This document shows, piece by piece, positions 1 to 64,000 of a stretch of 64,000 bases of DNA. The notes under the pieces are model-generated. The model was not told the DNA's origin. It ran no database searches and saw nothing but the letters and a program-made list of their open reading frames with translations. Every line of letters starts with the position of its first letter. Position 1 is the stretch's first letter. The position numbers and the translations under genes were made by a program. Source of the DNA: a bacterium (GTDB lineage Bacteria; Krumholzibacteriota; Krumholzibacteriia; LZORAL124-64-63). The stretch spans positions 1 through 64,000 of the forward strand of contig JAIFKS010000046.1 in the NCBI GenBank assembly GCA_020049465.1, read 5' to 3'.

Positions 1-200
1 GCGACCGCGCCCTTGGCCATGTCCAGCAGCAGGCAGACGATGCCCCAGCGCGGCCCCAGGGTGCGGAACACGTTCGTGGCCCCCAGGTTGCCGCTCCCGT
101 GGTGCCTCAGATCGATGCCCTTGACCCGCTTGGCGATGATGAAACTGAACGGGATGGCCCCCAACAGGAAGGCCAGGAGCAGGAATACGAGAAGCAGCAT
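1..200 (-). CDS. plsY: Glycerol-3-phosphate acyltransferase PlsY, N-terminal fragment
   Basis: Only the first 66 codons are inside the window; the rest lies beyond position 1. The reading starts at an ATG (198-200), begins with a hydrophobic segment (MLLLVFLLLAFLLGAIPFSF) and carries the PlsY signature GSGNLGATN at about residues 36-44, followed by a second membrane segment. PlsY is an inner-membrane enzyme that transfers acyl from acyl-phosphate to glycerol-3-phosphate, the first acylation in phospholipid synthesis. It starts 36 bases downstream of the der stop, so the two are probably cotranscribed; der-plsY is a common bacterial pair. The family call is firm despite the truncation because the motif is diagnostic. 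Confidence 0.9.
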   Translation of the reverse strand, partial: MLLLVFLLLAFLLGAIPFSFIIAKRVKGIDLRHHGSGNLGATNVFRTLGPRWGIVCLLLDMAKGAV

Positions 201-236
201 GGGTCCGTTTCCGGTCTGGGGTCGGGTACGGTCGGT

Positions 237-1550
<1,314 letters not shown>

Positions 1551-1658
1551 GAGCGGACTCCCGGACTGGTGGAACTCCCGACGGGGCCGCCGGGTGCCGG
1601 CATCGGCACGATGGTGGCGGCGCGCGGGCCGCAGGAGGCGAAACCGACCTGAGGGCCG

Positions 1659-1687
1659 AAACTAGCCTAATTGACGCCAGAAATCAA
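1659..1687 (-). promoter_or_regulatory. Putative sigma70 promoter for der-plsY
   Basis: On the minus strand a -35 TTGATT (1682-1687) and a -10 TAGTTT (1659-1664) are 17 bases apart. The -35 lies in the last codons of the DUF512 gene and the -10 includes its TAG stop, leaving a leader of about 100 bases before der. Found by eye only. Confidence 0.4.
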
Positions 1688-3179
1688 TGAAGGCGTCCTC
1701 GTCCCCCACGTGCACCCGGTGCGGCTGGCCCGCTGCCAGCTCGTCGAGGGTCATCCCGTCGAGGGTCAGCCCGTCGGCATTGATGACCCGGGGCGACAGC
1801 ACGACGTCGCGAACGGGGTCGGCCGGCAGGGCCAGCAGGGCGTTCCGCAGGTCGCAGCCGGCCATGAGTCCGGCCACGGTCACCGTGTGCCCGTAGAACG
1901 TGTTGGCCACCCCCACCACCTCGACCGGCGGGGCTCCGGCCGCCTCCAGGACGGGCGTGAACTCCCGTTCCCAGGCGCCGGCCGCCAGCTTTCCGGTGAG
2001 CACCGTCAGGGGCCGCGTCGGCAGGTCGCCGTCGCGGGCGGCCCACTCCAGCTCCTCGGCCCAGGTGTCGCGCAGGCGGCAGGTCAGGCCGATGGCGTTG
2101 TCGATCTGCCAGAAGCCGTCGTAGGCCTCGACCGGCGGGAAGGGCCGGCCGGCCATCAGGTAGAACTCGTCGCTCAGGTAGATGAAGCCGTAGCCCAGCC
2201 GGGCGCGGGCCTCGTCCTGCCAGGCGCTGAAGGCGTCGATGGTGGCGGCGGCCACTTCGGGGGTGACCGGTTCGAGTTTGGTTAGGTTCTCGCGGTGGTC
2301 GCTCAGGCCGACCGGGACGACCGCCAGGGAGCGGATGCCGCCGGTGGCCTGGGGCGGAGAGGTGCCGTCGTCGTCCACTTGCGCCGGCGCAAGTGCGTCG
2401 AAGTCGTCGTCATCCTCCATCGTCCCCGGTTCGGGGCAGCCGAGTTGCGCCGGCGCAAGTGCCGGGTCGTCGGCATCATCCCCCACGCCGGCTTCTTCGT
2501 AGCCGTGCCCGCGGCGGCTGACGGCGGTGAAGGCTTCTTCGTCATCTTCTTTCGGCGCGGCCAGGGTCAGGAGATCGCGGAACGTCTTCTCGAGGATCGC
2601 CCCGTCGTTCCAGCCCGGACACAGCACGACCTGCGTGTGGATCTCGATACCCGCGGCGCACAGTTGCCGCAGCAGCACCATCACGTCGAGCCGCCGCTTG
2701 ATGCCCAGCATGCGTGTGCGCACGTCGATGTCGGTGGCGTGCACCGACACGTAGAGCGGCGACAGGCGCTGGCGGATGATGCGCTCGATGCCCTTGCGCC
2801 CGAGGCTGGTCAGCGTGATGTAGTTGCCATAGAGAAAACTGAAGCGGTAGTCTTCATCCTTTACGTAGATCGCGTCGCGCATCCCCTTGGGATTCTGGTC
2901 GATGAAGCAGAAGACGCAGTCGCAGGCGCAGGTCTTGAACTCCATCGGCGCGAAGCAGTCGGTCACGGCCTGGATGTCGCCCGGGTCCAGGTGCACGGTC
3001 AGCGCCTGGCCGTCGGCGCGCAGCAGGCCCAGGGCGGTGGTGCGCTCTTCGGGGGCGTAGTAGTAGAGGTCGAGGATGTCCTCGAGGGGGCGGCCGTCGA
3101 TTTTCACGACGGCATCGCCCGGCCGCCACTCATAGAGGCGGTCCAGCGGGGCTGGGAATGCGCGGATCAGTGGGATCAT
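1662..3179 (-). CDS. DUF512-family radical SAM protein with an acidic insertion
   Basis: A 505-residue protein of the PDZ-radical SAM-DUF512 family. The N-terminal ~60 residues look PDZ-like (GDAVVKIDGRPLEDIL). A CxxxCxxC cluster motif follows at C84-C88-C91 within the family signature CVFCFIDQ, then a TIM-barrel-like part (PLYVSVHATD). The C-terminal DUF512 part starts near residue 283. The reaction is unknown; the family is suspected in a radical modification. Between residues ~208 and ~282 there is an Asp/Glu-rich insertion that I do not expect in the family. It contains LAPAQ twice (241-245, 263-267), each encoded by a perfect palindrome. The start is ATG 3177-3179; an upstream in-frame extension of 37 residues is low-complexity and unlikely to be used. 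Confidence 0.85.
   Translation of the reverse strand: MIPLIRAFPAPLDRLYEWRPGDAVVKIDGRPLEDILDLYYYAPEERTTALGLLRADGQALTVHLDPGDIQAVTDCFAPMEFKTCACDCVFCFIDQNPKGMRDAIYVKDEDYRFSFLYGNYITLTSLGRKGIERIIRQRLSPLYVSVHATDIDVRTRMLGIKRRLDVMVLLRQLCAAGIEIHTQVVLCPGWNDGAILEKTFRDLLTLAAPKEDDEEAFTAVSRRGHGYEEAGVGDDADDPALAPAQLGCPEPGTMEDDDDFDALAPAQVDDDGTSPPQATGGIRSLAVVPVGLSDHRENLTKLEPVTPEVAAATIDAFSAWQDEARARLGYGFIYLSDEFYLMAGRPFPPVEAYDGFWQIDNAIGLTCRLRDTWAEELEWAARDGDLPTRPLTVLTGKLAAGAWEREFTPVLEAAGAPPVEVVGVANTFYGHTVTVAGLMAGCDLRNALLALPADPVRDVVLSPRVINADGLTLDGMTLDELAAGQPHRVHVGDEDAFIDFWRQLG
2376..2458. repeat. Two copies of a GC-rich palindrome inside the DUF512 gene
   Basis: CACTTGCGCCGGCGCAAGTG at 2376-2395 is a perfect 20-base palindrome. 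A second copy of its 14-base core TTGCGCCGGCGCAA lies at 2445-2458. Both are read in frame as LAPAQ within the acidic insertion. I saw no further copy in the window. Confidence 0.8.
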
Positions 3180-3249
3180 GGTCGGACCAAGAAAGCATGG
3201 ATTGCGATTGCGGGCAACTTTGCGCCATGGATGCGCTTGCGGCGGGCGG

Positions 3250-3278
3250 TTGACAGGCCGCGGCGGCCGGGCTAGTTT
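3250..3278 (+). promoter_or_regulatory. Sigma70 promoter for tRNA-Gly
   Basis: A consensus -35 TTGACA (3250-3255), a 17-base GC-rich spacer and a -10 TAGTTT (3273-3278) lie 25 bases before the tRNA, a sensible distance for a tRNA promoter. The -10 is weaker than the -35. Confidence 0.7.
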
Positions 3279-3303
3279 GGGGCGGTCCAATCGGATATCC
3301 GGA

Positions 3304-3379
3304 GCGGGCTTAGCTCAGTTGGTAGAGCATCAGCTTCCCAAGCTGAGGGTCGCGAGTTCGAGCCTCGTAGCCCGCTCCA
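3304..3379 (+). tRNA. tRNA-Gly (anticodon CCC)
   Basis: A 76-base cloverleaf can be folded by eye. The acceptor stem is GCGGGCT/AGCCCGC, and the D-arm contains AGTTGGTAGA. The anticodon stem TCAGC/GCTGA encloses the loop TTCCCAA, giving anticodon CCC. A T-arm with TTCGAGC follows, and CCA is encoded at the 3' end. It reads GGG glycine codons, useful in a GC-rich genome. It lies alone on the plus strand between the DUF512 gene (divergent) and miaA (convergent, stop 29 bases away). No T-rich terminator is visible after it. Confidence 0.96.
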
Positions 3380-3408
3380 TCTCGATTTCTGCATGAATCT
3401 GCCCGAAG

Positions 3409-4371
3409 TCAGGGACTCGCGTCGTCTTTCAGCGACTGCCGGATCGCCTCGGCCACCGCCTCGTCCTCCGGCCTGCCCCGGCTTGCCGCTTCCACTTTCC
3501 GGAACCAGGTCCGCTGCCTTTTCGCATACTGCCGCGTGAGCCGGACGATGGCATCCTCCAGCTTCCCTGCCGAAAGCTCCCCCGCCAGGTGCGCCACGAT
3601 CTCGCGATAACCCAGTGACCCCAGCCCCGCGCAGTCCGCATCGTGCCGCGTCAGCAGGTCGCGCGTCTCTTCCAGCCACCCGCCGTCCAGCATCGCGCGC
3701 GTCCGCGCCGCGATCCGCGCATCCAGTTCGGCCACCGGCCTCTCCAGCACGAACACCGGGAACGACAACCCGAGCGCCGGCCGCGGATGCTGCCCCGCCG
3801 CCAGTTCGCTCATCGGCCTGCCCGCGACTTCGCAGATCTCCAGCGCGCGCTGGCTGCGGTAGCGGTCGTTGGCGTGGATGCGCTGCCAGGTGTTGGGGTC
3901 GGCGGCGTGCAGGCGGCGGCGGATCTCTTCATCAGCCAGCGCGTCGAGTTCGGCGCGCACCGCTTCCAGCGGGCGCCCTTCGGTGCCCAGGTCGAAGAAG
4001 CCTTCGCGGATCGCCGTCAAATACAACCCCGCCCCGCCGACGACGACCGGCCGGCCGCCGCGCGCGGTGATTTCCGCGTGCACGCGGCAGAAGTCGCGCC
4101 GGTAGCGCGCGGCGTCGTAGGTCTCTTCGGGGGGCAGGAAGTCGATGAGGTGATGCGGACAGACGGCGAGTTCCTCGGCAGTCGGCTGCGCGGTGCCGAT
4201 GCGCAGGCCGTGGTAGATCTGCCGGCTGTCGAGGCTGATGATCTCGACGGGATACTCGCGGGCCAGCGCGGTGACCAGCGCGGTCTTGCCGACAGCCGTG
4301 GGCCCCACGATGACCGGGCAGACGCCGGCCGGCGCGGCGGCATCGTCGGGTGCGGTGCCGCCGGTGTTCAT
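3409..4371 (-). CDS. miaA: tRNA dimethylallyltransferase MiaA
   Basis: A 320-residue enzyme that adds a dimethylallyl group to N6 of A37 in tRNAs reading UNN codons; MiaB later methylthiolates the product. The P-loop GPTAVGKT is at residues 23-30, the motif SLDSRQIY at 46-53, and GGAGLYLTAI near 112. The C-terminal part has the RQYAKRQRTWFRK element typical of MiaA. The ATG (4369-4371) is one base from the mutL stop, so miaA is the second gene of a mutL-miaA operon, an arrangement shared with many bacteria. Its 3' end faces tRNA-Gly on the other strand. Confidence 0.96.
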   Translation of the reverse strand: MNTGGTAPDDAAAPAGVCPVIVGPTAVGKTALVTALAREYPVEIISLDSRQIYHGLRIGTAQPTAEELAVCPHHLIDFLPPEETYDAARYRRDFCRVHAEITARGGRPVVVGGAGLYLTAIREGFFDLGTEGRPLEAVRAELDALADEEIRRRLHAADPNTWQRIHANDRYRSQRALEICEVAGRPMSELAAGQHPRPALGLSFPVFVLERPVAELDARIAARTRAMLDGGWLEETRDLLTRHDADCAGLGSLGYREIVAHLAGELSAGKLEDAIVRLTRQYAKRQRTWFRKVEAASRGRPEDEAVAEAIRQSLKDDASP

Positions 4372-4372
4372 C

Positions 4373-6253
4373 TCACGTGCGCCCGAAGCGTTTTTCCAGT
4401 TCGCCGAGCGTGAACTGGATCAAAGTCGGGCGGCCGTGCGGGCAGCTCAGCGGCTGGTCGGTGGCGAACAGCTGGTCGACCAGGTTCTGCATCTCGGGAA
4501 TGGTCAGCGGCTCGCCCGCGCGCACGGCGGCGTGGCAGGCGTAGCTCGCGAGCAGGTCGACCTGGTTCTCCTGGCTGGGTTTGTCGTCCCAGGCCAGATC
4601 GTCCAGGATGTCGAGCAGCAGGCGGCCCTCGTTCCAGTTCTTGAGCGAAGCCGGCACGCCCTGCACCAGGATGCTGTGGCCGCCGAAGGGCTCGATGGTG
4701 AAGCCCATCGCCTTCAACTGGCCGGCGTGTGCCTGCCAGGCCTGGACCTGGCCCGGGGTCAGTTCGAGGTGCGCCGGGAACAGCAGCTGCTGCGTGGGCA
4801 CGCCGGCGCCGGTGAGCGATTTGCGCGCCTCGTTGTAGAGGATGCGCTCGTGGCTGTTGTGCTGGTCGATCAGCACCAGGCCGCCGCGGATCTGCGTGAC
4901 GATGTAGGTGCGGTGCAGCTGCCAGAACGGCGCCGAGTGCAGGGGCATCTCGCCACTCGCGTAGCCGTCGCCGGCGGTGAACGGCTGGTCGGACGCATCG
5001 GCGGCCGTGGCGCCCGGCGGCGAGCGCAGGGCGCCGGCGCCGAACAGTTCGGTCTGGCCGCGCGGCACGCCGCGGAATTCGAAACCGGCCGAGCCGCCGC
5101 GCTGGAAGTGGCGACGCAGGTAGTCGTCCTGGGCGCGGGCCAGACGTTCTTCGGCTTCGTGTGGCGGCAGATTGCGGTATTCGGGCGCGTCGGGATCGGG
5201 CGCCGGTTCGGTGCCGGGCCAGGGGCGCAGGTCGTCGGCGCGGCGCAGGCCCAGGCCGTCGACGAGGGCGCCCTTGAGCAGGCCGAAGATCTCGCGCTCG
5301 AGCAGCAGGCGCACCTCCGTCTTGGCCGGGTGCACGTTCACGTCGACTTCGCCGGCAGGCACCTGCAGGAAGGCGATGACCACGGCGTGGCGGCCGGCGG
5401 GGATCGACTCGCGGTAGGCCTGGGCGATGGCCTGCGACAGCGCCGGGCTGTCGACCGGGCGGCGGTTGACGAAGATGAACTGCTGTTCGCGGTTGCCGCG
5501 CGTCCAGGTCGGGCGCGAGGCCAGGCCGCTGACGCTGAAGCCGCCCTTGGCGTTCTCGAAACGCGCCATGTGGCCGACCACGGCGGCGCCCAGAAGGTCG
5601 CGCGCGCGGTCGATCAGCGACGAGGCCGGGCGCAGGTCGAGCAGGACATCGTTCTCGGCGCGGACCAGCCACCGCGTGTCCGGGTTGGCCAGCGCCAGCT
5701 GCGTCAGCAGGCGCATCACGGCGCGCTTCTCGGCCTGGGCCGTCTTCATGAACTTTCGGCGGGCAGGCGTGTTGTAGAACAGGTCGCTGACCGTGATCGT
5801 CGTGCCGCGGTTGCGCGGGGCCGGTTCGCGGCGGATGATCTCGCCGCCGTCGATCTCGAGCATGCCGCCCATGTCGGCGTCGTGCGCGCGGCTGACGCAG
5901 CGCACGCGGCTGACCGAGGCGATGCTCGCCAGGGCTTCGCCCCGGAAACCGAACGTGCCCACGCTCATGATGTCGGCGGCTGTGGTGATCTTGCTGGTGG
6001 CGTGGCGCTCGAAGGCCAGCGGCAGGTCACGGAAGGGCACGCCGTGGCCGTCGTCGTCGACGGTCAGCGAGGTCAGACCCCCGTCCTCCAGCGTGACCGA
6101 GATCTGGTGCGCGCCGGCGTCCAGGCTGTTCTCGACCAGTTCCTTGACGACCGACGCCGGCCGTTCGACCACCTCGCCGGCGGCGATGCGGTCGATGGTG
6201 GCGCCGTCGAGCACCCTGATCCTGCCGGGTTCCTCTGCCATCTTGCCCTTCAT
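4373..6253 (-). CDS. mutL: DNA mismatch repair protein MutL
   Basis: A 626-residue MutL. The N-terminal GHKL ATPase shows ENSLDAG (41-47), DDDGHG (66-71), FGFRGEAL (101-108) and NTPARRKF (161-168). After a linker (~340-430), the C-terminal dimerisation/endonuclease domain carries DQHNSHERILYNE (463-475), ACHAAVRAG (572-580) and CPHGRPT (604-610). In MutL proteins that nick DNA the first element is usually DQHA-xx-E-xxxx-E. Here the Ala is Asn and the second Glu is displaced by one residue. The other two elements are intact, so nuclease activity remains plausible. The start could be this ATG or the one four codons later. A TTGACG-N17-TACCCT promoter lies about 70 bases upstream. Confidence 0.96.
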   Translation of the reverse strand: MKGKMAEEPGRIRVLDGATIDRIAAGEVVERPASVVKELVENSLDAGAHQISVTLEDGGLTSLTVDDDGHGVPFRDLPLAFERHATSKITTAADIMSVGTFGFRGEALASIASVSRVRCVSRAHDADMGGMLEIDGGEIIRREPAPRNRGTTITVSDLFYNTPARRKFMKTAQAEKRAVMRLLTQLALANPDTRWLVRAENDVLLDLRPASSLIDRARDLLGAAVVGHMARFENAKGGFSVSGLASRPTWTRGNREQQFIFVNRRPVDSPALSQAIAQAYRESIPAGRHAVVIAFLQVPAGEVDVNVHPAKTEVRLLLEREIFGLLKGALVDGLGLRRADDLRPWPGTEPAPDPDAPEYRNLPPHEAEERLARAQDDYLRRHFQRGGSAGFEFRGVPRGQTELFGAGALRSPPGATAADASDQPFTAGDGYASGEMPLHSAPFWQLHRTYIVTQIRGGLVLIDQHNSHERILYNEARKSLTGAGVPTQQLLFPAHLELTPGQVQAWQAHAGQLKAMGFTIEPFGGHSILVQGVPASLKNWNEGRLLLDILDDLAWDDKPSQENQVDLLASYACHAAVRAGEPLTIPEMQNLVDQLFATDQPLSCPHGRPTLIQFTLGELEKRFGRT

Positions 6254-6324
6254 GCCGTCCTGGCCCGCGCGCTGGTGTTCCGTCGCATCGTGACGTCGCG
6301 GTCGGCATGCGACCGCGGTCCCGA

Positions 6325-6353
6325 AGGGTAATCGTGGCGGGCGGAGGCGTCAA
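6325..6353 (-). promoter_or_regulatory. Putative sigma70 promoter for mutL-miaA
   Basis: On the minus strand TTGACG (6348-6353), 17 bases and TACCCT (6325-6330) lie in the 117-base gap between the GAF-protein gene and mutL. The site would let mutL-miaA be transcribed separately from the long upstream cluster. Confidence 0.55.
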
Positions 6354-6370
6354 CCGGCGGGCAGTGGCGA

Positions 6371-8677
6371 TCAGATCAGGGCGGCCAGCACGGCCTGCAG
6401 CAGCTTTTCGGGCGAGTCGCCGCCGCCCGGATAAACCCGCGAGGCGCTGCGCACGTCCAGTTCGGGCTCGTCCGCCAGGCGGCGCATCAATTCGCTGACG
6501 CGCTTGATCAGGCGGGGCAGCGACTGGATGTCCTCCGGCACGATCACCAGGATGGTGCCGTCCTCCAGGCAGCTGATGTGGTCGCTGCTGCGCAGGTGGC
6601 GCTCGATGGCGTCGACCAGGCCCGCCAGTTCGGCGAAGCGCGTGGCCGGCACGTGGGCCGGACGGAAGGCGGCCAGGCCCAGCATGGTGTGGTAGCGGTC
6701 GCAGCGGTCCATCTCGCGCCGCAGAATTTCGGCCAGGGCGCCGCGGGTGGCGGCGGCGGCGATGACGGTCGTTTCCAGGTCGGGCTTCGCCGGCTCCAGG
6801 CGGTCGGCCAGCGCCTCGGCCTCGGCATTGTCGATCTGGGGACGCCGCCGCATCCGGTCCGCCAGCAGCGGCAGCAGGCGGCGCGCGAACAGCGCGTCGA
6901 ATTCCGTGAACGAACAGCCGTCCAGCGGATGCAGGCGGCGCTTGTCCAGCAGGACCAGGCCGGGGAACGCGTCGCTGCCGCCCAGGGGCACGGCCAGCAC
7001 CGAACGCGCCGCGCCGCCGGAATCTCCCAGCGGAGCTTCCAGCACCGTGGTCTGCCAGCCGCCGCGGCCGGCGTCGTTCAGCAGCCGGGCCGCCTCGCGG
7101 CGCAGCGCCTGGTCGGGCGTTTCCACTTCGTCGGGACCGGGAGCCAGCATCTCTTCGCCCGTCAGGAGCATGGCCACGCCGGCGCCGGTCAGGCGGCGCG
7201 CCGCCGAGAGCACGCGATCGCTGGTCGCCGGTCCGGCGGGCGCGGCGCCCAGTTCGGACAGGGCGGCCGCCAGCGTGGTCAGGCGGTCCAGCTGGTCGGC
7301 GGTCGCGGTGCGGTCCAGGAATCCGGTCAGGTGCCGGTTGAGCAGCAGCAGGATCTCCGAACTCACGGCGTGGAAATGGTGTGCCTTCGCGGCCGAGGTG
7401 AAGGTCAGGCTCAGCAGGGCACGCAACGGGTCGCGGCCGACCGGCAGGTGGAAGATGGTCGTGTCACGCGGCTCGCAGGGATCGCCGGTCAGGGACGGCT
7501 CGCCCGGCCGCAGCACGCGAGGGCGTCCGCGGCTGAGCACTTCGGCCTTCATCTCGTCGGGCGGCGCCTCGTAGGCGGTGCCCTCGGGCGTGGCGCAGAA
7601 CAGGTCGCCGTCGGAGGTCAGGATGGCCAGACTCACCTGGTCGGCCCCGGCGACCTCGCGCACGTCGCCGGCCCAGGCGCACAGTGTGCTGGCCAGCGTT
7701 TCGGGAAGGCCGGTGTCGCGGGTGAACCGCTCCTCCATGTCGTGCAGCAACTGGCGGTCGCCCGAACTCTGGATGTGCAGGAAGCGGTCGAGGATCAGCC
7801 CGAACCGGTGCGTCAGGCTTTCGAGCGTCGTGACGGCGGCGCGGTCCAGCGACGGTTCGCCTTCGGCGGTGCAGACGTTGATCACGCCCAGCACCCGGCC
7901 GTCCCACAGGATGGGCGCGCAGATCGCCGACTGCAGGTCGGGCCGGTCACGCCCCACCTCGGGATGGCGCGGGCCGCTGACCAGTTCGGCCACCCGCGTG
8001 CGCGCCACCCGTCCGGCCACGGATTCGCCCAGGCGCACGCGCGTGCGGTGCATGGTGCTCTGGCTCAGGCCGTAGGCAAAGGCGACGTACAGTTCGTCCG
8101 ACTCGTGGTCCAGCAGCATGATCGAGCCGCTGGTGGCGCCGGTGGCCCGCGTGGCCAGTCCCAGCAGCCAGCGCAGCAGCGCCTCGCGGTCCAGCGCCTC
8201 TTCGATGCGGCTCAGCGTGCGGTGGATGGCCGCGGTTTCGAGTTCCAGAAATTCCAGATCTGCGGCCTGGCCCGTGCGGGCGGCCGCGCGCGACAGGCTG
8301 GTCAGGGCGGCGTCCAGATCCTCTTCCGTGGCGGCGGCCGGCGCCGCGGCCAGACGTGGCCCGGAGATCTGGTCGGCGAAGTCGCGGGCCAGGATCGCTT
8401 CCATCCCGCAGGCCGCCGCCTGGTCCACCAGGGACGCCACCAGATCGTTCAGCGGCGGGTGCACCAGCAGACGGGCGCCGCCTGGCGACAGTTCGGCCAG
8501 CGAGGCGATGACCGGCAGCCCCATGATCTCGGCGAGGCCGGCGCCGATCGAGGTGCCGAGGGGATCCAGGACGGCCACGATCCGGGCGTCGCGGCGGGTC
8601 GAAAGCTCCGCCAGCAGGGGAAGCTCATCTTCCCCCGGGGTCACCAGAACGACCGGCCATTTGATGATCTCGGCCAA
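6371..8677 (-). CDS. Multi-GAF signalling protein with a degenerate C-terminal GGDEF domain
   Basis: A soluble protein of about 768 residues. Residues 1-105 form an unidentified alpha/beta domain (KWPVVLVTPGEDELPLL). A clear GAF domain follows at ~165-298 (SGSIMLLDHESDELYVAFAY, then CAPILWDGRVLGVINV). Two weaker GAF-like segments lie at ~325-455 and ~470-605. The last ~130 residues align in pattern with GGDEF domains (RSSDHISCLEDGTILVIVPE), but LEDGTI stands where RxGGDEF should be, so no diguanylate cyclase activity is expected. The start is uncertain. I chose TTG 8675-8677, just before the first folded segment; ATG 8768-8770 would add 31 low-complexity residues. It sits between mutS and mutL and may have a non-catalytic sensor or scaffold role. 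Confidence 0.7.
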   Translation of the reverse strand: MAEIIKWPVVLVTPGEDELPLLAELSTRRDARIVAVLDPLGTSIGAGLAEIMGLPVIASLAELSPGGARLLVHPPLNDLVASLVDQAAACGMEAILARDFADQISGPRLAAAPAAATEEDLDAALTSLSRAAARTGQAADLEFLELETAAIHRTLSRIEEALDREALLRWLLGLATRATGATSGSIMLLDHESDELYVAFAYGLSQSTMHRTRVRLGESVAGRVARTRVAELVSGPRHPEVGRDRPDLQSAICAPILWDGRVLGVINVCTAEGEPSLDRAAVTTLESLTHRFGLILDRFLHIQSSGDRQLLHDMEERFTRDTGLPETLASTLCAWAGDVREVAGADQVSLAILTSDGDLFCATPEGTAYEAPPDEMKAEVLSRGRPRVLRPGEPSLTGDPCEPRDTTIFHLPVGRDPLRALLSLTFTSAAKAHHFHAVSSEILLLLNRHLTGFLDRTATADQLDRLTTLAAALSELGAAPAGPATSDRVLSAARRLTGAGVAMLLTGEEMLAPGPDEVETPDQALRREAARLLNDAGRGGWQTTVLEAPLGDSGGAARSVLAVPLGGSDAFPGLVLLDKRRLHPLDGCSFTEFDALFARRLLPLLADRMRRRPQIDNAEAEALADRLEPAKPDLETTVIAAAATRGALAEILRREMDRCDRYHTMLGLAAFRPAHVPATRFAELAGLVDAIERHLRSSDHISCLEDGTILVIVPEDIQSLPRLIKRVSELMRRLADEPELDVRSASRVYPGGGDSPEKLLQAVLAALI

Positions 8678-8801
8678 GGTACCTCTCGGACACAGGCGCA
8701 AACGCCTGCCGGCAAGCGGTTCCGGGCGCAAACGACCCTCCGGGCCCTTCCGCGGCGGTTGTCGGGTCATAGGGATGATCGGCAGGCGGGGGCGCGGGTT
8801 G

Positions 8802-8828
8802 AAAAAAATTACAGGTCGCGCAGACTGT
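8802..8828 (-). terminator. Possible weak terminator at the end of mutS
   Basis: On the minus strand a short imperfect stem ACAGTC/GACCTGT with one bulge and a five-base loop overlaps the mutS TAA and runs directly into AATTTTTTT. The T-run is good but the stem is weak, so this may only reduce readthrough into the GAF-protein gene. Confidence 0.35.
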
Positions 8829-11532
8829 TCTTCAAGCGGGCCAACCACATGAAAGCGTCGACGGGGCTGATCCGTTCCAGATCCAGGTCCCGCAGCGCCT
8901 TCAGGGCATCCCGTTCGGGCTCGTGGAACAGGGTCGCCTGGAGGGCCGCGCCCCGCCCGCCCGGTCCGGCGCCCCGGTCCGCGGCCAGGGAGGCTCCGCC
9001 CGGCCGCCGGGCATCGTGGTCGCGCTCGTCGCCGGCGGTCAGGGTGGCCAGGATGGCCTCGGCGCGCCGCAGGACAAGTTCGGGCAGCCCCGCCAGCTTG
9101 GCCACATGGATGCCGTAGCTCTTGTCCGAGCGGCCGGGCACCACCGCGTGCATGAAGACGATGCGTCCCTCCCACTCCTTCACTTCCAGGCGGAAGTTCA
9201 CCAGGCCGGGCAGGTCGCGTTCCAGATCGGTCAATTCGTGGTAGTGCGTGGCGAACACCGCGCGGGGGCGCGGACCGTCCGGCGCGGACAGGTGCTCGGT
9301 GATGGCCCAGGCCAGCGACAGGCCGTCGTAGGTGGCGGTGCCGCGCCCGATCTCGTCGAGGATCACCAGACTGCGGCGCGTCATCTGGTGCAGGATGTGC
9401 GCGGTCTCGCTCATCTCCACGTAGAAGGTCGATTCGCCGCGGGCCAGGTTGTCGGACGCTCCCACGCGCGTGAAGATGCGGTCGGTCACGCCCAGGCGCG
9501 CCCCGTCGGCCGGTACGAAGGAACCGGCCTGCGCCATCAGCGTGATCAGCGCGATCTGCCGCAGGTAGGTCGACTTGCCGCCCATGTTGGGGCCGGTCAG
9601 CAGCACGACCTGACGGCCCTCGCCGTCCAGCGCGGTGTCGTTGGCGATGAAGTCGCGGCCCAGCAGCTGTTCGACCACCGGGTGACGCCCGGCGGTGATG
9701 CGCAGTTCCAGCGAGTCGTCGCATTCGGGGCGGCAGTAGCGGTGGCGCTCGGCCGTCTCGGCGAAGCCCAGCATCAGGTCCGCGTGCGCCACCAGGCGCG
9801 ACGCCTCGCGCAGGGCGGGCAGCCGTTCGGCCACCGCGCGCACCAGCGACTGGAACAACTCCGTCTCCAGGCGTTCGGCGGTCTCCTCCGCATCGAGGAT
9901 GGTGTGCTCGGCCTCTTTCAGTTCCTCGGTGTGGAAGCGGCCGGCGTTGACCAGGGTCTGGCGCTGCTGGTAGTGCGCCGGGACCTTCTCCAGATGCTTG
10001 TTGGTGACCTCGAAGTAATACCCGAAGACGCGGTTGTAACCGACTTTCAGACTTGAGATTCCGGTGAGGTCGCGTTCGCGCGTCTGCAGGCCCGCGAGGA
10101 AGCCGCGGCTGTCCGTGGCGACCGCGCGGCAGCGGTCCAGCTCGGGGTCGACGCCAGCGGCGATATAGCCGGTCTTGCGCGTGGTGGCCGGGGCATCGGC
10201 GGCGATGGTGGCGACGATGGAAGCGGCCAGCGGGCCGAAGTCCTCCACGCCGGTCAACCAGCGGGCCACCGGGTGCTCCTCGTGGCCGCCCGCGGTCGCG
10301 GCCTCGCGCAGCTCGGCCAGAACGCCCAGCGACGTTCCCAGCTGCCGCAGCCCGGACGGACCCAGCCGTCCGGCCGCCGCCCGGGCGCCGTGCCGCTCGA
10401 CATCGCCCAGACGTTTGAGGCCCGCACGCAGTTCGGCCCGCCAGGGTCCCGCGGCCAGCGCCGCGGCCACGCCGGCGTGCCAGCCGCGCAGTTCGTCCAG
10501 GTCGGTCAGGGCTTCGGCCAGGCGCTGTTCCAGAAGCCGGCGGCCCATGGGTGTGACGGTGCCGTCGATGTGATGGACCAGGGTGCCGGGGCCGCGCTCG
10601 CCGCGGAAGGTCCGGAAGATCTCCAGGTTGCGCAGCGTCTCTTCGTCGAGGACCAGGCGGTCGCCCGGCGCGTTGAACTGAAGGCTGGTGACCTGCGCCG
10701 GTCGCCGCAGGGTCAGGGCCGAGAGGTAGCGCAGGACCGCGCCGGCGGCGGTGGCGGCCGGCTCGCGCCCTGCTTCCTCCAGGCCGTAGGGCGTCAGTGT
10801 GGCCACCTGGAAATGGTCCAGCAGCGTGCGGCGGGCGAAGGCCGGATGGAACCAGGCGGTGTTGACCGCATTGACGACCACCCCCGGCAGCGCGGCCCGC
10901 CACAGATGCAGGCGTTCGGGGTCCGTGTCCTCGGCGACGATCACTTCGCGCACGGCGTGCCGCTGGCACAGGCTGGCCGGCGTGGCGCGTTCCAGGCCAC
11001 AGCGGAATTCCCCCGTGGTGGCGTCCAGGAGCGCCCAGCCGCTCGCGGGGGCGCCGGGTCCGTCGGTGGCGGTCGAGCCGGGTGCCGGCCTCCAGGCGAG
11101 GCAGTAGCGGCCCGAGGCGCCGTCCAGCAACTCGGGCGTGGTCGCGGTGCCGGGGCTGATGACCTCCACCACTTCGCGACGGACCAGCCCCTTGGCCAGC
11201 GCGGGATCCTCGACCTGCTCGCAGATCGCGACCGTCAGGCCGGCGCTGAGCAGCCGGGTCAGATAGACGTCCAGGGCGTGGTGCGGCACGCCGGCCAGTG
11301 GAATGGGATTGTCGCTCTTGGAATCGCGGCTGGTCAGGGTCACGCCGGCGACGCGGGCCAGCGTTTGCGCATCCTCGAAGAATGTTTCGAAGAAATCACC
11401 CATGCGGAAGAGCAGCAGCGCGCCGGGGTGCTGGGCCTTGATCTCGAGGTACTGGGCGAGCATGGGTGTCAGACGGGCGGCCTGCGGGTCGGCGGGTTCG
11501 TTGTCGCCGCGGGGCTTGCGTCCGGCCGCCAT
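8809..11532 (-). CDS. mutS: DNA mismatch recognition ATPase MutS
   Basis: A 907-residue MutS1. The mismatch-reading F-x-E motif is in GDFFETF (F47, E49). The Walker A GPNMGGKST is at 646-654, the STFYVEM signature at 701-707, Walker B with LDEIGRGT at 725-732, and ATHYHEL at 761-767. The C-terminus ends in the conserved short helix seen in full-length MutS (LRDLDLERISPVDAFMWLARL). It recognises mismatches and recruits MutL, whose gene is about 2.5 kb downstream beyond the GAF protein. The ATG (11530-11532) is three bases after the SPOR-protein stop, so it belongs to the mtaB-to-mutS operon. Length is slightly above the typical ~860. Confidence 0.97.
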   Translation of the reverse strand: MAAGRKPRGDNEPADPQAARLTPMLAQYLEIKAQHPGALLLFRMGDFFETFFEDAQTLARVAGVTLTSRDSKSDNPIPLAGVPHHALDVYLTRLLSAGLTVAICEQVEDPALAKGLVRREVVEVISPGTATTPELLDGASGRYCLAWRPAPGSTATDGPGAPASGWALLDATTGEFRCGLERATPASLCQRHAVREVIVAEDTDPERLHLWRAALPGVVVNAVNTAWFHPAFARRTLLDHFQVATLTPYGLEEAGREPAATAAGAVLRYLSALTLRRPAQVTSLQFNAPGDRLVLDEETLRNLEIFRTFRGERGPGTLVHHIDGTVTPMGRRLLEQRLAEALTDLDELRGWHAGVAAALAAGPWRAELRAGLKRLGDVERHGARAAAGRLGPSGLRQLGTSLGVLAELREAATAGGHEEHPVARWLTGVEDFGPLAASIVATIAADAPATTRKTGYIAAGVDPELDRCRAVATDSRGFLAGLQTRERDLTGISSLKVGYNRVFGYYFEVTNKHLEKVPAHYQQRQTLVNAGRFHTEELKEAEHTILDAEETAERLETELFQSLVRAVAERLPALREASRLVAHADLMLGFAETAERHRYCRPECDDSLELRITAGRHPVVEQLLGRDFIANDTALDGEGRQVVLLTGPNMGGKSTYLRQIALITLMAQAGSFVPADGARLGVTDRIFTRVGASDNLARGESTFYVEMSETAHILHQMTRRSLVILDEIGRGTATYDGLSLAWAITEHLSAPDGPRPRAVFATHYHELTDLERDLPGLVNFRLEVKEWEGRIVFMHAVVPGRSDKSYGIHVAKLAGLPELVLRRAEAILATLTAGDERDHDARRPGGASLAADRGAGPGGRGAALQATLFHEPERDALKALRDLDLERISPVDAFMWLARLKNSLRDL

Positions 11533-11535
11533 GGC

Positions 11536-12657
11536 TCAGCGGTCCGGGCGGGCATTCGCCTCGCGGTCGACGACGATCACGTCCAGTCCCAGTCGCGCCC
11601 CGAGTTCGGCGGCGGCGTTCTCGGCCTCGGCCGGGCCGGGCCAGGCGCCGGCGCGCAGGCGGTACACGCTCTGGCCGCGGGCGTCGACGCCTTCCTCGAT
11701 CGTCAGACCCTCGACGCGCTCGGCGTGGCGCTGCTGGAAGTCCAGCGCGCGGCCGCGGTCGCCGAAGGCCCCCAGTTGCAGCGTGTAGCGGCCCACGCGG
11801 CCTTCGGGCTGGGCGGTCGCCGGGGTGCGCGTGTCGTCGCGAACCGTTCCCTGGGCCCGCTCCGTGGGTGGGGTGGGCCGCGCCGAGGCGGGCAGGCGGG
11901 TGACGGCGACATCCTGATGATCGCGCAGCGCGCGGTGGATTTCCAACAGCGCGAGGGATCCGGAATCGAGCTCGTCGATCTGCATGGCCAGCGCTTCGAC
12001 TTCCGCCACGCGGCCGCCCAGCAGCATGGCGCGGCAGCGGCCCGACACGGTGCGGCGCCGCAGCTCAGGGTCGGCCTGGTCGGCGGCATCGTACCAGCGC
12101 AGCGCCTGCGCGCCGTCACCCTGTGCGATGGCGATGTCCCCGAGCAGCGCCCGCGACATCGCGAAGGCCGGGTCGGAGGTCCTGACGGCCGCCAGCAGTT
12201 CGCGGGCGCGCGGGCCGCGGCCCAGGGCCAGCAGCGCACGCGCGGCGACCACCTGGACCTGGCCGGGCAGGTCGTCGCCTTCGTCCAGCAGGGGCGACAC
12301 GGCGGTCAGCGCTTCGCCCGGGTGGCCGCGCCCCAGTTCCAGTTCGGCGGTCTCCAGAGCCAGGCGCGTCCGCACCGGCCGGCCCAGACGCTTGCGGGTC
12401 AGCCCCTGCCCCAGCAACTCGAGGGCGCCGGCGGGTTCGGTCGACAGCCGGGAGCGCCAGAGTTGGCTCTCGGCGGGGCGCGCGCCGGACTCGGCCGCGG
12501 CCGTCTGGCCGCGCGCCTGTTCCCAGGAGCCGGCCGCGAACAGTTCGGCCACCCGCTCGAAGCCGGCCAGAGCGGCGGGTGCTGTGCCCAACGTCAACGC
12601 CACCGCGACGAAGAGAGCGGCTGCCGCCCGCGGGCTGATGGTCCGGTCGCGGAGCAT
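11536..12657 (-). CDS. Secreted TPR/SPOR-domain protein
   Basis: A 373-residue protein with an N-terminal signal peptide (ARG/ALA-rich, cleavage likely after ALA near residue 31). A helical TPR-like region spans ~35-240, followed by a Pro/Thr-rich linker. A C-terminal SPOR domain (~290-365) begins GRYTLQLGAFGDRGRALDF and includes SVYRLRAGAWPG. SPOR domains bind denuded peptidoglycan at division sites, so a periplasmic envelope role is likely. The exact function is unknown. It lies one base after lapB and three bases before mutS, so translation is probably coupled. No catalytic motif is visible. Confidence 0.75.
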   Translation of the reverse strand: MLRDRTISPRAAAALFVAVALTLGTAPAALAGFERVAELFAAGSWEQARGQTAAAESGARPAESQLWRSRLSTEPAGALELLGQGLTRKRLGRPVRTRLALETAELELGRGHPGEALTAVSPLLDEGDDLPGQVQVVAARALLALGRGPRARELLAAVRTSDPAFAMSRALLGDIAIAQGDGAQALRWYDAADQADPELRRRTVSGRCRAMLLGGRVAEVEALAMQIDELDSGSLALLEIHRALRDHQDVAVTRLPASARPTPPTERAQGTVRDDTRTPATAQPEGRVGRYTLQLGAFGDRGRALDFQQRHAERVEGLTIEEGVDARGQSVYRLRAGAWPGPAEAENAAAELGARLGLDVIVVDREANARPDR

Positions 12658-12658
12658 G

Positions 12659-13828
12659 CTACGACTCCTCGCGCCGCCGGCAACCGCGGCGATGCGACCG
12701 GAAGCTGCGGCAGTCGGGGCAGAACCAGCGGACGCGCGGATCGGCGCGGCCGCACTGGCAGCAGACCCAGTCCACCGGCGGCCGCGGCATCTGCAGCAGT
12801 TTCCACACCTGGGCGAACGGGGTTTCCGGATGGTCGCGGACGAGCATGCGCAGGTACGGAGCCGCCACGTTGGGCGTCAGGTCGGGCTGGCCGGCCTTGG
12901 TGCTCAGCACGCGCATCGCCTTGTCGCGCTGGTCGAGCTTCTCGTAGAGGATCGCCAGGTTGATGGCGAACGAAGGCGGCGCGTTCTCGGCCAGGCAGGC
13001 CGTTTCCAGCAGCGGGATCGTGCGCGTGAACTGACCGCCGCGCAGGAGCGCGTCCTGCAGCATCGGCAGGAAGATGTCCAGCTCTTCGGGATGGTCGAGC
13101 AGATTCTCGGCCGCTTCGGTCAAGGCGCCGGCGGCGTCGTCGGCGCGTGCGGCCAGGATGGCCCGGACCAGCGCCGCGCGGCTGCCGGTTTCGGGCATGT
13201 TCTCGACATCGCGCAGTCGGGCTCGCGCCTCGCCCGACTCGCCGGCCAGCGCGTGGCCGACCGCCCGGTCGAGTTGGAAGCTGGCGTAGGCTTCGCGGAA
13301 CCAGGGTGCGTCGCGATCCGGCACGTGCCGGGGCGCCTGCTTCAGCACGCGCGCGGCGTCCGGCAGTTCATTGTCGCCCTGGTGCTGGGCGAACCGCGCG
13401 CGCCAATAGCGCTTGTCGCCCAGGGAATGACGCTGCAGGGTGTCGAGCACCTGCCCCGCCTCGGTGAACTGGTTCAGCGCCAGCAGATCCTCGGTCAGTG
13501 CCAGTCCGGAAGCGATCTTCTGTCCCGGAGTCAGTTCGCCGCGCATCGTCAGGCCGCGGTGCAGGACGACGGCGCGACCGGCATCGCCCAGTTCACGCAG
13601 CAGGTTGCCGAGATACAGGAAGGGCTCGAAGGCGTCGGGCTGCTTCTGCACGACGCGTCGGAGGATGGCCGCGGCTTCGTCCCGCTCGCCCTCGATCCAC
13701 AACTGGAGCGCCTGCTGGTAATCGTCGGCGTTGACAACCGGGCGCGGGCGGACCCAGATGCGCCACAGGACGACGGCCGCGGCGACGGCCGCGCTGCCGA
13801 CGACCAGCCAGGTCAGGAAGTCACTCAA
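12659..13828 (-). CDS. lapB: LPS assembly regulator LapB (YciM-like)
   Basis: A 389-residue protein with the LapB layout: an N-terminal membrane anchor (residues 6-24), TPR repeats through ~330, and a C-terminal rubredoxin-like metal knuckle with CxxC pairs at C356/C359 and C370/C373. In Escherichia coli LapB presents LpxC to FtsH for degradation and so limits lipid A synthesis. The start is a TTG (13826-13828) with AAGGA eight bases upstream; its first codons overlap the last eight bases of lapA. Presence of the lapA-lapB pair supports an outer membrane with LPS or a related lipid. The next gene starts one base after the stop. Confidence 0.85.
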   Translation of the reverse strand: MSDFLTWLVVGSAAVAAAVVLWRIWVRPRPVVNADDYQQALQLWIEGERDEAAAILRRVVQKQPDAFEPFLYLGNLLRELGDAGRAVVLHRGLTMRGELTPGQKIASGLALTEDLLALNQFTEAGQVLDTLQRHSLGDKRYWRARFAQHQGDNELPDAARVLKQAPRHVPDRDAPWFREAYASFQLDRAVGHALAGESGEARARLRDVENMPETGSRAALVRAILAARADDAAGALTEAAENLLDHPEELDIFLPMLQDALLRGGQFTRTIPLLETACLAENAPPSFAINLAILYEKLDQRDKAMRVLSTKAGQPDLTPNVAAPYLRMLVRDHPETPFAQVWKLLQMPRPPVDWVCCQCGRADPRVRWFCPDCRSFRSHRRGCRRREES

Positions 13829-14153
13829 GGTCGCCGTCCTTCACCATCAGCGCGGCAGTGCCGTCGTCGCGCAACGGTAGCGTGCGCAGGTCGGCCAGCT
13901 CGCGGTCCTTGTCGCGGGTCAGCTTGCGCAGGCGTGACATGTCGCGCTGCAGGCGGATCTCGCGGATCAGCGCCAGAACCAGCGCGGTGCCGAAGCCCAG
14001 CATGAAGCTGACGACGACGACCCAGTACATGGACACGCCCAGGTACGAGGTCCCGAACAGGTTGATATCCACGGACTGTCCGCTGTTGGTCACGAAGAAG
14101 TAGACCATCGCGAACAGCAGTACCAGGAAGAGCAACCCTCTGACGATCCACAC
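13821..14153 (-). CDS. lapA: LapA domain membrane protein (DUF1049, YciS-like)
   Basis: A 110-residue protein with two hydrophobic segments (about 3-22 and 40-63) and a charged cytoplasmic tail (RLQRDMSRLRKLTRDKDREL), which is the LapA/DUF1049 pattern. FVTNSGQSVDINLFG matches the family's N-terminal signature. LapA works with LapB at the inner membrane. The start is GTG 14151-14153 with GAGGT six bases upstream; no ATG lies near the membrane segment. It lies 35 bases after miaB and overlaps lapB by eight bases. Confidence 0.85.
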   Translation of the reverse strand: MWIVRGLLFLVLLFAMVYFFVTNSGQSVDINLFGTSYLGVSMYWVVVVSFMLGFGTALVLALIREIRLQRDMSRLRKLTRDKDRELADLRTLPLRDDGTAALMVKDGDLE

Positions 14154-14188
14154 GGCGCTACCTCGTTTCGCGGAATCCCCTGTCGGGC

Positions 14189-15583
14189 TCAGCCGGCCCG
14201 GCTTTCACCGAAGAACGTCGTCCCTTCCCAGCCCGTCAACCGCACTTCCAGCGACGATCCCGCGGCTACTTCCGGCCCGTGGACGATCACCTTGCGGTTG
14301 TTCGCGGTCCGCAGGCGCCAGGCGCCGGCGGGTCGGCGGGCCGGGCCCTCGCACACCGCGGTCACCAGGCCACCGACCAGCGTGTCGGCGGCGGCGGACC
14401 AGATCTCCTGCTGCACGGCCATCAACTCGGCCAGCCGCGACTTCTTGACTTCGAGCGGCACATCGTCGGCCAGGCGGGCCGCCGGGACGCCCGGGCGCTC
14501 GCTGTACTTGAAAGAGAAGATCTGATCGTACTGTACCCTGCGAACGAGTTCCAGGGTAGCCCGGAAATCGGCGTCCGTCTCCCCCGGGAATCCGACGATG
14601 AAATCCGACGAGAACGAGACCCCGGGGATGACCCGGCGGGCGTAATCGACCATGTCCAGGTAGTCGGCGGCGGTGTACAGGCGTTTCATGCGCCGCAGGA
14701 CGGTGTCCGAGCCGCTCTGGGCCGGGACGTGCAGCCACGGGCACACCTTTTCCAGCCGCCCGATCGTGTCCATCAGGTGCCGGTGCATGTCGTGCGGATG
14801 TCCGGTCAGGAAGCGGATGCGCTCCAGCCCGTCGATGGCGGCGACCATCTCCAGCAGGCCCGCGAAATCCAGCCGGTCGCCGCAGCGGTAGGCCGTCACG
14901 TTCTGGCCCAGCAGCGTCACCTCGCGGCCGCCCTGCGCGACGATCGACCGGATCTCCTCGACGATCACCTCGGGCGCCTTCTCGCTCTGCGGGCCGCGGG
15001 TCATCGGGACGATGCAGTAGGTGCACTTGTAGTCGCAGCCCTTGTGGATGGTCACCAGGTGGCTGTTGTTGGTCGGGTACAGCTCGGGCGGGGCCACGTA
15101 GTGGGCGTCATGGCGATGCCCGGTGACGGCGCCGCCGCGCGGGCGGGCGGCGTTCCCGCCGCCGGTCAGCCCCCGCAGCAGACCCGGCAGCGCGTCGTAG
15201 TTGTCCACGCCCACGACCAGGTCCACCGCCTTGGCGCCCTTGCGCAGGTCGTCGCCCAGGCGTTCGGCCATGCATCCGCAGATGCCGATGATCGCCGGGG
15301 CCAGGTCGGCCTCCAGACGCCGGTGGCGCAGTTCGCCCACGCGGCTGATCACCTTGTGCTCGGCGTGTTCGCGCACGCTGCAGGTGTTCAGCAGGACGGC
15401 GTCGGCGGCCAGTTCGTTGTCCACCACGCGGAACCCCGCGCCCTCCAGCAGCCCGCCTATGGCCTGGCTGTCGTAGGTGTTCATCTGGCAGCCGTACGTC
15501 TCGATGTAGACGGCCGGGGCCTCCGCACCGTCGGGGCGCGGTGGTTTCGTGAGGTCAGGCAGCGAATTCTGGAACATCGCCAT
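14189..15583 (-). CDS. miaB: tRNA-2-methylthio-N6-dimethylallyladenosine synthase MiaB
   Basis: A radical SAM methylthiotransferase of about 464 residues that converts i6A37 to ms2i6A37 in tRNA, acting after MiaA. The N-terminal MTTase domain has cluster cysteines in GCQMNTYDS (C32), NTCSVREHAE (C68) and GCMAER (C104). The radical SAM motif is C183-xxx-C187-xx-C190. The C-terminal ~70 residues form a TRAM-like domain. I chose ATG 15581-15583, which has GAGG nine bases upstream. A TTG five codons earlier would overlap the mtaB stop. It lies directly after mtaB, a paralogous enzyme, and before lapA. Confidence 0.95.
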   Translation of the reverse strand: MAMFQNSLPDLTKPPRPDGAEAPAVYIETYGCQMNTYDSQAIGGLLEGAGFRVVDNELAADAVLLNTCSVREHAEHKVISRVGELRHRRLEADLAPAIIGICGCMAERLGDDLRKGAKAVDLVVGVDNYDALPGLLRGLTGGGNAARPRGGAVTGHRHDAHYVAPPELYPTNNSHLVTIHKGCDYKCTYCIVPMTRGPQSEKAPEVIVEEIRSIVAQGGREVTLLGQNVTAYRCGDRLDFAGLLEMVAAIDGLERIRFLTGHPHDMHRHLMDTIGRLEKVCPWLHVPAQSGSDTVLRRMKRLYTAADYLDMVDYARRVIPGVSFSSDFIVGFPGETDADFRATLELVRRVQYDQIFSFKYSERPGVPAARLADDVPLEVKKSRLAELMAVQQEIWSAAADTLVGGLVTAVCEGPARRPAGAWRLRTANNRKVIVHGPEVAAGSSLEVRLTGWEGTTFFGESRAG

Positions 15584-15594
15584 CTCGGGTATCC

Positions 15595-17004
15595 TCAAAC
15601 GGTCCGGGCGTACAGCCGGCCGTCGCGTTCGTGGTCGATCCGCACGGCGACCAGGTCGCCCGGGCGCAGGCCGTCGGCGGGCGCGGCCGGAATCATCACC
15701 GTTTCGAAATTGCCGGTCGTGGCCTGGTGGCAGCCGGGCAGGTCGCTGCCGTTCTCCACGACCGCCTCGAAGACGCCGCCCACGAGCCCGCGGCGGAACG
15801 CTTCCCGCTTGCTTCCGGACAGGGCCCTCAGTTCGGCCGCGCGCCGGGAGCTGGTGGCGCCCGGCACCTGGCCCGGCAGGCGCGTGGCCACGGTGCCCGG
15901 TCGCGCCGAATAACGGAAGACGTGAACGTAGCTGAACGGGAAGTCTTCCACCAGTCGCATGGTGTCTTCGAAATCGGCGTCGGTTTCACCCGGGAAGCCG
16001 ACAATGAAGTCGGCGCCGATCCCGAAGGCGCGGCCGAGCCCGGCCACCTTCGCCACCGCCCGCCGCGCGCCGGCGCTCCGGTACGGCCGCTTCATGTTCT
16101 TCAGGACACTGTCCGCCCCGCTCTGCAGCGACAGGTGCAGGTGCGGCCTGAGGCGGGGCTCGGCGGCGTACAGGCCCAGCAGGTCGTCGCCGATCTCGTT
16201 CGGGTGCATGCTGCTCAGGCGCAGCCGCAGATCCGGCAGCGCGTCCAGGCAGCGCCACAGCAGGTCCGGCAGGCGCTCCTTCCCCGCCAGATCGCGCCCC
16301 CAGCCGCCCAGTTGCACGCCGGTCAGCACCGCCTCGCGGTAGCCGCCTTCGCACAGGCGGGCCAGTTGGGCGATGACGTCGTCGGCGGTGCGGGACCGCC
16401 CCGGCCCGCGGGCCTGCCAGATCGCGCAGTAGGTGCAGCGGAGGTCGCAGCCGTCCTGCACCTTGACCACCGCACGGCTGCGGCCGGGGAAGGCGTCGAC
16501 GAGCGGGGCCGTGAAGGCGGCATTCCCGGCGAAGGGCTCGACCTGGACACGCGAACCGGCGCCCGAGAGCGCCGCCGGCAGCCAGGCCGCGACGTCGTCC
16601 TTCGTCGAGTTGCCCACCACCAGATCGACTTCCGGCAGGCGGGCCAGCGAATCGGGCTGTGTCTGCGCGTAGCACCCGGCCACCACGACCCGGCAGCCGG
16701 GATGGCGCTCCTTGGCCTGGCGCGCCAGCCGGCGGCATTCATGCTCGGCCTTGGCGGTCACGGTGCAGCTATTCAGGATGTAGAGATCGGCGGGCTCGTC
16801 CCAGGTCACCACCCGCAGCGCGCGCTGCTCGGACAGGCGCAGGCGCAGACTCTCGGTGTCGTACTGGTTGAGCCGGCAGCCGAGGGTGTGGAAGGCCACG
16901 CGCAGGACGGCTTCGTACGGGGCCTGCGTCCCGGTGGCGGGCGCCGGGATCCGCAGCGGCCGTGCGCGCAGCTCCTGCAGGGGTCCGTCCATGCCGTCCT
17001 TCAT
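15595..17004 (-). CDS. mtaB: tRNA threonylcarbamoyladenosine methylthiotransferase MtaB
   Basis: A 469-residue MTTase of the MtaB (YqeV) branch, which makes ms2t6A at A37 of tRNAs decoding ANN codons. It shows GCRLNQYDTE (C43) and NSCTVTAKAEHE (C80), which distinguish MtaB from MiaB, then GCYAQ (C111) and the radical SAM motif C186-xxx-C190-xx-C193. A small TRAM-like end follows. The ATG at 17002-17004 is preferred. A 34-residue upstream extension would be encoded by the rpsA terminator hairpin and is not credible. It heads the mtaB-miaB-lapA-lapB-SPOR-mutS series, and miaB starts right after its stop. Confidence 0.92.
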   Translation of the reverse strand: MKDGMDGPLQELRARPLRIPAPATGTQAPYEAVLRVAFHTLGCRLNQYDTESLRLRLSEQRALRVVTWDEPADLYILNSCTVTAKAEHECRRLARQAKERHPGCRVVVAGCYAQTQPDSLARLPEVDLVVGNSTKDDVAAWLPAALSGAGSRVQVEPFAGNAAFTAPLVDAFPGRSRAVVKVQDGCDLRCTYCAIWQARGPGRSRTADDVIAQLARLCEGGYREAVLTGVQLGGWGRDLAGKERLPDLLWRCLDALPDLRLRLSSMHPNEIGDDLLGLYAAEPRLRPHLHLSLQSGADSVLKNMKRPYRSAGARRAVAKVAGLGRAFGIGADFIVGFPGETDADFEDTMRLVEDFPFSYVHVFRYSARPGTVATRLPGQVPGATSSRRAAELRALSGSKREAFRRGLVGGVFEAVVENGSDLPGCHQATTGNFETVMIPAAPADGLRPGDLVAVRIDHERDGRLYARTV

Positions 17005-17040
17005 CGTTTCGGCGCCGCCTTCTGCGGCTGAGCGCCCCCG

Positions 17041-17077
17041 AAAAATCGGAAAGGGGCGGGGCCTGAACCCCGCCCCT
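17041..17077 (-). terminator. Intrinsic terminator after rpsA
   Basis: Read on the minus strand, AGGGGCGGGG pairs with CCCCGCCCCT around a TTCAGG loop and is followed by TTTCCGATTTTT. It lies 60 bases after the rpsA stop and before the mtaB start. The stem is a strong ten base pairs; the T-run is interrupted. Confidence 0.8.
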
Positions 17078-17136
17078 CGGCGGGCGACCGGGAGAACCGG
17101 CCGCAACGTGCGTGAGGGCTGCCGCCCGGGTTCGAC

Positions 17137-19092
17137 CTACTGGTCGGAAACCGGGTAGTCGACCTCGTCGGCATAGTCGTCATCCACCGCGGACTTCTCC
17201 GGAAGCTCGCCGGCAGCCGCCGCGGCCGCTTCGGCCTCGACGACGTCCTCGAGCCGCGGGTGCGCCGCGACGAACGCCTCCATGGCCTCGTTGCCGTTTT
17301 CCTTCAGACGCTCGGCGATCGACAGCACGATGCGCCGGTTCTCGACGTCCATCTTGATGACCTTCAGCTCGGCAGCCTCACCCTCGCGGAAGTAGTACTG
17401 AGGCTTGTCCAGCTTCGGGATGCCCAGGTGACCCAGGGGCACGAAGCCCTCGAGGTCGTTGCCCATCTCGATGATGGCGCCGTGGTCGAGCATGCGGCTG
17501 ACGGTTCCGCTCACGTCGTGGCCCACCGGGAAACGGTCGGCCAGGTCGGGCCACGGATTGTCCTGCAGCTGCTTGATGCCGAGGCTGATGCGACGCTTGG
17601 ACGTGTCGATGTCCAGGATCTGCACCTTCACCGAATCGCCGCGCTTGAGCAGTTCCTTCGGGTGGCGCACACGCCGCGTCCAGCTCATGTCCGAGATGTG
17701 GACCAGACCGTCGATGCCCTCTTCGACTTCGACGAAGGCGCCGAAATCGGTCAGGTTGCGGACCTTGCCCTCGATGGCCGAGCCGACCGGGTAGCGCTCG
17801 ATCAGGGTCAGCCAGGGGTCGCTCTCGCACTGCTTGAGGCCCAGGCTGATCTTCTCGTTGGCCTTGTCGGTCTTGAGCACCATCACGTCGACCTCGTCGC
17901 CGATCGAAACGACCTTCGACGGGTGCTTGATGTGGCGCGTCCAGCTCATCTCACTGATGTGGATGAGGCCCTCGACGCCCTTCTCCAGCTCGACGAACGC
18001 GCCGTAGTTGGTGATGCTCACCACGCGGCCGCGGACGATGGCCTGCTCCGGGTAACGCTCTTCGACATGGTCCCACGGATAGGACTGCAGCTGCTTGAGG
18101 CCGAGGCTGATGCGCTCGCGCTCCTGCTCGAAGTCCAGGACCTTGACCTCGATCTCCTGGCCGATGGCCACGACTTCGCTGGGGTGGTTGACACGGCCCC
18201 AGCTGAGGTCGGTGATGTGCAGCAGGCCGTCGATGCCGCCGAGGTCGACGAAGGCGCCGAAATCGGTGATGTTCTTGACGATGCCCTTGCGGACCTGGCC
18301 CTTCTGCAGCTCGGAGATCAGGTTCTTCTTCTTCGACTCGCGCTCCTGCTCGAGAACGATGCGGCGGCTGACCACCACGTTCCGGCGGCGCTTGTTCTTC
18401 TTGATGATCCGGCACTGGATCTCTTCGCCGATCATGTCCTCCAGGTTCGGAACCTGGCGCAGGGCAACCTGGCTGCCCGGCAGGAACGTGTCGACGCCCC
18501 ACAGCTTCACCACGAGACCGCCCTTGATGCGGCGATCGACCAGGCCGGTGACGACTTCGCCCGCTTCGTGCGCGACCTTGATCTTGTCCCAGACCTTGAG
18601 GAAGTCGGCGCGTTCCTTCGAGAGCACGACGAGGCCGTCGAGGTTCTCGAGCTTCTCCAGGAAGACATCGAACGTGTCGTTCACGTTGATGGTCGCGTTG
18701 CCGAATTCCTCGCGGTTGATGACGCCTTCGCTCTTGAAGCCGATGTTCATCAGGACTTCGTTCTCGCGGACCTCGATGACGGTGCCTTTGAGGATCTGGC
18801 CCTCCTGGATGTCCGTCAGGGTCTCTTCATAGCTGTTGATCAGCGCGAGCATGTCGGCGCCGGACAGTTCGTCGAACTTACCGTCGTCGCCGTGGTAGTC
18901 CAGATTGACGATCGAATCGGAGTCGTACTCCGTGCTCAGCTTCGGCGCCGCGGGCGTGCGGAATTCATCGCCGCCGCCGCTGTCGTCCTGGTCGTCATCG
19001 TGATTCAGGCTCCCCTTGCCGCGAGGACGGTAAGAAGAATGGCCCGCCGGGCGACGCGAGTCGTCGGAGCCGGAAGCGGGGTTGAAAGCCAT
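17137..19092 (-). CDS. rpsA: 30S ribosomal protein S1
   Basis: A 651-residue protein with six S1 (OB-fold) repeats: two divergent ones first, then four canonical repeats with phrases such as ITDFGAFVDLGGIDGLLHI. S1 binds mRNA and helps load it on the 30S subunit. The N-terminal ~80 residues before the first repeat are an acidic, Gly/Ser-rich, probably disordered extension (HDDDQDDSGGGDE) not typical of Escherichia coli S1. The start ATG 19090-19092 has a perfect AGGAGG nine bases upstream; a 28-residue upstream extension is rejected. A promoter lies at 19153-19181 and a hairpin terminator downstream, so rpsA can be a single-gene unit. cmk-plsC upstream matches the conserved cmk-rpsA neighbourhood. 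Confidence 0.96.
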   Translation of the reverse strand: MAFNPASGSDDSRRPAGHSSYRPRGKGSLNHDDDQDDSGGGDEFRTPAAPKLSTEYDSDSIVNLDYHGDDGKFDELSGADMLALINSYEETLTDIQEGQILKGTVIEVRENEVLMNIGFKSEGVINREEFGNATINVNDTFDVFLEKLENLDGLVVLSKERADFLKVWDKIKVAHEAGEVVTGLVDRRIKGGLVVKLWGVDTFLPGSQVALRQVPNLEDMIGEEIQCRIIKKNKRRRNVVVSRRIVLEQERESKKKNLISELQKGQVRKGIVKNITDFGAFVDLGGIDGLLHITDLSWGRVNHPSEVVAIGQEIEVKVLDFEQERERISLGLKQLQSYPWDHVEERYPEQAIVRGRVVSITNYGAFVELEKGVEGLIHISEMSWTRHIKHPSKVVSIGDEVDVMVLKTDKANEKISLGLKQCESDPWLTLIERYPVGSAIEGKVRNLTDFGAFVEVEEGIDGLVHISDMSWTRRVRHPKELLKRGDSVKVQILDIDTSKRRISLGIKQLQDNPWPDLADRFPVGHDVSGTVSRMLDHGAIIEMGNDLEGFVPLGHLGIPKLDKPQYYFREGEAAELKVIKMDVENRRIVLSIAERLKENGNEAMEAFVAAHPRLEDVVEAEAAAAAAGELPEKSAVDDDYADEVDYPVSDQ

Positions 19093-19152
19093 GAACGGTT
19101 GCCTCCTGGTGACAGATTGATGCACCGGACCGAGTGATCCGGCGAATTCGCT

Positions 19153-19181
19153 AATATATCCGAAGGGGTGCCTCAAGGCAA
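19153..19181 (-). promoter_or_regulatory. Sigma70 promoter for rpsA
   Basis: Minus strand TTGCCT (19176-19181), 17 bases, TATATT (19153-19158), about 60 bases before the rpsA start in an otherwise short gap. The AT-rich -10 stands out in this GC-rich sequence. Confidence 0.7.
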
Positions 19182-19200
19182 GGAGATGGCGAGGGTCCGG

Positions 19201-20679
19201 TCAACCGCCGAAGAGCTTGGCCTGCCGGGCCGCAAAACGCCGTAACTGCTTCTGCCCCAGTTCCTTCTCGAACGGGGTCTCGGGGTGGTTGGCGAAGCTG
19301 CGGGCCTGCAGTTCGCACCAGGCCGCCCGGCAGAGCTGCCCGATCCGCTCGGAAACGGCGCGCCGGTCCATCTGCGCCAGCAGGTCGTCCACCGCGTGCC
19401 AGCGCAGCAGCGGCCCGTGCCACACCTCCAGCGGCGACTCGAGCGAGCCCCCGCAACGCCGGCCGTAGCCGCCGCGCAGGAACATGGGCAGAACCGGCGC
19501 CCGTGTCTCCTGCACCAGGATGCCCAGGCCGCTGCGCACCTGGCCGGGATGACCGATAGCCTGCCGCGTGCCCTCGGGAAAGATCAGCAGGTTCCCACCG
19601 CTCGCCAGTCCGGCCGCGGCCTCGCCGAAGGCGTTCCGGTCGTACCCTTTGCGCCGGATCGGGATCGAATCAAGCCAGCGCAGGAAGCGGCCGTTCGGCC
19701 AGGCCGGCTGGAACAGCTCCGCCTTGGCCAGCGAAAAAACGCGCGACCGGCGGAACGTCGCCCCCAGGAGGATCGGATCGATCAGGGCGATGTGGTTGGC
19801 GGCCAGGATGCAGCCCGGCGTGACCGGCAGACCCCTGTTGCCGTAGACCCTCAGCCCGTAGAAGCGGGCGATCGTCTGCATGACCCCATAGGCCAGGCGA
19901 TACTGGAACGGCAGGGCGACGCGCGCGCTGTGCGGATCGTTGACGATGGCGGCGTCGAGCGTCGGGTTGACCAGACAGGCCCGGGCGCACAAGTCGTTCT
20001 GCTGCTCGAGGCTCAGCGCGCTGCTGTCGATGACGATCGCGTCCGGCGAGATCACCAGCGGGCTGGTGGCGCGTTCGCTGTCCTGGCGGTCGCGGTCGGC
20101 CAGTTCGGCGGCCAGGGCGACAGGGTCGACTTCGACCCCGCGTTCGCGAAACTGCAGATGGCGGCGCCGGGCGCGCGCCTCGGGCGTGGCGGTCAGGAAG
20201 ATCTTGGCCGTCGCCAGCGGGAAGACCACGCTGCCGATGTCGCGGCCTTCCATGATGACGCCGCCCTTCCGGCCGAGCGCCTGCTGCCGTTCGACCATCA
20301 GCCGCCGAACCTCGGGGTGGCTGCTCACCCTGGAGACGGCAGCCTCGACTTCCGGCGTACGGATGGACCGCGAAACGTCGTGTCCGTCCCACAGCACAGT
20401 GGTCTCGCCGCGAGAAGGACGCAGTTCGAGGTTCACCGGACCCAGGAGCGCCGCCAGCGCCGCTTCGTCCCCGGGCTGGATGCCGGCCGCGAGCGCAGCC
20501 TGCGTCAGGGCGCGGTACATGGCGCCCGTGTCGATGTAGAGCAGCCCGAAACGGTCGGCGAGCGCGCGGGCGGTCGAGGACTTGCCCGAACCGGCGGGGC
20601 CGTCGACGGCGATCACGGCATCCGCGGGTAGAACCGTGGGATCGCCGGGTGGCAGATCAGCAGGATCGTGAAACGCCAT
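19201..20679 (-). CDS. cmk: Fused cytidylate kinase / 1-acylglycerol-3-phosphate acyltransferase
   Basis: A 492-residue two-domain protein. Residues ~20-235 are CMP kinase: P-loop GPAGSGKSS (27-35), DTGAMYRAL (50-58), GRDIGSVVFP (145-154) and RDRQDSERATSPL near 196-208. Residues ~255-480 are a PlsC-type acyltransferase with the HX4D box NHIALID (H296, D301) and FPEGTR (367-372). CMP kinase makes CDP for nucleotide synthesis; PlsC makes phosphatidate. In Clostridia cmk and plsC are separate neighbours upstream of rpsA, so this looks like a fusion of that pair. No stop or frameshift separates the halves. The ATG sits one base from the aroF stop. Confidence 0.9.
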   Translation of the reverse strand: MAFHDPADLPPGDPTVLPADAVIAVDGPAGSGKSSTARALADRFGLLYIDTGAMYRALTQAALAAGIQPGDEAALAALLGPVNLELRPSRGETTVLWDGHDVSRSIRTPEVEAAVSRVSSHPEVRRLMVERQQALGRKGGVIMEGRDIGSVVFPLATAKIFLTATPEARARRRHLQFRERGVEVDPVALAAELADRDRQDSERATSPLVISPDAIVIDSSALSLEQQNDLCARACLVNPTLDAAIVNDPHSARVALPFQYRLAYGVMQTIARFYGLRVYGNRGLPVTPGCILAANHIALIDPILLGATFRRSRVFSLAKAELFQPAWPNGRFLRWLDSIPIRRKGYDRNAFGEAAAGLASGGNLLIFPEGTRQAIGHPGQVRSGLGILVQETRAPVLPMFLRGGYGRRCGGSLESPLEVWHGPLLRWHAVDDLLAQMDRRAVSERIGQLCRAAWCELQARSFANHPETPFEKELGQKQLRRFAARQAKLFGG

Positions 20680-20680
20680 C

Positions 20681-21517
20681 TCAGAGGTCCCGGCCCACGG
20701 CCCGCGCCACGGCGCGGCACGAGACGGCCAGTTCCCCGAACTGGGCGGGGTTCAGGCTCTGCACCGCGTCGCTGAGCGCAGCGGTGGGATCGGGATGGGT
20801 TTCGACCAGCAGGCCGTCGGCGCCCGCGGCCACGGCCGCGCGTGCCAGGGCGGCGACGAAACGCGCTTCGCCGGCGGCATGGCTGGGGTCGACGATCACC
20901 GGGAAGTGCGTCAGTTCGCGCATCACGGCGACGGAGCCGACATCGAGGGTGTTGCGGAGCGACGGCTCGAAGGTGCGGATGCCGCGCTCGCAAAACACGA
21001 CCTGGCGACCGCCGGCGGCCAGCACGTGCTCGGCCGCGTGGAGCCACTCGGCCACCGTGGTCATCATTCCCCGCTTGAGGAGCACGGGGCGACCGCTGCG
21101 GCCCGCCTCGCGCAGCAGCGGGAAATTCTGCACGCTGCGGCTGCCGATCTGCAGCATGTCGGCTTTCCCGGCGACCAGCTCCACATCGCGCGGGTCCAGC
21201 ACTTCGGTCACGAACGGCAGCCCGGTCGCTTCGCGGGCTTCCACCAGATGCTCCAGACCTTCGACGCCCAGCCCCTGGAAATCGTACGGGCTCGTACGCG
21301 GCTTCCAGGCGCCGCCGCGCAGCATGACGCCGCCGGCCTCGCGCACGGCGCGGGCGGCGCGCGTGACCTGGTCGCGGCCCTCGACGGCGCAGGGGCCGCC
21401 GATCAGCACCACGCGGGGCCCACCGAAGGCCACCGATCCGATCTGGACGATGGTCGTCGCCTGGCCCGGCTGGCGGGCGGTGAGCGGGTGCGCGCCGGTG
21501 ATGCGCAGTTCTTCCAT
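20681..21517 (-). CDS. aroF: 3-deoxy-7-phosphoheptulonate synthase, type I beta
   Basis: A 278-residue DAHP synthase of the short KDO8P-synthase-like class, which condenses phosphoenolpyruvate with erythrose-4-phosphate at the entrance to the shikimate pathway. Seen: GGPCAVEG near residue 40, RGGAWKPRTSPYDFQG near 68-83, a KRGM segment, ERGIRTFE, and VDPSHAAGE near 220. No regulatory ACT or chorismate mutase domain is attached. I chose ATG 21515-21517; a GTG lies just before it. It is 16 bases after hisC and one base before cmk-plsC. The neighbour aminotransferase makes a link to aromatic amino acid synthesis likely. Confidence 0.92.
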   Translation of the reverse strand: MEELRITGAHPLTARQPGQATTIVQIGSVAFGGPRVVLIGGPCAVEGRDQVTRAARAVREAGGVMLRGGAWKPRTSPYDFQGLGVEGLEHLVEAREATGLPFVTEVLDPRDVELVAGKADMLQIGSRSVQNFPLLREAGRSGRPVLLKRGMMTTVAEWLHAAEHVLAAGGRQVVFCERGIRTFEPSLRNTLDVGSVAVMRELTHFPVIVDPSHAAGEARFVAALARAAVAAGADGLLVETHPDPTAALSDAVQSLNPAQFGELAVSCRAVARAVGRDL

Positions 21518-21533
21518 CACGACAAATCAACCA

Positions 21534-22637
21534 TCAGGACAGGATCTCCCTGAGCGCCGCGAGGCAGCGGTCGTTCTCTTCGGGCAGGCCCACGCTGATG
21601 CGCAGCGCGCCTTCACCCAGGCCGAAAGCATTCATCGGGCGTACGATGACGCCCTTGTGCAGCAGAGCGGTGGTCAACCGCCCGGCGTTGCCGTCGCAGC
21701 GCACCAGCAGGAAGTTCGCCTGGCTGGGCACGACCCGGAAGCCGATCTCCGCCAGTTGTGCGCTCATCCGCTCGCGCTCGCGCTCGTTCCGGCGCGCGCG
21801 TTCGGGCACCACGTGCCAGTTCTCCAGGCAGGCCAGCGCCGCCGCCTGGCTCAGCGAGTTCACGTTGAACGGCTCGCGGGTCTTGTGTAGTTCGTCCACC
21901 AGCGAGGGATGCCCCACACCATAGCCGATGCGCAGGCCGGCCAGCGAATGGATTTTGCTGAACGTCCGCAGCGAGATCAGGTTCGGGAACTCCGAACGCA
22001 TCGCCAGCGTCTGCGGATAATCCGTCGCCGTGACGTACTCATAGTAGGCTTCATCGACGGCGACAACCACCCGCGGCGGCACCCGGCGCATGAAGTCCAG
22101 GAACTCGTCATGCGTGTTGTAGGTGCCGGTCGGATTGTTGGGATTGCAGACGATGACCAGCTTCGTCCGCTCGTCGATGGCCGCCGCCATGGCCGGCAGA
22201 TCGTGGCGGTCGTCGTCGGTCAGCCTGACGGCGCGACCGCACTCGAAGTGGACCTTTGTCGTCAGCGCGTAGACGATGAAACTGTGTTCGCTGAAGACGA
22301 CATTTTCGCCCGGGGACACCAGCGCCCGGATCAGGATGTCGATGACCTCGTTGCTGCCGTTGCCGAGGATCAGTTCGTTCGGCTCGACGCCGAGATGGGC
22401 CCCCAGCGCCTGAGTCAGGCGAAAGGCCGAGGAGTCGGGGTAGCGGTTCAGTTCGCGCGCGGCGCGCGCAATGGCCTCGAGCACGGCCGGCAGCGGACCC
22501 TCGGGATTCTCGTTGCTGGCCAGTTTGATGACCGAGCCGAGCCCGAGTTCCCGCCTCACTTCACAGATCGGCTTCCCGGGAACGTAGGCGCGGGTTTCGA
22601 GAATTCCGGGACGGAACAGGCCCTTGAAGTCGATCAT
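21534..22637 (-). CDS. hisC: Histidinol-phosphate / aromatic aminotransferase HisC-like
   Basis: A 367-residue fold-type I PLP aminotransferase. Seen: ASNENPEGP (40-48), GNGSNEVID (92-100), NPNNPTG (165-171), D195 with Y198 in VDEAYYEY, and the PLP-binding lysine K228 in RTFSKIHSLAGLRIGYG. This matches HisC, which converts histidinol-phosphate and 2-oxoglutarate. The family also includes aromatic aminotransferases, and the only pathway neighbour is aroF, so phenylalanine or tyrosine transamination is equally possible. No other his genes are in the window. The ATG (22635-22637) has GGAGG six bases upstream. Confidence 0.85.
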   Translation of the reverse strand: MIDFKGLFRPGILETRAYVPGKPICEVRRELGLGSVIKLASNENPEGPLPAVLEAIARAARELNRYPDSSAFRLTQALGAHLGVEPNELILGNGSNEVIDILIRALVSPGENVVFSEHSFIVYALTTKVHFECGRAVRLTDDDRHDLPAMAAAIDERTKLVIVCNPNNPTGTYNTHDEFLDFMRRVPPRVVVAVDEAYYEYVTATDYPQTLAMRSEFPNLISLRTFSKIHSLAGLRIGYGVGHPSLVDELHKTREPFNVNSLSQAAALACLENWHVVPERARRNERERERMSAQLAEIGFRVVPSQANFLLVRCDGNAGRLTTALLHKGVIVRPMNAFGLGEGALRISVGLPEENDRCLAALREILS

Positions 22638-22687
22638 CGCTTGCCTCCGGCTTCGGTTCGGCCGTCCCGGTTCCGCTGCTGCCCGGG

Positions 22688-23470
22688 TCAGCCGCCATCC
22701 CTGGCGCCACCGCCTCGGCGGGGACGCTCCCTGACCTCACCCTCACCCTTGTCCGATACCGCGCGGCGCAGGTCCGCGATCTCGGCCGCCGTCAGCCGTC
22801 TGAAGTCGCCGGGATTCAGCAGTCCGATCGCGACCGGTCCGACCGCCACCCGGTGCAGTCGGATCACCTTGTGACCGACGGCCGCGAACATCCGCCGGAT
22901 CTGGCGCTTGCGTCCCTCGTGCAACTCGACCACCCAATGGCGGCCGTCGGCGCGGTGGCCGGGACGCATCCGGCATGGCCGGCAGGGCCGACCGTCCAGT
23001 TCGATCTTCCCGCCCGTCAGCGTCGGCAGCAACGCGTCGGGCAGCACTTCGGCAAGCTGGACCTCGTACGTCTTCCAGACCCCGGACTTCGGACGGCACA
23101 ATTTCTCGTTCAGCGCGCCGTCGTCCGTCCAAAGGAGCAACCCCGTGGTCGCCTGGTCAAGGCGGCCGATGGGCACGAAGCGGTCCGGCAGGGCGGCGCG
23201 CCGGCGCCACTCCTCCAGGGAGTCCTGTCCGCTCTGGGATTTGAGGGTGCAGACCACGCCGAGAGGTTTGTGGAAGGCATAGACGCGGATGTCGTCGGGC
23301 AGCTCCAGGGGGCTTCCGTCGACCGCCACCCGGTCGCTCGCAGGGTCGACACGGCGCCCCAGGTCGGTGACCGTCACGCCGTTGATCTTCACGCGTCCGG
23401 CCACGACGAGTTGTTCCACGGCGCGGCGGGATCCGTGCCCCGCGCGCGCCAGGAAGCGGTTCAACCGCAT
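22688..23470 (-). CDS. rluB: Pseudouridine synthase, RsuA/RluB family
   Basis: A 260-residue enzyme with an N-terminal S4 RNA-binding domain (MRLNRFLARAGHGSRR, residues 1-60) and an RsuA/RluB catalytic domain. The catalytic Asp lies in GRLDQATTGLLLWTDDG near residue 125; HEGRKRQIRRMF follows near 200. It isomerises a uridine in rRNA, probably 23S given the scpA-scpB-rluB order common in many bacteria. A 74-residue upstream extension runs into scpB and is Pro/Thr/Lys-rich noise; ATG 23468-23470 gives the normal family start. It lies ten bases after scpB. The C-terminus is a short basic tail. Confidence 0.9.
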   Translation of the reverse strand: MRLNRFLARAGHGSRRAVEQLVVAGRVKINGVTVTDLGRRVDPASDRVAVDGSPLELPDDIRVYAFHKPLGVVCTLKSQSGQDSLEEWRRRAALPDRFVPIGRLDQATTGLLLWTDDGALNEKLCRPKSGVWKTYEVQLAEVLPDALLPTLTGGKIELDGRPCRPCRMRPGHRADGRHWVVELHEGRKRQIRRMFAAVGHKVIRLHRVAVGPVAIGLLNPGDFRRLTAAEIADLRRAVSDKGEGEVRERPRRGGGARDGG

Positions 23471-23480
23471 GCACCCGTCC

Positions 23481-24278
23481 TCAGGGGCGTCCTGTGTCGG
23501 GCTCTTCCGCGGCGTCGCCTTCGGTTTCGTCGCCGAAGTCCTCGGCGATTTCGCCGGTGTCGCCGGTTTCCTTGTCGGCCCCGTCCGTGTCATGTGCTTC
23601 GGCTCCCGTGTGCCCGGTGGTCTCGTCTCCGGCATCGTCGTCCCCGGTGGTCTCGACGGCCGGTTCGGCCACGGCGGACTCCGGCGCGGCAAAGTACTCC
23701 TCCAGCTCCTCGTCCGTCACTTCGCGGCCGATGCGGCTGGCGAATTCCTTGAGCTGTTCGCGGTCGTCGAGCACGCCCTCGAGAGCGGGCAGGTCCGGGA
23801 GCTGTCCCAGGCCCTTGAGACCGAGGTGGTTGAGAAATTCGCGCGTGGTCCCGTACAACAGGGGGTTGCCCACCGCCTGCGAGCGGCCCACCACGGTGAT
23901 GAGGTTGCGCTCGGTCAGCGTGCTGATGGCACCGCTGCTGTTGACGCCGCGGATTTCGTCGATTTCCAGGCGCGTGATCGGCTGCCGGTAGGCAATGATG
24001 GCCAACACTTCGAGCCCGGCCTTCGACAGGCGCGTGAAGCTGCGCGACTTCAGGAGATTGTCGACCAGCGGCGCGAATTCCGGGCGCGTGGCGATCTGCC
24101 AGCCGCCGCCGAACTCGACCACGGTGAAGGAATGCCCTGCCGCTGCGTATTCCTGATCCAGTTCCAGGATGCCGGCGCGGATCTCCGCGTTCTCCCGCTC
24201 CGGAAAGATCTTCTTCAGCCTCGCGATGGTCAGCGGGCTGTCGGCAGCGAAGAGCAGGGCTTCCAACTCCCTCTTCAA
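23481..24278 (-). CDS. scpB: Segregation and condensation protein B with acidic tail
   Basis: A 265-residue protein. Residues 1-185 are the double winged-helix ScpB fold (LEALLFAADSPLT at the start; VLAIIAYRQPITRLEIDEIRG at 91-111; YGTTREFLNHLGL at 142-154). ScpB dimers bind the ScpA kleisin linker in the Smc-ScpAB condensin that compacts and segregates chromosomes. After residue ~195 comes a tail of ~70 residues rich in Asp, Glu, Gly and Thr and presumably disordered. The start ATG overlaps the scpA stop by four bases (ATGA), a sign of translational coupling. Confidence 0.92.
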   Translation of the reverse strand: MKRELEALLFAADSPLTIARLKKIFPERENAEIRAGILELDQEYAAAGHSFTVVEFGGGWQIATRPEFAPLVDNLLKSRSFTRLSKAGLEVLAIIAYRQPITRLEIDEIRGVNSSGAISTLTERNLITVVGRSQAVGNPLLYGTTREFLNHLGLKGLGQLPDLPALEGVLDDREQLKEFASRIGREVTDEELEEYFAAPESAVAEPAVETTGDDDAGDETTGHTGAEAHDTDGADKETGDTGEIAEDFGDETEGDAAEEPDTGRP

Positions 24279-25639
24279 GATTCCATCTCCCGTTCGCGCA
24301 GGCTCTCGGGCTCTTCAACCTCCACATCGTCATCGTCGTCATCGTCCCACTCGATGTCGTCGTCATCGTCATCGTCGTCATCATCGTCGTCGTCATCGTC
24401 CCAGGCGCTGTCGTCGTCATCGTCGTCGTCGCTGGCCGTGACCGTCTCGGTCTCCACGACGGCGGCGCCCGGAGCGGTCTTCAGCGCGTCCTCGACTTCG
24501 ACGTCGTCACCCTCGTCGTCGTCGTCCCACTCGACATCGTCGTCGTCATCGTCGTCATCATCGTCCTCGTCGTCCCAGTCGGTGTCGTCATCATCCTCGT
24601 CGTCGTCCTTCGCGTTCGTCCAGCCGGCCGCGCCGGTTTCGGTCTTCGGCTCGACTTCGAGGGCTTCCGCTTCGAGGGCGTCCGCTTCGAGGGCATTTGC
24701 GACCGATGCTTCGTATGCCATGGTGGTCTCCAGGGTTTCGGCGCCTTCATCGGCGTCGGTGATCGCGCCGCCGGCCGGGCGCTGCAACCAGATCGGGCCG
24801 AGCGGTTCGGTCTGGACGAACACCAGCCGGCCGCGCTTGACCATTTCCAGGATGGCGATGAAGGTGACCACCACCTCCATCTTGATCGAATCCCCGGCGA
24901 ACAACTCCTCGAAGCGAACGAGGGAGCCGTCGCCGGTGCGGTTGGCGATCAGATCGATCTTTTCACCGACCGTGAACGGCTCACGGACGATGTCATGGAC
25001 CGGCCGCTTGCGCACACGGTCGTAGATGCCGGCCAATGCCGCCAGCAGGTCGAACATTTCGATGCGCAGCGCCGGCTCGACCGCCTGTTCGTTGGCGAAG
25101 GGGAAGCGGAGCTGGCGCATGTGGTACTGGCTCCGCTCGTCCTCCTTCTCCTGGAAGGCGAGGGCCGCTTCCTTGAATCGCTTGTACTCCAGCAACCGGC
25201 GCACCAGTTCGGCGCGCGGGTCCTCTTCCTTGTCCTCTTCGTCGTCCACGCGCGAAGGCATCAGCATCTTCATCTTGATGACCAGCAGCGTGGCGGCCAT
25301 CGCGATGAATTCGCCGGCCTGGTCGAGGCTGATGGACTGCATCACCTCGATGTGCCGGATGAACTGGTCGGTGATCCGCGCGATCGGGATGTCGTAGATG
25401 TCGACCTGATCCCGGTCGATCAGGAAGAGCAGAAGGTCCAACGGACCCTGGAATCCGGTCAGCTCGATCTGGTAGGCCGCGCTGGAACGGAAGTAGTCGA
25501 GTTCCGGCGGCAGGGCGTCGAGATTCCAGCTTTCTGGGCTGCCGCGCGTCGGGCGCACGGGCGCCACGACGGGCGCGGCGCCGTCATCGCCGCCAATCAC
25601 GCCGCTTTCGTCCACGATGCCGTCTTCCGGGGCGTTCAT
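24275..25639 (-). CDS. scpA: Segregation and condensation protein A (kleisin) with poly-aspartate repeat tail
   Basis: A 454-residue kleisin. The family core runs from ~50 to ~290: FQGPLDLLLFLIDRDQVDIY (63-82) is the classic N-terminal signature, MAATLLVIKMKMLMPS follows, and the C-terminal winged helix VTFIAILEMVKRGRLVFVQ lies at 258-276. In Smc-ScpAB the two ends bind the Smc neck and head and the middle binds ScpB. The normal family length is ~250. The extra C-terminus (from ~300) contains two long Asp/Glu runs built as a repeat, each reading W-acidic run-(V/I)EW-acidic run-DVEVE, at about 354-382 and 412-442. The N-terminal 50 residues are also an extension. It directly follows the trpS stop. 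Confidence 0.93.
   Translation of the reverse strand: MNAPEDGIVDESGVIGGDDGAAPVVAPVRPTRGSPESWNLDALPPELDYFRSSAAYQIELTGFQGPLDLLLFLIDRDQVDIYDIPIARITDQFIRHIEVMQSISLDQAGEFIAMAATLLVIKMKMLMPSRVDDEEDKEEDPRAELVRRLLEYKRFKEAALAFQEKEDERSQYHMRQLRFPFANEQAVEPALRIEMFDLLAALAGIYDRVRKRPVHDIVREPFTVGEKIDLIANRTGDGSLVRFEELFAGDSIKMEVVVTFIAILEMVKRGRLVFVQTEPLGPIWLQRPAGGAITDADEGAETLETTMAYEASVANALEADALEAEALEVEPKTETGAAGWTNAKDDDEDDDDTDWDDEDDDDDDDDDDVEWDDDDEGDDVEVEDALKTAPGAAVVETETVTASDDDDDDDSAWDDDDDDDDDDDDDDDIEWDDDDDDDVEVEEPESLREREMES
24321..24612 (-). repeat. GAC/GAT trinucleotide-rich tracts coding for the ScpA acidic tail
   Basis: Two low-complexity blocks (about 24321-24440 and 24500-24612) consist mostly of GAC and GAT codons, seen on the plus strand as gtc/atc triplets. 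Both blocks share the order of their interruptions (Trp codons, then the Val-Glu-Val-Glu end), so the tail looks like a duplicated unit with expandable triplets. Triplet gain or loss keeps the frame. Confidence 0.8.
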
Positions 25640-26641
25640 CTATCCGATGCCCATCGCGTCGTGGACGCGCGCGAGCGTGTCCTTGGCCAGTCCGCGGGCG
25701 CGTTCGCAGCCCGCGGAGATGATCTCGTCCAGGCGCGCCGGGTTCGCCTCGAAGTCGGCCCGGCGTTCGCGCAGGGGCGCGAAGTGGGCGATGGCGCCCT
25801 CGGCCAGCTGTTTCTTGCAGTCGACGCAGCCGCGGGCGGCGGTGCGGCATTCCTCGGCCACCTGCGGCGCGTCCGCGGGCAGGAACTTCTGGTACCAGGT
25901 GTAGACGCCGCACACCTCGGGATGTCCCGGGTCGCTGCGCCGCAGCCGGGCCGGGTCGGTGAAGGCCGGCTTGATCTTCTCGCGGATCTCCTCCGGCGAG
26001 GCGGAGATCTCGATGGTGTTGCCCAGCGATTTGCTCATCCGGCCCCCGTCGGTGCCGGGGAAGCGCGCGAACTTCGTGACCAGCGCCTCCGGCTCGGGGA
26101 AGACGTCACCGAACAGGAAATTGAAGCGCCGGGCCATCTCGCGCGTCAACTCGAGGTGCGGCAGCTGGTCCTCGCCGACGGGCACGGCGTGCGCGCGGTA
26201 AGCCAGGATGTCGGCCGCCTGCAACACGGGGTAGCCGAGGTGGCCGAAGCTGATCTCGCCCCCCAGGTTCAGATCGCGGATCTGTTCCTTGAACGTCGGG
26301 TTACGCTGCAGCCGGCCCATGCTGATCAGCATGCTCATCACCAGGAACAGTTCCGCGTGCTCCTTGATCGACGACTGCAGGAACAGCACCGAGCGGTCCG
26401 GATCCAGTCCGGCACCCAGCCAGTCCAGAAACATCTCGCGGCTGTTGGCGTTGATCTCGCCGCTCTTGTCCAGGGCTGTGGTCAGCACGTGCCAGTCCGC
26501 CACCATGAACCGGCAGTCGTAGGTGTCCTGGAGCTGCACCCAGTTTTCCAGGGCGCCCGTGTAATTGCCCCAATGCAGGCGGCCGGTCGGCCGCATGCCG
26601 CTGAGGATGACACGGCGTCCGGCGGATTCTGGTGCGCTCAA
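25640..26641 (-). CDS. trpS: Tryptophanyl-tRNA synthetase
   Basis: A 333-residue class I synthetase that charges tRNA-Trp. The HIGH-like element is [14 protein letters not shown] near residue 18, the KMSKS-like loop is [10 protein letters not shown] near 200, and [12 protein letters not shown] lies between. The start is a TTG (26639-26641) with AAAGG seven bases upstream; a longer reading would cover the promoter. A strong promoter TTGACA-N17-TACTGT lies about 75 bases upstream. It heads trpS-scpA-scpB-rluB-hisC-aroF-cmk/plsC: scpA starts right after its stop. No T-box or trp leader hairpin is visible. Confidence 0.95.
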
Positions 26642-26712
26642 GTCGTTGCCTTTCGGACAGATAGCATGACGGCGCCGATATTGAGGCCGCTCCGGGCGAC
26701 CACGGTCGCGCA

Positions 26713-26741
26713 ACAGTACCATCGGCCCCCGGCCATGTCAA
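26713..26741 (-). promoter_or_regulatory. Sigma70 promoter for the trpS-scpA-scpB operon
   Basis: Minus strand consensus TTGACA (26736-26741), 17 bases, TACTGT (26713-26718), located between the xerD stop and trpS. Confidence 0.7.
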
Positions 26742-26780
26742 AGGGCCCCGGGCGAATGTGGGACCCCCCGACCGGGTCTG

Positions 26781-27722
26781 TCAACGCCGCCCCGAGCGCG
26801 GGTGCGCCGACCGCCAGGCCTCGGCCAGCCAGGCGCGGTCCACGTGGGTGTAGATTTCGGTGGTCGAGATGTCGGCGTGGCCCAGAAGTTCCTGCACCAC
26901 GCGCAGATCCGCCCCGCCCTCGAGCAGGTGGGTGGCGTAGCTGTGCCGCAGCGTATGCGGCGACACCGTGGCCGGCAGGCCCGCGGCGGCCCCCGCCTTC
27001 TTGATCAGGTTCCAGATCGACACGCGGGACAGCCGTCCGCCGCGCTGGTTCAGCAGCAGGGCCGGCGTGGGCCTCCGGCCGGCCAGTCGCGGGCGGCCCG
27101 ACCGCAGCCAGGCGTCGACAGCGGCCAACGCGGGCTCGCCGACCGGCACCTGGCGTTCCTTGCTGCCTTTGCCGCGCAGGCGCACGACGGCTTCGGCCGG
27201 GTCCAGATCGGTCACGTCCAATCCGCACAACTCGCTGACGCGGCAGCCGCATCCGTAGAGCAGTTCAAGGGCGGCGCGGTCCCTGAGATCGGGCGGCGTT
27301 GAGCCGTCGCCCCAGCCCAGCAGGCGCTCGACCTGCGCGATGCTGAGCACGTCCGGAAGGTGCCGTCCGCGGCGCGGCGCGATGATCGTTCCGGTCGGGT
27401 CGGAGTCGATGCGCCCCTCGCTCTGCAGGAAGCGGAAGAACGAACGCAGCGTGGACAACAGGCGCGCGCGCGACGAGGCCGCGAGATCGCGCGCGCTGCC
27501 CAGCAGGAATTCCCGCAGGTGGCGGTCTTGGACGGCGCCGGGGCCGGCCAGCCCTTCGTCCAGCGCCCAGGCGCGCAGCCGTTCCAGATCGTGCCGCTGT
27601 GCTTCGAGAGTGGCCGTGGCCAGTCCCTTCTCGATGCCGGCGTGTCCCTGGAAGTTGTCGATCGCCTCGTCCCAGGCGCGCTCGCGGGCTGTCCGGCGGC
27701 CGGCTTCGGCGGTGGCGCTCAT
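26781..27722 (-). CDS. xerD: Site-specific tyrosine recombinase, XerD-like
   Basis: A 313-residue tyrosine recombinase. The N-terminal SAM-like core-binding domain spans ~20-105. The catalytic set is complete: R161, K185 in RGKGSKER, H256 and R259 in [12 protein letters not shown]282 in LGHADIS, and the nucleophile Y291 in TEIYTHV. XerC/XerD act on dif to resolve chromosome dimers; the partner is at 36807-37775. XerD is assigned over XerC mainly because the other copy sits in the topA-hslV context typical of XerC. The start ATG overlaps the uvrC stop by four bases (ATGA). A 284-residue open extension upstream lies inside uvrC and is not coding. Confidence 0.88.
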
Positions 27723-29647
27723 GCGTCCTCCGGGGGGCGGTGGCCGTCGCGGGCGGCGAAGAACACCATCAGCGCGGCCACGTCGTGCCGGTTGAGGCCG
27801 CGGACCTCGCCGAGTTCGGCGGCCGAAGCGGCCCGCACGCGCACGACCGAACCGAAATGATGCAGCAGGGCCAGCTTCTTGGTGGTGCCGATGCCCGGCA
27901 CGAGGTCGAGTTCGCTGGCCGTCGTGCGGCGGTCCCGCAGCAGGCGGTGGTAGGTGATGGCGAAGCGGTGCGCCTCGTCGCGAACACGCTGCAGCAGCTT
28001 GAGGGCCTCGCTGCGCCGCGACAGGCTGATGGTGCCGTTCTCGCGGTGGATGGTCTCTTCGCGCTTGGCCAGCCCGATCAGCTGCGCGCCGTGGAAGCCG
28101 TGTTTCGCCAGGACCTCGCGGGCGACCGAGAGCTGGCCCGCGCCGCCGTCGACCACCACCAGGTCGGCCGGCAGCCCGCCGGTGGCGGCCAGTTTGCCGT
28201 AGTGGCGATCCAGCACTTCGCGCATGCTGGCGAAATCGTCCACGCCCTCCACGGTGCGGATTCGGAAGCGCCGGTAGCGGCTCTTGAGCGGCGCACCGCC
28301 CTTGAAATAGACCAGCGAGGCGACCGTTTCCCGGCCCTGGAAATTCGAGATGTCGAAGCACTCGATGGTGTCGGGCACCGTGTGCAGGTCCAGCGCCTCC
28401 TGCAGTTCGACGTCGGCCGGGGTCACGCGCCGCGACGGCCGCAGATGCCGGTTCACCGCGGCCTGCCGCAGCTTGAGGACCGCGTTCGTGCGCGCCAGGT
28501 CCACCGCCTGGTGGCGCGCCCCGCGCACGGGCACCTTCAGCGAGCAGGCGCCGTCGCGAAGCCGCTGCAGCCAAAGGTTCCAGTCGTCCACGTCCTCCAC
28601 CGGGTGCGACAGCAGGATCTCGCGCGGGATGTCGCCCGCCCGCGGATAGTACTCGCGCAGCAGCTGGGCCATGATGTCGCCCAGGCCGCGGTCCAGCCGG
28701 TCGGTCAGCAGGAAATGGTGCGTGGTGAGGATGCGGCCGCCGCGCACGCGCATGACCAGCCCGGAAGCGTCTTCGCCGTCACGGGCCAGTCCCACCAGAT
28801 CGCAGTCGCCGCTGACGCCCGACACCGGACGGCTGTGGCTGACCGTGCGCTCCAGGCGCTGGATGAGATCGCGCTGCTTCGCGGCCTCCTCGTAACGGCG
28901 ATCCGCCGCCAGGCTGGCCATCTGCGAGCGCAATTCCTCCACCACCTCGTCCTCGCCGCCGGACAGGAAACGCACCAGCCGACCCACCTTCGAGCGGTAG
29001 CCCTTGAGGTCGTCGTAGCCGACGCAGGGGGCGCTGCAGCGGCCGATCTGCCAGTCCAGGCAGGCGCGTTCGACCGTCTGCTCCGGCAGTCCCAGGTGGC
29101 AGGTACGCACCTGGAAGGCCCCGGCCGCGAACTTCAACGTCTCGCGCATGGCGTGAACGTCGGTGAACGGACCGAAGTAGCGCGCGCCGTCGCGCTCGAG
29201 CCGACGCACCACCTCGATGCGCGGGAAAGGCTCGTTGAGCGAGATCCGCAGGTACGGATAGGCCTTGTCGTCCTTGAGACGGATGTTGTATTTCGGCCGG
29301 TATTCCTTGATGAGCTGGTCTTCGAGGATGAGCGCGTCGGCGGCCGTCTCGGTGACGATGAAGTCGAAATCGCCGATCTGGCGGACCAGCGTCTCGGTCT
29401 TCGGATCGCGGTCGGCGCCGGACTGGAAATAGGAGCGTACCCGCTGGTTCAGGCGGGCGGCCTTGCCCACGTAGATGACGCGTCCCTGGCGGTTCTTGTG
29501 CAGGTAGACGCCGGGTAAGGCCGGCAGGGCGGCCAGCTTGTCGCGCACCTCGGCCGGGGCCTCCGGCTCCGTCCCGGGGTCTCCGGCGACCGGTGCGGTG
29601 GGCGCCGTTTCCGGCCCATCCGCGAAATGATTGTCGTCACTTGACAT
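27719..29647 (-). CDS. uvrC: Excinuclease ABC subunit C
   Basis: A 642-residue nucleotide-excision-repair endonuclease that cuts on both sides of a lesion with UvrB. It has an N-terminal GIY-YIG nuclease (GVYLHKN...VIYVGKA, residues ~46-63), a Cys-containing segment CLDWQIGRCSAPC near 195, and a UVR motif (RYEEAAKQRDLIQRLE) near 252. The RNase H-like domain starts with ECFDISNFQG and VVDGGAGQLS, and a helix-hairpin-helix pair ends it (LVPGIGTTKKLALLHHFGS). The first ~35 residues are a Pro/Glu-rich extension. The ATG (29645-29647) overlaps the -35 box of the divergent rpsT promoter. It is coupled to xerD downstream. Confidence 0.96.
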   Translation of the reverse strand: MSSDDNHFADGPETAPTAPVAGDPGTEPEAPAEVRDKLAALPALPGVYLHKNRQGRVIYVGKAARLNQRVRSYFQSGADRDPKTETLVRQIGDFDFIVTETAADALILEDQLIKEYRPKYNIRLKDDKAYPYLRISLNEPFPRIEVVRRLERDGARYFGPFTDVHAMRETLKFAAGAFQVRTCHLGLPEQTVERACLDWQIGRCSAPCVGYDDLKGYRSKVGRLVRFLSGGEDEVVEELRSQMASLAADRRYEEAAKQRDLIQRLERTVSHSRPVSGVSGDCDLVGLARDGEDASGLVMRVRGGRILTTHHFLLTDRLDRGLGDIMAQLLREYYPRAGDIPREILLSHPVEDVDDWNLWLQRLRDGACSLKVPVRGARHQAVDLARTNAVLKLRQAAVNRHLRPSRRVTPADVELQEALDLHTVPDTIECFDISNFQGRETVASLVYFKGGAPLKSRYRRFRIRTVEGVDDFASMREVLDRHYGKLAATGGLPADLVVVDGGAGQLSVAREVLAKHGFHGAQLIGLAKREETIHRENGTISLSRRSEALKLLQRVRDEAHRFAITYHRLLRDRRTTASELDLVPGIGTTKKLALLHHFGSVVRVRAASAAELGEVRGLNRHDVAALMVFFAARDGHRPPEDA

Positions 29648-29669
29648 CGTGGCCCCGCACCGGTATCTT
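29641..29669 (+). promoter_or_regulatory. Sigma70 promoter for rpsT
   Basis: Perfect -35 TTGACA (29641-29646), 17 bases, -10 TATCTT (29664-29669), about 37 bases before the rpsT start. The -35 overlaps the uvrC start codon on the other strand. Confidence 0.85.
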
Positions 29670-29705
29670 TTCCCGTCTGTGGAAACCCTGACGGAGGTCG
29701 TAAAC

Positions 29706-29951
29706 GTGCCCCATCACAAGAGTTGTAAGAAGCGTCTGATCACGAGCCAGAAGCGCAACGAGCGCAACCGGGCCAATCGCTCGATGATGCGCGCGAAGAT
29801 CAAGACGTTCCGCGCCGCCGAGACCGTGGAAAAGACCGCCTCGCTGTCCGCCATGTACAGCCTGGTGGACGTGCAGGCGCGTAAGGGCCTCATGCCCAAG
29901 AAGCGGGCTGCCCGGCTGAAGAGCCGGCTGGCCGCCGCCGCCCTCAAGTAG
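29706..29951 (+). CDS. rpsT: 30S ribosomal protein S20
   Basis: An 81-residue basic protein beginning PHHKSCKKRLITSQKRNERN after the initiator, the usual S20 N-terminus, and ending in a Lys/Arg/Ala-rich helix. S20 binds 16S rRNA early in 30S assembly. The start is GTG 29706-29708 with GGAGG eight bases upstream; a longer in-frame reading from 29631 would overlap the promoter and is rejected. It is a single-gene unit with a consensus promoter and a clear terminator, divergent from uvrC and convergent with dapB. Non-AUG starts are known for rpsT in other bacteria. Confidence 0.96.
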   Translation: MPHHKSCKKRLITSQKRNERNRANRSMMRAKIKTFRAAETVEKTASLSAMYSLVDVQARKGLMPKKRAARLKSRLAAAALK

Positions 29952-29975
29952 AGAGCGGCCGACCGAATCTTCACG

Positions 29976-30006
29976 AGGGTCCCTCAGGTCGAGGGGCCCT
30001 TTTGTT
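29976..30006 (+). terminator. Intrinsic terminator of rpsT
   Basis: AGGGTCCCTC pairs with GAGGGGCCCT (one G-T pair) around an AGGTC loop and is followed by TTTGTT, 24 bases after the rpsT stop. Confidence 0.88.
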
Positions 30007-30044
30007 GTGTCTGCCGGCGAAGAACCTGTGTCTGCCGGCGAAGA
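30006..30044. repeat. Two-copy 18-base direct repeat between rpsT and dapB
   Basis: TGTGTCTGCCGGCGAAGA occurs at 30006-30023 and again at 30027-30044, a 21-base period. It lies between the rpsT terminator and the dapB stop, where no gene is expected. The unit contains GCCGGC but is not itself a full palindrome. Confidence 0.85.
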
Positions 30045-30052
30045 TTTGTCCG

Positions 30053-30811
30053 TCACGCCGACCGACCGAGATCCTCGAGCACGTCCGCCAGCCCGTACAG
30101 GCCGCTCTCCCGCGCGGCGACGAAGCGCACCGCCGGCATCACGCCGCGCAGGAACGCGTTCCGCGACTGCGCCCGGTGGGTCAGCACCAGTGTCTCTTCC
30201 TGGTCGCCAATGGTCCAGGTGTGTTCGCCGACCACGCCGCCGATTCGCTGCGAATGCACCGGCACCGGCAGGCCGCCGCGGGACTTCTGCCACGCCTCGG
30301 CCAAAGTACGGGCCGTGCCGCTGGGCCGATCGATCTTCGCGGTGTGGTGCGTTTCGACCTGCTCGGCGTCGAAGCCCGTCGGCAGGGTGCGCGCCAGCAG
30401 CTGCAGCACCATCTGAAGCGCGGGAATCCCGATGCTGAAGTTCGTCGCGTGGATCACGGCGTGGTTCGCGGCATGGCGGCGCAGGGCCTCGTGCTGATCC
30501 GGCGAGAAGCCGGTCGTGCCGCTCACCAGTTTGGCCTCCAGCTTCGCCGCACCTTCAAGGAGCCCGGGCAGCGCCGAAGCCAGCGAGAAGTCCACGATCA
30601 CGCACCCGGCCGGCAGGAACGTCGCCATGGACTCCTGGCCGATCACCGGCAGCGTCGCGTGCCCCGCTCCCGCCGGCAGCGTCCGGCCCGGCTCGGTCAC
30701 CAGGCCGACCAGGCGGCAGTCCGGCGAGGCTTCGACCAGCGCGGCCACCAGGCGGCCCATGCGACCCTCAGCCCCGTGCACGGCCACCGGCAGCGGCGTC
30801 GTCCGGGTCAC
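30053..30811 (-). CDS. dapB: 4-hydroxy-tetrahydrodipicolinate reductase
   Basis: A 252-residue reductase that uses NAD(P)H to make tetrahydrodipicolinate in the diaminopimelate/lysine pathway. The N-terminal Rossmann motif is VAVHGAEGRMGRLV (8-21), VIVDFS lies near 71-76, and SGTTGFS at 97-103. The catalytic and binding motif ETHHTAKIDRPSGTA spans 153-167 (H155, H156, K159). Length is typical. Its start overlaps the dapA stop by four bases, and it ends the argF-lipoprotein-dapF-dapA-dapB operon, convergent with rpsT. Confidence 0.95.
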   Translation of the reverse strand: MTRTTPLPVAVHGAEGRMGRLVAALVEASPDCRLVGLVTEPGRTLPAGAGHATLPVIGQESMATFLPAGCVIVDFSLASALPGLLEGAAKLEAKLVSGTTGFSPDQHEALRRHAANHAVIHATNFSIGIPALQMVLQLLARTLPTGFDAEQVETHHTAKIDRPSGTARTLAEAWQKSRGGLPVPVHSQRIGGVVGEHTWTIGDQEETLVLTHRAQSRNAFLRGVMPAVRFVAARESGLYGLADVLEDLGRSA

Positions 30812-31728
30812 GCCCCAGCCTCCGTGTCCTGCGCCAGCAGGGCCCCGAGCGTGCTTTCGTAGAACTGCACCAGGCGGGTCAGGCTCTTCTCCGACACCGG
30901 CACCAGCGGCAGGCGCGGGTCACGGCGGCACAGCCCCGCCAACGACAGCAGTTCTTTCACCGGGACCGGGTTCGTTTCCACGAAACAGGCCGCGCAGACA
31001 GGGTCGAGCGTGCGTGCCAGGGGCCAGGCGCGGTTGAGGTCGCCGGCGGCGAAACGGTTCCACATGCGCGTCAGCGTGCCGGGCAGCAGGTTGCTCACGA
31101 CGCTGATGGCGCCCGCGCCGCCCAGGCCGAAAACGCTGAAATTCAGGCCGTCATCGCCGGAGTAGACTTTCAGATCGCAGCGGGCGATGGCCTCCTCGAT
31201 CTGCGCGAGGTTCCCGCTCGCCTCCTTGAGGGCGACGATGTTCGGTTCGGCGGCCAACTGGGCCACGGTTTCCGGCAGGATGTTGACGGCGGTCCGTCCG
31301 GGCACGTTGTAGATCACCTGCGGGATGTCGACGGAGCGCGCGATGGCGCGGTAGTGCGCCAGCAGACCGGCCTGCTGCGGCTTGTTGTAATAGGGCGAGA
31401 TCAGCATGGCGGCGTCGGCGCCCCAGATCTTCACGTCGCGCGTCTGCGCGATCGACTCGCGGGTGCAGTTGGAACCGGATCCGGCCACCACCGCGCAACG
31501 CCCGGCGCAGACCTCGACCGCGGAGCGCACCAGCCACTCACGCTCGTCGCGGCTGAGCACGGCCGCTTCGCCGGTGCAGCCGACCGGAACCACCCCGGCC
31601 ACGCCCCCGTCGACCTGCCGTTGCACCAGCCGGCGCCAGGCGGCGCGGTCGACCGCGCCGTCGGCGGTGAAGGGGGTGACCAGCGCGGTGTAGATCCCGT
31701 CCGGCATCACCCAGGTCTTGTCAGCCAT
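30808..31728 (-). CDS. dapA: 4-hydroxy-tetrahydrodipicolinate synthase
   Basis: A 306-residue TIM-barrel aldolase that condenses pyruvate with aspartate semialdehyde. The Schiff-base lysine is K168 in VALKEASGN, the catalytic Tyr is Y140 in IYNVPGRT, and the second Tyr is in SPYYNKP (113-114). The substrate loop reads GCTGE (50-54) where Escherichia coli DapA has GTTGE, so the first Thr of the proton-relay triad (T44 there) is Cys51 here. The rest of the site is intact, so the enzyme is probably active; other family members such as sialate lyases also vary here. It overlaps dapF by eight bases and dapB by four. Confidence 0.93.
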   Translation of the reverse strand: MADKTWVMPDGIYTALVTPFTADGAVDRAAWRRLVQRQVDGGVAGVVPVGCTGEAAVLSRDEREWLVRSAVEVCAGRCAVVAGSGSNCTRESIAQTRDVKIWGADAAMLISPYYNKPQQAGLLAHYRAIARSVDIPQVIYNVPGRTAVNILPETVAQLAAEPNIVALKEASGNLAQIEEAIARCDLKVYSGDDGLNFSVFGLGGAGAISVVSNLLPGTLTRMWNRFAAGDLNRAWPLARTLDPVCAACFVETNPVPVKELLSLAGLCRRDPRLPLVPVSEKSLTRLVQFYESTLGALLAQDTEAGA

Positions 31729-32563
31729 CGAACGCCACCTCGCCTTCGAATGCCACCAGCGCCGGACCGCGCAGGCGCAGCGCGCCCTTTTCGCGATCCA
31801 CCGAGACGGCCAGCAGGTCCCCGCCCCGTGTGTCCAGGCGGACCGGGCTCACCCCCCGTTCCAGGGCGCACAGTATCACGGCGCTCGCCGAGGCGCCAGT
31901 GCCGCAGGCCAGCGTCTCGGCCTCGACGCCGCGCTCAAAGGTGCGGATGCGCCAGGCGCCCGCGGGGCCGTCCGGCGAGACCCAGTTCACGTTGGTGCCG
32001 GCGGCGCCGAAGCGCGCGTGGCGCCTCAGGACGGGGCCCCACAGGGGCAGGTCGACGTGGTCGACGTTCTCCACCGGGATGACCAGGTGCGGCACGCCCG
32101 TGTTGCAGGAAGCCTGCAGCGTCCACGGCGTGTCGGCCAACCCGACGGACAGATCCAGATCGCGCCAGGCCGGCAGCGTGATCTCGATGTCACCGGCCCC
32201 GTGCACCCAGCCGTCGAGCACGCCCGACCAGGTGTCGAAACGGCAGGCCTTGTCCGCGAGTCCCAGTCGGTGCGCATGGGCGACACTGCAGCGGGCGCCG
32301 TTGCCGCACATCTCCGCTTCGCCGCCGTCGGAATTGAAATAAGTCATGCGGAACGCGGCACCCGGCGAAGAACCGGGGCCGATGATGATCAGGCCGTCGG
32401 CCCCGACGCCCTTGCGGCGGTCGCACAGGGCGGCGATGCGCGCCCGATCGAGGCGGCCTTCGAGTCCGCGCGCGGACAACTCGCGGTGGTTGACCATGAT
32501 GAAGTCGTTGCCGGCGCCGTGCATCTTCACGAACGGCAGGCGGTCGCAAGCGGCGGGGGTCAT
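31721..32563 (-). CDS. dapF: Diaminopimelate epimerase
   Basis: A 280-residue cofactor-independent epimerase converting LL- to meso-diaminopimelate for peptidoglycan and lysine. The two catalytic cysteines are C86 in MCGNGAR and C220 in ACGTGAS; the substrate motif HGAGNDF is at 15-21. The start ATG 32561-32563 overlaps the upstream lipoprotein stop by four bases (ATGA), with AAGGAGG just upstream. A 52-residue upstream extension lies in that gene and is rejected. dapF-dapA-dapB being adjacent means three steps of one branch are made together. Confidence 0.95.
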   Translation of the reverse strand: MTPAACDRLPFVKMHGAGNDFIMVNHRELSARGLEGRLDRARIAALCDRRKGVGADGLIIIGPGSSPGAAFRMTYFNSDGGEAEMCGNGARCSVAHAHRLGLADKACRFDTWSGVLDGWVHGAGDIEITLPAWRDLDLSVGLADTPWTLQASCNTGVPHLVIPVENVDHVDLPLWGPVLRRHARFGAAGTNVNWVSPDGPAGAWRIRTFERGVEAETLACGTGASASAVILCALERGVSPVRLDTRGGDLLAVSVDREKGALRLRGPALVAFEGEVAFDG

Positions 32564-33834
32564 CGGGCCTCCTTGGGGGTCGCGGTGCTGTCGGCGGGCG
32601 CGGCTGAGCCTGCCAGGCTGTCGGGCAGCGTCCAGGCCGTCAGCCCGGGGGGCGTCATCGGCACGATCATCTCGACTTCCAGACCAGGCGGCACCACCAG
32701 GTTCTCGACCAGCCACCACGGCTCCAGATAGGCGGGCGACTTCAGCGTGTCGGGCCAGGAAGCGGCCGCCGCCAACGGTTGCAGGAGTTCCGCCGGTACA
32801 CCGCCGAACAGGCTGTCGCCGTCGACATCAGCGAAGACCACGACCCGGACGGATCCGGACGGCACCTTCTCCAGCTTCACGCCCGAGTCCGGGTCCAGCG
32901 CGCCCGGCTTCGGCCCGCGGGCGGTTCCCGGCCCGGGCACCCAGCCGGTGTCGCCTTCGGCCACGGTCATTGCCCAGGCATACCAGCTTCCGTTCCAGCC
33001 GCGGCGGTCGAACGGCGGCACCCGCAGCAGTCCGGGCGTGCCATGGGCGTGGATGGTCAGGACGCCGGCGCCCAGGTCGGGCCGTTCGATCGTCAGCGAC
33101 AGCGTGTCCGGCAGCAGACGCTGGGCTTCGCGCTCGCCCGCGCGCAGGTTCGCGTCGCCGTCGCTGAACGCTCGCACGAGCCACGGGCCGCCGGGGACCG
33201 GCAGCCACTCGAACGACCAGTGCCCGGTACGGTCGGTGACGGCCCGGCGCAGCAGGGGCCGCTGGAAATACTCCAGCGAATCGGGAGCCAGCGGGAACAG
33301 TTCGACGACGCCGTTGGTCACGGCGGAGTCGCCCATGACCAGCGCGCCGGTCAGGCGTCCGCCCGGTATCGCGGCGCCTGTCGCCAGCGGGAAGCGCCGA
33401 CTCTCCCGCGACTTCACCTTGTGGGCATCCTGGAGCGCGGTGGCGATCTCCACCACCACCACGGTGTCGGCCGGCAGCGGATCGAAGAGTTCGACTTCGG
33501 CCTCGCGGGCACCGTGCCACTTCGTGCTGCGGATGCGTTGCGGCGGATACAAGTGCAGCCAGCCTTCGGCCGGCTGCCGCGTCATCTTCTCGGTGAAGCC
33601 CAGTCGCAGCGTCCGCACTTCGCCCAGCGCCACGGAACCGGAGTCGGGGCTGACCGTCGCCAACCGCGGCGCCGTCAGGTCCGGCGGGCCGCCGGGCGGC
33701 GCCTCGACCACGGCGCAGGCTCCCAGCGCAAGGCAGATCAGCGCGAATAAGGCCGACAGCGCCCGCGCAAGCGTACGGCCGCGGACCGGGGCTCCCCCGG
33801 TCCGCGGCGTTCCCTGATACCGCCGGTTCTTCAC
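32560..33834 (-). CDS. Ig-like (SbsA/Big_5-type) lipoprotein
   Basis: A 424-residue exported protein. The signal sequence ends in a lipobox, LALGAC, with C40 as the lipidated residue; the mature start AVVEAPPGGPPDLTAPRLAT is the pattern seen in Bacteroidetes/Chlorobi-type Ig-like lipoproteins (Cys-few-PPxGGPxD). Residues ~65-150 form a Big_5/SbsA Ig-like domain (PDSGSVALGEVRTLRLGF). The remainder looks beta-rich and repeats carboxypeptidase-like phrases (GHWSFEWLPVPGGPWLVRAF; VRVVVFADVDGDSLFGG). Function is unknown; it probably sits in the envelope. The start is GTG 33832-33834, four bases after argF. It is coupled to dapF by an ATGA overlap, an odd partner for biosynthetic genes. Confidence 0.75.
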   Translation of the reverse strand: MKNRRYQGTPRTGGAPVRGRTLARALSALFALICLALGACAVVEAPPGGPPDLTAPRLATVSPDSGSVALGEVRTLRLGFTEKMTRQPAEGWLHLYPPQRIRSTKWHGAREAEVELFDPLPADTVVVVEIATALQDAHKVKSRESRRFPLATGAAIPGGRLTGALVMGDSAVTNGVVELFPLAPDSLEYFQRPLLRRAVTDRTGHWSFEWLPVPGGPWLVRAFSDGDANLRAGEREAQRLLPDTLSLTIERPDLGAGVLTIHAHGTPGLLRVPPFDRRGWNGSWYAWAMTVAEGDTGWVPGPGTARGPKPGALDPDSGVKLEKVPSGSVRVVVFADVDGDSLFGGVPAELLQPLAAAASWPDTLKSPAYLEPWWLVENLVVPPGLEVEMIVPMTPPGLTAWTLPDSLAGSAAPADSTATPKEAR

Positions 33835-33838
33835 GCGC

Positions 33839-34753
33839 CTACCGGATGAGCGTCGCCAGGATGGCGCGCTGGGCATGCAACCGGTTCTCGGCTTCGTCGA
33901 ACACGACCGAGTGCGGGCCGTCCATCACCTCGTCGGTGATCTCCTCGCCGCGGTGGGCCGGCAGGCAGTGCAGCACGATGTGCTTGGGATCCGCTGCCTT
34001 GAGCAGCGGCGCCGAGATCTGGAAGGCGGCGAAGTCTGCCCGGCGCTTCACGGCTTCCTCTTCCTGCCCCATGCTGTAGAACGCGTCGCCGTAGATCACG
34101 TGCGCGCCTTCGACAGCTTCCTGCGGGTCGTTCGTGATGCAGAACGAGGCGCCGGCCGCTTCGGCCTTGGCCACGATGGCCTCGTTCGGCTCGTAGCCCT
34201 TCGGGCAGGCCAGGATGAAGTTGAATGGGAAGCGGATCGCGGCGTTGAGCCAGCTGACGGCCAGGTTGTTGCCGTCGCCGACCATGACCACGTTCTTGCC
34301 CTCGATGGTGCCGAGGTGTTCCTCGATCGTCAGGATGTCGGCCATCACCTGGCAGGGGTGGTTCAGGTCGGTCAGTCCGTTGATGACCGGCACGTCGGCA
34401 TGCTTCGCGAGCTCGACGACCTCGTTGTGGTCGAACCAGCGGATCATGATGCCGTCGCAGAAGCGGCTCATCACCTTCGCCACGTCGTAGACGGACTCGC
34501 GCGTGCCCATGCCGATTTCCTTGTCGGTGATGAACATGGTCTGGCCGCCGAGCTGCCGGAACGCCACCTCGAAGCTGACCCTGGTGCGCAGGCTGGGCTT
34601 GGCGAAGACGCAGGCCAGCACCCGATTGGTGTGCGTGTGCGGCAGCGTGTGTGCGCGCGCCAGCGGCTTGGTCTGTTTCGCCAGGTCCAGGATGGCCCGC
34701 AGTTCGGGCAGTGTGTAGTCGTCGATGGCCAGGAAATCCCGCTTGTCCGCCAC
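33839..34753 (-). CDS. argF: Ornithine carbamoyltransferase
   Basis: A 304-residue transcarbamylase that makes citrulline in arginine synthesis. The carbamoyl-phosphate loop reads SLRTR (54-58) where most family members have STRTR. DLNHPCQ (129-135), SMGQE and HCLPAHRG near 262 are the ornithine-type motifs and argue against aspartate carbamoyltransferase. N-acetyl- and N-succinylornithine enzymes of some FCB bacteria also have SLRT, but they lack the SMG loop seen here. The start is GTG 34751-34753 with AAAGGAG six bases upstream. A promoter TTGGAC-N17-TATTTT precedes it. It is first in the operon with the lipoprotein and dap genes. Confidence 0.9.
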   Translation of the reverse strand: MADKRDFLAIDDYTLPELRAILDLAKQTKPLARAHTLPHTHTNRVLACVFAKPSLRTRVSFEVAFRQLGGQTMFITDKEIGMGTRESVYDVAKVMSRFCDGIMIRWFDHNEVVELAKHADVPVINGLTDLNHPCQVMADILTIEEHLGTIEGKNVVMVGDGNNLAVSWLNAAIRFPFNFILACPKGYEPNEAIVAKAEAAGASFCITNDPQEAVEGAHVIYGDAFYSMGQEEEAVKRRADFAAFQISAPLLKAADPKHIVLHCLPAHRGEEITDEVMDGPHSVVFDEAENRLHAQRAILATLIR

Positions 34754-34805
34754 GTCCCGCTCCTTTGCATGAATGATCCGGTCGCCGGCCCTGCCGGCGT
34801 CGCGA

Positions 34806-34834
34806 AAAATAGCCGTTCGGCGCGCCGCGTCCAA
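34806..34834 (-). promoter_or_regulatory. Sigma70 promoter for the argF-dap operon
   Basis: Minus strand TTGGAC (34829-34834), 17 bases, TATTTT (34806-34811), between the hslU stop and argF. No clear ARG-box operator was recognised. Confidence 0.65.
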
Positions 34835-34876
34835 CCCGCATTGCCGCCGCGGGCGCGGGCCCCGTCGATCCCGCCG

Positions 34877-36235
34877 CTAAAGGATGTACTTCGTCAGGTC
34901 CTCGTCCTTGACGATGGCGCCGAGCCGCTCGCGCACGAAGGCGCCGTCGATCGCCAGATCGCCCCGGTGGGAATCCGGCACCTCGAACAGCACGTCGTCC
35001 AGGAGCTGCGCCATGATGGTCTGCAGGCGCCGGGCGCCGATGTTCTCCATCCGCCGGTTCAGCTCGGCGGCCAGCCCCGCCAGTTCGTCCATGGCGTCCT
35101 CGGTCACGGTGAGCCGGCAGCCGTCCACTTCGAGCAGCGCCTGGTACTGCCGGATCAGCGAACCCTCGGTGTCGCGCAGGATCCGCAGGAAGTCCCCGCG
35201 GTCCAGGCTCTGCAACTCGACCCGGATCGGGAACCGGCCCTGCAGTTCGGGGATCAGGTCGCTCGGCTTGCTCATGTGGAAGGCGCCCGCGGCGATGAAC
35301 AGGACATGGTCGGTCTTGACGGGCCCGTACTTGGTGCTGACGGTCGAGCCTTCGACGATCGGCAGCAGGTCGCGCTGCACGCCTTCGCGGCTGACGTCCG
35401 GCCCACCGCCGTGGCCGCGGCCGCCGGCGATCTTGTCGATCTCGTCCAGGAAGATGATGCCGCCGTTCTCCACCAGTTCGACCGCTTCCAGGTTGATCTG
35501 GTCGGCGTCCAGGCGCTTGTCGGCCTCCTGCTCGCGCAGCAGCTTGCGGGCCTTGATCACCGGCACGCGGCGCTCGGTCTTCTGCCGCGGGAACATGCCG
35601 CGCAGGCTTTCGCCGATCGAGGCGTCGAACTCCTCGCCCGCGGAAGTGAAGATGTTCGCCAGAGGCACGCGCTGCTGTTCGCTGGAGACGGTCACCTCGC
35701 GGTCGTCCAGCACGCCCTCCCGCAGCTGTGCTCGGATCTTCTCGCGGCTGCGGTCCCAACGCGCCTGACGTTCCGGATCGTCCTTCAGGCCGGCCAGCGG
35801 CGGAAACAGGATGTCCACCAGCTGTTCCTCGACCGCGGCGTCGATCTCGTCGGTGTGCCGCGCCTCGGCCCGCCGCCTGACCAGGGCGATGCCGGCTTCG
35901 ACCAGGTCGCGGACCATCGCGTCGACGTCGCGCCCGACATAGCCCTTTTCGGTGAACTTGGTCGCTTCGACCTTGATGAACGGCAGGTCCGCCAGCTGAG
36001 ACAGCCGCCGGGCGATCTCGGTCTTGCCCACCCCGGTCGGCCCGATCAGGATGATGTTGTTCGGCGCCACTTCACGCCGCAGGGCGGGCGGCAGCTGCAT
36101 CCGGCGCCAGCGGTTGCGCAGGGCGATGGCGACGGCCTTCTTCGCCGCCGCCTGCCCGATGATGTAGCGGTCGAGCATGGCGACCGTCTGCGCGCAGGTC
36201 CACATCGAGGTGTGTTCAATCTGCCGGATCTGCAT
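34877..36235 (-). CDS. hslU: ATP-dependent protease ATPase subunit HslU
   Basis: A 452-residue AAA+ unfoldase. The Walker A GPTGVGKT is at 65-72, the pore motif GYVG at 98-101, Walker B in GGIIFLDEIDKIA near 258, and the conserved C-terminal YIL that docks into HslV ends the protein. The I-domain lies between ~105 and ~235. It feeds unfolded substrates to HslV. The first ATG overlaps the end of hslV by 20 bases; the next ATG (residue 11) is also possible. It closes the topA-trmFO-xerC-hslV-hslU series, and argF follows from its own promoter. Confidence 0.96.
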   Translation of the reverse strand: MQIRQIEHTSMWTCAQTVAMLDRYIIGQAAAKKAVAIALRNRWRRMQLPPALRREVAPNNIILIGPTGVGKTEIARRLSQLADLPFIKVEATKFTEKGYVGRDVDAMVRDLVEAGIALVRRRAEARHTDEIDAAVEEQLVDILFPPLAGLKDDPERQARWDRSREKIRAQLREGVLDDREVTVSSEQQRVPLANIFTSAGEEFDASIGESLRGMFPRQKTERRVPVIKARKLLREQEADKRLDADQINLEAVELVENGGIIFLDEIDKIAGGRGHGGGPDVSREGVQRDLLPIVEGSTVSTKYGPVKTDHVLFIAAGAFHMSKPSDLIPELQGRFPIRVELQSLDRGDFLRILRDTEGSLIRQYQALLEVDGCRLTVTEDAMDELAGLAAELNRRMENIGARRLQTIMAQLLDDVLFEVPDSHRGDLAIDGAFVRERLGAIVKDEDLTKYIL

Positions 36236-36785
36236 GGGCCGCGCCGCCTCCCGTCTCGAGTTCCAGGACCGTCAGATTCGTGTTCGTGTAGATGCAGATC
36301 TCTCCGGCGATCTGCAGCGACTCGCGGCAGATCTCGACCGCCGACAGGTCGGAGCGGCGCCGCAGCGCGCGGGCGGCGGCCAGTGCGTAGGCCCCCCCGG
36401 AACCGATGGCCGCCAACTGGTCATCGGCCTCGATGATGTCGCCGCCGCCGGACACCGTGTAGATGTCGTTGCGGTCCATGACCACCATCATCGCTTCCAG
36501 CCGTCGCAGGACGCGGTCGCTGCGCCATTCGCGGGCCATCTCGACGGTGGCGCGCTTGAGGTGGCCGTTGTAGCGCTCGAGGTGCCCTTCGAACTTCTCG
36601 AAGAGCGCAAAGGCGTCGGCCGCACCGCCGGCGAAGCCGACCAGCACCTTGCCGCCGGACAGGGCGCGCACCTTGACGGCGCCGTGCTTGACCGCCGTGT
36701 TGCCGAGCGTGACCTGCCCGTCGCTGCCGATGGCTCCGCGACCGTCGCGCAACACCGCCAGCACGGTTGTCGAACGGATCTTCAT
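36216..36785 (-). CDS. hslV: ATP-dependent protease subunit HslV
   Basis: A 189-residue proteasome-like peptidase. After a five-residue leader (MKIRS) comes TTVLAVLRDG, so Thr6 is the expected N-terminal nucleophile after processing. GSDGQVTLGNT, VGFAGGAADAF and AIGSGGAYALAAARAL match HslV along its length. It forms the HslVU protease with the adjacent ATPase. The last ~15 residues are an extra Gly/Ala/Asp tail. It lies 21 bases after xerC. Confidence 0.96.
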   Translation of the reverse strand: MKIRSTTVLAVLRDGRGAIGSDGQVTLGNTAVKHGAVKVRALSGGKVLVGFAGGAADAFALFEKFEGHLERYNGHLKRATVEMAREWRSDRVLRRLEAMMVVMDRNDIYTVSGGGDIIEADDQLAAIGSGGAYALAAARALRRRSDLSAVEICRESLQIAGEICIYTNTNLTVLELETGGGAAHADPAD

Positions 36786-36806
36786 GGATTCCTTCCGGGC
36801 CGCGGC

Positions 36807-37775
36807 TCAGACGTCGCGGCGGGTACGGGTGCGGGCGCGCGGATGGGCGGCTTCGAAGCTCGCCCGCAGCCGGCTGCGGCCCAGGTGGGTGTAGATCTGC
36901 GTGGTCGACAGGTGTCGGTGCCCCAGCAATTCCTGCACGACGCGGATGCCCGCCCCGCCGTCCAGCAGATGCGTGGCGAAACTGTGGCGCAGCGTATGTG
37001 GGGAAACCCCGGCCACCTGCGCCAGTTCCCCGGCGTAGCGCGCCACCAGCGCCTGCACCGTGCGATGGGCGATGCGGTGTCCGGGCCTGCCCTCGAACAC
37101 CGGGCGTGCGGCGGCGGCACGGCCGGGCGCGCCGTCGCGCACATCCTGCCAGTCGCCCGGCTCGAGGGTTCCCCCGAGATGGAGCGCCAGAGCGTCGGCG
37201 GCGCAGCCGGCCAGCGGCAGCACGCGCTCGCGATTGCCCTTGCCCAGAACGCGGACCCGGCCTTCGGGGAAATCGAGGTCGCCCAGGCTCAGACCCGTGA
37301 CTTCGGCCAGCCGCAGCCCGAGCCCGTAGATGACCTCGAGCAGCGCGCGGTCGCGGCGCCCGCGTGGCGTGGCGGCATCGGGCATTTCCAGGAGCCGGGC
37401 GGTCAATTCGACGTTCAGGTCGTGCGGCAGTTCGCGACGGCGGCCGCCGCGACCCACGCTGAGATTGCCGGGCACCTCCGCGACCTGCGAGGTGAGCTTA
37501 AGGTAGCGGTAGAAGGAACGGATCGCCGCCAGGTGCCGGTCCAGCGTGCTGGGCTTGCAGCCGCGCTTCCGCAGTGCGGCCAGATGGGTGCGGATCAGGT
37601 CGCGCTGCCCTGCCAGCCGGCTCCATTGCGGACGCCCGGCCGGCTCGGTCAGAAGCCCCGCCTGCACCGCCGTCGCCAGGAAATCGTGGATGTCACGAGA
37701 GTAGGAGGACACCGTGCGCGGGCTCAGTCCCCGCTCGATGCCGAGATGATCCAGGTATGGTTGCAGTGGATCCAT
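36807..37775 (-). CDS. xerC: Site-specific tyrosine recombinase, XerC-like
   Basis: A 322-residue tyrosine recombinase with all catalytic residues: R155, K179 in LGKGNRER, H260 and R263 in PHTLRHSFATH, H286 in LGHRHLS, and Y295 in TQIYTHL. The N-terminal core-binding domain spans ~1-95. Its position after topA-trmFO and before hslV is the usual place of xerC. It should pair with the XerD-like protein at 26781-27722. ATG 37773-37775 with AAGGA nine bases upstream is chosen over an upstream ATG adding 28 poorly conserved residues. It carries a ~25-residue insertion (DWQDVRDGAPGRAAAARP region) compared with its partner. Confidence 0.9.
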   Translation of the reverse strand: MDPLQPYLDHLGIERGLSPRTVSSYSRDIHDFLATAVQAGLLTEPAGRPQWSRLAGQRDLIRTHLAALRKRGCKPSTLDRHLAAIRSFYRYLKLTSQVAEVPGNLSVGRGGRRRELPHDLNVELTARLLEMPDAATPRGRRDRALLEVIYGLGLRLAEVTGLSLGDLDFPEGRVRVLGKGNRERVLPLAGCAADALALHLGGTLEPGDWQDVRDGAPGRAAAARPVFEGRPGHRIAHRTVQALVARYAGELAQVAGVSPHTLRHSFATHLLDGGAGIRVVQELLGHRHLSTTQIYTHLGRSRLRASFEAAHPRARTRTRRDV

Positions 37776-37865
37776 GGCCCAGGGTCCTTCCCGGTCCTTC
37801 GCTGTCTCGGGCTTCCGGAGGACCGTATCACCGGCCGCGAAAGCTGGCAAGCGGGGCAAGGGAGT

Positions 37866-39212
37866 TCAGTCCCGGAGCAGGTCTTCCACCGACGGACACC
37901 GCAGCCATTCCCCCAGCTCGCGCCTGGCCAGTTCGCCGCGGGCGAGCTTGCGCTCCAGCTTGCCGCGCACCGGAACCGGCAGGTCGGGCAACAGCCCGAA
38001 ATTCGCGTTCATCGGCGTCAGCCGTTCGCTGGTGACGTCGAACAGGAAATTCCCCAGGAGCGATCCGCAGATCGTGGTGGGCGGCAGCGGCGGCAGGTCC
38101 AGGCCCCGCAGCCGGGCTGCCGCGGACCAGGCGGTGAACAGTCCCGAGGCGATCGACTCGACGTAACCTTCGACCCCGGTCATCTGTCCGGCCACCAGCA
38201 CGTCGGGGCGCCCCTTCAACGAAAAGTCCTTTTCGCAGCAGCGGGGCGTGTCGAGGTAGAAATTGCGGTGCAGTTGGCCGTAGCGCACGAACTCGGCGTT
38301 CTCCAGGCCGGGTATCAGCCGCAGCACGCGCTTCTGCTCGGCCTGCCGCAGCCGCGTCTGGAATCCGACCAGGCCGTAGAGCGTGCCCTCGCGGTTCTCC
38401 TGCCGCAGTTGCACGACCGCGTGCGGCCACTTGCCGCCGGTCCGCGGATCGGCCAGCCCGACCGGGCGCAGCGGTCCGAAGGCCAGCGAACGCGGCCCGG
38501 AGGCGGCGATCTCCTCGATGGGCTGGCAGCCGGCGAAGAGTTCGCCGCGATCGAAGGCGTGCACGTCGGCCTTCTCAGCCGCCAGCAGTTCGCGATGCAG
38601 CGTCTCGTACTGGTCGCGGTCGAGCGCCGCGTTGAGGTAGTCGGCGTCGCCCCGCCCGTAGCGGGCGGCGCGGTAGAGCGTCGACAGATCCAGCGATTCG
38701 AGCGTGACGGTCGGGGCGATCGCGTCGAAAAAGTGCAGCGCCGGTCTTCCGGTCAGCCGCCCCAGTTCGTCGATCAGCGCGGCCGAGGTGAGCGGACCGC
38801 TCGCCACCAGCCAGAGGTGGCCGTCCCGCTTTGGCAGCGATTCCACCGGCCCGCGTTCGACCGCGACGCCGGCCGCCGCCAGACGCGCGGCGACTTCCGC
38901 CGAGAACGCCTCGCGGTCGACCGCCAGCGCGCTCCCGGCCGGCACCGCGCAGGCGCGGGCGGCGTCCAGCAGGCGGCAGCCCATCGCGTCCAGTTCCTGC
39001 TTGAGCAGGCCGCTGGCCGTGGACGGTTCGACGCTCTTGAGGGAATTGCTGCAGACGATCTGGGCCAGGCCGTCGCCGCGGTGGATGGGCGTGGGCGTCA
39101 CCGGGCGCATCTCGATCAGCCGGACCGGCACCTGCAAACGCGCCAACTGGAGCGCCGCTTCGCAGCCCGCCAGCCCGCCGCCGACCACGGTCACAGCCGG
39201 CTGCGGGGGCAT
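37866..39212 (-). CDS. trmFO: Methylenetetrahydrofolate-tRNA (uracil-5-)-methyltransferase TrmFO
   Basis: A 448-residue flavoprotein that makes m5U54 (ribothymidine) in the tRNA T-loop using methylene-tetrahydrofolate and FADH2. The FAD motif is VVGGGLAGCEAA near residue 8; CSNSLKS follows near 53, and the C-terminal GQMTGVEGYVESIASGL near 335 is characteristic of TrmFO (Gid). The active-site cysteines are in CSNSLKS and the C-terminal half. ATG 39210-39212 overlaps the topA TGA as TGATG. It matches the Firmicutes order topA-trmFO-xerC. Confidence 0.96.
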   Translation of the reverse strand: MPPQPAVTVVGGGLAGCEAALQLARLQVPVRLIEMRPVTPTPIHRGDGLAQIVCSNSLKSVEPSTASGLLKQELDAMGCRLLDAARACAVPAGSALAVDREAFSAEVAARLAAAGVAVERGPVESLPKRDGHLWLVASGPLTSAALIDELGRLTGRPALHFFDAIAPTVTLESLDLSTLYRAARYGRGDADYLNAALDRDQYETLHRELLAAEKADVHAFDRGELFAGCQPIEEIAASGPRSLAFGPLRPVGLADPRTGGKWPHAVVQLRQENREGTLYGLVGFQTRLRQAEQKRVLRLIPGLENAEFVRYGQLHRNFYLDTPRCCEKDFSLKGRPDVLVAGQMTGVEGYVESIASGLFTAWSAAARLRGLDLPPLPPTTICGSLLGNFLFDVTSERLTPMNANFGLLPDLPVPVRGKLERKLARGELARRELGEWLRCPSVEDLLRD

Positions 39213-41998
39213 CACGCGTTACCGGGTCCGGCGGGTCCGCGGCGCGGGGCGGCCTTCGTGGTGGTGGCGGCGCCAGCCTTCGCGGTGATCTTCTTCACGG
39301 TCTTCTTGGCCGCCTTCTTGACCGTCTTCTTGACGGCTTTGGTACCGGCGGTCTTCTTCGCCGTCTTCCCGACGGCCTTCCTGGCCGTCTTCTTCACGGC
39401 CTTCTTGAAGGTCTTCCGGCCCGGCTTGCCGCCGTTCTCGGCCGCGCGCTGCGCCGCGGCGATCAGCAACGCGACCGCTTCGGCCACCGTGATCTCTTCG
39501 GGGTCGGTGTCGCGCCCGATGGTGCCGTTGACCTTGCCGTCTGTCACGTAGGGCCCGTAGCGCCCCTTGCAGATGACCAGCGGCAGACCGGTTTCCGGAT
39601 GCGGGCCGAGTTCGCGCAGCACCGGCCGCCGGTTCTTGTTCTTGATCCGTTCGAGAGCGTCCTCAAGCGTGATCGTGAACAGCACGTCCACGCTCGCCAC
39701 GCTGGCGAACACGCGTTCGCATTCCACGTACGGCCCGAAACGCCCCAGTCCCGCGCGCACCGGCTTGCCGGTGGCCGGATCGGTGCCGATCACGCGCGGC
39801 AGGCTCAGCAGCTTCAGCGCGTAGTCGAGGTTGATCGTCGACAGGTCCGTCTTGGCGCCCAGGCTGATGCGCTTGGGCTTGGCGTCACCCTCCTGTTCGC
39901 CCAGCTGCAGGTAGGGCCCGAACGGCCCGGTCAGCGCGTAGATGTTCTGCCCGGTCTCGGGGTGCTGGCCGATGGGTTCGCGCGAACGGTCGCGCTCCGT
40001 GATCAGGTCGAGCGCCCGCTCGGGCGTCAGTTCGTCGATCAACAGGTCGACCGGCAGGGTGGCCCGCCTCTCGTCGTCACCCTCGACGTTCACCGAGACG
40101 TAGTTGCGGCCGATGCGCAGCACGATGGGCGCGCCGGTGGCGGGGTCGTCGCCCACGTGGATGCGCGGGAACTCGATGCGGTCCAGGCCGGCGGAAATGT
40201 CCTTCTCCAGCCCTGGCTCACCCCTGCCGCCGCGGTAGAACCGGTCCAGGAACTCGACCCAGTCGCACTCGCCGGCGGCGATCTGGTCGAGCTCCTCTTC
40301 CATCTTCGCCGTGAAGGCGACGTCGACGTAGCGGTTGAAGTGCTCCCGCAGCAGGTGGGTCACCGCCATGCCGATGTAGGTCGGCAGCAGCGCGCCGCCC
40401 TTCTTGGCGACGTACTCGCGGCTCTGGATCGTGGCGATCACCGCGGCGTAGGTCGACGGGCGGCCGATGCCCTCTTCCTCCAGCTTCTTGATCAGCGACG
40501 CTTCGGTGTAGCGCGCCGGCGGCTGCGTCTCGTGCGCGGAGTGCCCGACCTTGAGCACATCGACGCCGCCGGGAGCGGACGCGGCCGGGCCGCCGACGGA
40601 CTGCCCCTCGCGCAACGCGGGCAGCAGCGCGTCCTGTCCGCGATCGCCGTACACCTTGAGGAAGCCTGGGAATCGCACGACCGAGCCGTTGGCGCGGAAC
40701 ACCAGTTCGCGTCCGTCGACGGCCGCCACCAGGTCGGCCGCCGTCTTGTCCAGCTTGGCATCGGCCATCTGCGAGGCGACGGCGCGGTTCCAGATCAGCG
40801 TGTAGACCGCCAGGTCGTCCTTGTCCAGGCGGCCGGCCACCGAGGCTGGCGTGCGGCTGATGTGCGTGGGCCGGATCGCCTCGTGCGCCTCCTGGGCGCT
40901 CTTGGACTGCGTGCGGTACCGGCGCGGGCCGTTCGTGTACTCGGGGCCGAAATCCCGCGCGATCAGCTGCGCCGCATCGGCCAGCGCGCCTTCGCTGAGC
41001 GTCAGCGAATCGGTACGCATGTAGGTAATGAGACCTTCGCTGAAGTCGCCGACACCTTCGTACAGGCGCTGGGCGATGCGCATGACGCGCTGCGGGGTCA
41101 TCTTGAGCTTGCTGCTGGCGGCCTGCTGCAGCGTCGACGTGATGAAGGGAGGCGACGGGCGCTGCGTCGTCTCCTTGCGCTCGACCGCGGTCACGCGCCA
41201 GGGCACGGCCTTCGCCGCGCCGGCGGCCAGTTCCGCGGCCAGCGCTTCGTCCAGCTGCAGGCGGTTCTCGCCGGATTTCAACGCACCCGTGGCCGCGTCG
41301 AAGTCCTTGCCGCCGGCCACGCGACGGTTGTCGACAGTGGTCAGGCGCGCCGTGAATTCCAGATCATCGCCGGCCAACGTGGCCTCGACGTCGCAGTACC
41401 GCGCCACATGGAACGCCTGCCGCTCCTCTTCCTTCTCGACGACCAGCCGCACCGCCACGCTCTGCACGCGGCCGGCCGACAGCTTGGTCCGGACCTTTTT
41501 CCAGAGCACCGGCGACAGCGAGTAGCCGTACAGCCGGTCGAGGATGCGGCGGCCCTCCTGGGCGCGCACCAGCTGCATGTCGATCTCGCGCGGGTTGGCC
41601 AGCGCGGCAAGGATCGCGTCCCGCGTGATCTCGTGGAAGGTGATGCGGCGGACCGGCACCTTCGGCTCGAGCACTTCCAGGAGGTGCCAGCTGATGGCCT
41701 CGCCCTCGCGGTCTTCGTCCGTCGCCAGCAGGACTTCGTCGGCCTGCTTAAGGAGCTTCTTCAACTCGGCCACCTGCTGGCGGCTGTCTGGCGAGACGAT
41801 GTAGATCGGGGCGTAGCGGTCGTCGATGTTGACGCCCAGGCGCGACCAGGGCTCGTTCTTGTAGCGAGCGGGGATGTCCTTGGCCGAGGCGGGCAGGTCG
41901 CGGATGTGCCCGTAACTGGAGGCGACGGCATAGTTGTCGTCGAGAAACCGGGTGATGGTCCGGGCCTTGGCTGGAGACTCGACGATGATGAGTTTCAA
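39212..41998 (-). CDS. topA: DNA topoisomerase I with lysine-rich tail
   Basis: A 928-residue type IA topoisomerase that relaxes negative supercoils. The TOPRIM acidic residues are E7 (VESPAK) and DEDREGE (94-100); the active-site Tyr is Y326 in ITYMRTDS. After the core, the C-terminus carries several Toprim_C-type repeats (phrases HPETGQNIYALTGPFGPYLQ, GRFGPYVE, CKGRYGPYV) instead of Cys4 zinc fingers. The final ~70 residues are a Lys/Ala/Thr-rich tail made of repeated KK(T/A)-type units, like histone H1-type tails in some bacterial TopA proteins. The start is TTG 41996-41998 with GAAGGA eight bases upstream. It is first of the topA-trmFO-xerC-hslV-hslU group. Confidence 0.96.
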   Translation of the reverse strand: MKLIIVESPAKARTITRFLDDNYAVASSYGHIRDLPASAKDIPARYKNEPWSRLGVNIDDRYAPIYIVSPDSRQQVAELKKLLKQADEVLLATDEDREGEAISWHLLEVLEPKVPVRRITFHEITRDAILAALANPREIDMQLVRAQEGRRILDRLYGYSLSPVLWKKVRTKLSAGRVQSVAVRLVVEKEEERQAFHVARYCDVEATLAGDDLEFTARLTTVDNRRVAGGKDFDAATGALKSGENRLQLDEALAAELAAGAAKAVPWRVTAVERKETTQRPSPPFITSTLQQAASSKLKMTPQRVMRIAQRLYEGVGDFSEGLITYMRTDSLTLSEGALADAAQLIARDFGPEYTNGPRRYRTQSKSAQEAHEAIRPTHISRTPASVAGRLDKDDLAVYTLIWNRAVASQMADAKLDKTAADLVAAVDGRELVFRANGSVVRFPGFLKVYGDRGQDALLPALREGQSVGGPAASAPGGVDVLKVGHSAHETQPPARYTEASLIKKLEEEGIGRPSTYAAVIATIQSREYVAKKGGALLPTYIGMAVTHLLREHFNRYVDVAFTAKMEEELDQIAAGECDWVEFLDRFYRGGRGEPGLEKDISAGLDRIEFPRIHVGDDPATGAPIVLRIGRNYVSVNVEGDDERRATLPVDLLIDELTPERALDLITERDRSREPIGQHPETGQNIYALTGPFGPYLQLGEQEGDAKPKRISLGAKTDLSTINLDYALKLLSLPRVIGTDPATGKPVRAGLGRFGPYVECERVFASVASVDVLFTITLEDALERIKNKNRRPVLRELGPHPETGLPLVICKGRYGPYVTDGKVNGTIGRDTDPEEITVAEAVALLIAAAQRAAENGGKPGRKTFKKAVKKTARKAVGKTAKKTAGTKAVKKTVKKAAKKTVKKITAKAGAATTTKAAPRRGPAGPGNA

Positions 41999-42014
41999 CC
42001 GGCCCGTCCTTCAA

Positions 42015-42051
42015 GCAAAACCCGGCCGTCGCGGGCAGCGGCCGGTTTTGC
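42015..42051 (-). terminator. Hairpin, possible attenuator or terminator between smg and topA
   Basis: On the minus strand GCAAAACCGGCCG pairs with CGGCCGGGTTTTGC with one bulged G around a ten-base loop, 27 bases after the smg stop and 17 bases before topA. The downstream arm contains TTTT but a pure T-run is missing, so partial termination is the most I would claim. Confidence 0.5.
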
Positions 42052-42077
42052 GGTGGTGAGGTCCGGCTCCGCCGGCC

Positions 42078-42572
42078 TCAATGGATGTTGTCGAAACCTT
42101 CGGAGGCGCCCCCGGTCAGCCCCGGCCGGCCCGGCCGGAACAGGACCTGCTCCAGGATCGGTTCCAGATCGTACGGCGTCAGCGGCCGGAAGGCGATGTG
42201 CGAGGAGTACTGCAGCAGCGCCTCCATCTGCGCCCGGTCGATCTGGCCCGTGTTGAACAGGTCGATCAGCAGGCCCAGACCGTCGCGCGTCAGGTACTCG
42301 TCCTCCATCTCGCCGAACAGCCGGAACGTCTTGTCGGACGGCGCGTCCGGCAACGGTTCCTGCGGCCAGTCCTGGCGCGGGTCCGGCAGCAGGTGCTCCT
42401 CGACCCAGTCCAGCAGGGCGTGCACGTCCTCGTCCATCAGCCCCGAGGCTTTCATCCGCTCCCGGAGACGGCCCAGGCGCGCCGCCGAGACCTCGGCGCC
42501 GCCGGAGAGGGCCTCCAGCAACAACACCAGCAGGTGCTTATGCTTACCACGTTCGCTGTCCATCGCTGGCAT
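42078..42572 (-). CDS. Smg-like (DUF494) protein
   Basis: A 164-residue acidic protein. Its pattern (KHLLVLLLEALSGG near the N-terminus; EYLTRDGLGLLIDLFNTGQI; QMEALLQYSSHIAF) resembles the Smg/DUF494 family, whose role is not established and whose gene often lies near topA or dprA. The match is by eye and moderate. No catalytic motif, signal peptide or membrane segment is present. ATG 42570-42572 is chosen; another ATG lies three codons later. It has its own promoter candidate upstream and precedes topA. Confidence 0.55.
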   Translation of the reverse strand: MPAMDSERGKHKHLLVLLLEALSGGAEVSAARLGRLRERMKASGLMDEDVHALLDWVEEHLLPDPRQDWPQEPLPDAPSDKTFRLFGEMEDEYLTRDGLGLLIDLFNTGQIDRAQMEALLQYSSHIAFRPLTPYDLEPILEQVLFRPGRPGLTGGASEGFDNIH

Positions 42573-42610
42573 CGCTTTCCGTCGACGGCCCCCGGCCGGC
42601 GACCGGGCCA

Positions 42611-42639
42611 AACCTAGCACGGGGGCCCCGGACCGGCAA
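42611..42639 (-). promoter_or_regulatory. Putative sigma70 promoter for smg-topA
   Basis: Minus strand TTGCCG (42634-42639), 17 bases, TAGGTT (42611-42616), in the gap between the secA stop and the Smg-like gene. Confidence 0.5.
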
Positions 42640-42668
42640 GACCGGCCCGTCCGACGCCCGTTCCGGGC

Positions 42669-45680
<3,012 letters not shown>

Positions 45681-45702
45681 GGGTGCTCCTTGTGAGGTGT
45701 CT

Positions 45703-47955
45703 CTAGTCGCGGGCGGGCGCCGGGCCGCCGATGATGGATTGATAGACGGCGCGATCGATCAGGACCTTTTCGACGTAGTGGCGCGTCTCGGGGTAACCGA
45801 TCCACGCCAGATACACATCGCGTGCGGCGCCGCCCCCCAGCTGGCGGTCCCAGCGGTCGGTCGCCTCGTAGCCGGCGTTGTAGCCGGCAAGCATCCGGTA
45901 CGGGTCGCCGTTGTACCGGCGCGCGCCGTCGCTGAGCAGATGGTCGCCCTTGACGATCGACGTCGGCGCGTTGCTCCAGTGTCCGGCCCCCGGCTGCGCG
46001 CCTCTCCGTTCGTAGTGGAACGGCATGATCTGCATCCAGCCGAGCGCGCCGGCACGTGATCGTGCCGCCGCCTCGAACAGCGATTCGTTGCGCGCGACGG
46101 CCAGCACCAGCGCCGGATCGTTGGCGGCGGCCAGGAGCGCCGCCCGCACCGGGCCGGGACCCGGAAGGGGGTAAAGGAATAACCGCCGCTCGTCCGCTGT
46201 CAAACCGCGCTGTGGAAGGACGGTGGCCGCGGCCAGGATTCCGCGCTGGTCGCCGACGGCCAGGGCGAAGCCGAGCAGGGCATGAATCAACAGGTGGTCG
46301 TCGCCCGCCGCCTTCACCAATTCCGGCACCAGCGAGGGACGGGGCGCGGCGCCGCCGCCGGTCAGGCGGGCGATGTCCGTGTCCAGAACCTGACCGAAAA
46401 GGCGCGGCTCGTCGAGCAGGGGAGCCACCGCCGGCAGCACGCCCGCGTCCGCCGGCGCGGCGCGGTTGCGCACAGCGGCCAGCCTTCCGGCGTAGGCGGT
46501 GGCGCGGGTGCCGGCTCCCGTGGAATCGGCGAATGACCGGCCCCATTTCGCCCAGAGTTCCCACAGCGGCCGGTCGGACGCCGCCGCAAAAGCGGCGCGG
46601 TCCGCGTCCGTCGCGGGACGGACCCGCGGCGACTTTCCGGATTCGACCAGCCAGGCCGCGCGGTCGGGCAATTGCAGCGTGTCCGGCGCTGCGGCGGGCA
46701 GACCCAGCCGCGTTTCCCAATGTCTCGTCTCGGTGATGAAGGACGCGAGTTCCGCCCCGGAGAAGGTCGCCCGGCCCGCGTTGCGCAGGGCGCGCGCCGC
46801 GGAAATTTCGTTGCGGGCGATGGAGCGGACCATCGCCTGTTCCACCCATTGACGCAGCCGCCGGCGGGTCGAGTTGGTGCCGCTGCCATCACGCGCAAGG
46901 GCCAGGGCCTGCTCCAGGGCTGCGCTCGCGCCGACTTCGTCCCCTGCCAGCAGGCGCAGCTCCGCGGCGCGCCGCCACAGGTCCAGGCGCCAGACCGGAC
47001 GCAGCCCCGGCGTGGCCGCGATCTCTTCGTAGGCCGCGGCCCGGCCCTGCTGCGCGGTGCGACGCCCACTGACCCACATGCCCTGCAGGTCGACGTCGTC
47101 GGGCGGCGTCCGGTAGCGCTGGAAATGCGCGGCCAGGTCGTCCTTGGGCAGGACCACGGCGCCTACCGCGGCGCGCCAGGGCTCCGGCAGGCCGGAAGCG
47201 GCCAGGTCCTGCGGTTCCAGCCCGCCGCCGCGGCCGACGCCCGCCAGCCAGGCGCGCCAGGCTTCGGTCGTGGCCGGCGGCGCCAGGGGCGCCTGCCCGC
47301 GCTCGCGGCAGTAGGCCACCCACAGTGCCCAGGCGTTGGCCGCGTCGAACGGCGGCAGCGGCAGGGCTTCGGACCAGATCGTGTTTGTTTCGGCAGGCTG
47401 GCCGCCGCCGAGGCGCGCCACCCTTCGGGCGCGCAGGCTCCACAGGAACGACTCGCGAGGTTCGACGCCGGGAGCTTCGCGCCGGGCCAGGGTTTCGGCC
47501 TCGGACCGCGCGGCAGCCAGGTCGCCCGCCTTAAGAGCGGCGTCGAAGCGCCGGGCGCCCAGTTCGGCTTCGAGGAACGCGAGACCGTCGACGGCCTGCA
47601 GGGCCGCGAAGGTCGCCGACGTGTCGGCGTAGGCCGCGACCGCCCGGCGGGCGGCGGACATCACTTCAGACGGGGCGTCCGTCCGAGCGGTCAGCCAGCG
47701 CGAGGTGAGGTCGATGCCCGTCGGTGCCGGTCGTGCGCCATCCAGCAGGCGCAGCGCCGCTCTCGTCCAGGCCGTGTCCGGCCTCGCAGGTTCCAGCAGT
47801 CCGGCCGGATACCCGTCCATCAGCCCCGCCGAAACGCCGGCGCCGCCGACCTGGAAGCGTTCCAGCCATGGATCATAGAGCGGCCCCGACCGGGCCGCCG
47901 CCGGCACCAGTCCCAGGGCCAGCAACACCACTGCCGACTTTCCCCGCCAGTTCAA
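45703..47955 (-). CDS. Lytic transglycosylase, Slt70-like
   Basis: A 750-residue periplasmic protein. A signal peptide (KSAVVLLALGLVPAAARSG) is followed by a long alpha-helical superhelix region (~40-590) and a C-terminal SLT domain. The catalytic Glu is about E624 in VARNESLFEAAARSRAGAL, followed by GWMQIMP and AGYNAGY. It cleaves peptidoglycan glycan strands to 1,6-anhydro products. The start is TTG 47953-47955, overlapping the protease stop as TTGA, which suggests translational coupling. secA lies 22 bases after its stop. Longer readings run into the protease gene and are rejected. Slt70 itself is ~620 residues, so the helical part is longer here. Confidence 0.82.
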   Translation of the reverse strand: MNWRGKSAVVLLALGLVPAAARSGPLYDPWLERFQVGGAGVSAGLMDGYPAGLLEPARPDTAWTRAALRLLDGARPAPTGIDLTSRWLTARTDAPSEVMSAARRAVAAYADTSATFAALQAVDGLAFLEAELGARRFDAALKAGDLAAARSEAETLARREAPGVEPRESFLWSLRARRVARLGGGQPAETNTIWSEALPLPPFDAANAWALWVAYCRERGQAPLAPPATTEAWRAWLAGVGRGGGLEPQDLAASGLPEPWRAAVGAVVLPKDDLAAHFQRYRTPPDDVDLQGMWVSGRRTAQQGRAAAYEEIAATPGLRPVWRLDLWRRAAELRLLAGDEVGASAALEQALALARDGSGTNSTRRRLRQWVEQAMVRSIARNEISAARALRNAGRATFSGAELASFITETRHWETRLGLPAAAPDTLQLPDRAAWLVESGKSPRVRPATDADRAAFAAASDRPLWELWAKWGRSFADSTGAGTRATAYAGRLAAVRNRAAPADAGVLPAVAPLLDEPRLFGQVLDTDIARLTGGGAAPRPSLVPELVKAAGDDHLLIHALLGFALAVGDQRGILAAATVLPQRGLTADERRLFLYPLPGPGPVRAALLAAANDPALVLAVARNESLFEAAARSRAGALGWMQIMPFHYERRGAQPGAGHWSNAPTSIVKGDHLLSDGARRYNGDPYRMLAGYNAGYEATDRWDRQLGGGAARDVYLAWIGYPETRHYVEKVLIDRAVYQSIIGGPAPARD

Positions 47956-50810
47956 TGTCTCAGCACCACCTTGCGTGTCACCGGCGCGCCGGCGCCGTCG
48001 AGTTTCAGAACATAGGTACCGGAGGGCAGGCGCCGCCCGTCGTCGTCGTTGCCGGTCCATTCGGCGAATTGCATGCCCGGCGGCACGTTACGCGCGTGCA
48101 CGAGGCGCCCGCGCAGATCGAAAATCCGCAACCGCGCCGACGCTCCGTCGGGAATCCGCAACGTGAACCGGAGCACACCGGCCGCCGGATTGGGCCACGG
48201 GTCGCCGAGCGTGTTCGAGCTTTCTGCCGAGTCCGGCGCACTGCCGCCGCCGTCAACGTATAACGTCACCGGCGCGAGCGCGAGGATCCCCCACGGCGAC
48301 GGGCCCGTCACGCGCAATTCGCGCCGTGTTCCGGGCGATTCCGGCCATCGACCGATGATGTCGCCGGCGGCGACGGCGTTCGCGGCCGTTGTCGACAGCG
48401 TGCTCCAGGAACTGTCGGGCAACGTTCGAGCCTGCACCGAGAATGGTTCACTGGACGGTGCGTCGAGGCTCCAGAGCCAGTTCCAGGACAGCCCCGCGTT
48501 CCAGGTGAGATTCTCGTCTTCCATCGCCGTGACCGCGACCGCGCGGCAGTCCGCGATCATCCAGCCGCGACCGCGCCAGAGATCGTTGGCGGCCAATTCC
48601 AGGCGCAGGCGCCACGGTCCGCCTTCCCCGTCCGGGACGGGGATGAGATCCGTGCGCCAGAGCGGCCGGACGCCCTCGCTGAAAGCGGCGGCCGGTTCGC
48701 CGAACGAGCCGCGGCCCCTGAGCGCGCTGGCCGAGGTTGCGTCCACCTGCGCGGGCCAGCCCCTCACAGGCTCGGCCACCGTCTCGGCGCCGTCGGGTCC
48801 GATCCAGCTGGCCACCGCGCCGTCCATGGGAACGCCCCCGGGCAGGGTCTCCACGTCGACCCAATGCACCAGACGCACGCCGCCGACGTCCGGGTCCAGC
48901 GGCCCGCTCGTCAGACGCGCACGCCCGCCGTTCGTGTAGTTCACGGCGGGCCAATCCCCGGCCTCGGCGTTCTCGCCTGTGCAGACGAGTACCGGAAGCT
49001 GATCCGCCGCCGGGGAATCGGCGCCGGTCCACCGTCGCCAGCTGGTACCGGGGCCATCCGGCAGTTCGACGGTCCACTCGCCGGGCCAGATGTTCGCGAA
49101 GTCGAGAGTCGTGGACGTAGACGACCAGCACCAGGGGCGCGCCGCCACCAGGGTCGGCAGACCGGGCCCTGTCAGCGTGCAGCGGAAGGTGGTGCAGGCG
49201 CTCAGCGGGGGCGCGGCGCCCCGGACCCAGGCCGGCGGCGTGATCGGCGTCCAGTGGCCTGCGGAGTCCGGCTCCAGTTCGACATCCACGGCCGTGGCGC
49301 CACCCGCAAAAGCGCCGCCGGGATCGTCGCCGAGCGCTTCAAGACGGACCGAAAGGGACGCGGCAATGCCGCCTTCGACCCGCGCGGTGAACCGGAGTGT
49401 CCACGGCGCCGTCGGCGCGAATGCGAGGTCGAACGTGAGCCACGGCGAGTCGTTGCTGGCTGTGTGATGGACGATGCCGCCGGCGACGGTACCAATGCCC
49501 GTGATCGAAACCCCACTCGACCCGCCGTACCCGTCGCTGGCCGGGTCGGTTTCCGGCGTCCAGGCGCTCACGGCGCCCGGCCCCGGGAACACATCGGCGG
49601 CCGCGCCTGTATCATTCCCCTGGCGCAGATCGCCGTTTCCGTCCGCCTCGACCAGCCGGGTCCGCAGGTGCCATTGCTGGAAACCGTCATCGCTCCAGCC
49701 GCCCTCCGGAACATTCTCGTCGACGTGCAGGATCACCAGGCCGGCGGCCGGCAGCGCGGCATCGAACGGCGCCGCGGCGGCCGGATCGCGCGCTTCGAGA
49801 AGAAAGAACTCGGGCCCGGTCTCGCCGCGCGTCCAGACGCGGTGCGCACGCGCCTCGCCCGGAGCGGACTTCAACGTGTCTCCCGCCGCGGCGCCGGTCG
49901 CGATCGCGACGGTGTCGCACCAGCCCAGCAGCGCGCGCGAGTAGGCGTCCGGCAGGGCCGGGTTCCAGCCGCCGCCGGTGCCCCAGGCGCCGGCCGCCAT
50001 CAGGCTGAAAACGCCCAACCCACCGGAGCCCGCCAGATCGCCGGCGCCGTTCGTCGGCGGCAGGAGCGGGTCGTAGCGATCCTCCAGGCCGAGCAGATGG
50101 GCCGTCTCATGCGCCCAGATACCGGGGCCGCTGGACAGGCTCGCCACGGCGTAGGGACCGGCATTGACGCCGTCACTCACGACCGGAGCCTCGAGGTAGT
50201 ATTGCAGCGCCTGGATCCGTCCCTCCTGCGGGTCGTTCTCCTGCCCCGCCGCCGCATGCAGGATGAGCACGCCGTCGACCCAGCCGTCGTCATCGGCGGT
50301 TCCGGCCAGACCGTCGGGGCCGTCCAGATCGGCCAGACGCAGATCATATCCGGCCGCCGCCACCGCCCCGATCGCCTCGGTCGCCAACCGACGCGTGCGC
50401 GTGAAACCGTTGAGCCCCACGTCCGAGTAGTCGATCGCCGCGCCGGACAGCCGCACCAGCGGCGCCGTGAGGCAGACCACTTCGCAGCGGCCGGCCGAAG
50501 CGACGTCGAAATAGTGCCGCAGCGACTGGCCGTCGGTCGCGGTCAGGCGCGGCGCCAGGCCGGCGGGGTTCCAGTCGGTGGGCAGGCGGTGGTCGGAGAA
50601 ATCCACGGGGATGACGAGCAGGCCGAAGCGGACGGGCGAGGGCGCGTTCTTGTCGGCCACAAGACTGCGCGCACGCAGCGCGGACCTGCGTGCGGCGCGC
50701 CAGGACTGAAGTGTCTCGTCGACCGGCGCGGCGGGCAGGGTCGCCGGGGCCAACCAAGCGAGCGCCGCCAGCAGGCAGAACGAAACGATCCAGCGGGATT
50801 GCGGGCGCAT
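47952..50810 (-). CDS. Secreted M6-type metalloprotease with FlgD/T9SS-like C-terminal domain
   Basis: A 952-residue exported protein. A signal peptide ends near residue 28 (ALAWLAPATLPAAP). The zinc site is H234-E-T-A-H238 in WAHETAHLLGLEDRYD, the M6 (immune inhibitor A) pattern, with SLMAAG downstream. Residues ~450-850 are beta-rich. From ~870 there is a C-terminal module of the FlgD-Ig/T9SS type-A kind (GDPWPNPAAG, RIFDLRGRLVHA, GRRLPSGTYVLKLDG) ending in a basic RKVVLRH. Such ends direct proteins to the cell surface by type IX secretion in Bacteroidetes; here the route is unknown. A TATATT -10 candidate lies at 50880-50885 but its -35 is poor. Confidence 0.8.
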   Translation of the reverse strand: MRPQSRWIVSFCLLAALAWLAPATLPAAPVDETLQSWRAARRSALRARSLVADKNAPSPVRFGLLVIPVDFSDHRLPTDWNPAGLAPRLTATDGQSLRHYFDVASAGRCEVVCLTAPLVRLSGAAIDYSDVGLNGFTRTRRLATEAIGAVAAAGYDLRLADLDGPDGLAGTADDDGWVDGVLILHAAAGQENDPQEGRIQALQYYLEAPVVSDGVNAGPYAVASLSSGPGIWAHETAHLLGLEDRYDPLLPPTNGAGDLAGSGGLGVFSLMAAGAWGTGGGWNPALPDAYSRALLGWCDTVAIATGAAAGDTLKSAPGEARAHRVWTRGETGPEFFLLEARDPAAAAPFDAALPAAGLVILHVDENVPEGGWSDDGFQQWHLRTRLVEADGNGDLRQGNDTGAAADVFPGPGAVSAWTPETDPASDGYGGSSGVSITGIGTVAGGIVHHTASNDSPWLTFDLAFAPTAPWTLRFTARVEGGIAASLSVRLEALGDDPGGAFAGGATAVDVELEPDSAGHWTPITPPAWVRGAAPPLSACTTFRCTLTGPGLPTLVAARPWCWSSTSTTLDFANIWPGEWTVELPDGPGTSWRRWTGADSPAADQLPVLVCTGENAEAGDWPAVNYTNGGRARLTSGPLDPDVGGVRLVHWVDVETLPGGVPMDGAVASWIGPDGAETVAEPVRGWPAQVDATSASALRGRGSFGEPAAAFSEGVRPLWRTDLIPVPDGEGGPWRLRLELAANDLWRGRGWMIADCRAVAVTAMEDENLTWNAGLSWNWLWSLDAPSSEPFSVQARTLPDSSWSTLSTTAANAVAAGDIIGRWPESPGTRRELRVTGPSPWGILALAPVTLYVDGGGSAPDSAESSNTLGDPWPNPAAGVLRFTLRIPDGASARLRIFDLRGRLVHARNVPPGMQFAEWTGNDDDGRRLPSGTYVLKLDGAGAPVTRKVVLRH

Positions 50811-50895
50811 GCGACTCCGGTGGCGGATCCGGCCAGGTCAACGCGGCCGGAACCGGTGGTGCGGTTCCGCCATGACGACAATATACGCCGGAACG

Positions 50896-52418
<1,523 letters not shown>

Positions 52419-52437
<19 letters not shown>

Positions 52438-53324
52438 GCCGCGGCCTCCAGGGGGAACAGGATCTCCAGAACCTCGCGGTACCGCTGTGCCGTGCGCAGC
52501 AGAACGTCCTGCGGCAACGGTGGTGGTGGCGGCGCCTTGTCCCAGGTCAGGGTTTCCAGATGATTGCGCAGGATCTGCTTGTCCCAGCTCGGCGGCTCCC
52601 GGCCGGGAACGACCGCGTCCGCCGGCCAGAAGCGGCTCGAATCCGGCGTCATGACTTCGTCGATCAGGTGGATGCGTCCGTCGATGAGGCCGAACTCGAA
52701 CTTCGTGTCCGCGAGGATGACCCCGCGCGAACGCGCGTGCTCGGCGCCTTCACCATACAAACGCAGTGTCAGGTCGCGCAGCGCGCGCGCGGTCGGCGCG
52801 CCGACCGTGGTCTCGACTTCGGCGAAGGTGATGTCCAGATCATGCCCTTCGTCGGCTTTCGTCGTCGGCGTGAACAGGGGCTCCGGCAGGCGGTCGGCCA
52901 GCTTCAGGCCCGGCGGCAACGGCTGTCCGCAGATCGTTCCCGACCGGTTGTACGACTTGAAGCCCGAGCCCGCGAGATAGCCGCGCACGACGCATTCGAC
53001 CGGGAAGCGATCGGCTTTCCGCACGAGCATCGAACGGCCGCCCAGCGCGTCGGCATGGGCCGCGAACGGCGCCGGGAACTTCGCCGGGTCGGCGGTGAGC
53101 ACATGATTGGGCACGACGTCGGCGAAGTGCTCGAACCAGCCGAGACTCATCACGTTGAGCACGACGCCGCGGCCGGGCACCAGGTCGTTCATGATGACGT
53201 CGAAGGCCGACACGCGGTCGGTGGCGACCACCAGCAATTCGCTGCCGAGGTCGAAGATGTCGCGGACCTTGCCTTCGAAGTCGGGAACGAGGCCGAGGTC
53301 GCGCGCGCTGCGTAGGGCAGGCAT
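52419..53324 (-). CDS. purC: SAICAR synthetase PurC
   Basis: A 301-residue ATP-dependent ligase joining aspartate to CAIR in purine synthesis. Seen: GKVRDIFDLGSELLVVATDR near the N-terminus, DRVSAFDV, VRGYLAGSGFKSY and IHLIDEVMTPDSSRFW near 225. This is the longer, yeast-like form, with an extended C-terminus. The start is ATG 53322-53324 with GGAGG seven bases upstream; a 30-residue upstream extension is rejected. A consensus -35 promoter lies at 53429-53457. purH is translationally coupled downstream. Confidence 0.96.
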
Positions 53325-53428
53325 GGGATTTCCTCCGGGTCTGCCCCGGAGCGTCGTCCGGAGGCGGCGGTGCGGTGCGGCGGCTCGTTCCGGAACGCTC
53401 CGAAGCCCGGTCACGGCGCCGCCCGCCG

Positions 53429-53457
53429 ATGGTAGGCGCGGTCCCCAAGGGTGTCAA
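53429..53457 (-). promoter_or_regulatory. Sigma70 promoter for purC-purH
   Basis: Minus strand perfect TTGACA (53452-53457), 17 bases, TACCAT (53429-53434), about 100 bases before purC. No PurR-like operator or purine riboswitch was recognised in the leader. Confidence 0.7.
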
Positions 53458-53475
53458 GGCGCAGCGACAGCGCCA

Positions 53476-56016
53476 TCAGGGAAGACCCGGCAGGTCCGGG
53501 TTCCGCCAGAGTCCGTGGGCCTGCAGGCGCCCGCTGGAGATGTCCCAGCGGACCGTGGATGTCCCGCCGAGATCCGAACGCAGGGTGGCCAACGTGTCGC
53601 CAGCCACGACATACGGCCCATGGCTGGGGTGGCGGTAACGGTTGCCGACGCCGCAACTGACCAGCACCAGACGCGGGTGCAGGCGATCGAGCCAGGGCGC
53701 GCTGCCCGAGGTGTTGCTGCCGTGATGCCCAGCCTTCCAGACCTCGGCCCGCCCCAGGTCCGGGTGGGCCGCCAGGAGCAACGCCTCGCCGTGGCGTTCC
53801 AGATCGCCGCTCCAGACAAGACGAACCTGTTCGCCCTGTCGCAGGACCAGCACCAGGGAGCGGTCGTTCTCGTCGAGTTGGGCGGACTCGGCGGCCGGAA
53901 CCGAAAGCAGCGCTACCTCCCACTCCCGCCAGCGGTGCAACGGGAGGACCGGCGACGGCGCCTGCACGCGCGACGTGTCCGGCAGTCCGGCCAGGGCCTC
54001 GACGGCGCGGCCGCCGCAGTACCACCGGCCCACCCGCAGCTGCTCCGCCGCTACGCGTGCACCGCCCGTGTGATCCCGGTGCCCGTGCGTCAGCACCACG
54101 GCGTCAACGGCTCGGATTCCTCTGCGGCGCAGGGCCGGCAGCACGTCCCGCGCGAACGGTCCGTCCGCGTCGTCGCCGAAACCGTAGGCGCCGCCGGTGT
54201 CCAGCAGGACACGCCAGCCGTCGGGAAACGTCAGCAGGCCGCAGTCGCCCTGCCCGACGTCGAACTGCGTGAGCTCCACTTCCCGGTTGGGACGCAGGAG
54301 ATGCGGCGGCAGCGTCGTCAGCAGCAGGCCGACCGGCGCCGAAGCTGCCAGCAGCGCCAGCGCCTGCTTCCGCCGTCCGGCGCGGTGCAACCGGGCCAGG
54401 CCGCCCAGCAGCAGCGCGCTCAGGAGCAGCCATACCGCGAAACGACCCGCCGACAGCGCGGGCAGACCCAGCTCCCAGTCGCCGGCCCGGGCCGCCGCCC
54501 AGGCCACCGCCGCCGCCAGCAGACGGAAGACGAGCCAGGCCAATGCGCCGCAGGCCTCGCCCGCCGGGCGGAATGCGGCTTCCAGCGCCAGGGCCATGAC
54601 GGTCAGCCAGACGCCGATGCCGAACGTCGGCACGACCAGGAGATTGGCGAGCGGCGCCAGCAGGCTGATGCGTCCGAACGCCTGGGCGGCCACCGGCAGC
54701 GTGAACCACTGCGCGGCAAGCGTCACGCCCAGCCCGCTGCCGAGCCAGGCCAGCGACCGCGGGCCCAGGAATTTCAGGCCGCCGGTGACGCGGCTGACGC
54801 CGAGGATGCCTCCGGCCGCGAGATAGGACAGACGCAGCCCCACGTCGAGCCCGATCCGCGGGTCCCAGACGATGCTGGCCGCGTAAACGAGACCCAGTGC
54901 GCGCAGCGCGTCGAGCCGTCGGCCGAGCAGCGGCGCGATCAGAGCCAGCGCCCCCACTCCGGCGGCGCGGATCACCGAACCGGGCAGGCCGGTCAGGACG
55001 GCATACGGAGGCAGCAGGCAGAGCACGGGCAGGGCCGACAGCACCGGCCCGGCGCCGAGCGCCCGAGCCGGCGCCAGCACCAGGGCCAGCAGGATCCCCA
55101 CGTGCAACCCGCTGACAGCGAACAGGTGCGCCAGGCCGAGATCGGTAAAGGGCTGGCTGTTGCGCCTGCTCTCGGCGTCGCGCGCGCCCAGCAGCACCGA
55201 CGCGGCGAGCCCGGCTTCGCGCGGCGGCAACAGACGGCCCAACGCCTCGACGAGACCCGCCTGCAACGGCGCCAGCGCGCGGACGCCGACCACCGCCGCC
55301 GGATCGGTCGCCGCCGGGATCACCACCCGGCCGGCGTCCGCGCGGCCCGTCCAGGTCAACCCCCGGCCCGTCAGATGCCGCCGGTAATCGAAGGCGTCGG
55401 GGATCCCTGCCCCTCGCGGCCGCGAGGCGACCAGAGGGGCCGCGATCACCTGGCCGATGACCGGCGGGGGACCGCCGCCGGTGAGCATGACACCGTCGCC
55501 GGAACGCGGCGTCGCGAATCCGTCGACCGCGGCTGCTTCCGGCGCGAAATCAAGAAGTCGGGCCGGTGTACGCCAGCGGCCGCCGCTGGCCGGCGCCGAC
55601 CACCCGGTGATGCGCAGCAGGGCCGGGCCTTGGGCGCGCACTGGGATCGCCGGCCCCCAGGGATCGGGCGCGACCGCGTCGGGCCGCTGCCGGCGCGCGT
55701 CGGCTTCACTCCACCCCCAGGCCGCGGCCCCGACGAAGGTGGCGACGCCGGCCACGATGGTCCCGGGCGTACCGGTTCCCCAGGCGAGCACCGGCGTCAA
55801 TGCGAGGCAGCGGCCCCAACCGGCCGGTGCTTCGAGCAGCAGGGCCGGAGCGGCCGCCGGAAGCGCACCGCCGGCGACGATGCCGCCCAGATGCAGTCCG
55901 GCCCACAGCAGGGGCCACCAGGTTCGCAGGACAGGAATGAACCGCGACGCGCGGCCGTTCAGCGGGGCCGGGGTGTCAGGCGCAGGTGCTGGCCTTCGCT
56001 GTCCCAGAAGTGGCAT
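53476..56016 (-). CDS. comEC: DNA uptake channel ComEC/Rec2
   Basis: An 846-residue inner-membrane protein with the ComEC plan. Membrane segments and a DUF4131-type periplasmic OB region occupy ~1-230, the Competence domain follows with HLFAVSGLHVGIL near 310, and there are many further membrane helices to ~560. A C-terminal metallo-beta-lactamase domain carries FDVGQGDCGLL, LTHGHRDHTGG and KAGHHGS. In transformable bacteria it moves single-stranded DNA into the cytoplasm. No other com gene is in the window. The ATG start overlaps the diguanylate cyclase gene by 58 bases; no later ATG, GTG or TTG before the first membrane segment was found. Confidence 0.9.
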   Translation of the reverse strand: MPLLGQRRPAPAPDTPAPLNGRASRFIPVLRTWWPLLWAGLHLGGIVAGGALPAAAPALLLEAPAGWGRCLALTPVLAWGTGTPGTIVAGVATFVGAAAWGWSEADARRQRPDAVAPDPWGPAIPVRAQGPALLRITGWSAPASGGRWRTPARLLDFAPEAAAVDGFATPRSGDGVMLTGGGPPPVIGQVIAAPLVASRPRGAGIPDAFDYRRHLTGRGLTWTGRADAGRVVIPAATDPAAVVGVRALAPLQAGLVEALGRLLPPREAGLAASVLLGARDAESRRNSQPFTDLGLAHLFAVSGLHVGILLALVLAPARALGAGPVLSALPVLCLLPPYAVLTGLPGSVIRAAGVGALALIAPLLGRRLDALRALGLVYAASIVWDPRIGLDVGLRLSYLAAGGILGVSRVTGGLKFLGPRSLAWLGSGLGVTLAAQWFTLPVAAQAFGRISLLAPLANLLVVPTFGIGVWLTVMALALEAAFRPAGEACGALAWLVFRLLAAAVAWAAARAGDWELGLPALSAGRFAVWLLLSALLLGGLARLHRAGRRKQALALLAASAPVGLLLTTLPPHLLRPNREVELTQFDVGQGDCGLLTFPDGWRVLLDTGGAYGFGDDADGPFARDVLPALRRRGIRAVDAVVLTHGHRDHTGGARVAAEQLRVGRWYCGGRAVEALAGLPDTSRVQAPSPVLPLHRWREWEVALLSVPAAESAQLDENDRSLVLVLRQGEQVRLVWSGDLERHGEALLLAAHPDLGRAEVWKAGHHGSNTSGSAPWLDRLHPRLVLVSCGVGNRYRHPSHGPYVVAGDTLATLRSDLGGTSTVRWDISSGRLQAHGLWRNPDLPGLP

Positions 56017-57383
56017 TGGTCGCGGCCCAGATCCTTCGAGAGGTACAGCATCGCGTCGGCTTTGCGGTAGAGTTCGAACGGGTCGAGCCCCGCGCCGGGA
56101 AACGTGACGGCGCCGGCAGAGAACGTGACCGGGATCTGCCGCGCATGGCCGTCCTCATCGACGGATTCGCAGTACTCGGCGTCCAGCAGGCGTCCGACCA
56201 CTTCGTGCGCGGCTTCGGCGGGCGTGTCGGTCAGGATCAGCGCGAACTCTTCGCCCCCCACCCGGCAGACGTGGTCGATCCGGCGCAGGGCTTCCTGCAG
56301 CCGGCGGGCCATCATCTTCAGGACGCGATCGCCGGCGGGATGCCCGAAGCGGTCGTTGACGGTCTTGAAGTGGTCGAGATCGGCCAGTACCAGCGTCAAT
56401 GGTCCCTGGGAACGACGGGCGCGCTCCAGCTCGAGCGGAAACTGGCTGTCGAAATAGGCCCGGTTGAAGACGCCGGTCAGACCGTCCTTGTGGATCCGGA
56501 GATTCACCTCGCGCTGACTCTGCCAACGGCGGGTGACGAACCGGGACAGACGTTCAGCCAGACGCAGCAGCGGTTCCCGGCCCCACTCGCCGCCGGCGGT
56601 CAGGTACAGCAGGCCGGCTTCGACCGGGTGTTCGCCGGGCTCGCCGTCGCGCAATGGTTCCCAGAGGGGAACGGCCACGCCGCAGACCGCGGGCTGGCCG
56701 CGGCGGCTCTCGTGCTGGCGCAGGACCGTCGCCGGCAGTTCGTTGGCCGAAGGTATCCAGACCGAATGTCCGGCCGGACGCAGCGGTTGCCAGCCTTCGG
56801 CGCGGCCGGCCGCATCGAGGGTGAAAACATGTTCGGCGCCCTCGGGCGCCAGTTCGCCGGCCGGCAGCTGGAGATGCAGGTCGAACTGGGGCACGAAGCG
56901 GCCGACCAGGCGCAGGACCCCGGCCAGGATGCTGCTCTTGTCGGCGGTGCGCAGATCGGCCACTTCCAGATCCTGCGCGAATTCCATGGCGCCGAGAAGG
57001 TCCGAAACCTCGTTCAGGTCCGGCAGCCCGTCCGAACCGAGCGAGGCGAGCGACGGCACGGCCGGTGCCGCGGGATTCGGGAGCGGCGGCACGGCGGCCC
57101 ACGGGGCGTCGGCGCCAAGGCAGCTCAGATCAATCAGTCGGGTCGATCCCGGTACGAGCACGAAGGGACCGCCCTGGCGCTCGCGGCCGCCTTCGACCGC
57201 CACCCGCAGCAGGCGGCCGCTGCGCAGCAGCTCGCCGACGACGGCGCGGGCCATGGCCCGCAGGCGGTCGGCGTCGCCGGCTCGCAGAGCCCGGCGCACG
57301 GCATCCCGCTGGGATGGTCCCACACCGTCCAGTGGCAGCTCGATCGCCAACAGGCGGCGAAGTCCGGTCAGGCTCGTTTCCAT
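55959..57383 (-). CDS. Diguanylate cyclase with unknown N-terminal sensor
   Basis: A 474-residue soluble protein. The C-terminal GGDEF domain (~298-460) has a DGLTGVFNRAYFD start, DLDHFKTVNDRFGHPAGD and an intact GGEEF at 376-380. An inhibitory RxxD site (R367-D370) sits five residues before it, so c-di-GMP synthesis with product inhibition is expected. The N-terminal ~290 residues are an unrecognised sensor, perhaps GAF-like at ~130-290. The start ATG 57381-57383 is chosen because a 28-residue longer reading would overlap the promoter. It is divergent from the MltD-like gene and overlaps comEC. Confidence 0.88.
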   Translation of the reverse strand: METSLTGLRRLLAIELPLDGVGPSQRDAVRRALRAGDADRLRAMARAVVGELLRSGRLLRVAVEGGRERQGGPFVLVPGSTRLIDLSCLGADAPWAAVPPLPNPAAPAVPSLASLGSDGLPDLNEVSDLLGAMEFAQDLEVADLRTADKSSILAGVLRLVGRFVPQFDLHLQLPAGELAPEGAEHVFTLDAAGRAEGWQPLRPAGHSVWIPSANELPATVLRQHESRRGQPAVCGVAVPLWEPLRDGEPGEHPVEAGLLYLTAGGEWGREPLLRLAERLSRFVTRRWQSQREVNLRIHKDGLTGVFNRAYFDSQFPLELERARRSQGPLTLVLADLDHFKTVNDRFGHPAGDRVLKMMARRLQEALRRIDHVCRVGGEEFALILTDTPAEAAHEVVGRLLDAEYCESVDEDGHARQIPVTFSAGAVTFPGAGLDPFELYRKADAMLYLSKDLGRDQCHFWDSEGQHLRLTPRPR

Positions 57384-57434
57384 ACAGGGAAGACGGCGCT
57401 TTCTTGTGGAAGGTTTGCTGCCACTTCTGGAATG

Positions 57435-57463
57435 ATTATGACATATGATCAGGATTTTTTCAA
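57435..57463 (-). promoter_or_regulatory. Promoter for the diguanylate cyclase gene
   Basis: Minus strand TTGAAA (57458-57463), 17 bases, CATAAT (57435-57440), in a short AT-rich stretch that stands out from its surroundings, about 50 bases before the start codon. Confidence 0.65.
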
Positions 57464-57472
57464 GCAATGACG

Positions 57473-57501
57473 TTGGCGGGTGGCCCGGTACCTGCTATCT
57501 T
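57473..57501 (+). promoter_or_regulatory. Promoter region of the MltD-like gene, sigma70 and sigma54 candidates overlapping
   Basis: TTGGCG (57473-57478), 17 bases and TATCTT (57496-57501) fit a sigma70 promoter. Inside it, TGGCCCG-N4-CTGCT (57481-57496) resembles the sigma54 -24/-12 pattern TGGCACG-N4-TTGC. Only one may be used. The -10 TATCTT is the same as at rpsT. Confidence 0.5.
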
Positions 57502-57590
57502 CCAAAACCCGCTCGAGATGGAACTCAATCCGGGAACCGAGGCGCGCCTTCAAGGTTTGCAGGCGATCCCGACCGGAAGGACAGGCACGG

Positions 57591-59414
57591 ATGAATTTTG
57601 AGAAGTTCCCATTCAGCAAAGGCTTAGCTCATAAGCGGTGCCAAACTGCCCGCTGGCTCCTGGCGGTCACGGCAGCGGTCGGTCTGGGCGCCGGCTGTGC
57701 TGGCGGGGGCTCGCCAGGAATGCGCGAGTCGGGCGACGCCGACGCGATTTTATTCTCCGACAACGCCTTTGCCCGCCGGACAGCATCAGCCGACACAACC
57801 GGGGGCGAAGTGGACGGCGCGATGGGACTGACGGCCGGGCCGGTCGTGGACCTCGAACGCGACGCCGAAGGGCGCGCCGCGCTGGACGCCCTGGAGAAGC
57901 TCAGCCGCACCGCGCTGGCCCTGGCGGCCGAGGGTCGGCTGGATGAGGCTCAGGATCACCTTTTCGTGCTTGAGGACCAGGCATCCCTGGCGGCGCCGGC
58001 CGGGGCCGATTCCCTGTACATCGAACAGCAGCGCAGCCTCCAGCGCCGGGCCGGACTGCTGGGCGCCGTGCTGGCCGAACAGATGGCCTTCTCGGGCGAT
58101 GCTGCCCAGGCCGACTCGCTGCTGGCGGATGGTTACGCACGCCTGGCCCAGAGTTCGTTTCCGGATTCGCTGGTGCCGGCCACGGGCGCCGAATTGTCGC
58201 CCATCACGGTTGACCTGTTGAAGGTCGACAACCTGGAAGTCAACCGCTGGGTCAACTACTTCTCCGGGCGCGGGCGCGACCATTTCCAGGTGTGGCTCGA
58301 GCGCCGCGCGCAGGTCGACTCGATGATCACCGCGATCCTCGACGAGAACGGCCTCCCGCGCGAACTGATCTATCTGGCGATGATCGAGAGCGGGCTCAGT
58401 TCCCGGGCGGTCTCCAACGTGGGTGCGGTCGGCCCCTGGCAGTTCATGGCGCCGACAGGGCGGGCCAACGGCCTGCGGACCGACTGGTGGATCGATGAAC
58501 GACGCGACATGGAAATGTCCACCCGCGCGGCCTGCAAGTACATCCGCACGCTCTACAGGCAGTTCAACGACTGGGCTCTGGTCCTGGCCGCCTACAACAC
58601 CGGCGAAGGCCGTGTCGAGCGCGTGATCAATCAGCACGGGCACGACGACTTCTGGAACCTGCGACTGCCCAGTCAGACCACGGCGCACATTCCGAAGTTC
58701 ATCGCGGCCGCGCGCATCGGGGAAGATCCCGAACGCTACGGATTCGTCGTGCCGGCGGCGCGTCCGCTGCATTACGACCTGTTGCCGGTCGACGACGCGA
58801 CGGATCTGGAAGTCATTGCCAAGTGCGCCGGCGTCGACGTCGCCGAGATCAAGGCGCTGAATCCGGCCCTGATCCGCGGCGTGACGTCACCCGACCGCAA
58901 GAACTACCCGGTGAAGGTGCCCGACGGCAAGGGCGCGACGGCCGTGGTCGCGTTGGCTAAGGTTCCGGCGGACAAGCGCCTGACCTGGAGCAGCCACCGC
59001 GTCGCACGCGGCGAGACGCTCGGGCGCATCGCTTCGAACTACGGGTCGACGGTGAACGACATCGCGCGGTTGAACCGGCTGAACGCGCCGTTCACGATCC
59101 ACCCCGGCGACGAGCTTCTCATCCCCATGCCGGGCGAGCTGAGCGACAAGGCGCGCAAGCGCCTCGAGTCGGCGCCCGCGAAAGGCAAGTCGGGCAAGGC
59201 CAAGAGCGGCGCAGCCAAGAGCAAGGCGCGCTACGAACCGCCCGCGGGCTGGGAACGCGTCAGCTACGATGTGCGCAAAGGCGACACCGTCGGCAGCATT
59301 GCCCAGAAGCTGGGCGTGACGGTCTCGCACCTGCGGACGGTGAATGCGCTGCCGCGCAGCAACCTGATCCGCGCCGGGCAGAAGCTGTTCGCGTACAAGC
59401 CCCCGAAGGGCTGA
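57591..59414 (+). CDS. mltD: Membrane-bound lytic transglycosylase with LysM repeats, MltD-like
   Basis: A 607-residue lipoprotein murein hydrolase. The signal has a lipobox LGAGC with C36 as lipidation site. After an Asp/Ala-rich helical part, the SLT domain at ~245-370 has the catalytic E266 in AMIESGLSSRAVSNVGAVG, followed by WQFMAPTGR and AAYNTGEGRV. One degenerate and two clear LysM peptidoglycan-binding repeats follow (~396-444, 467-512, 557-602), with a Lys/Ser linker between the last two. The start ATG 57591-57593 has GGAAGG ten bases upstream. It is the only protein gene besides rpsT on the plus strand and ends in a bidirectional terminator. Confidence 0.9.
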   Translation: MNFEKFPFSKGLAHKRCQTARWLLAVTAAVGLGAGCAGGGSPGMRESGDADAILFSDNAFARRTASADTTGGEVDGAMGLTAGPVVDLERDAEGRAALDALEKLSRTALALAAEGRLDEAQDHLFVLEDQASLAAPAGADSLYIEQQRSLQRRAGLLGAVLAEQMAFSGDAAQADSLLADGYARLAQSSFPDSLVPATGAELSPITVDLLKVDNLEVNRWVNYFSGRGRDHFQVWLERRAQVDSMITAILDENGLPRELIYLAMIESGLSSRAVSNVGAVGPWQFMAPTGRANGLRTDWWIDERRDMEMSTRAACKYIRTLYRQFNDWALVLAAYNTGEGRVERVINQHGHDDFWNLRLPSQTTAHIPKFIAAARIGEDPERYGFVVPAARPLHYDLLPVDDATDLEVIAKCAGVDVAEIKALNPALIRGVTSPDRKNYPVKVPDGKGATAVVALAKVPADKRLTWSSHRVARGETLGRIASNYGSTVNDIARLNRLNAPFTIHPGDELLIPMPGELSDKARKRLESAPAKGKSGKAKSGAAKSKARYEPPAGWERVSYDVRKGDTVGSIAQKLGVTVSHLRTVNALPRSNLIRAGQKLFAYKPPKG

Positions 59415-59449
59415 AGTTGTCCCGGCCACCGAAGCCGGGTCGGACCTGA

Positions 59450-59482
59450 AAAAAAGAGCCCGCCGTCGGCGGGCTCTTTTCG
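59450..59482. terminator. Bidirectional intrinsic terminator
   Basis: GAGCCCGCC and GGCGGGCTC form a perfect stem around a GTC loop, flanked by A-run and T-run (AAAA before, TTTT after), so it can stop both the MltD-like gene and the convergent barrel-protein gene. Confidence 0.9.
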
Positions 59483-59506
59483 TTGCGGACACGGGGAATC
59501 ACCGGC

Positions 59507-60565
59507 TCAGAACCTGACCGACAGGCTGATCCGGTGGGTCACTTCGTCGATCTCCAGAGCGTCTCCCGCATACGCATAGTCAATGGTCAGCGGATCGAGC
59601 CGGAAGCCGGCGCCAGCGGCGAAATGACCGGCGTCGAAGCCGCCGTCGAAGCCGGTTCGCACGAAGACCTTCCGCGAGAAGCCCAGTTCCATTCCCGCGT
59701 GGGCGATGGCGCTCATCGAGCCGCTGTGGTACTGGTCCGCGTCGCCGCGGTTGTCGAACCGGGCCTCGAGCGAACCCGCCAGCGTCACGTCCATGTCCCA
59801 GCGCGGCACCGGTTGCCGCCAGGCCAGGCCCGGGACGATGGCCGGCGTGATGATCTCGTTGTGCCCCGTGCTCCAGGAAAGATACGTGGTCGTCACGTCC
59901 TGCAGCTTCAGGCCGAAGTCCAGACGCTTCCAGATCGCGGGCCGCAGCACGGCCAGGTCCGCACCCACGCCCAGGCTCGAGTACGGCCCGATGCTCTGGC
60001 GCACGAACTTCAGCGATCCGCCCACGCGCCAGGCGCCCTTCTGTTCGCCGTACGACAGCAGCAGGCCCAGTTCCTGATCGCTCTTGTAGCGGATCTGGTC
60101 CTGCAGGTCGAACAGGCGCAGCAGTTCGTCGTTGTCGACGGCGCCGTCGTCGTTGACGTCCAGTTCGTCGGTCAGGTGGTTGGTGAACGGGATGTCGTCC
60201 ACGCCCAGCCGGATGAGCGAGACGCCGATGCCCGAACTCTCGCCCCCGAACAGGCGCCAGCCGACGGGCTGCACGTAGGATACGAAGTCGCGGTCGATCA
60301 GGTCCCCGAACTGCTCCGAGTGCATCAGCAGCACTTCGCGGTTGGTGACGCCGGCCAGGCCGGCCGGGTTCCAGAAGGTCGTCGAGGGGTCGTCGGCCAC
60401 GGCCGTGAAGGCCGCGCCCATGCCGAGCGCGCGCGCGCCACCCCCGTTTTCCATGAAGGCGCCGGCGTATTTGTCGGCGTGGGCGGCGCCCGGCAGGGCT
60501 ACGCCCAGCAGCACGGTTGCCAGCAGACTCAGGCGCCGCAACGGGCGCACCGGGTTGACGATCAT
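59507..60565 (-). CDS. PorV/PorQ-family outer-membrane barrel protein with an EF-hand loop
   Basis: A 352-residue exported protein. A signal peptide ends near residue 30 (GVALPGAAHA), followed by GGGARALGMGAAFTAVADDP and WNPAGLAG, the PorV/PorQ (UPF0164-like) N-terminal signature. Alternating beta strands continue to a C-terminal Phe (HRISLSVRF), the usual barrel sorting end. Residues 136-147, DVNDDGAVDNDE, fit an EF-hand calcium loop (D, N, D, G, hydrophobic, D, E at positions 1, 3, 5, 6, 8, 9, 12), probably in an extramembrane loop. PorV in Bacteroidetes is part of type IX secretion; a general FadL-like role is also possible. Promoter at 60631-60658. Confidence 0.8.
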   Translation of the reverse strand: MIVNPVRPLRRLSLLATVLLGVALPGAAHADKYAGAFMENGGGARALGMGAAFTAVADDPSTTFWNPAGLAGVTNREVLLMHSEQFGDLIDRDFVSYVQPVGWRLFGGESSGIGVSLIRLGVDDIPFTNHLTDELDVNDDGAVDNDELLRLFDLQDQIRYKSDQELGLLLSYGEQKGAWRVGGSLKFVRQSIGPYSSLGVGADLAVLRPAIWKRLDFGLKLQDVTTTYLSWSTGHNEIITPAIVPGLAWRQPVPRWDMDVTLAGSLEARFDNRGDADQYHSGSMSAIAHAGMELGFSRKVFVRTGFDGGFDAGHFAAGAGFRLDPLTIDYAYAGDALEIDEVTHRISLSVRF

Positions 60566-60630
60566 GCCTGCCTCGCGATCCAGGGGTTGGTTTCGCTTGC
60601 GATCCAGCGGTGTCGAACGATCAGGTAAAG

Positions 60631-60658
60631 ATTATAGAGCATTTCCGGTTCCCCGCAA
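60631..60658 (-). promoter_or_regulatory. Promoter of the barrel-protein gene
   Basis: Minus strand perfect -10 TATAAT (60631-60636) with TTGCGG (60653-60658) 16 bases upstream, about 65 bases before the start codon. Confidence 0.75.
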
Positions 60659-60672
60659 AGCGCTGGTCTTTT

Positions 60673-62202
60673 CTACAGCCCGTAGGACCGGATCTTCCGG
60701 TACAGGGTCCGCTCGCTGATTCCGAGCCTTTCGGCAGCCTGGCGGCGGTTCCCGGCGTGGGCCCGCAGCGCGGACTCGATCAGGGCGCGCTCGGCCGTCT
60801 GCAGGTCGCCGGAGGCGCCGCCCGGCAGCGGGCTGTAGGCGTCGCTGCCGCCGAAGGTCTCCACCACCCCGGTGGCAGGTTCCCAGGCCGCCGAATCCGC
60901 CGAATGCCAGGCGCCGCCGACAGGGGTCGGCACTGCTCCCGGGCGCGCGAGCGCCGCCTTGATCTCGCGGATGTCCTGGCGGATCGCCAGCAGGGTCGAA
61001 GCGAGCATGGCCATGTCCAGCTCGGGAGCCGCGGACGCGCCCAGCGGCACCGGGAGATACGGTTGCGCGGGGGCGCCCGACCGCGAGCCGGCGGGCAGGT
61101 CATCCACGTCGATCAGCCCGTTCTGCTTCATCACCACGGCGGAGCTGATCGCGTTGCGCAGTTCGCGCACGTTGCCGGGCCAGTCCATCTCCAGGAGTGC
61201 CTGGCCGGCGGCGCGCGTCAGGCCGCGCACGTGCAGTTTGTGCTTTTCGTTTTCGGCCTGCAGGAAGGTGCTGGCCAGGATCGGGATGTCCTCGCGGTGT
61301 TCGCGCAGCGGCGGGGTCCGGATGACCACCACGCGCAGGCGGAAATAAAGATCCTGGCGGAAGCGCCCGCGGGCCACGTCGTCGGCCAGGTTCCGGTGCG
61401 TGGCCGCCACGAGCCGGATATTGCTCGTCCGGGGAGCGCGGCCGCCGACGGGTGTGAACTCCCCCGTCTCCAGCGCGCGCAGGAAACGGGTCTGCATGCC
61501 CAGCGGCATCTCGGCCACTTCGTCCAGGAACAGCGTGCCGCCGTCGGCGCGGCGGAACACGCCGTCGTGGTCGGCGACCGCCCCCGTAAAGGCCCCGCGC
61601 GCGTGGCCGAACAGCTCGCTTTCCAGCACGCCCTCGCTCATCGCTCCGCAGTTGAGACTGACGAACGCCCCGGCCGAACGGCGGGAGTTGTCGTGCACCG
61701 CGCGGGCCACGAGTTCCTTGCCGGTGCCGCTCTCGCCCAGGATGAGGATGTTGACGTCGAGCGGCGCCGCGTGCGCCACCAGCGAGAGCACTTCCTGGAT
61801 GGCGGCGCTGCGGCCGACGATGCCGCTGCTCTCGCGCACGCGGCGCAGGCGCAGCTGGCGCTCGATCGTCTGGAAGATCTCCTGCGGTTCCGAGGTCTCC
61901 GGCAGGGTGATGACCGTTCCGGCCGGCACGCCGTCAGGGTCGGCGCCGTCTTCGCCCGCGCCGTCGCCGCCGACCAGCACCAGATCCGCGTCGACCTTCA
62001 TGGACAGGAATTTCCGCACCACGTGCCGGTGGCGCGGATAGTCACGGGTGTCGAACACGAACACGGCTGATTTCCCCAGCGAGAGTTTGGCCAGGGCTTC
62101 GGACGGCGAATCGAACAGGAACAGCTCCACCTGCGGCGCCTGCCAGGCGGCGGCCGCGGCGTAAAGGCGGTGTCGGCGGCTGAGAAGGACCACCATGCGC
62201 AT
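60673..62202 (-). CDS. Sigma54-dependent activator with pseudo-receiver
   Basis: A 509-residue enhancer-binding protein. Residues 1-115 look like a response-regulator receiver with an Asp at 51 (FVFDTRD). The N-terminal acidic pair is absent (VVLLSRRHRL) and the usual Lys near the end of strand five is not seen (VITLPET), so normal phosphorylation is doubtful. The AAA+ domain (~125-365) is complete: GESGTGKE (156-163), the sigma54-contacting GAFTGA (203-208), GGTLFLDEV (221-229) and the arginine finger region. The C-terminus holds a Fis-type helix-turn-helix (~468-509). Targets are unknown; the MltD-like promoter is one candidate. Confidence 0.88.
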   Translation of the reverse strand: MRMVVLLSRRHRLYAAAAAWQAPQVELFLFDSPSEALAKLSLGKSAVFVFDTRDYPRHRHVVRKFLSMKVDADLVLVGGDGAGEDGADPDGVPAGTVITLPETSEPQEIFQTIERQLRLRRVRESSGIVGRSAAIQEVLSLVAHAAPLDVNILILGESGTGKELVARAVHDNSRRSAGAFVSLNCGAMSEGVLESELFGHARGAFTGAVADHDGVFRRADGGTLFLDEVAEMPLGMQTRFLRALETGEFTPVGGRAPRTSNIRLVAATHRNLADDVARGRFRQDLYFRLRVVVIRTPPLREHREDIPILASTFLQAENEKHKLHVRGLTRAAGQALLEMDWPGNVRELRNAISSAVVMKQNGLIDVDDLPAGSRSGAPAQPYLPVPLGASAAPELDMAMLASTLLAIRQDIREIKAALARPGAVPTPVGGAWHSADSAAWEPATGVVETFGGSDAYSPLPGGASGDLQTAERALIESALRAHAGNRRQAAERLGISERTLYRKIRSYGL

Positions 62203-62239
62203 GAAACAGCCTCCCTGACCGGATACCTGTCAATGTGTC

Positions 62240-62268
62240 AGGATAGCGGTTGGGGTCCGTTTCGGCAA
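62240..62268 (-). promoter_or_regulatory. Sigma70 promoter for the sigma54-activator gene
   Basis: Minus strand TTGCCG (62263-62268), 17 bases, TATCCT (62240-62245), in the 94-base gap after the first HDOD gene. Confidence 0.6.
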
Positions 62269-62296
62269 GATCGCTAATGTGCTGCGGAATCGCCGG

Positions 62297-63208
62297 TTAC
62301 AACTGCAGGAAAGCGCCGGCTTTCTCGATGCAATCACCCAGGGCGTCGCGGTTCGCCTCGATCAGTTCGACCGGGATGCCTGCGGTTTCGTGCAGGCGGG
62401 CCGGGTCGGTCAGGGTCGGGTCGAAGCCCAGGTCACAGCGCGGCGGCTCGAAGGTGTTGGCCAGGTAATCGGCCAGCGACACGAGGGCGGCCACCTGCTC
62501 GTGACGGGCGCGGGCGCGGCCGACGATCACCTGGTGGTGTTCGCCGAACGAGCGCACCAGCAGCGCCGGGAAGCGCCACGATTCGGCGAAAGCGGCACCC
62601 AGTTCCGCATGGTCGAAGCCGAAGGTCTCCCGCTCGAGGTCGCTGAGCGAACAGCGGCGGAGGTGCCGGTCGGCGATCAGTTTGGCGTAGATCTGCGGCG
62701 CGTATACTTCGAGCACGAACTTGCCCATGTCGTGGAGCAGGCCGGCGGTGAACGCTTCCTCGGGATCGGGGTAGCCCGTCATGCGCGCCAGGTGCTTGGC
62801 GATGGCGCCGGTGACCACCGAATGGCGCCACAGTTCCCGGTAGTCCAACTGGCCGCCCGACTTCTCCACGGAGCTGATCAGGCTGGTCGCGACGGTGATG
62901 CAGATGGCGACCTGCCGCACGGTACGGTAGCCGAGCACCGCCACGCAGCGGTTGATGTCAGCCAGATCGCCGCGGCTCGAGTAGTAGGGTGAATTGGCCA
63001 GGCGCAGGACCTTGGCCATCACCGGGGCGTCCATGCGCACGACGCGCGTCAGGTCGGCGGGGCCGCTGGCGGGATCGTCCAGGACCTTCAGGATGCGGAT
63101 GAGCGTCTCGGGAATCGACGGAAGCTCGTCCACTTCCGCCAGCATGCTGCGCACGTCGACCGGTCGGGCCAGGGTCGCCGTCGATGTCATGTCGGTCGTT
63201 CCGCTCAT
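62297..63208 (-). CDS. HDOD-domain protein
   Basis: A 303-residue soluble protein with an HDOD domain (~20-215): LPSIPETLIRILKVLDDP, LRLANSPYYSSRGDLADINR, AVLGYRTVRQVAI and LLHDMGKFVLEVY. HDOD domains resemble HD phosphohydrolases and usually lack full catalytic metal sites; they occur in signalling proteins controlling motility, competence or c-di-GMP responses. The C-terminal ~80 residues continue as helices with ALVSLADYLANTFEPP. The ATG (63206-63208) has AAGG seven bases upstream. It lies ten bases after a second HDOD gene, so the two are an operon. Confidence 0.85.
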   Translation of the reverse strand: MSGTTDMTSTATLARPVDVRSMLAEVDELPSIPETLIRILKVLDDPASGPADLTRVVRMDAPVMAKVLRLANSPYYSSRGDLADINRCVAVLGYRTVRQVAICITVATSLISSVEKSGGQLDYRELWRHSVVTGAIAKHLARMTGYPDPEEAFTAGLLHDMGKFVLEVYAPQIYAKLIADRHLRRCSLSDLERETFGFDHAELGAAFAESWRFPALLVRSFGEHHQVIVGRARARHEQVAALVSLADYLANTFEPPRCDLGFDPTLTDPARLHETAGIPVELIEANRDALGDCIEKAGAFLQL

Positions 63209-63218
63209 GGCTCCGCCT

Positions 63219-64000
63219 TCAGAGGTAGATCTCCATTTCGGTCTCCAGGGTTTCCTGGAGCACCGCCGCCGCCTGCTCGAACGCCGAACGCGGCAGTCCG
63301 AGGATCTGGTTCGCCGGGCTGCCGATTATGTCCAGCTCCGGCATGTCGATGAAACCGATGCCCATCTTCTTGCACATCTGGTTGCCCAGATCGAGGTACA
63401 ACAGCAGCGGATTGTCCGGCGTCAGCGCCTCGGGGTTGTGATGATTGAGGATCGCCTCCTCGAGCATCGGCGACAGCTTCCACTTGTTGACCAGCAGCGC
63501 ACCGACCTGCGTGTGGTCGAAACCGAGAATCTCCGCCTCGGTCAGGTGGAAGGGCCGGTTCTCGTTGTAGACGACCTGCACCACTTCATCGAATTTCTCG
63601 GGCACGCGCAGATTCAGCACCAGCTTGCCGATGTCGTGCATCAGCCCCGCGAGGAAGGCCTCCTCCGCGAGTCCGGGCACGCGTTCGGCCACGAGCAGTC
63701 GGCAGGCGATGGCGCAGCCGATGGAGTGCTCCCACAGCAGGCGTTCCTTCAGTCCGGTGCGCGACTTGCGGGTGTTGTAGAGGTTGCGCGCCGCGCTGGT
63801 GACCACCAGGCTGCGGATCGAGTTGAACCCCAGCATCACGATGGCTTCGGTCAGTGTCTTGACCTTGCGGCTGCACGAGTACATCGCGCTGTTGGCGATC
63901 TTCAGGATGCGGCCGGTCATCGCCTGGTCGTCGGAGATGACCTGCTGCAGCTGGCTGGCGGAGGTTTCAGGGTCCGACGAGAGCTCGAGCACCTTCGCCG
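63219..64000 (-). CDS. HDOD-domain protein, N-terminus beyond window
   Basis: About 260 codons of a second HDOD protein; the reading frame is open to position 64000 and the start is outside. Seen: VLELSSDPETSASQLQQVIS at the edge, ILKIANSAMYSCSRKVKTL, VMLGFNSIRSLVVTSAARNL and LMHDIGKLVLNLRV. Its C-terminal half resembles its neighbour only in the shared HDOD core, so this is an old duplication or two related family members. The true protein is probably only slightly longer, because typical HDOD proteins begin with a short PxLPxV segment just before this point. Confidence 0.85.
   Translation of the reverse strand, partial: AKVLELSSDPETSASQLQQVISDDQAMTGRILKIANSAMYSCSRKVKTLTEAIVMLGFNSIRSLVVTSAARNLYNTRKSRTGLKERLLWEHSIGCAIACRLLVAERVPGLAEEAFLAGLMHDIGKLVLNLRVPEKFDEVVQVVYNENRPFHLTEAEILGFDHTQVGALLVNKWKLSPMLEEAILNHHNPEALTPDNPLLLYLDLGNQMCKKMGIGFIDMPELDIIGSPANQILGLPRSAFEQAAAVLQETLETEMEIYL

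Follow-up and report, generated by a model that had tools for sequence, protein, structure and literature searches.

A predicted T9SS-exported M6 metalloprotease gene overlaps a lytic transglycosylase gene in a conserved gene block of Krumholzibacteriota

The window, that is, the whole stretch of 64,000 nucleotides that was analysed, carries a gene for an M6-family metalloprotease (47952..50810, minus strand, 952 aa), directly followed by a gene for a Slt70-type lytic transglycosylase (LT; 45703..47955, minus strand, 750 aa). The two genes share four bases, and both proteins start with what looks by eye like a signal peptide. We consider it fairly probable that they form an operon segment which yields a surface M6 protease, exported by the type IX secretion system (T9SS), and a periplasmic housekeeping LT, probably by coupled translation. 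Both proteins are of known kinds and, as a mechanism, the pair is ordinary. The window comes from a genome of 3.9 Mb in 177 contigs.

We found the two enzymes where the preliminary description had placed them, each above the cut-off of its Pfam model. The M6 protein matches PF05547 with 37.7 bits in a Pfam profile search (cut-off 22). It also contains the HExxHxxGxxD zinc motif of the M6 family in the form HETAHLLGLED, at residues 234-244 (50079..50111, minus strand). In an alignment of 30 M6 sequences HExxH is present in 30/30, with D as the third ligand in 28/30 and E in 2/30. The best fold match of the predicted structure is InhA2 of B. anthracis (Z 23.5, rmsd 3.6, 376 aligned).

Next, a jelly-roll module was delimited by fold matches at about residues 565-765 (48516..49118, minus strand), similar to MAM domains and to the cleaved-adhesin domains of gingipains. 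It aligns with promeprin beta 4gwm (Z 13.2, rmsd 2.9, 154 aligned) and with Kgp K1 4itc (Z 11.7, rmsd 3.0, 150 aligned). The model has a mean pLDDT of 75.9 and a pTM of 0.52, and because of the latter the placement of its domains is uncertain. Among the Foldseek matches listed for the M6 protein, InhA2 and PorU are the meaningful ones and the rest resemble general beta-sandwich matches; a PDB sequence search with the protein returned no match at E<=1.

When compared with immune inhibitor A and other M6 proteases (InhA2 4yu5/4yu6), the window protein has the zinc motif and the catalytic fold in common over residues 27-456. It differs in the added gingipain-adhesin-like jelly roll and T9SS tail, and in its score with TIGR03296, a stricter M6 model, which stays at 91.4 bits, under the cut-off of 110.8. 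This model is matched at E<=0.01 by 30/30 of the aligned M6 sequences.

As for the LT, it matches PF01464 with 65.4 bits, above the cut-off of 21.3. Its SLT catalytic domain lies at residues 604-707 (45835..46146, minus strand), and the catalytic Glu624 (46084-46086, minus strand) is invariant in an alignment of 31 sequences. There is no cysteine in the signal region. The best 18 structural matches of the LT are all lytic transglycosylases. The alignment with Slt70 1qte (Z 13.2, rmsd 6.5, 513 aligned) includes a helical superstructure N-terminal to SLT, and since helical repeats can match at Z 13.2 by arrangement alone, the Slt70 assignment is taken from the sequence evidence.

The window LT thus has the C-terminal SLT domain, the catalytic Glu and the helical superstructure in common with the Slt70 family (PF01464; E. 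coli Slt70 1qte, LtgA 5o1j). On the other hand, the murein transglycosylase equivalog NF008631 gives only 34.2 bits, far under its cut-off of 536, and the window LT is distinguished by a start that overlaps a protease gene. The best NCBIfam match is NF047373, the model for the flagellar assembly LT BB0259, over residues 581-739, yet its 73.6 bits are far under the cut-off of 234, and the flagellar reading was set aside for this reason. The window LT also differs from BB0259 in that no flagellar gene is present among its identified neighbours. A second transglycosylase, MltD-like and with SLT and LysM domains, is encoded in the window at 57480-59414 on the plus strand, past the GGDEF end of the gene block described below and opposite to it in strand.

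The stop codon of the M6 gene, TGA (47954-47952), and the start codon of the LT gene, TTG (47955-47953), overlap as TTGA at 47952..47955 on the minus strand, as had been read earlier from the sequence. The longest LT reading frame begins upstream, at ATG 48060, with an N-terminus unlike a signal peptide. TTG was preferred because of the signal-peptide-like N-terminus that follows it and because it agrees with the candidate starts of relatives, which lie at the overlap. Four-base overlaps are common in bacteria, so the overlap in a single genome would be ordinary. A separate promoter for the pair was also considered and rejected: a scan of 45300-51200 for sigma-70 promoters and terminators found none, which is a weak test, as such a scan says little outside model organisms.

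The overlap was followed in relatives, in a sample of 38 genomes of the same family (f1), 33 of which have the junction after M6 in view. G004, G006, G010, G030 and G034 are uncounted, with contigs that end at or inside the pair. LT follows M6 on the same strand in 31/33 visible junctions, and all 31 have a possible overlapping LT start. In 29 of them this start is at -1, giving NTGA with T (15), A (9) or G (5) as the first base, and in the other 2 there is an ATG at -10. Since several relatives have other in-frame starts nearby, the exact LT start in them is inferred.

Genus g11 (G013 and G022) has kept M6, with no LT after it. Neither genome has an LT match at E<=1e-9, and all that was found there is a short SLT gene at about 1e-4. 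G034, where the junction is out of view, is also without an LT match at E<=1e-9. In the sister families LT comes directly after M6 in 2/2 (f2) and 3/3 (f5) visible genomes, G053 being left out of this count with M6 and LT on different contigs. NTGA is possible in 2/5 of these visible junctions. The pairing is therefore conserved in related genomes, and the earlier proposal that the two enzymes are made together is likely to hold, given the conserved adjacency and the overlap.

As a control, we compared ten junctions of the gene block, using loci from 29 of the 38 family genomes. The sequence allows an NTGA start at M6|LT in 24/26, at topA|trmFO in 12/15 and at purC|purH in 10/22 cases; every other block junction allows it in no more than one genome (n from 5 to 25). 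If one takes, for each LT, the start that lies closest to where the window protein begins in the alignment, the exact four-base overlap is found in 18/26 M6|LT junctions. The gap varies at six of the ten junctions; at GGDEF|comEC and purC|purH the overlap is longer and nearly constant, with a few outliers. The NTGA form is unusual within the block and is not unique to the M6-LT pair.

These counts bear on the closest competing explanation, in which M6 and LT are bystanders in a compact operon: they would share a transcript from a stable block, and the overlap would come from genome compaction, with no functional link. We give it slightly less than an even chance. It differs from our preferred explanation only in denying a benefit of joint synthesis, and the confidences in the two are not exclusive. 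The high NTGA count of topA|trmFO fits bystander genes, as we know of no link between the two enzymes, and so does a block order kept across several families of the class. Each of M6 and LT also occurs without the other, and in G022, which has lost LT, the gene that follows M6 has its GTG start placed over the M6 stop. What speaks for more than compaction is that M6|LT keeps the NTGA form in nearly all genomes of the control, despite a changing first base, in a block where most junctions vary.

A gene of 224-226 aa with no Pfam match was observed before secA in two loci (L072:3644-4318 and L099:12823-13503). In L099 it sits after LT. In L072, which has lost LT, this gene begins with a GTG that shares bases with the M6 stop.

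The genes of the block are arranged as GGDEF-comEC-purC-purH-(guaA)-M6-LT-secA-DUF494-topA-trmFO-xerC-like, and several families of the class have kept this arrangement. In the window, purH (50896..52437, minus strand) lies 85 bases upstream of M6 and secA (42669..45680, minus strand) lies 22 bases after the LT stop. Both were assigned by synteny and by profile, purH with NF002049 (558.5 bits over 402) and secA with TIGR00963 (983.9 bits over 800).

Seven LT loci were examined in families f3 and f6. In 5/7 of them purH, LT and secA keep this order and there is no match to M6; of the others, one has LT and secA with purH out of view, and one is on a contig that is too short. Since LT occupies the block locus without M6 in these families, it seems to be the older member of the pair, judging from gene order. 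M6 relatives at E<=1e-18 are present in 50/80 genomes of the class (38 in f1, 2 in f2, 4 in f5 and 6 in f3), and LT relatives at E<=1e-9 in 56/80. In the two f3 M6 loci examined (L079 and L080), LT, purH and secA are not in view.

In fourteen loci (L122 to L135) an M6 relative can be seen together with neighbours from the block, and these named relatives are what suggests placing the window's genome in Krumholzibacteriota. By title, 9 are from Candidatus Krumholzibacteriia or Krumholzibacteriota, 4 from a "bacterium" or "uncultured bacterium" and 1 from Fibrobacter sp. The latter, L132 (isolate IMS_BF), has the gene order of the family and a 40% identical M6, and its Fibrobacter label may be wrong.

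In terms of export, the C-terminal tail of the M6 protein (residues 867-952; 47955..48212, minus strand) was assigned to the T9SS type A C-terminal sorting domains (CTDs) by profile and by fold. It matches TIGR04183 with 27.7 bits, above the cut-off of 23, and its predicted structure, with six main strands, aligns with the PorU CTD 6za2_A (Z 10.0, rmsd 2.3, 84 aligned, in a model of pTM 0.52). The preliminary description had called it a FlgD/T9SS-type module, which agrees with this result; the tail has a sorting-type signature and is not merely FlgD-like. TIGR04183 is matched at E<=0.01 by 23/30 aligned M6 sequences, the window protein included, and does not reach this value in 7/30. One of the 30, L078, is on a contig that ends before any tail. 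The Pfam models Por_Secre_tail (PF18962) and FlgD_ig stay below their cut-offs of 27 on the window tail, with 20.4 and 22.9 bits respectively.

Passages of PMC11285876 name two CTD features, a conserved lysine located in the final strand and a glycine with which the fourth strand begins. Candidates in the window protein are K947 and G901, and among the aligned tails (L078 being tailless) the lysine is present in 23/29 and the glycine in 29/29. These residues are compatible with the two features as worded in those passages. The M6 protein therefore has the tail profile and the CTD fold in common with T9SS type A cargo (TIGR04183; PorU CTD 6za2), and a late lysine and loop glycine compatible with the described motifs. 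Unlike such cargo, it belongs to a host outside Bacteroidota whose GldL/GldM motor genes are not recognised by the models, and its secretion is a prediction.

The tail could instead be an ordinary FlgD-like Ig fold, on a protease that is periplasmic or otherwise released and not T9SS cargo. The similarity to FlgD is real: one FlgD model matches 20/30 aligned M6 sequences, and FlgD chains figure among the top PDB sequence matches of the tail, weak as these are (E 0.21 and above). Furthermore, TIGR04183 is not fully specific, with hits in 2/14 control genomes, one of which exceeds the cut-off, and the motor models find no match in the genome. Against this, TIGR04183 passes its cut-off in the window protein, and the PorU CTD is the only structural match, among the 50 listed, that covers just the CTD. 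FlgD does not appear among these 50 structural matches listed for the M6 model, which is absence from a list and not proof. A genome with this many sorting tails and T9SS components, as detailed below, argues in the same direction. A FlgD-only tail was thus set aside, and we consider it unlikely.

The genome of the window encodes SprA (499.4 bits with the neighbours in frame, cut-off 200) and two full-length PorU (502 and 511 bits, cut-off 420). It also has 10 PorV-family matches, of which 6 are marked over the cut-off, and 109 T9SS-tail matches at E<=0.001. Within the family, SprA matches are present in 38/38 genomes, 34 of them over the cut-off, and C25 peptidases in 38/38. Of the T9SS genes whose search was suggested earlier, SprA and PorU are present, and the GldL and GldM models have no match in the genome. 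The GldM model is silent in all 14 control genomes as well, and none of the control genomes passes the GldL cut-off. It is possible that the motor is different or diverged, or that these models are too narrow.

Two loci of this genome were also noted. A PorV/PorQ-family protein is encoded in the window at 59507-60565 (minus strand; 92.6 bits, cut-off 90); the model nearest to it is PorV2, where it scores 142.2 bits, under the cut-off of 325. Elsewhere (G000:C121:57837-70845, locus L208), a second M6 protein of 1187 aa, with an intact HEFGHALGLVD and a weak T9SS tail, adjoins two full-length PorU genes and a PorV-family gene.

With respect to previous reports, passages of a 2016 survey describe T9SS in Bacteroidetes only (PMC4793230). 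In searches of the open-access literature, Krumholzibacteriota were not found together with type IX secretion, nor was there a paper on an operon of LT and metalloprotease with translational coupling.

Under our preferred explanation, a ribosome that finishes M6 would re-initiate on LT, and both precursors would exit via Sec. M6 would then cross the outer membrane through the T9SS, guided by its CTD, and work at the cell surface or from there, with protein as its probable substrate. The LT would stay in the periplasm and trim or turn over peptidoglycan in a housekeeping role. These destinations are probable because the N-terminus of the LT resembles a signal peptide and the T9SS-tail profiles of Pfam and NCBIfam do not match this protein. 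As for the origin of the pair, M6 may have been inserted in front of an LT that already had its place in a purH-guaA-LT-secA block, its stop later becoming locked to the LT start.

The preliminary description went further and proposed that the pair acts jointly in envelope remodelling, predation or release of material. This is not borne out, with an LT that is probably periplasmic and a protease that is probably outside. A shared obligate function is also unlikely because each gene occurs without the other: other families have LT at this locus but no M6, and genus g11 has M6 but no LT. A looser link is possible, for example wall trimming kept in step with export.

A more specific proposal is that the LT serves type IX export itself, being tied to a cargo protease and opening the sacculus locally for the SprA pathway. 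Dedicated LTs exist in other secretion systems; none dedicated to T9SS is described among the open-access literature matches listed, and we regard such a role as very improbable. Finally, a lytic or predatory device against prey or sibling envelopes is hardly credible: all that suggests it is that one enzyme is a protease and the other a peptidoglycan lyase, whereas the LT has no match to a sorting tail, the identified neighbours are housekeeping genes (purines, secA, topA) with no predation or lysis locus among them, and the pair is nearly constant in the family, unlike an optional weapon.

If the coupling is functional, cell-wall trimming would be linked to the making of a surface protease. 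Together, SprA, the two PorU, the PorV family and the 109 tails make T9SS outside Bacteroidota testable in Krumholzibacteriota, and the pair is useful as a pointer to this system in an undersampled phylum.
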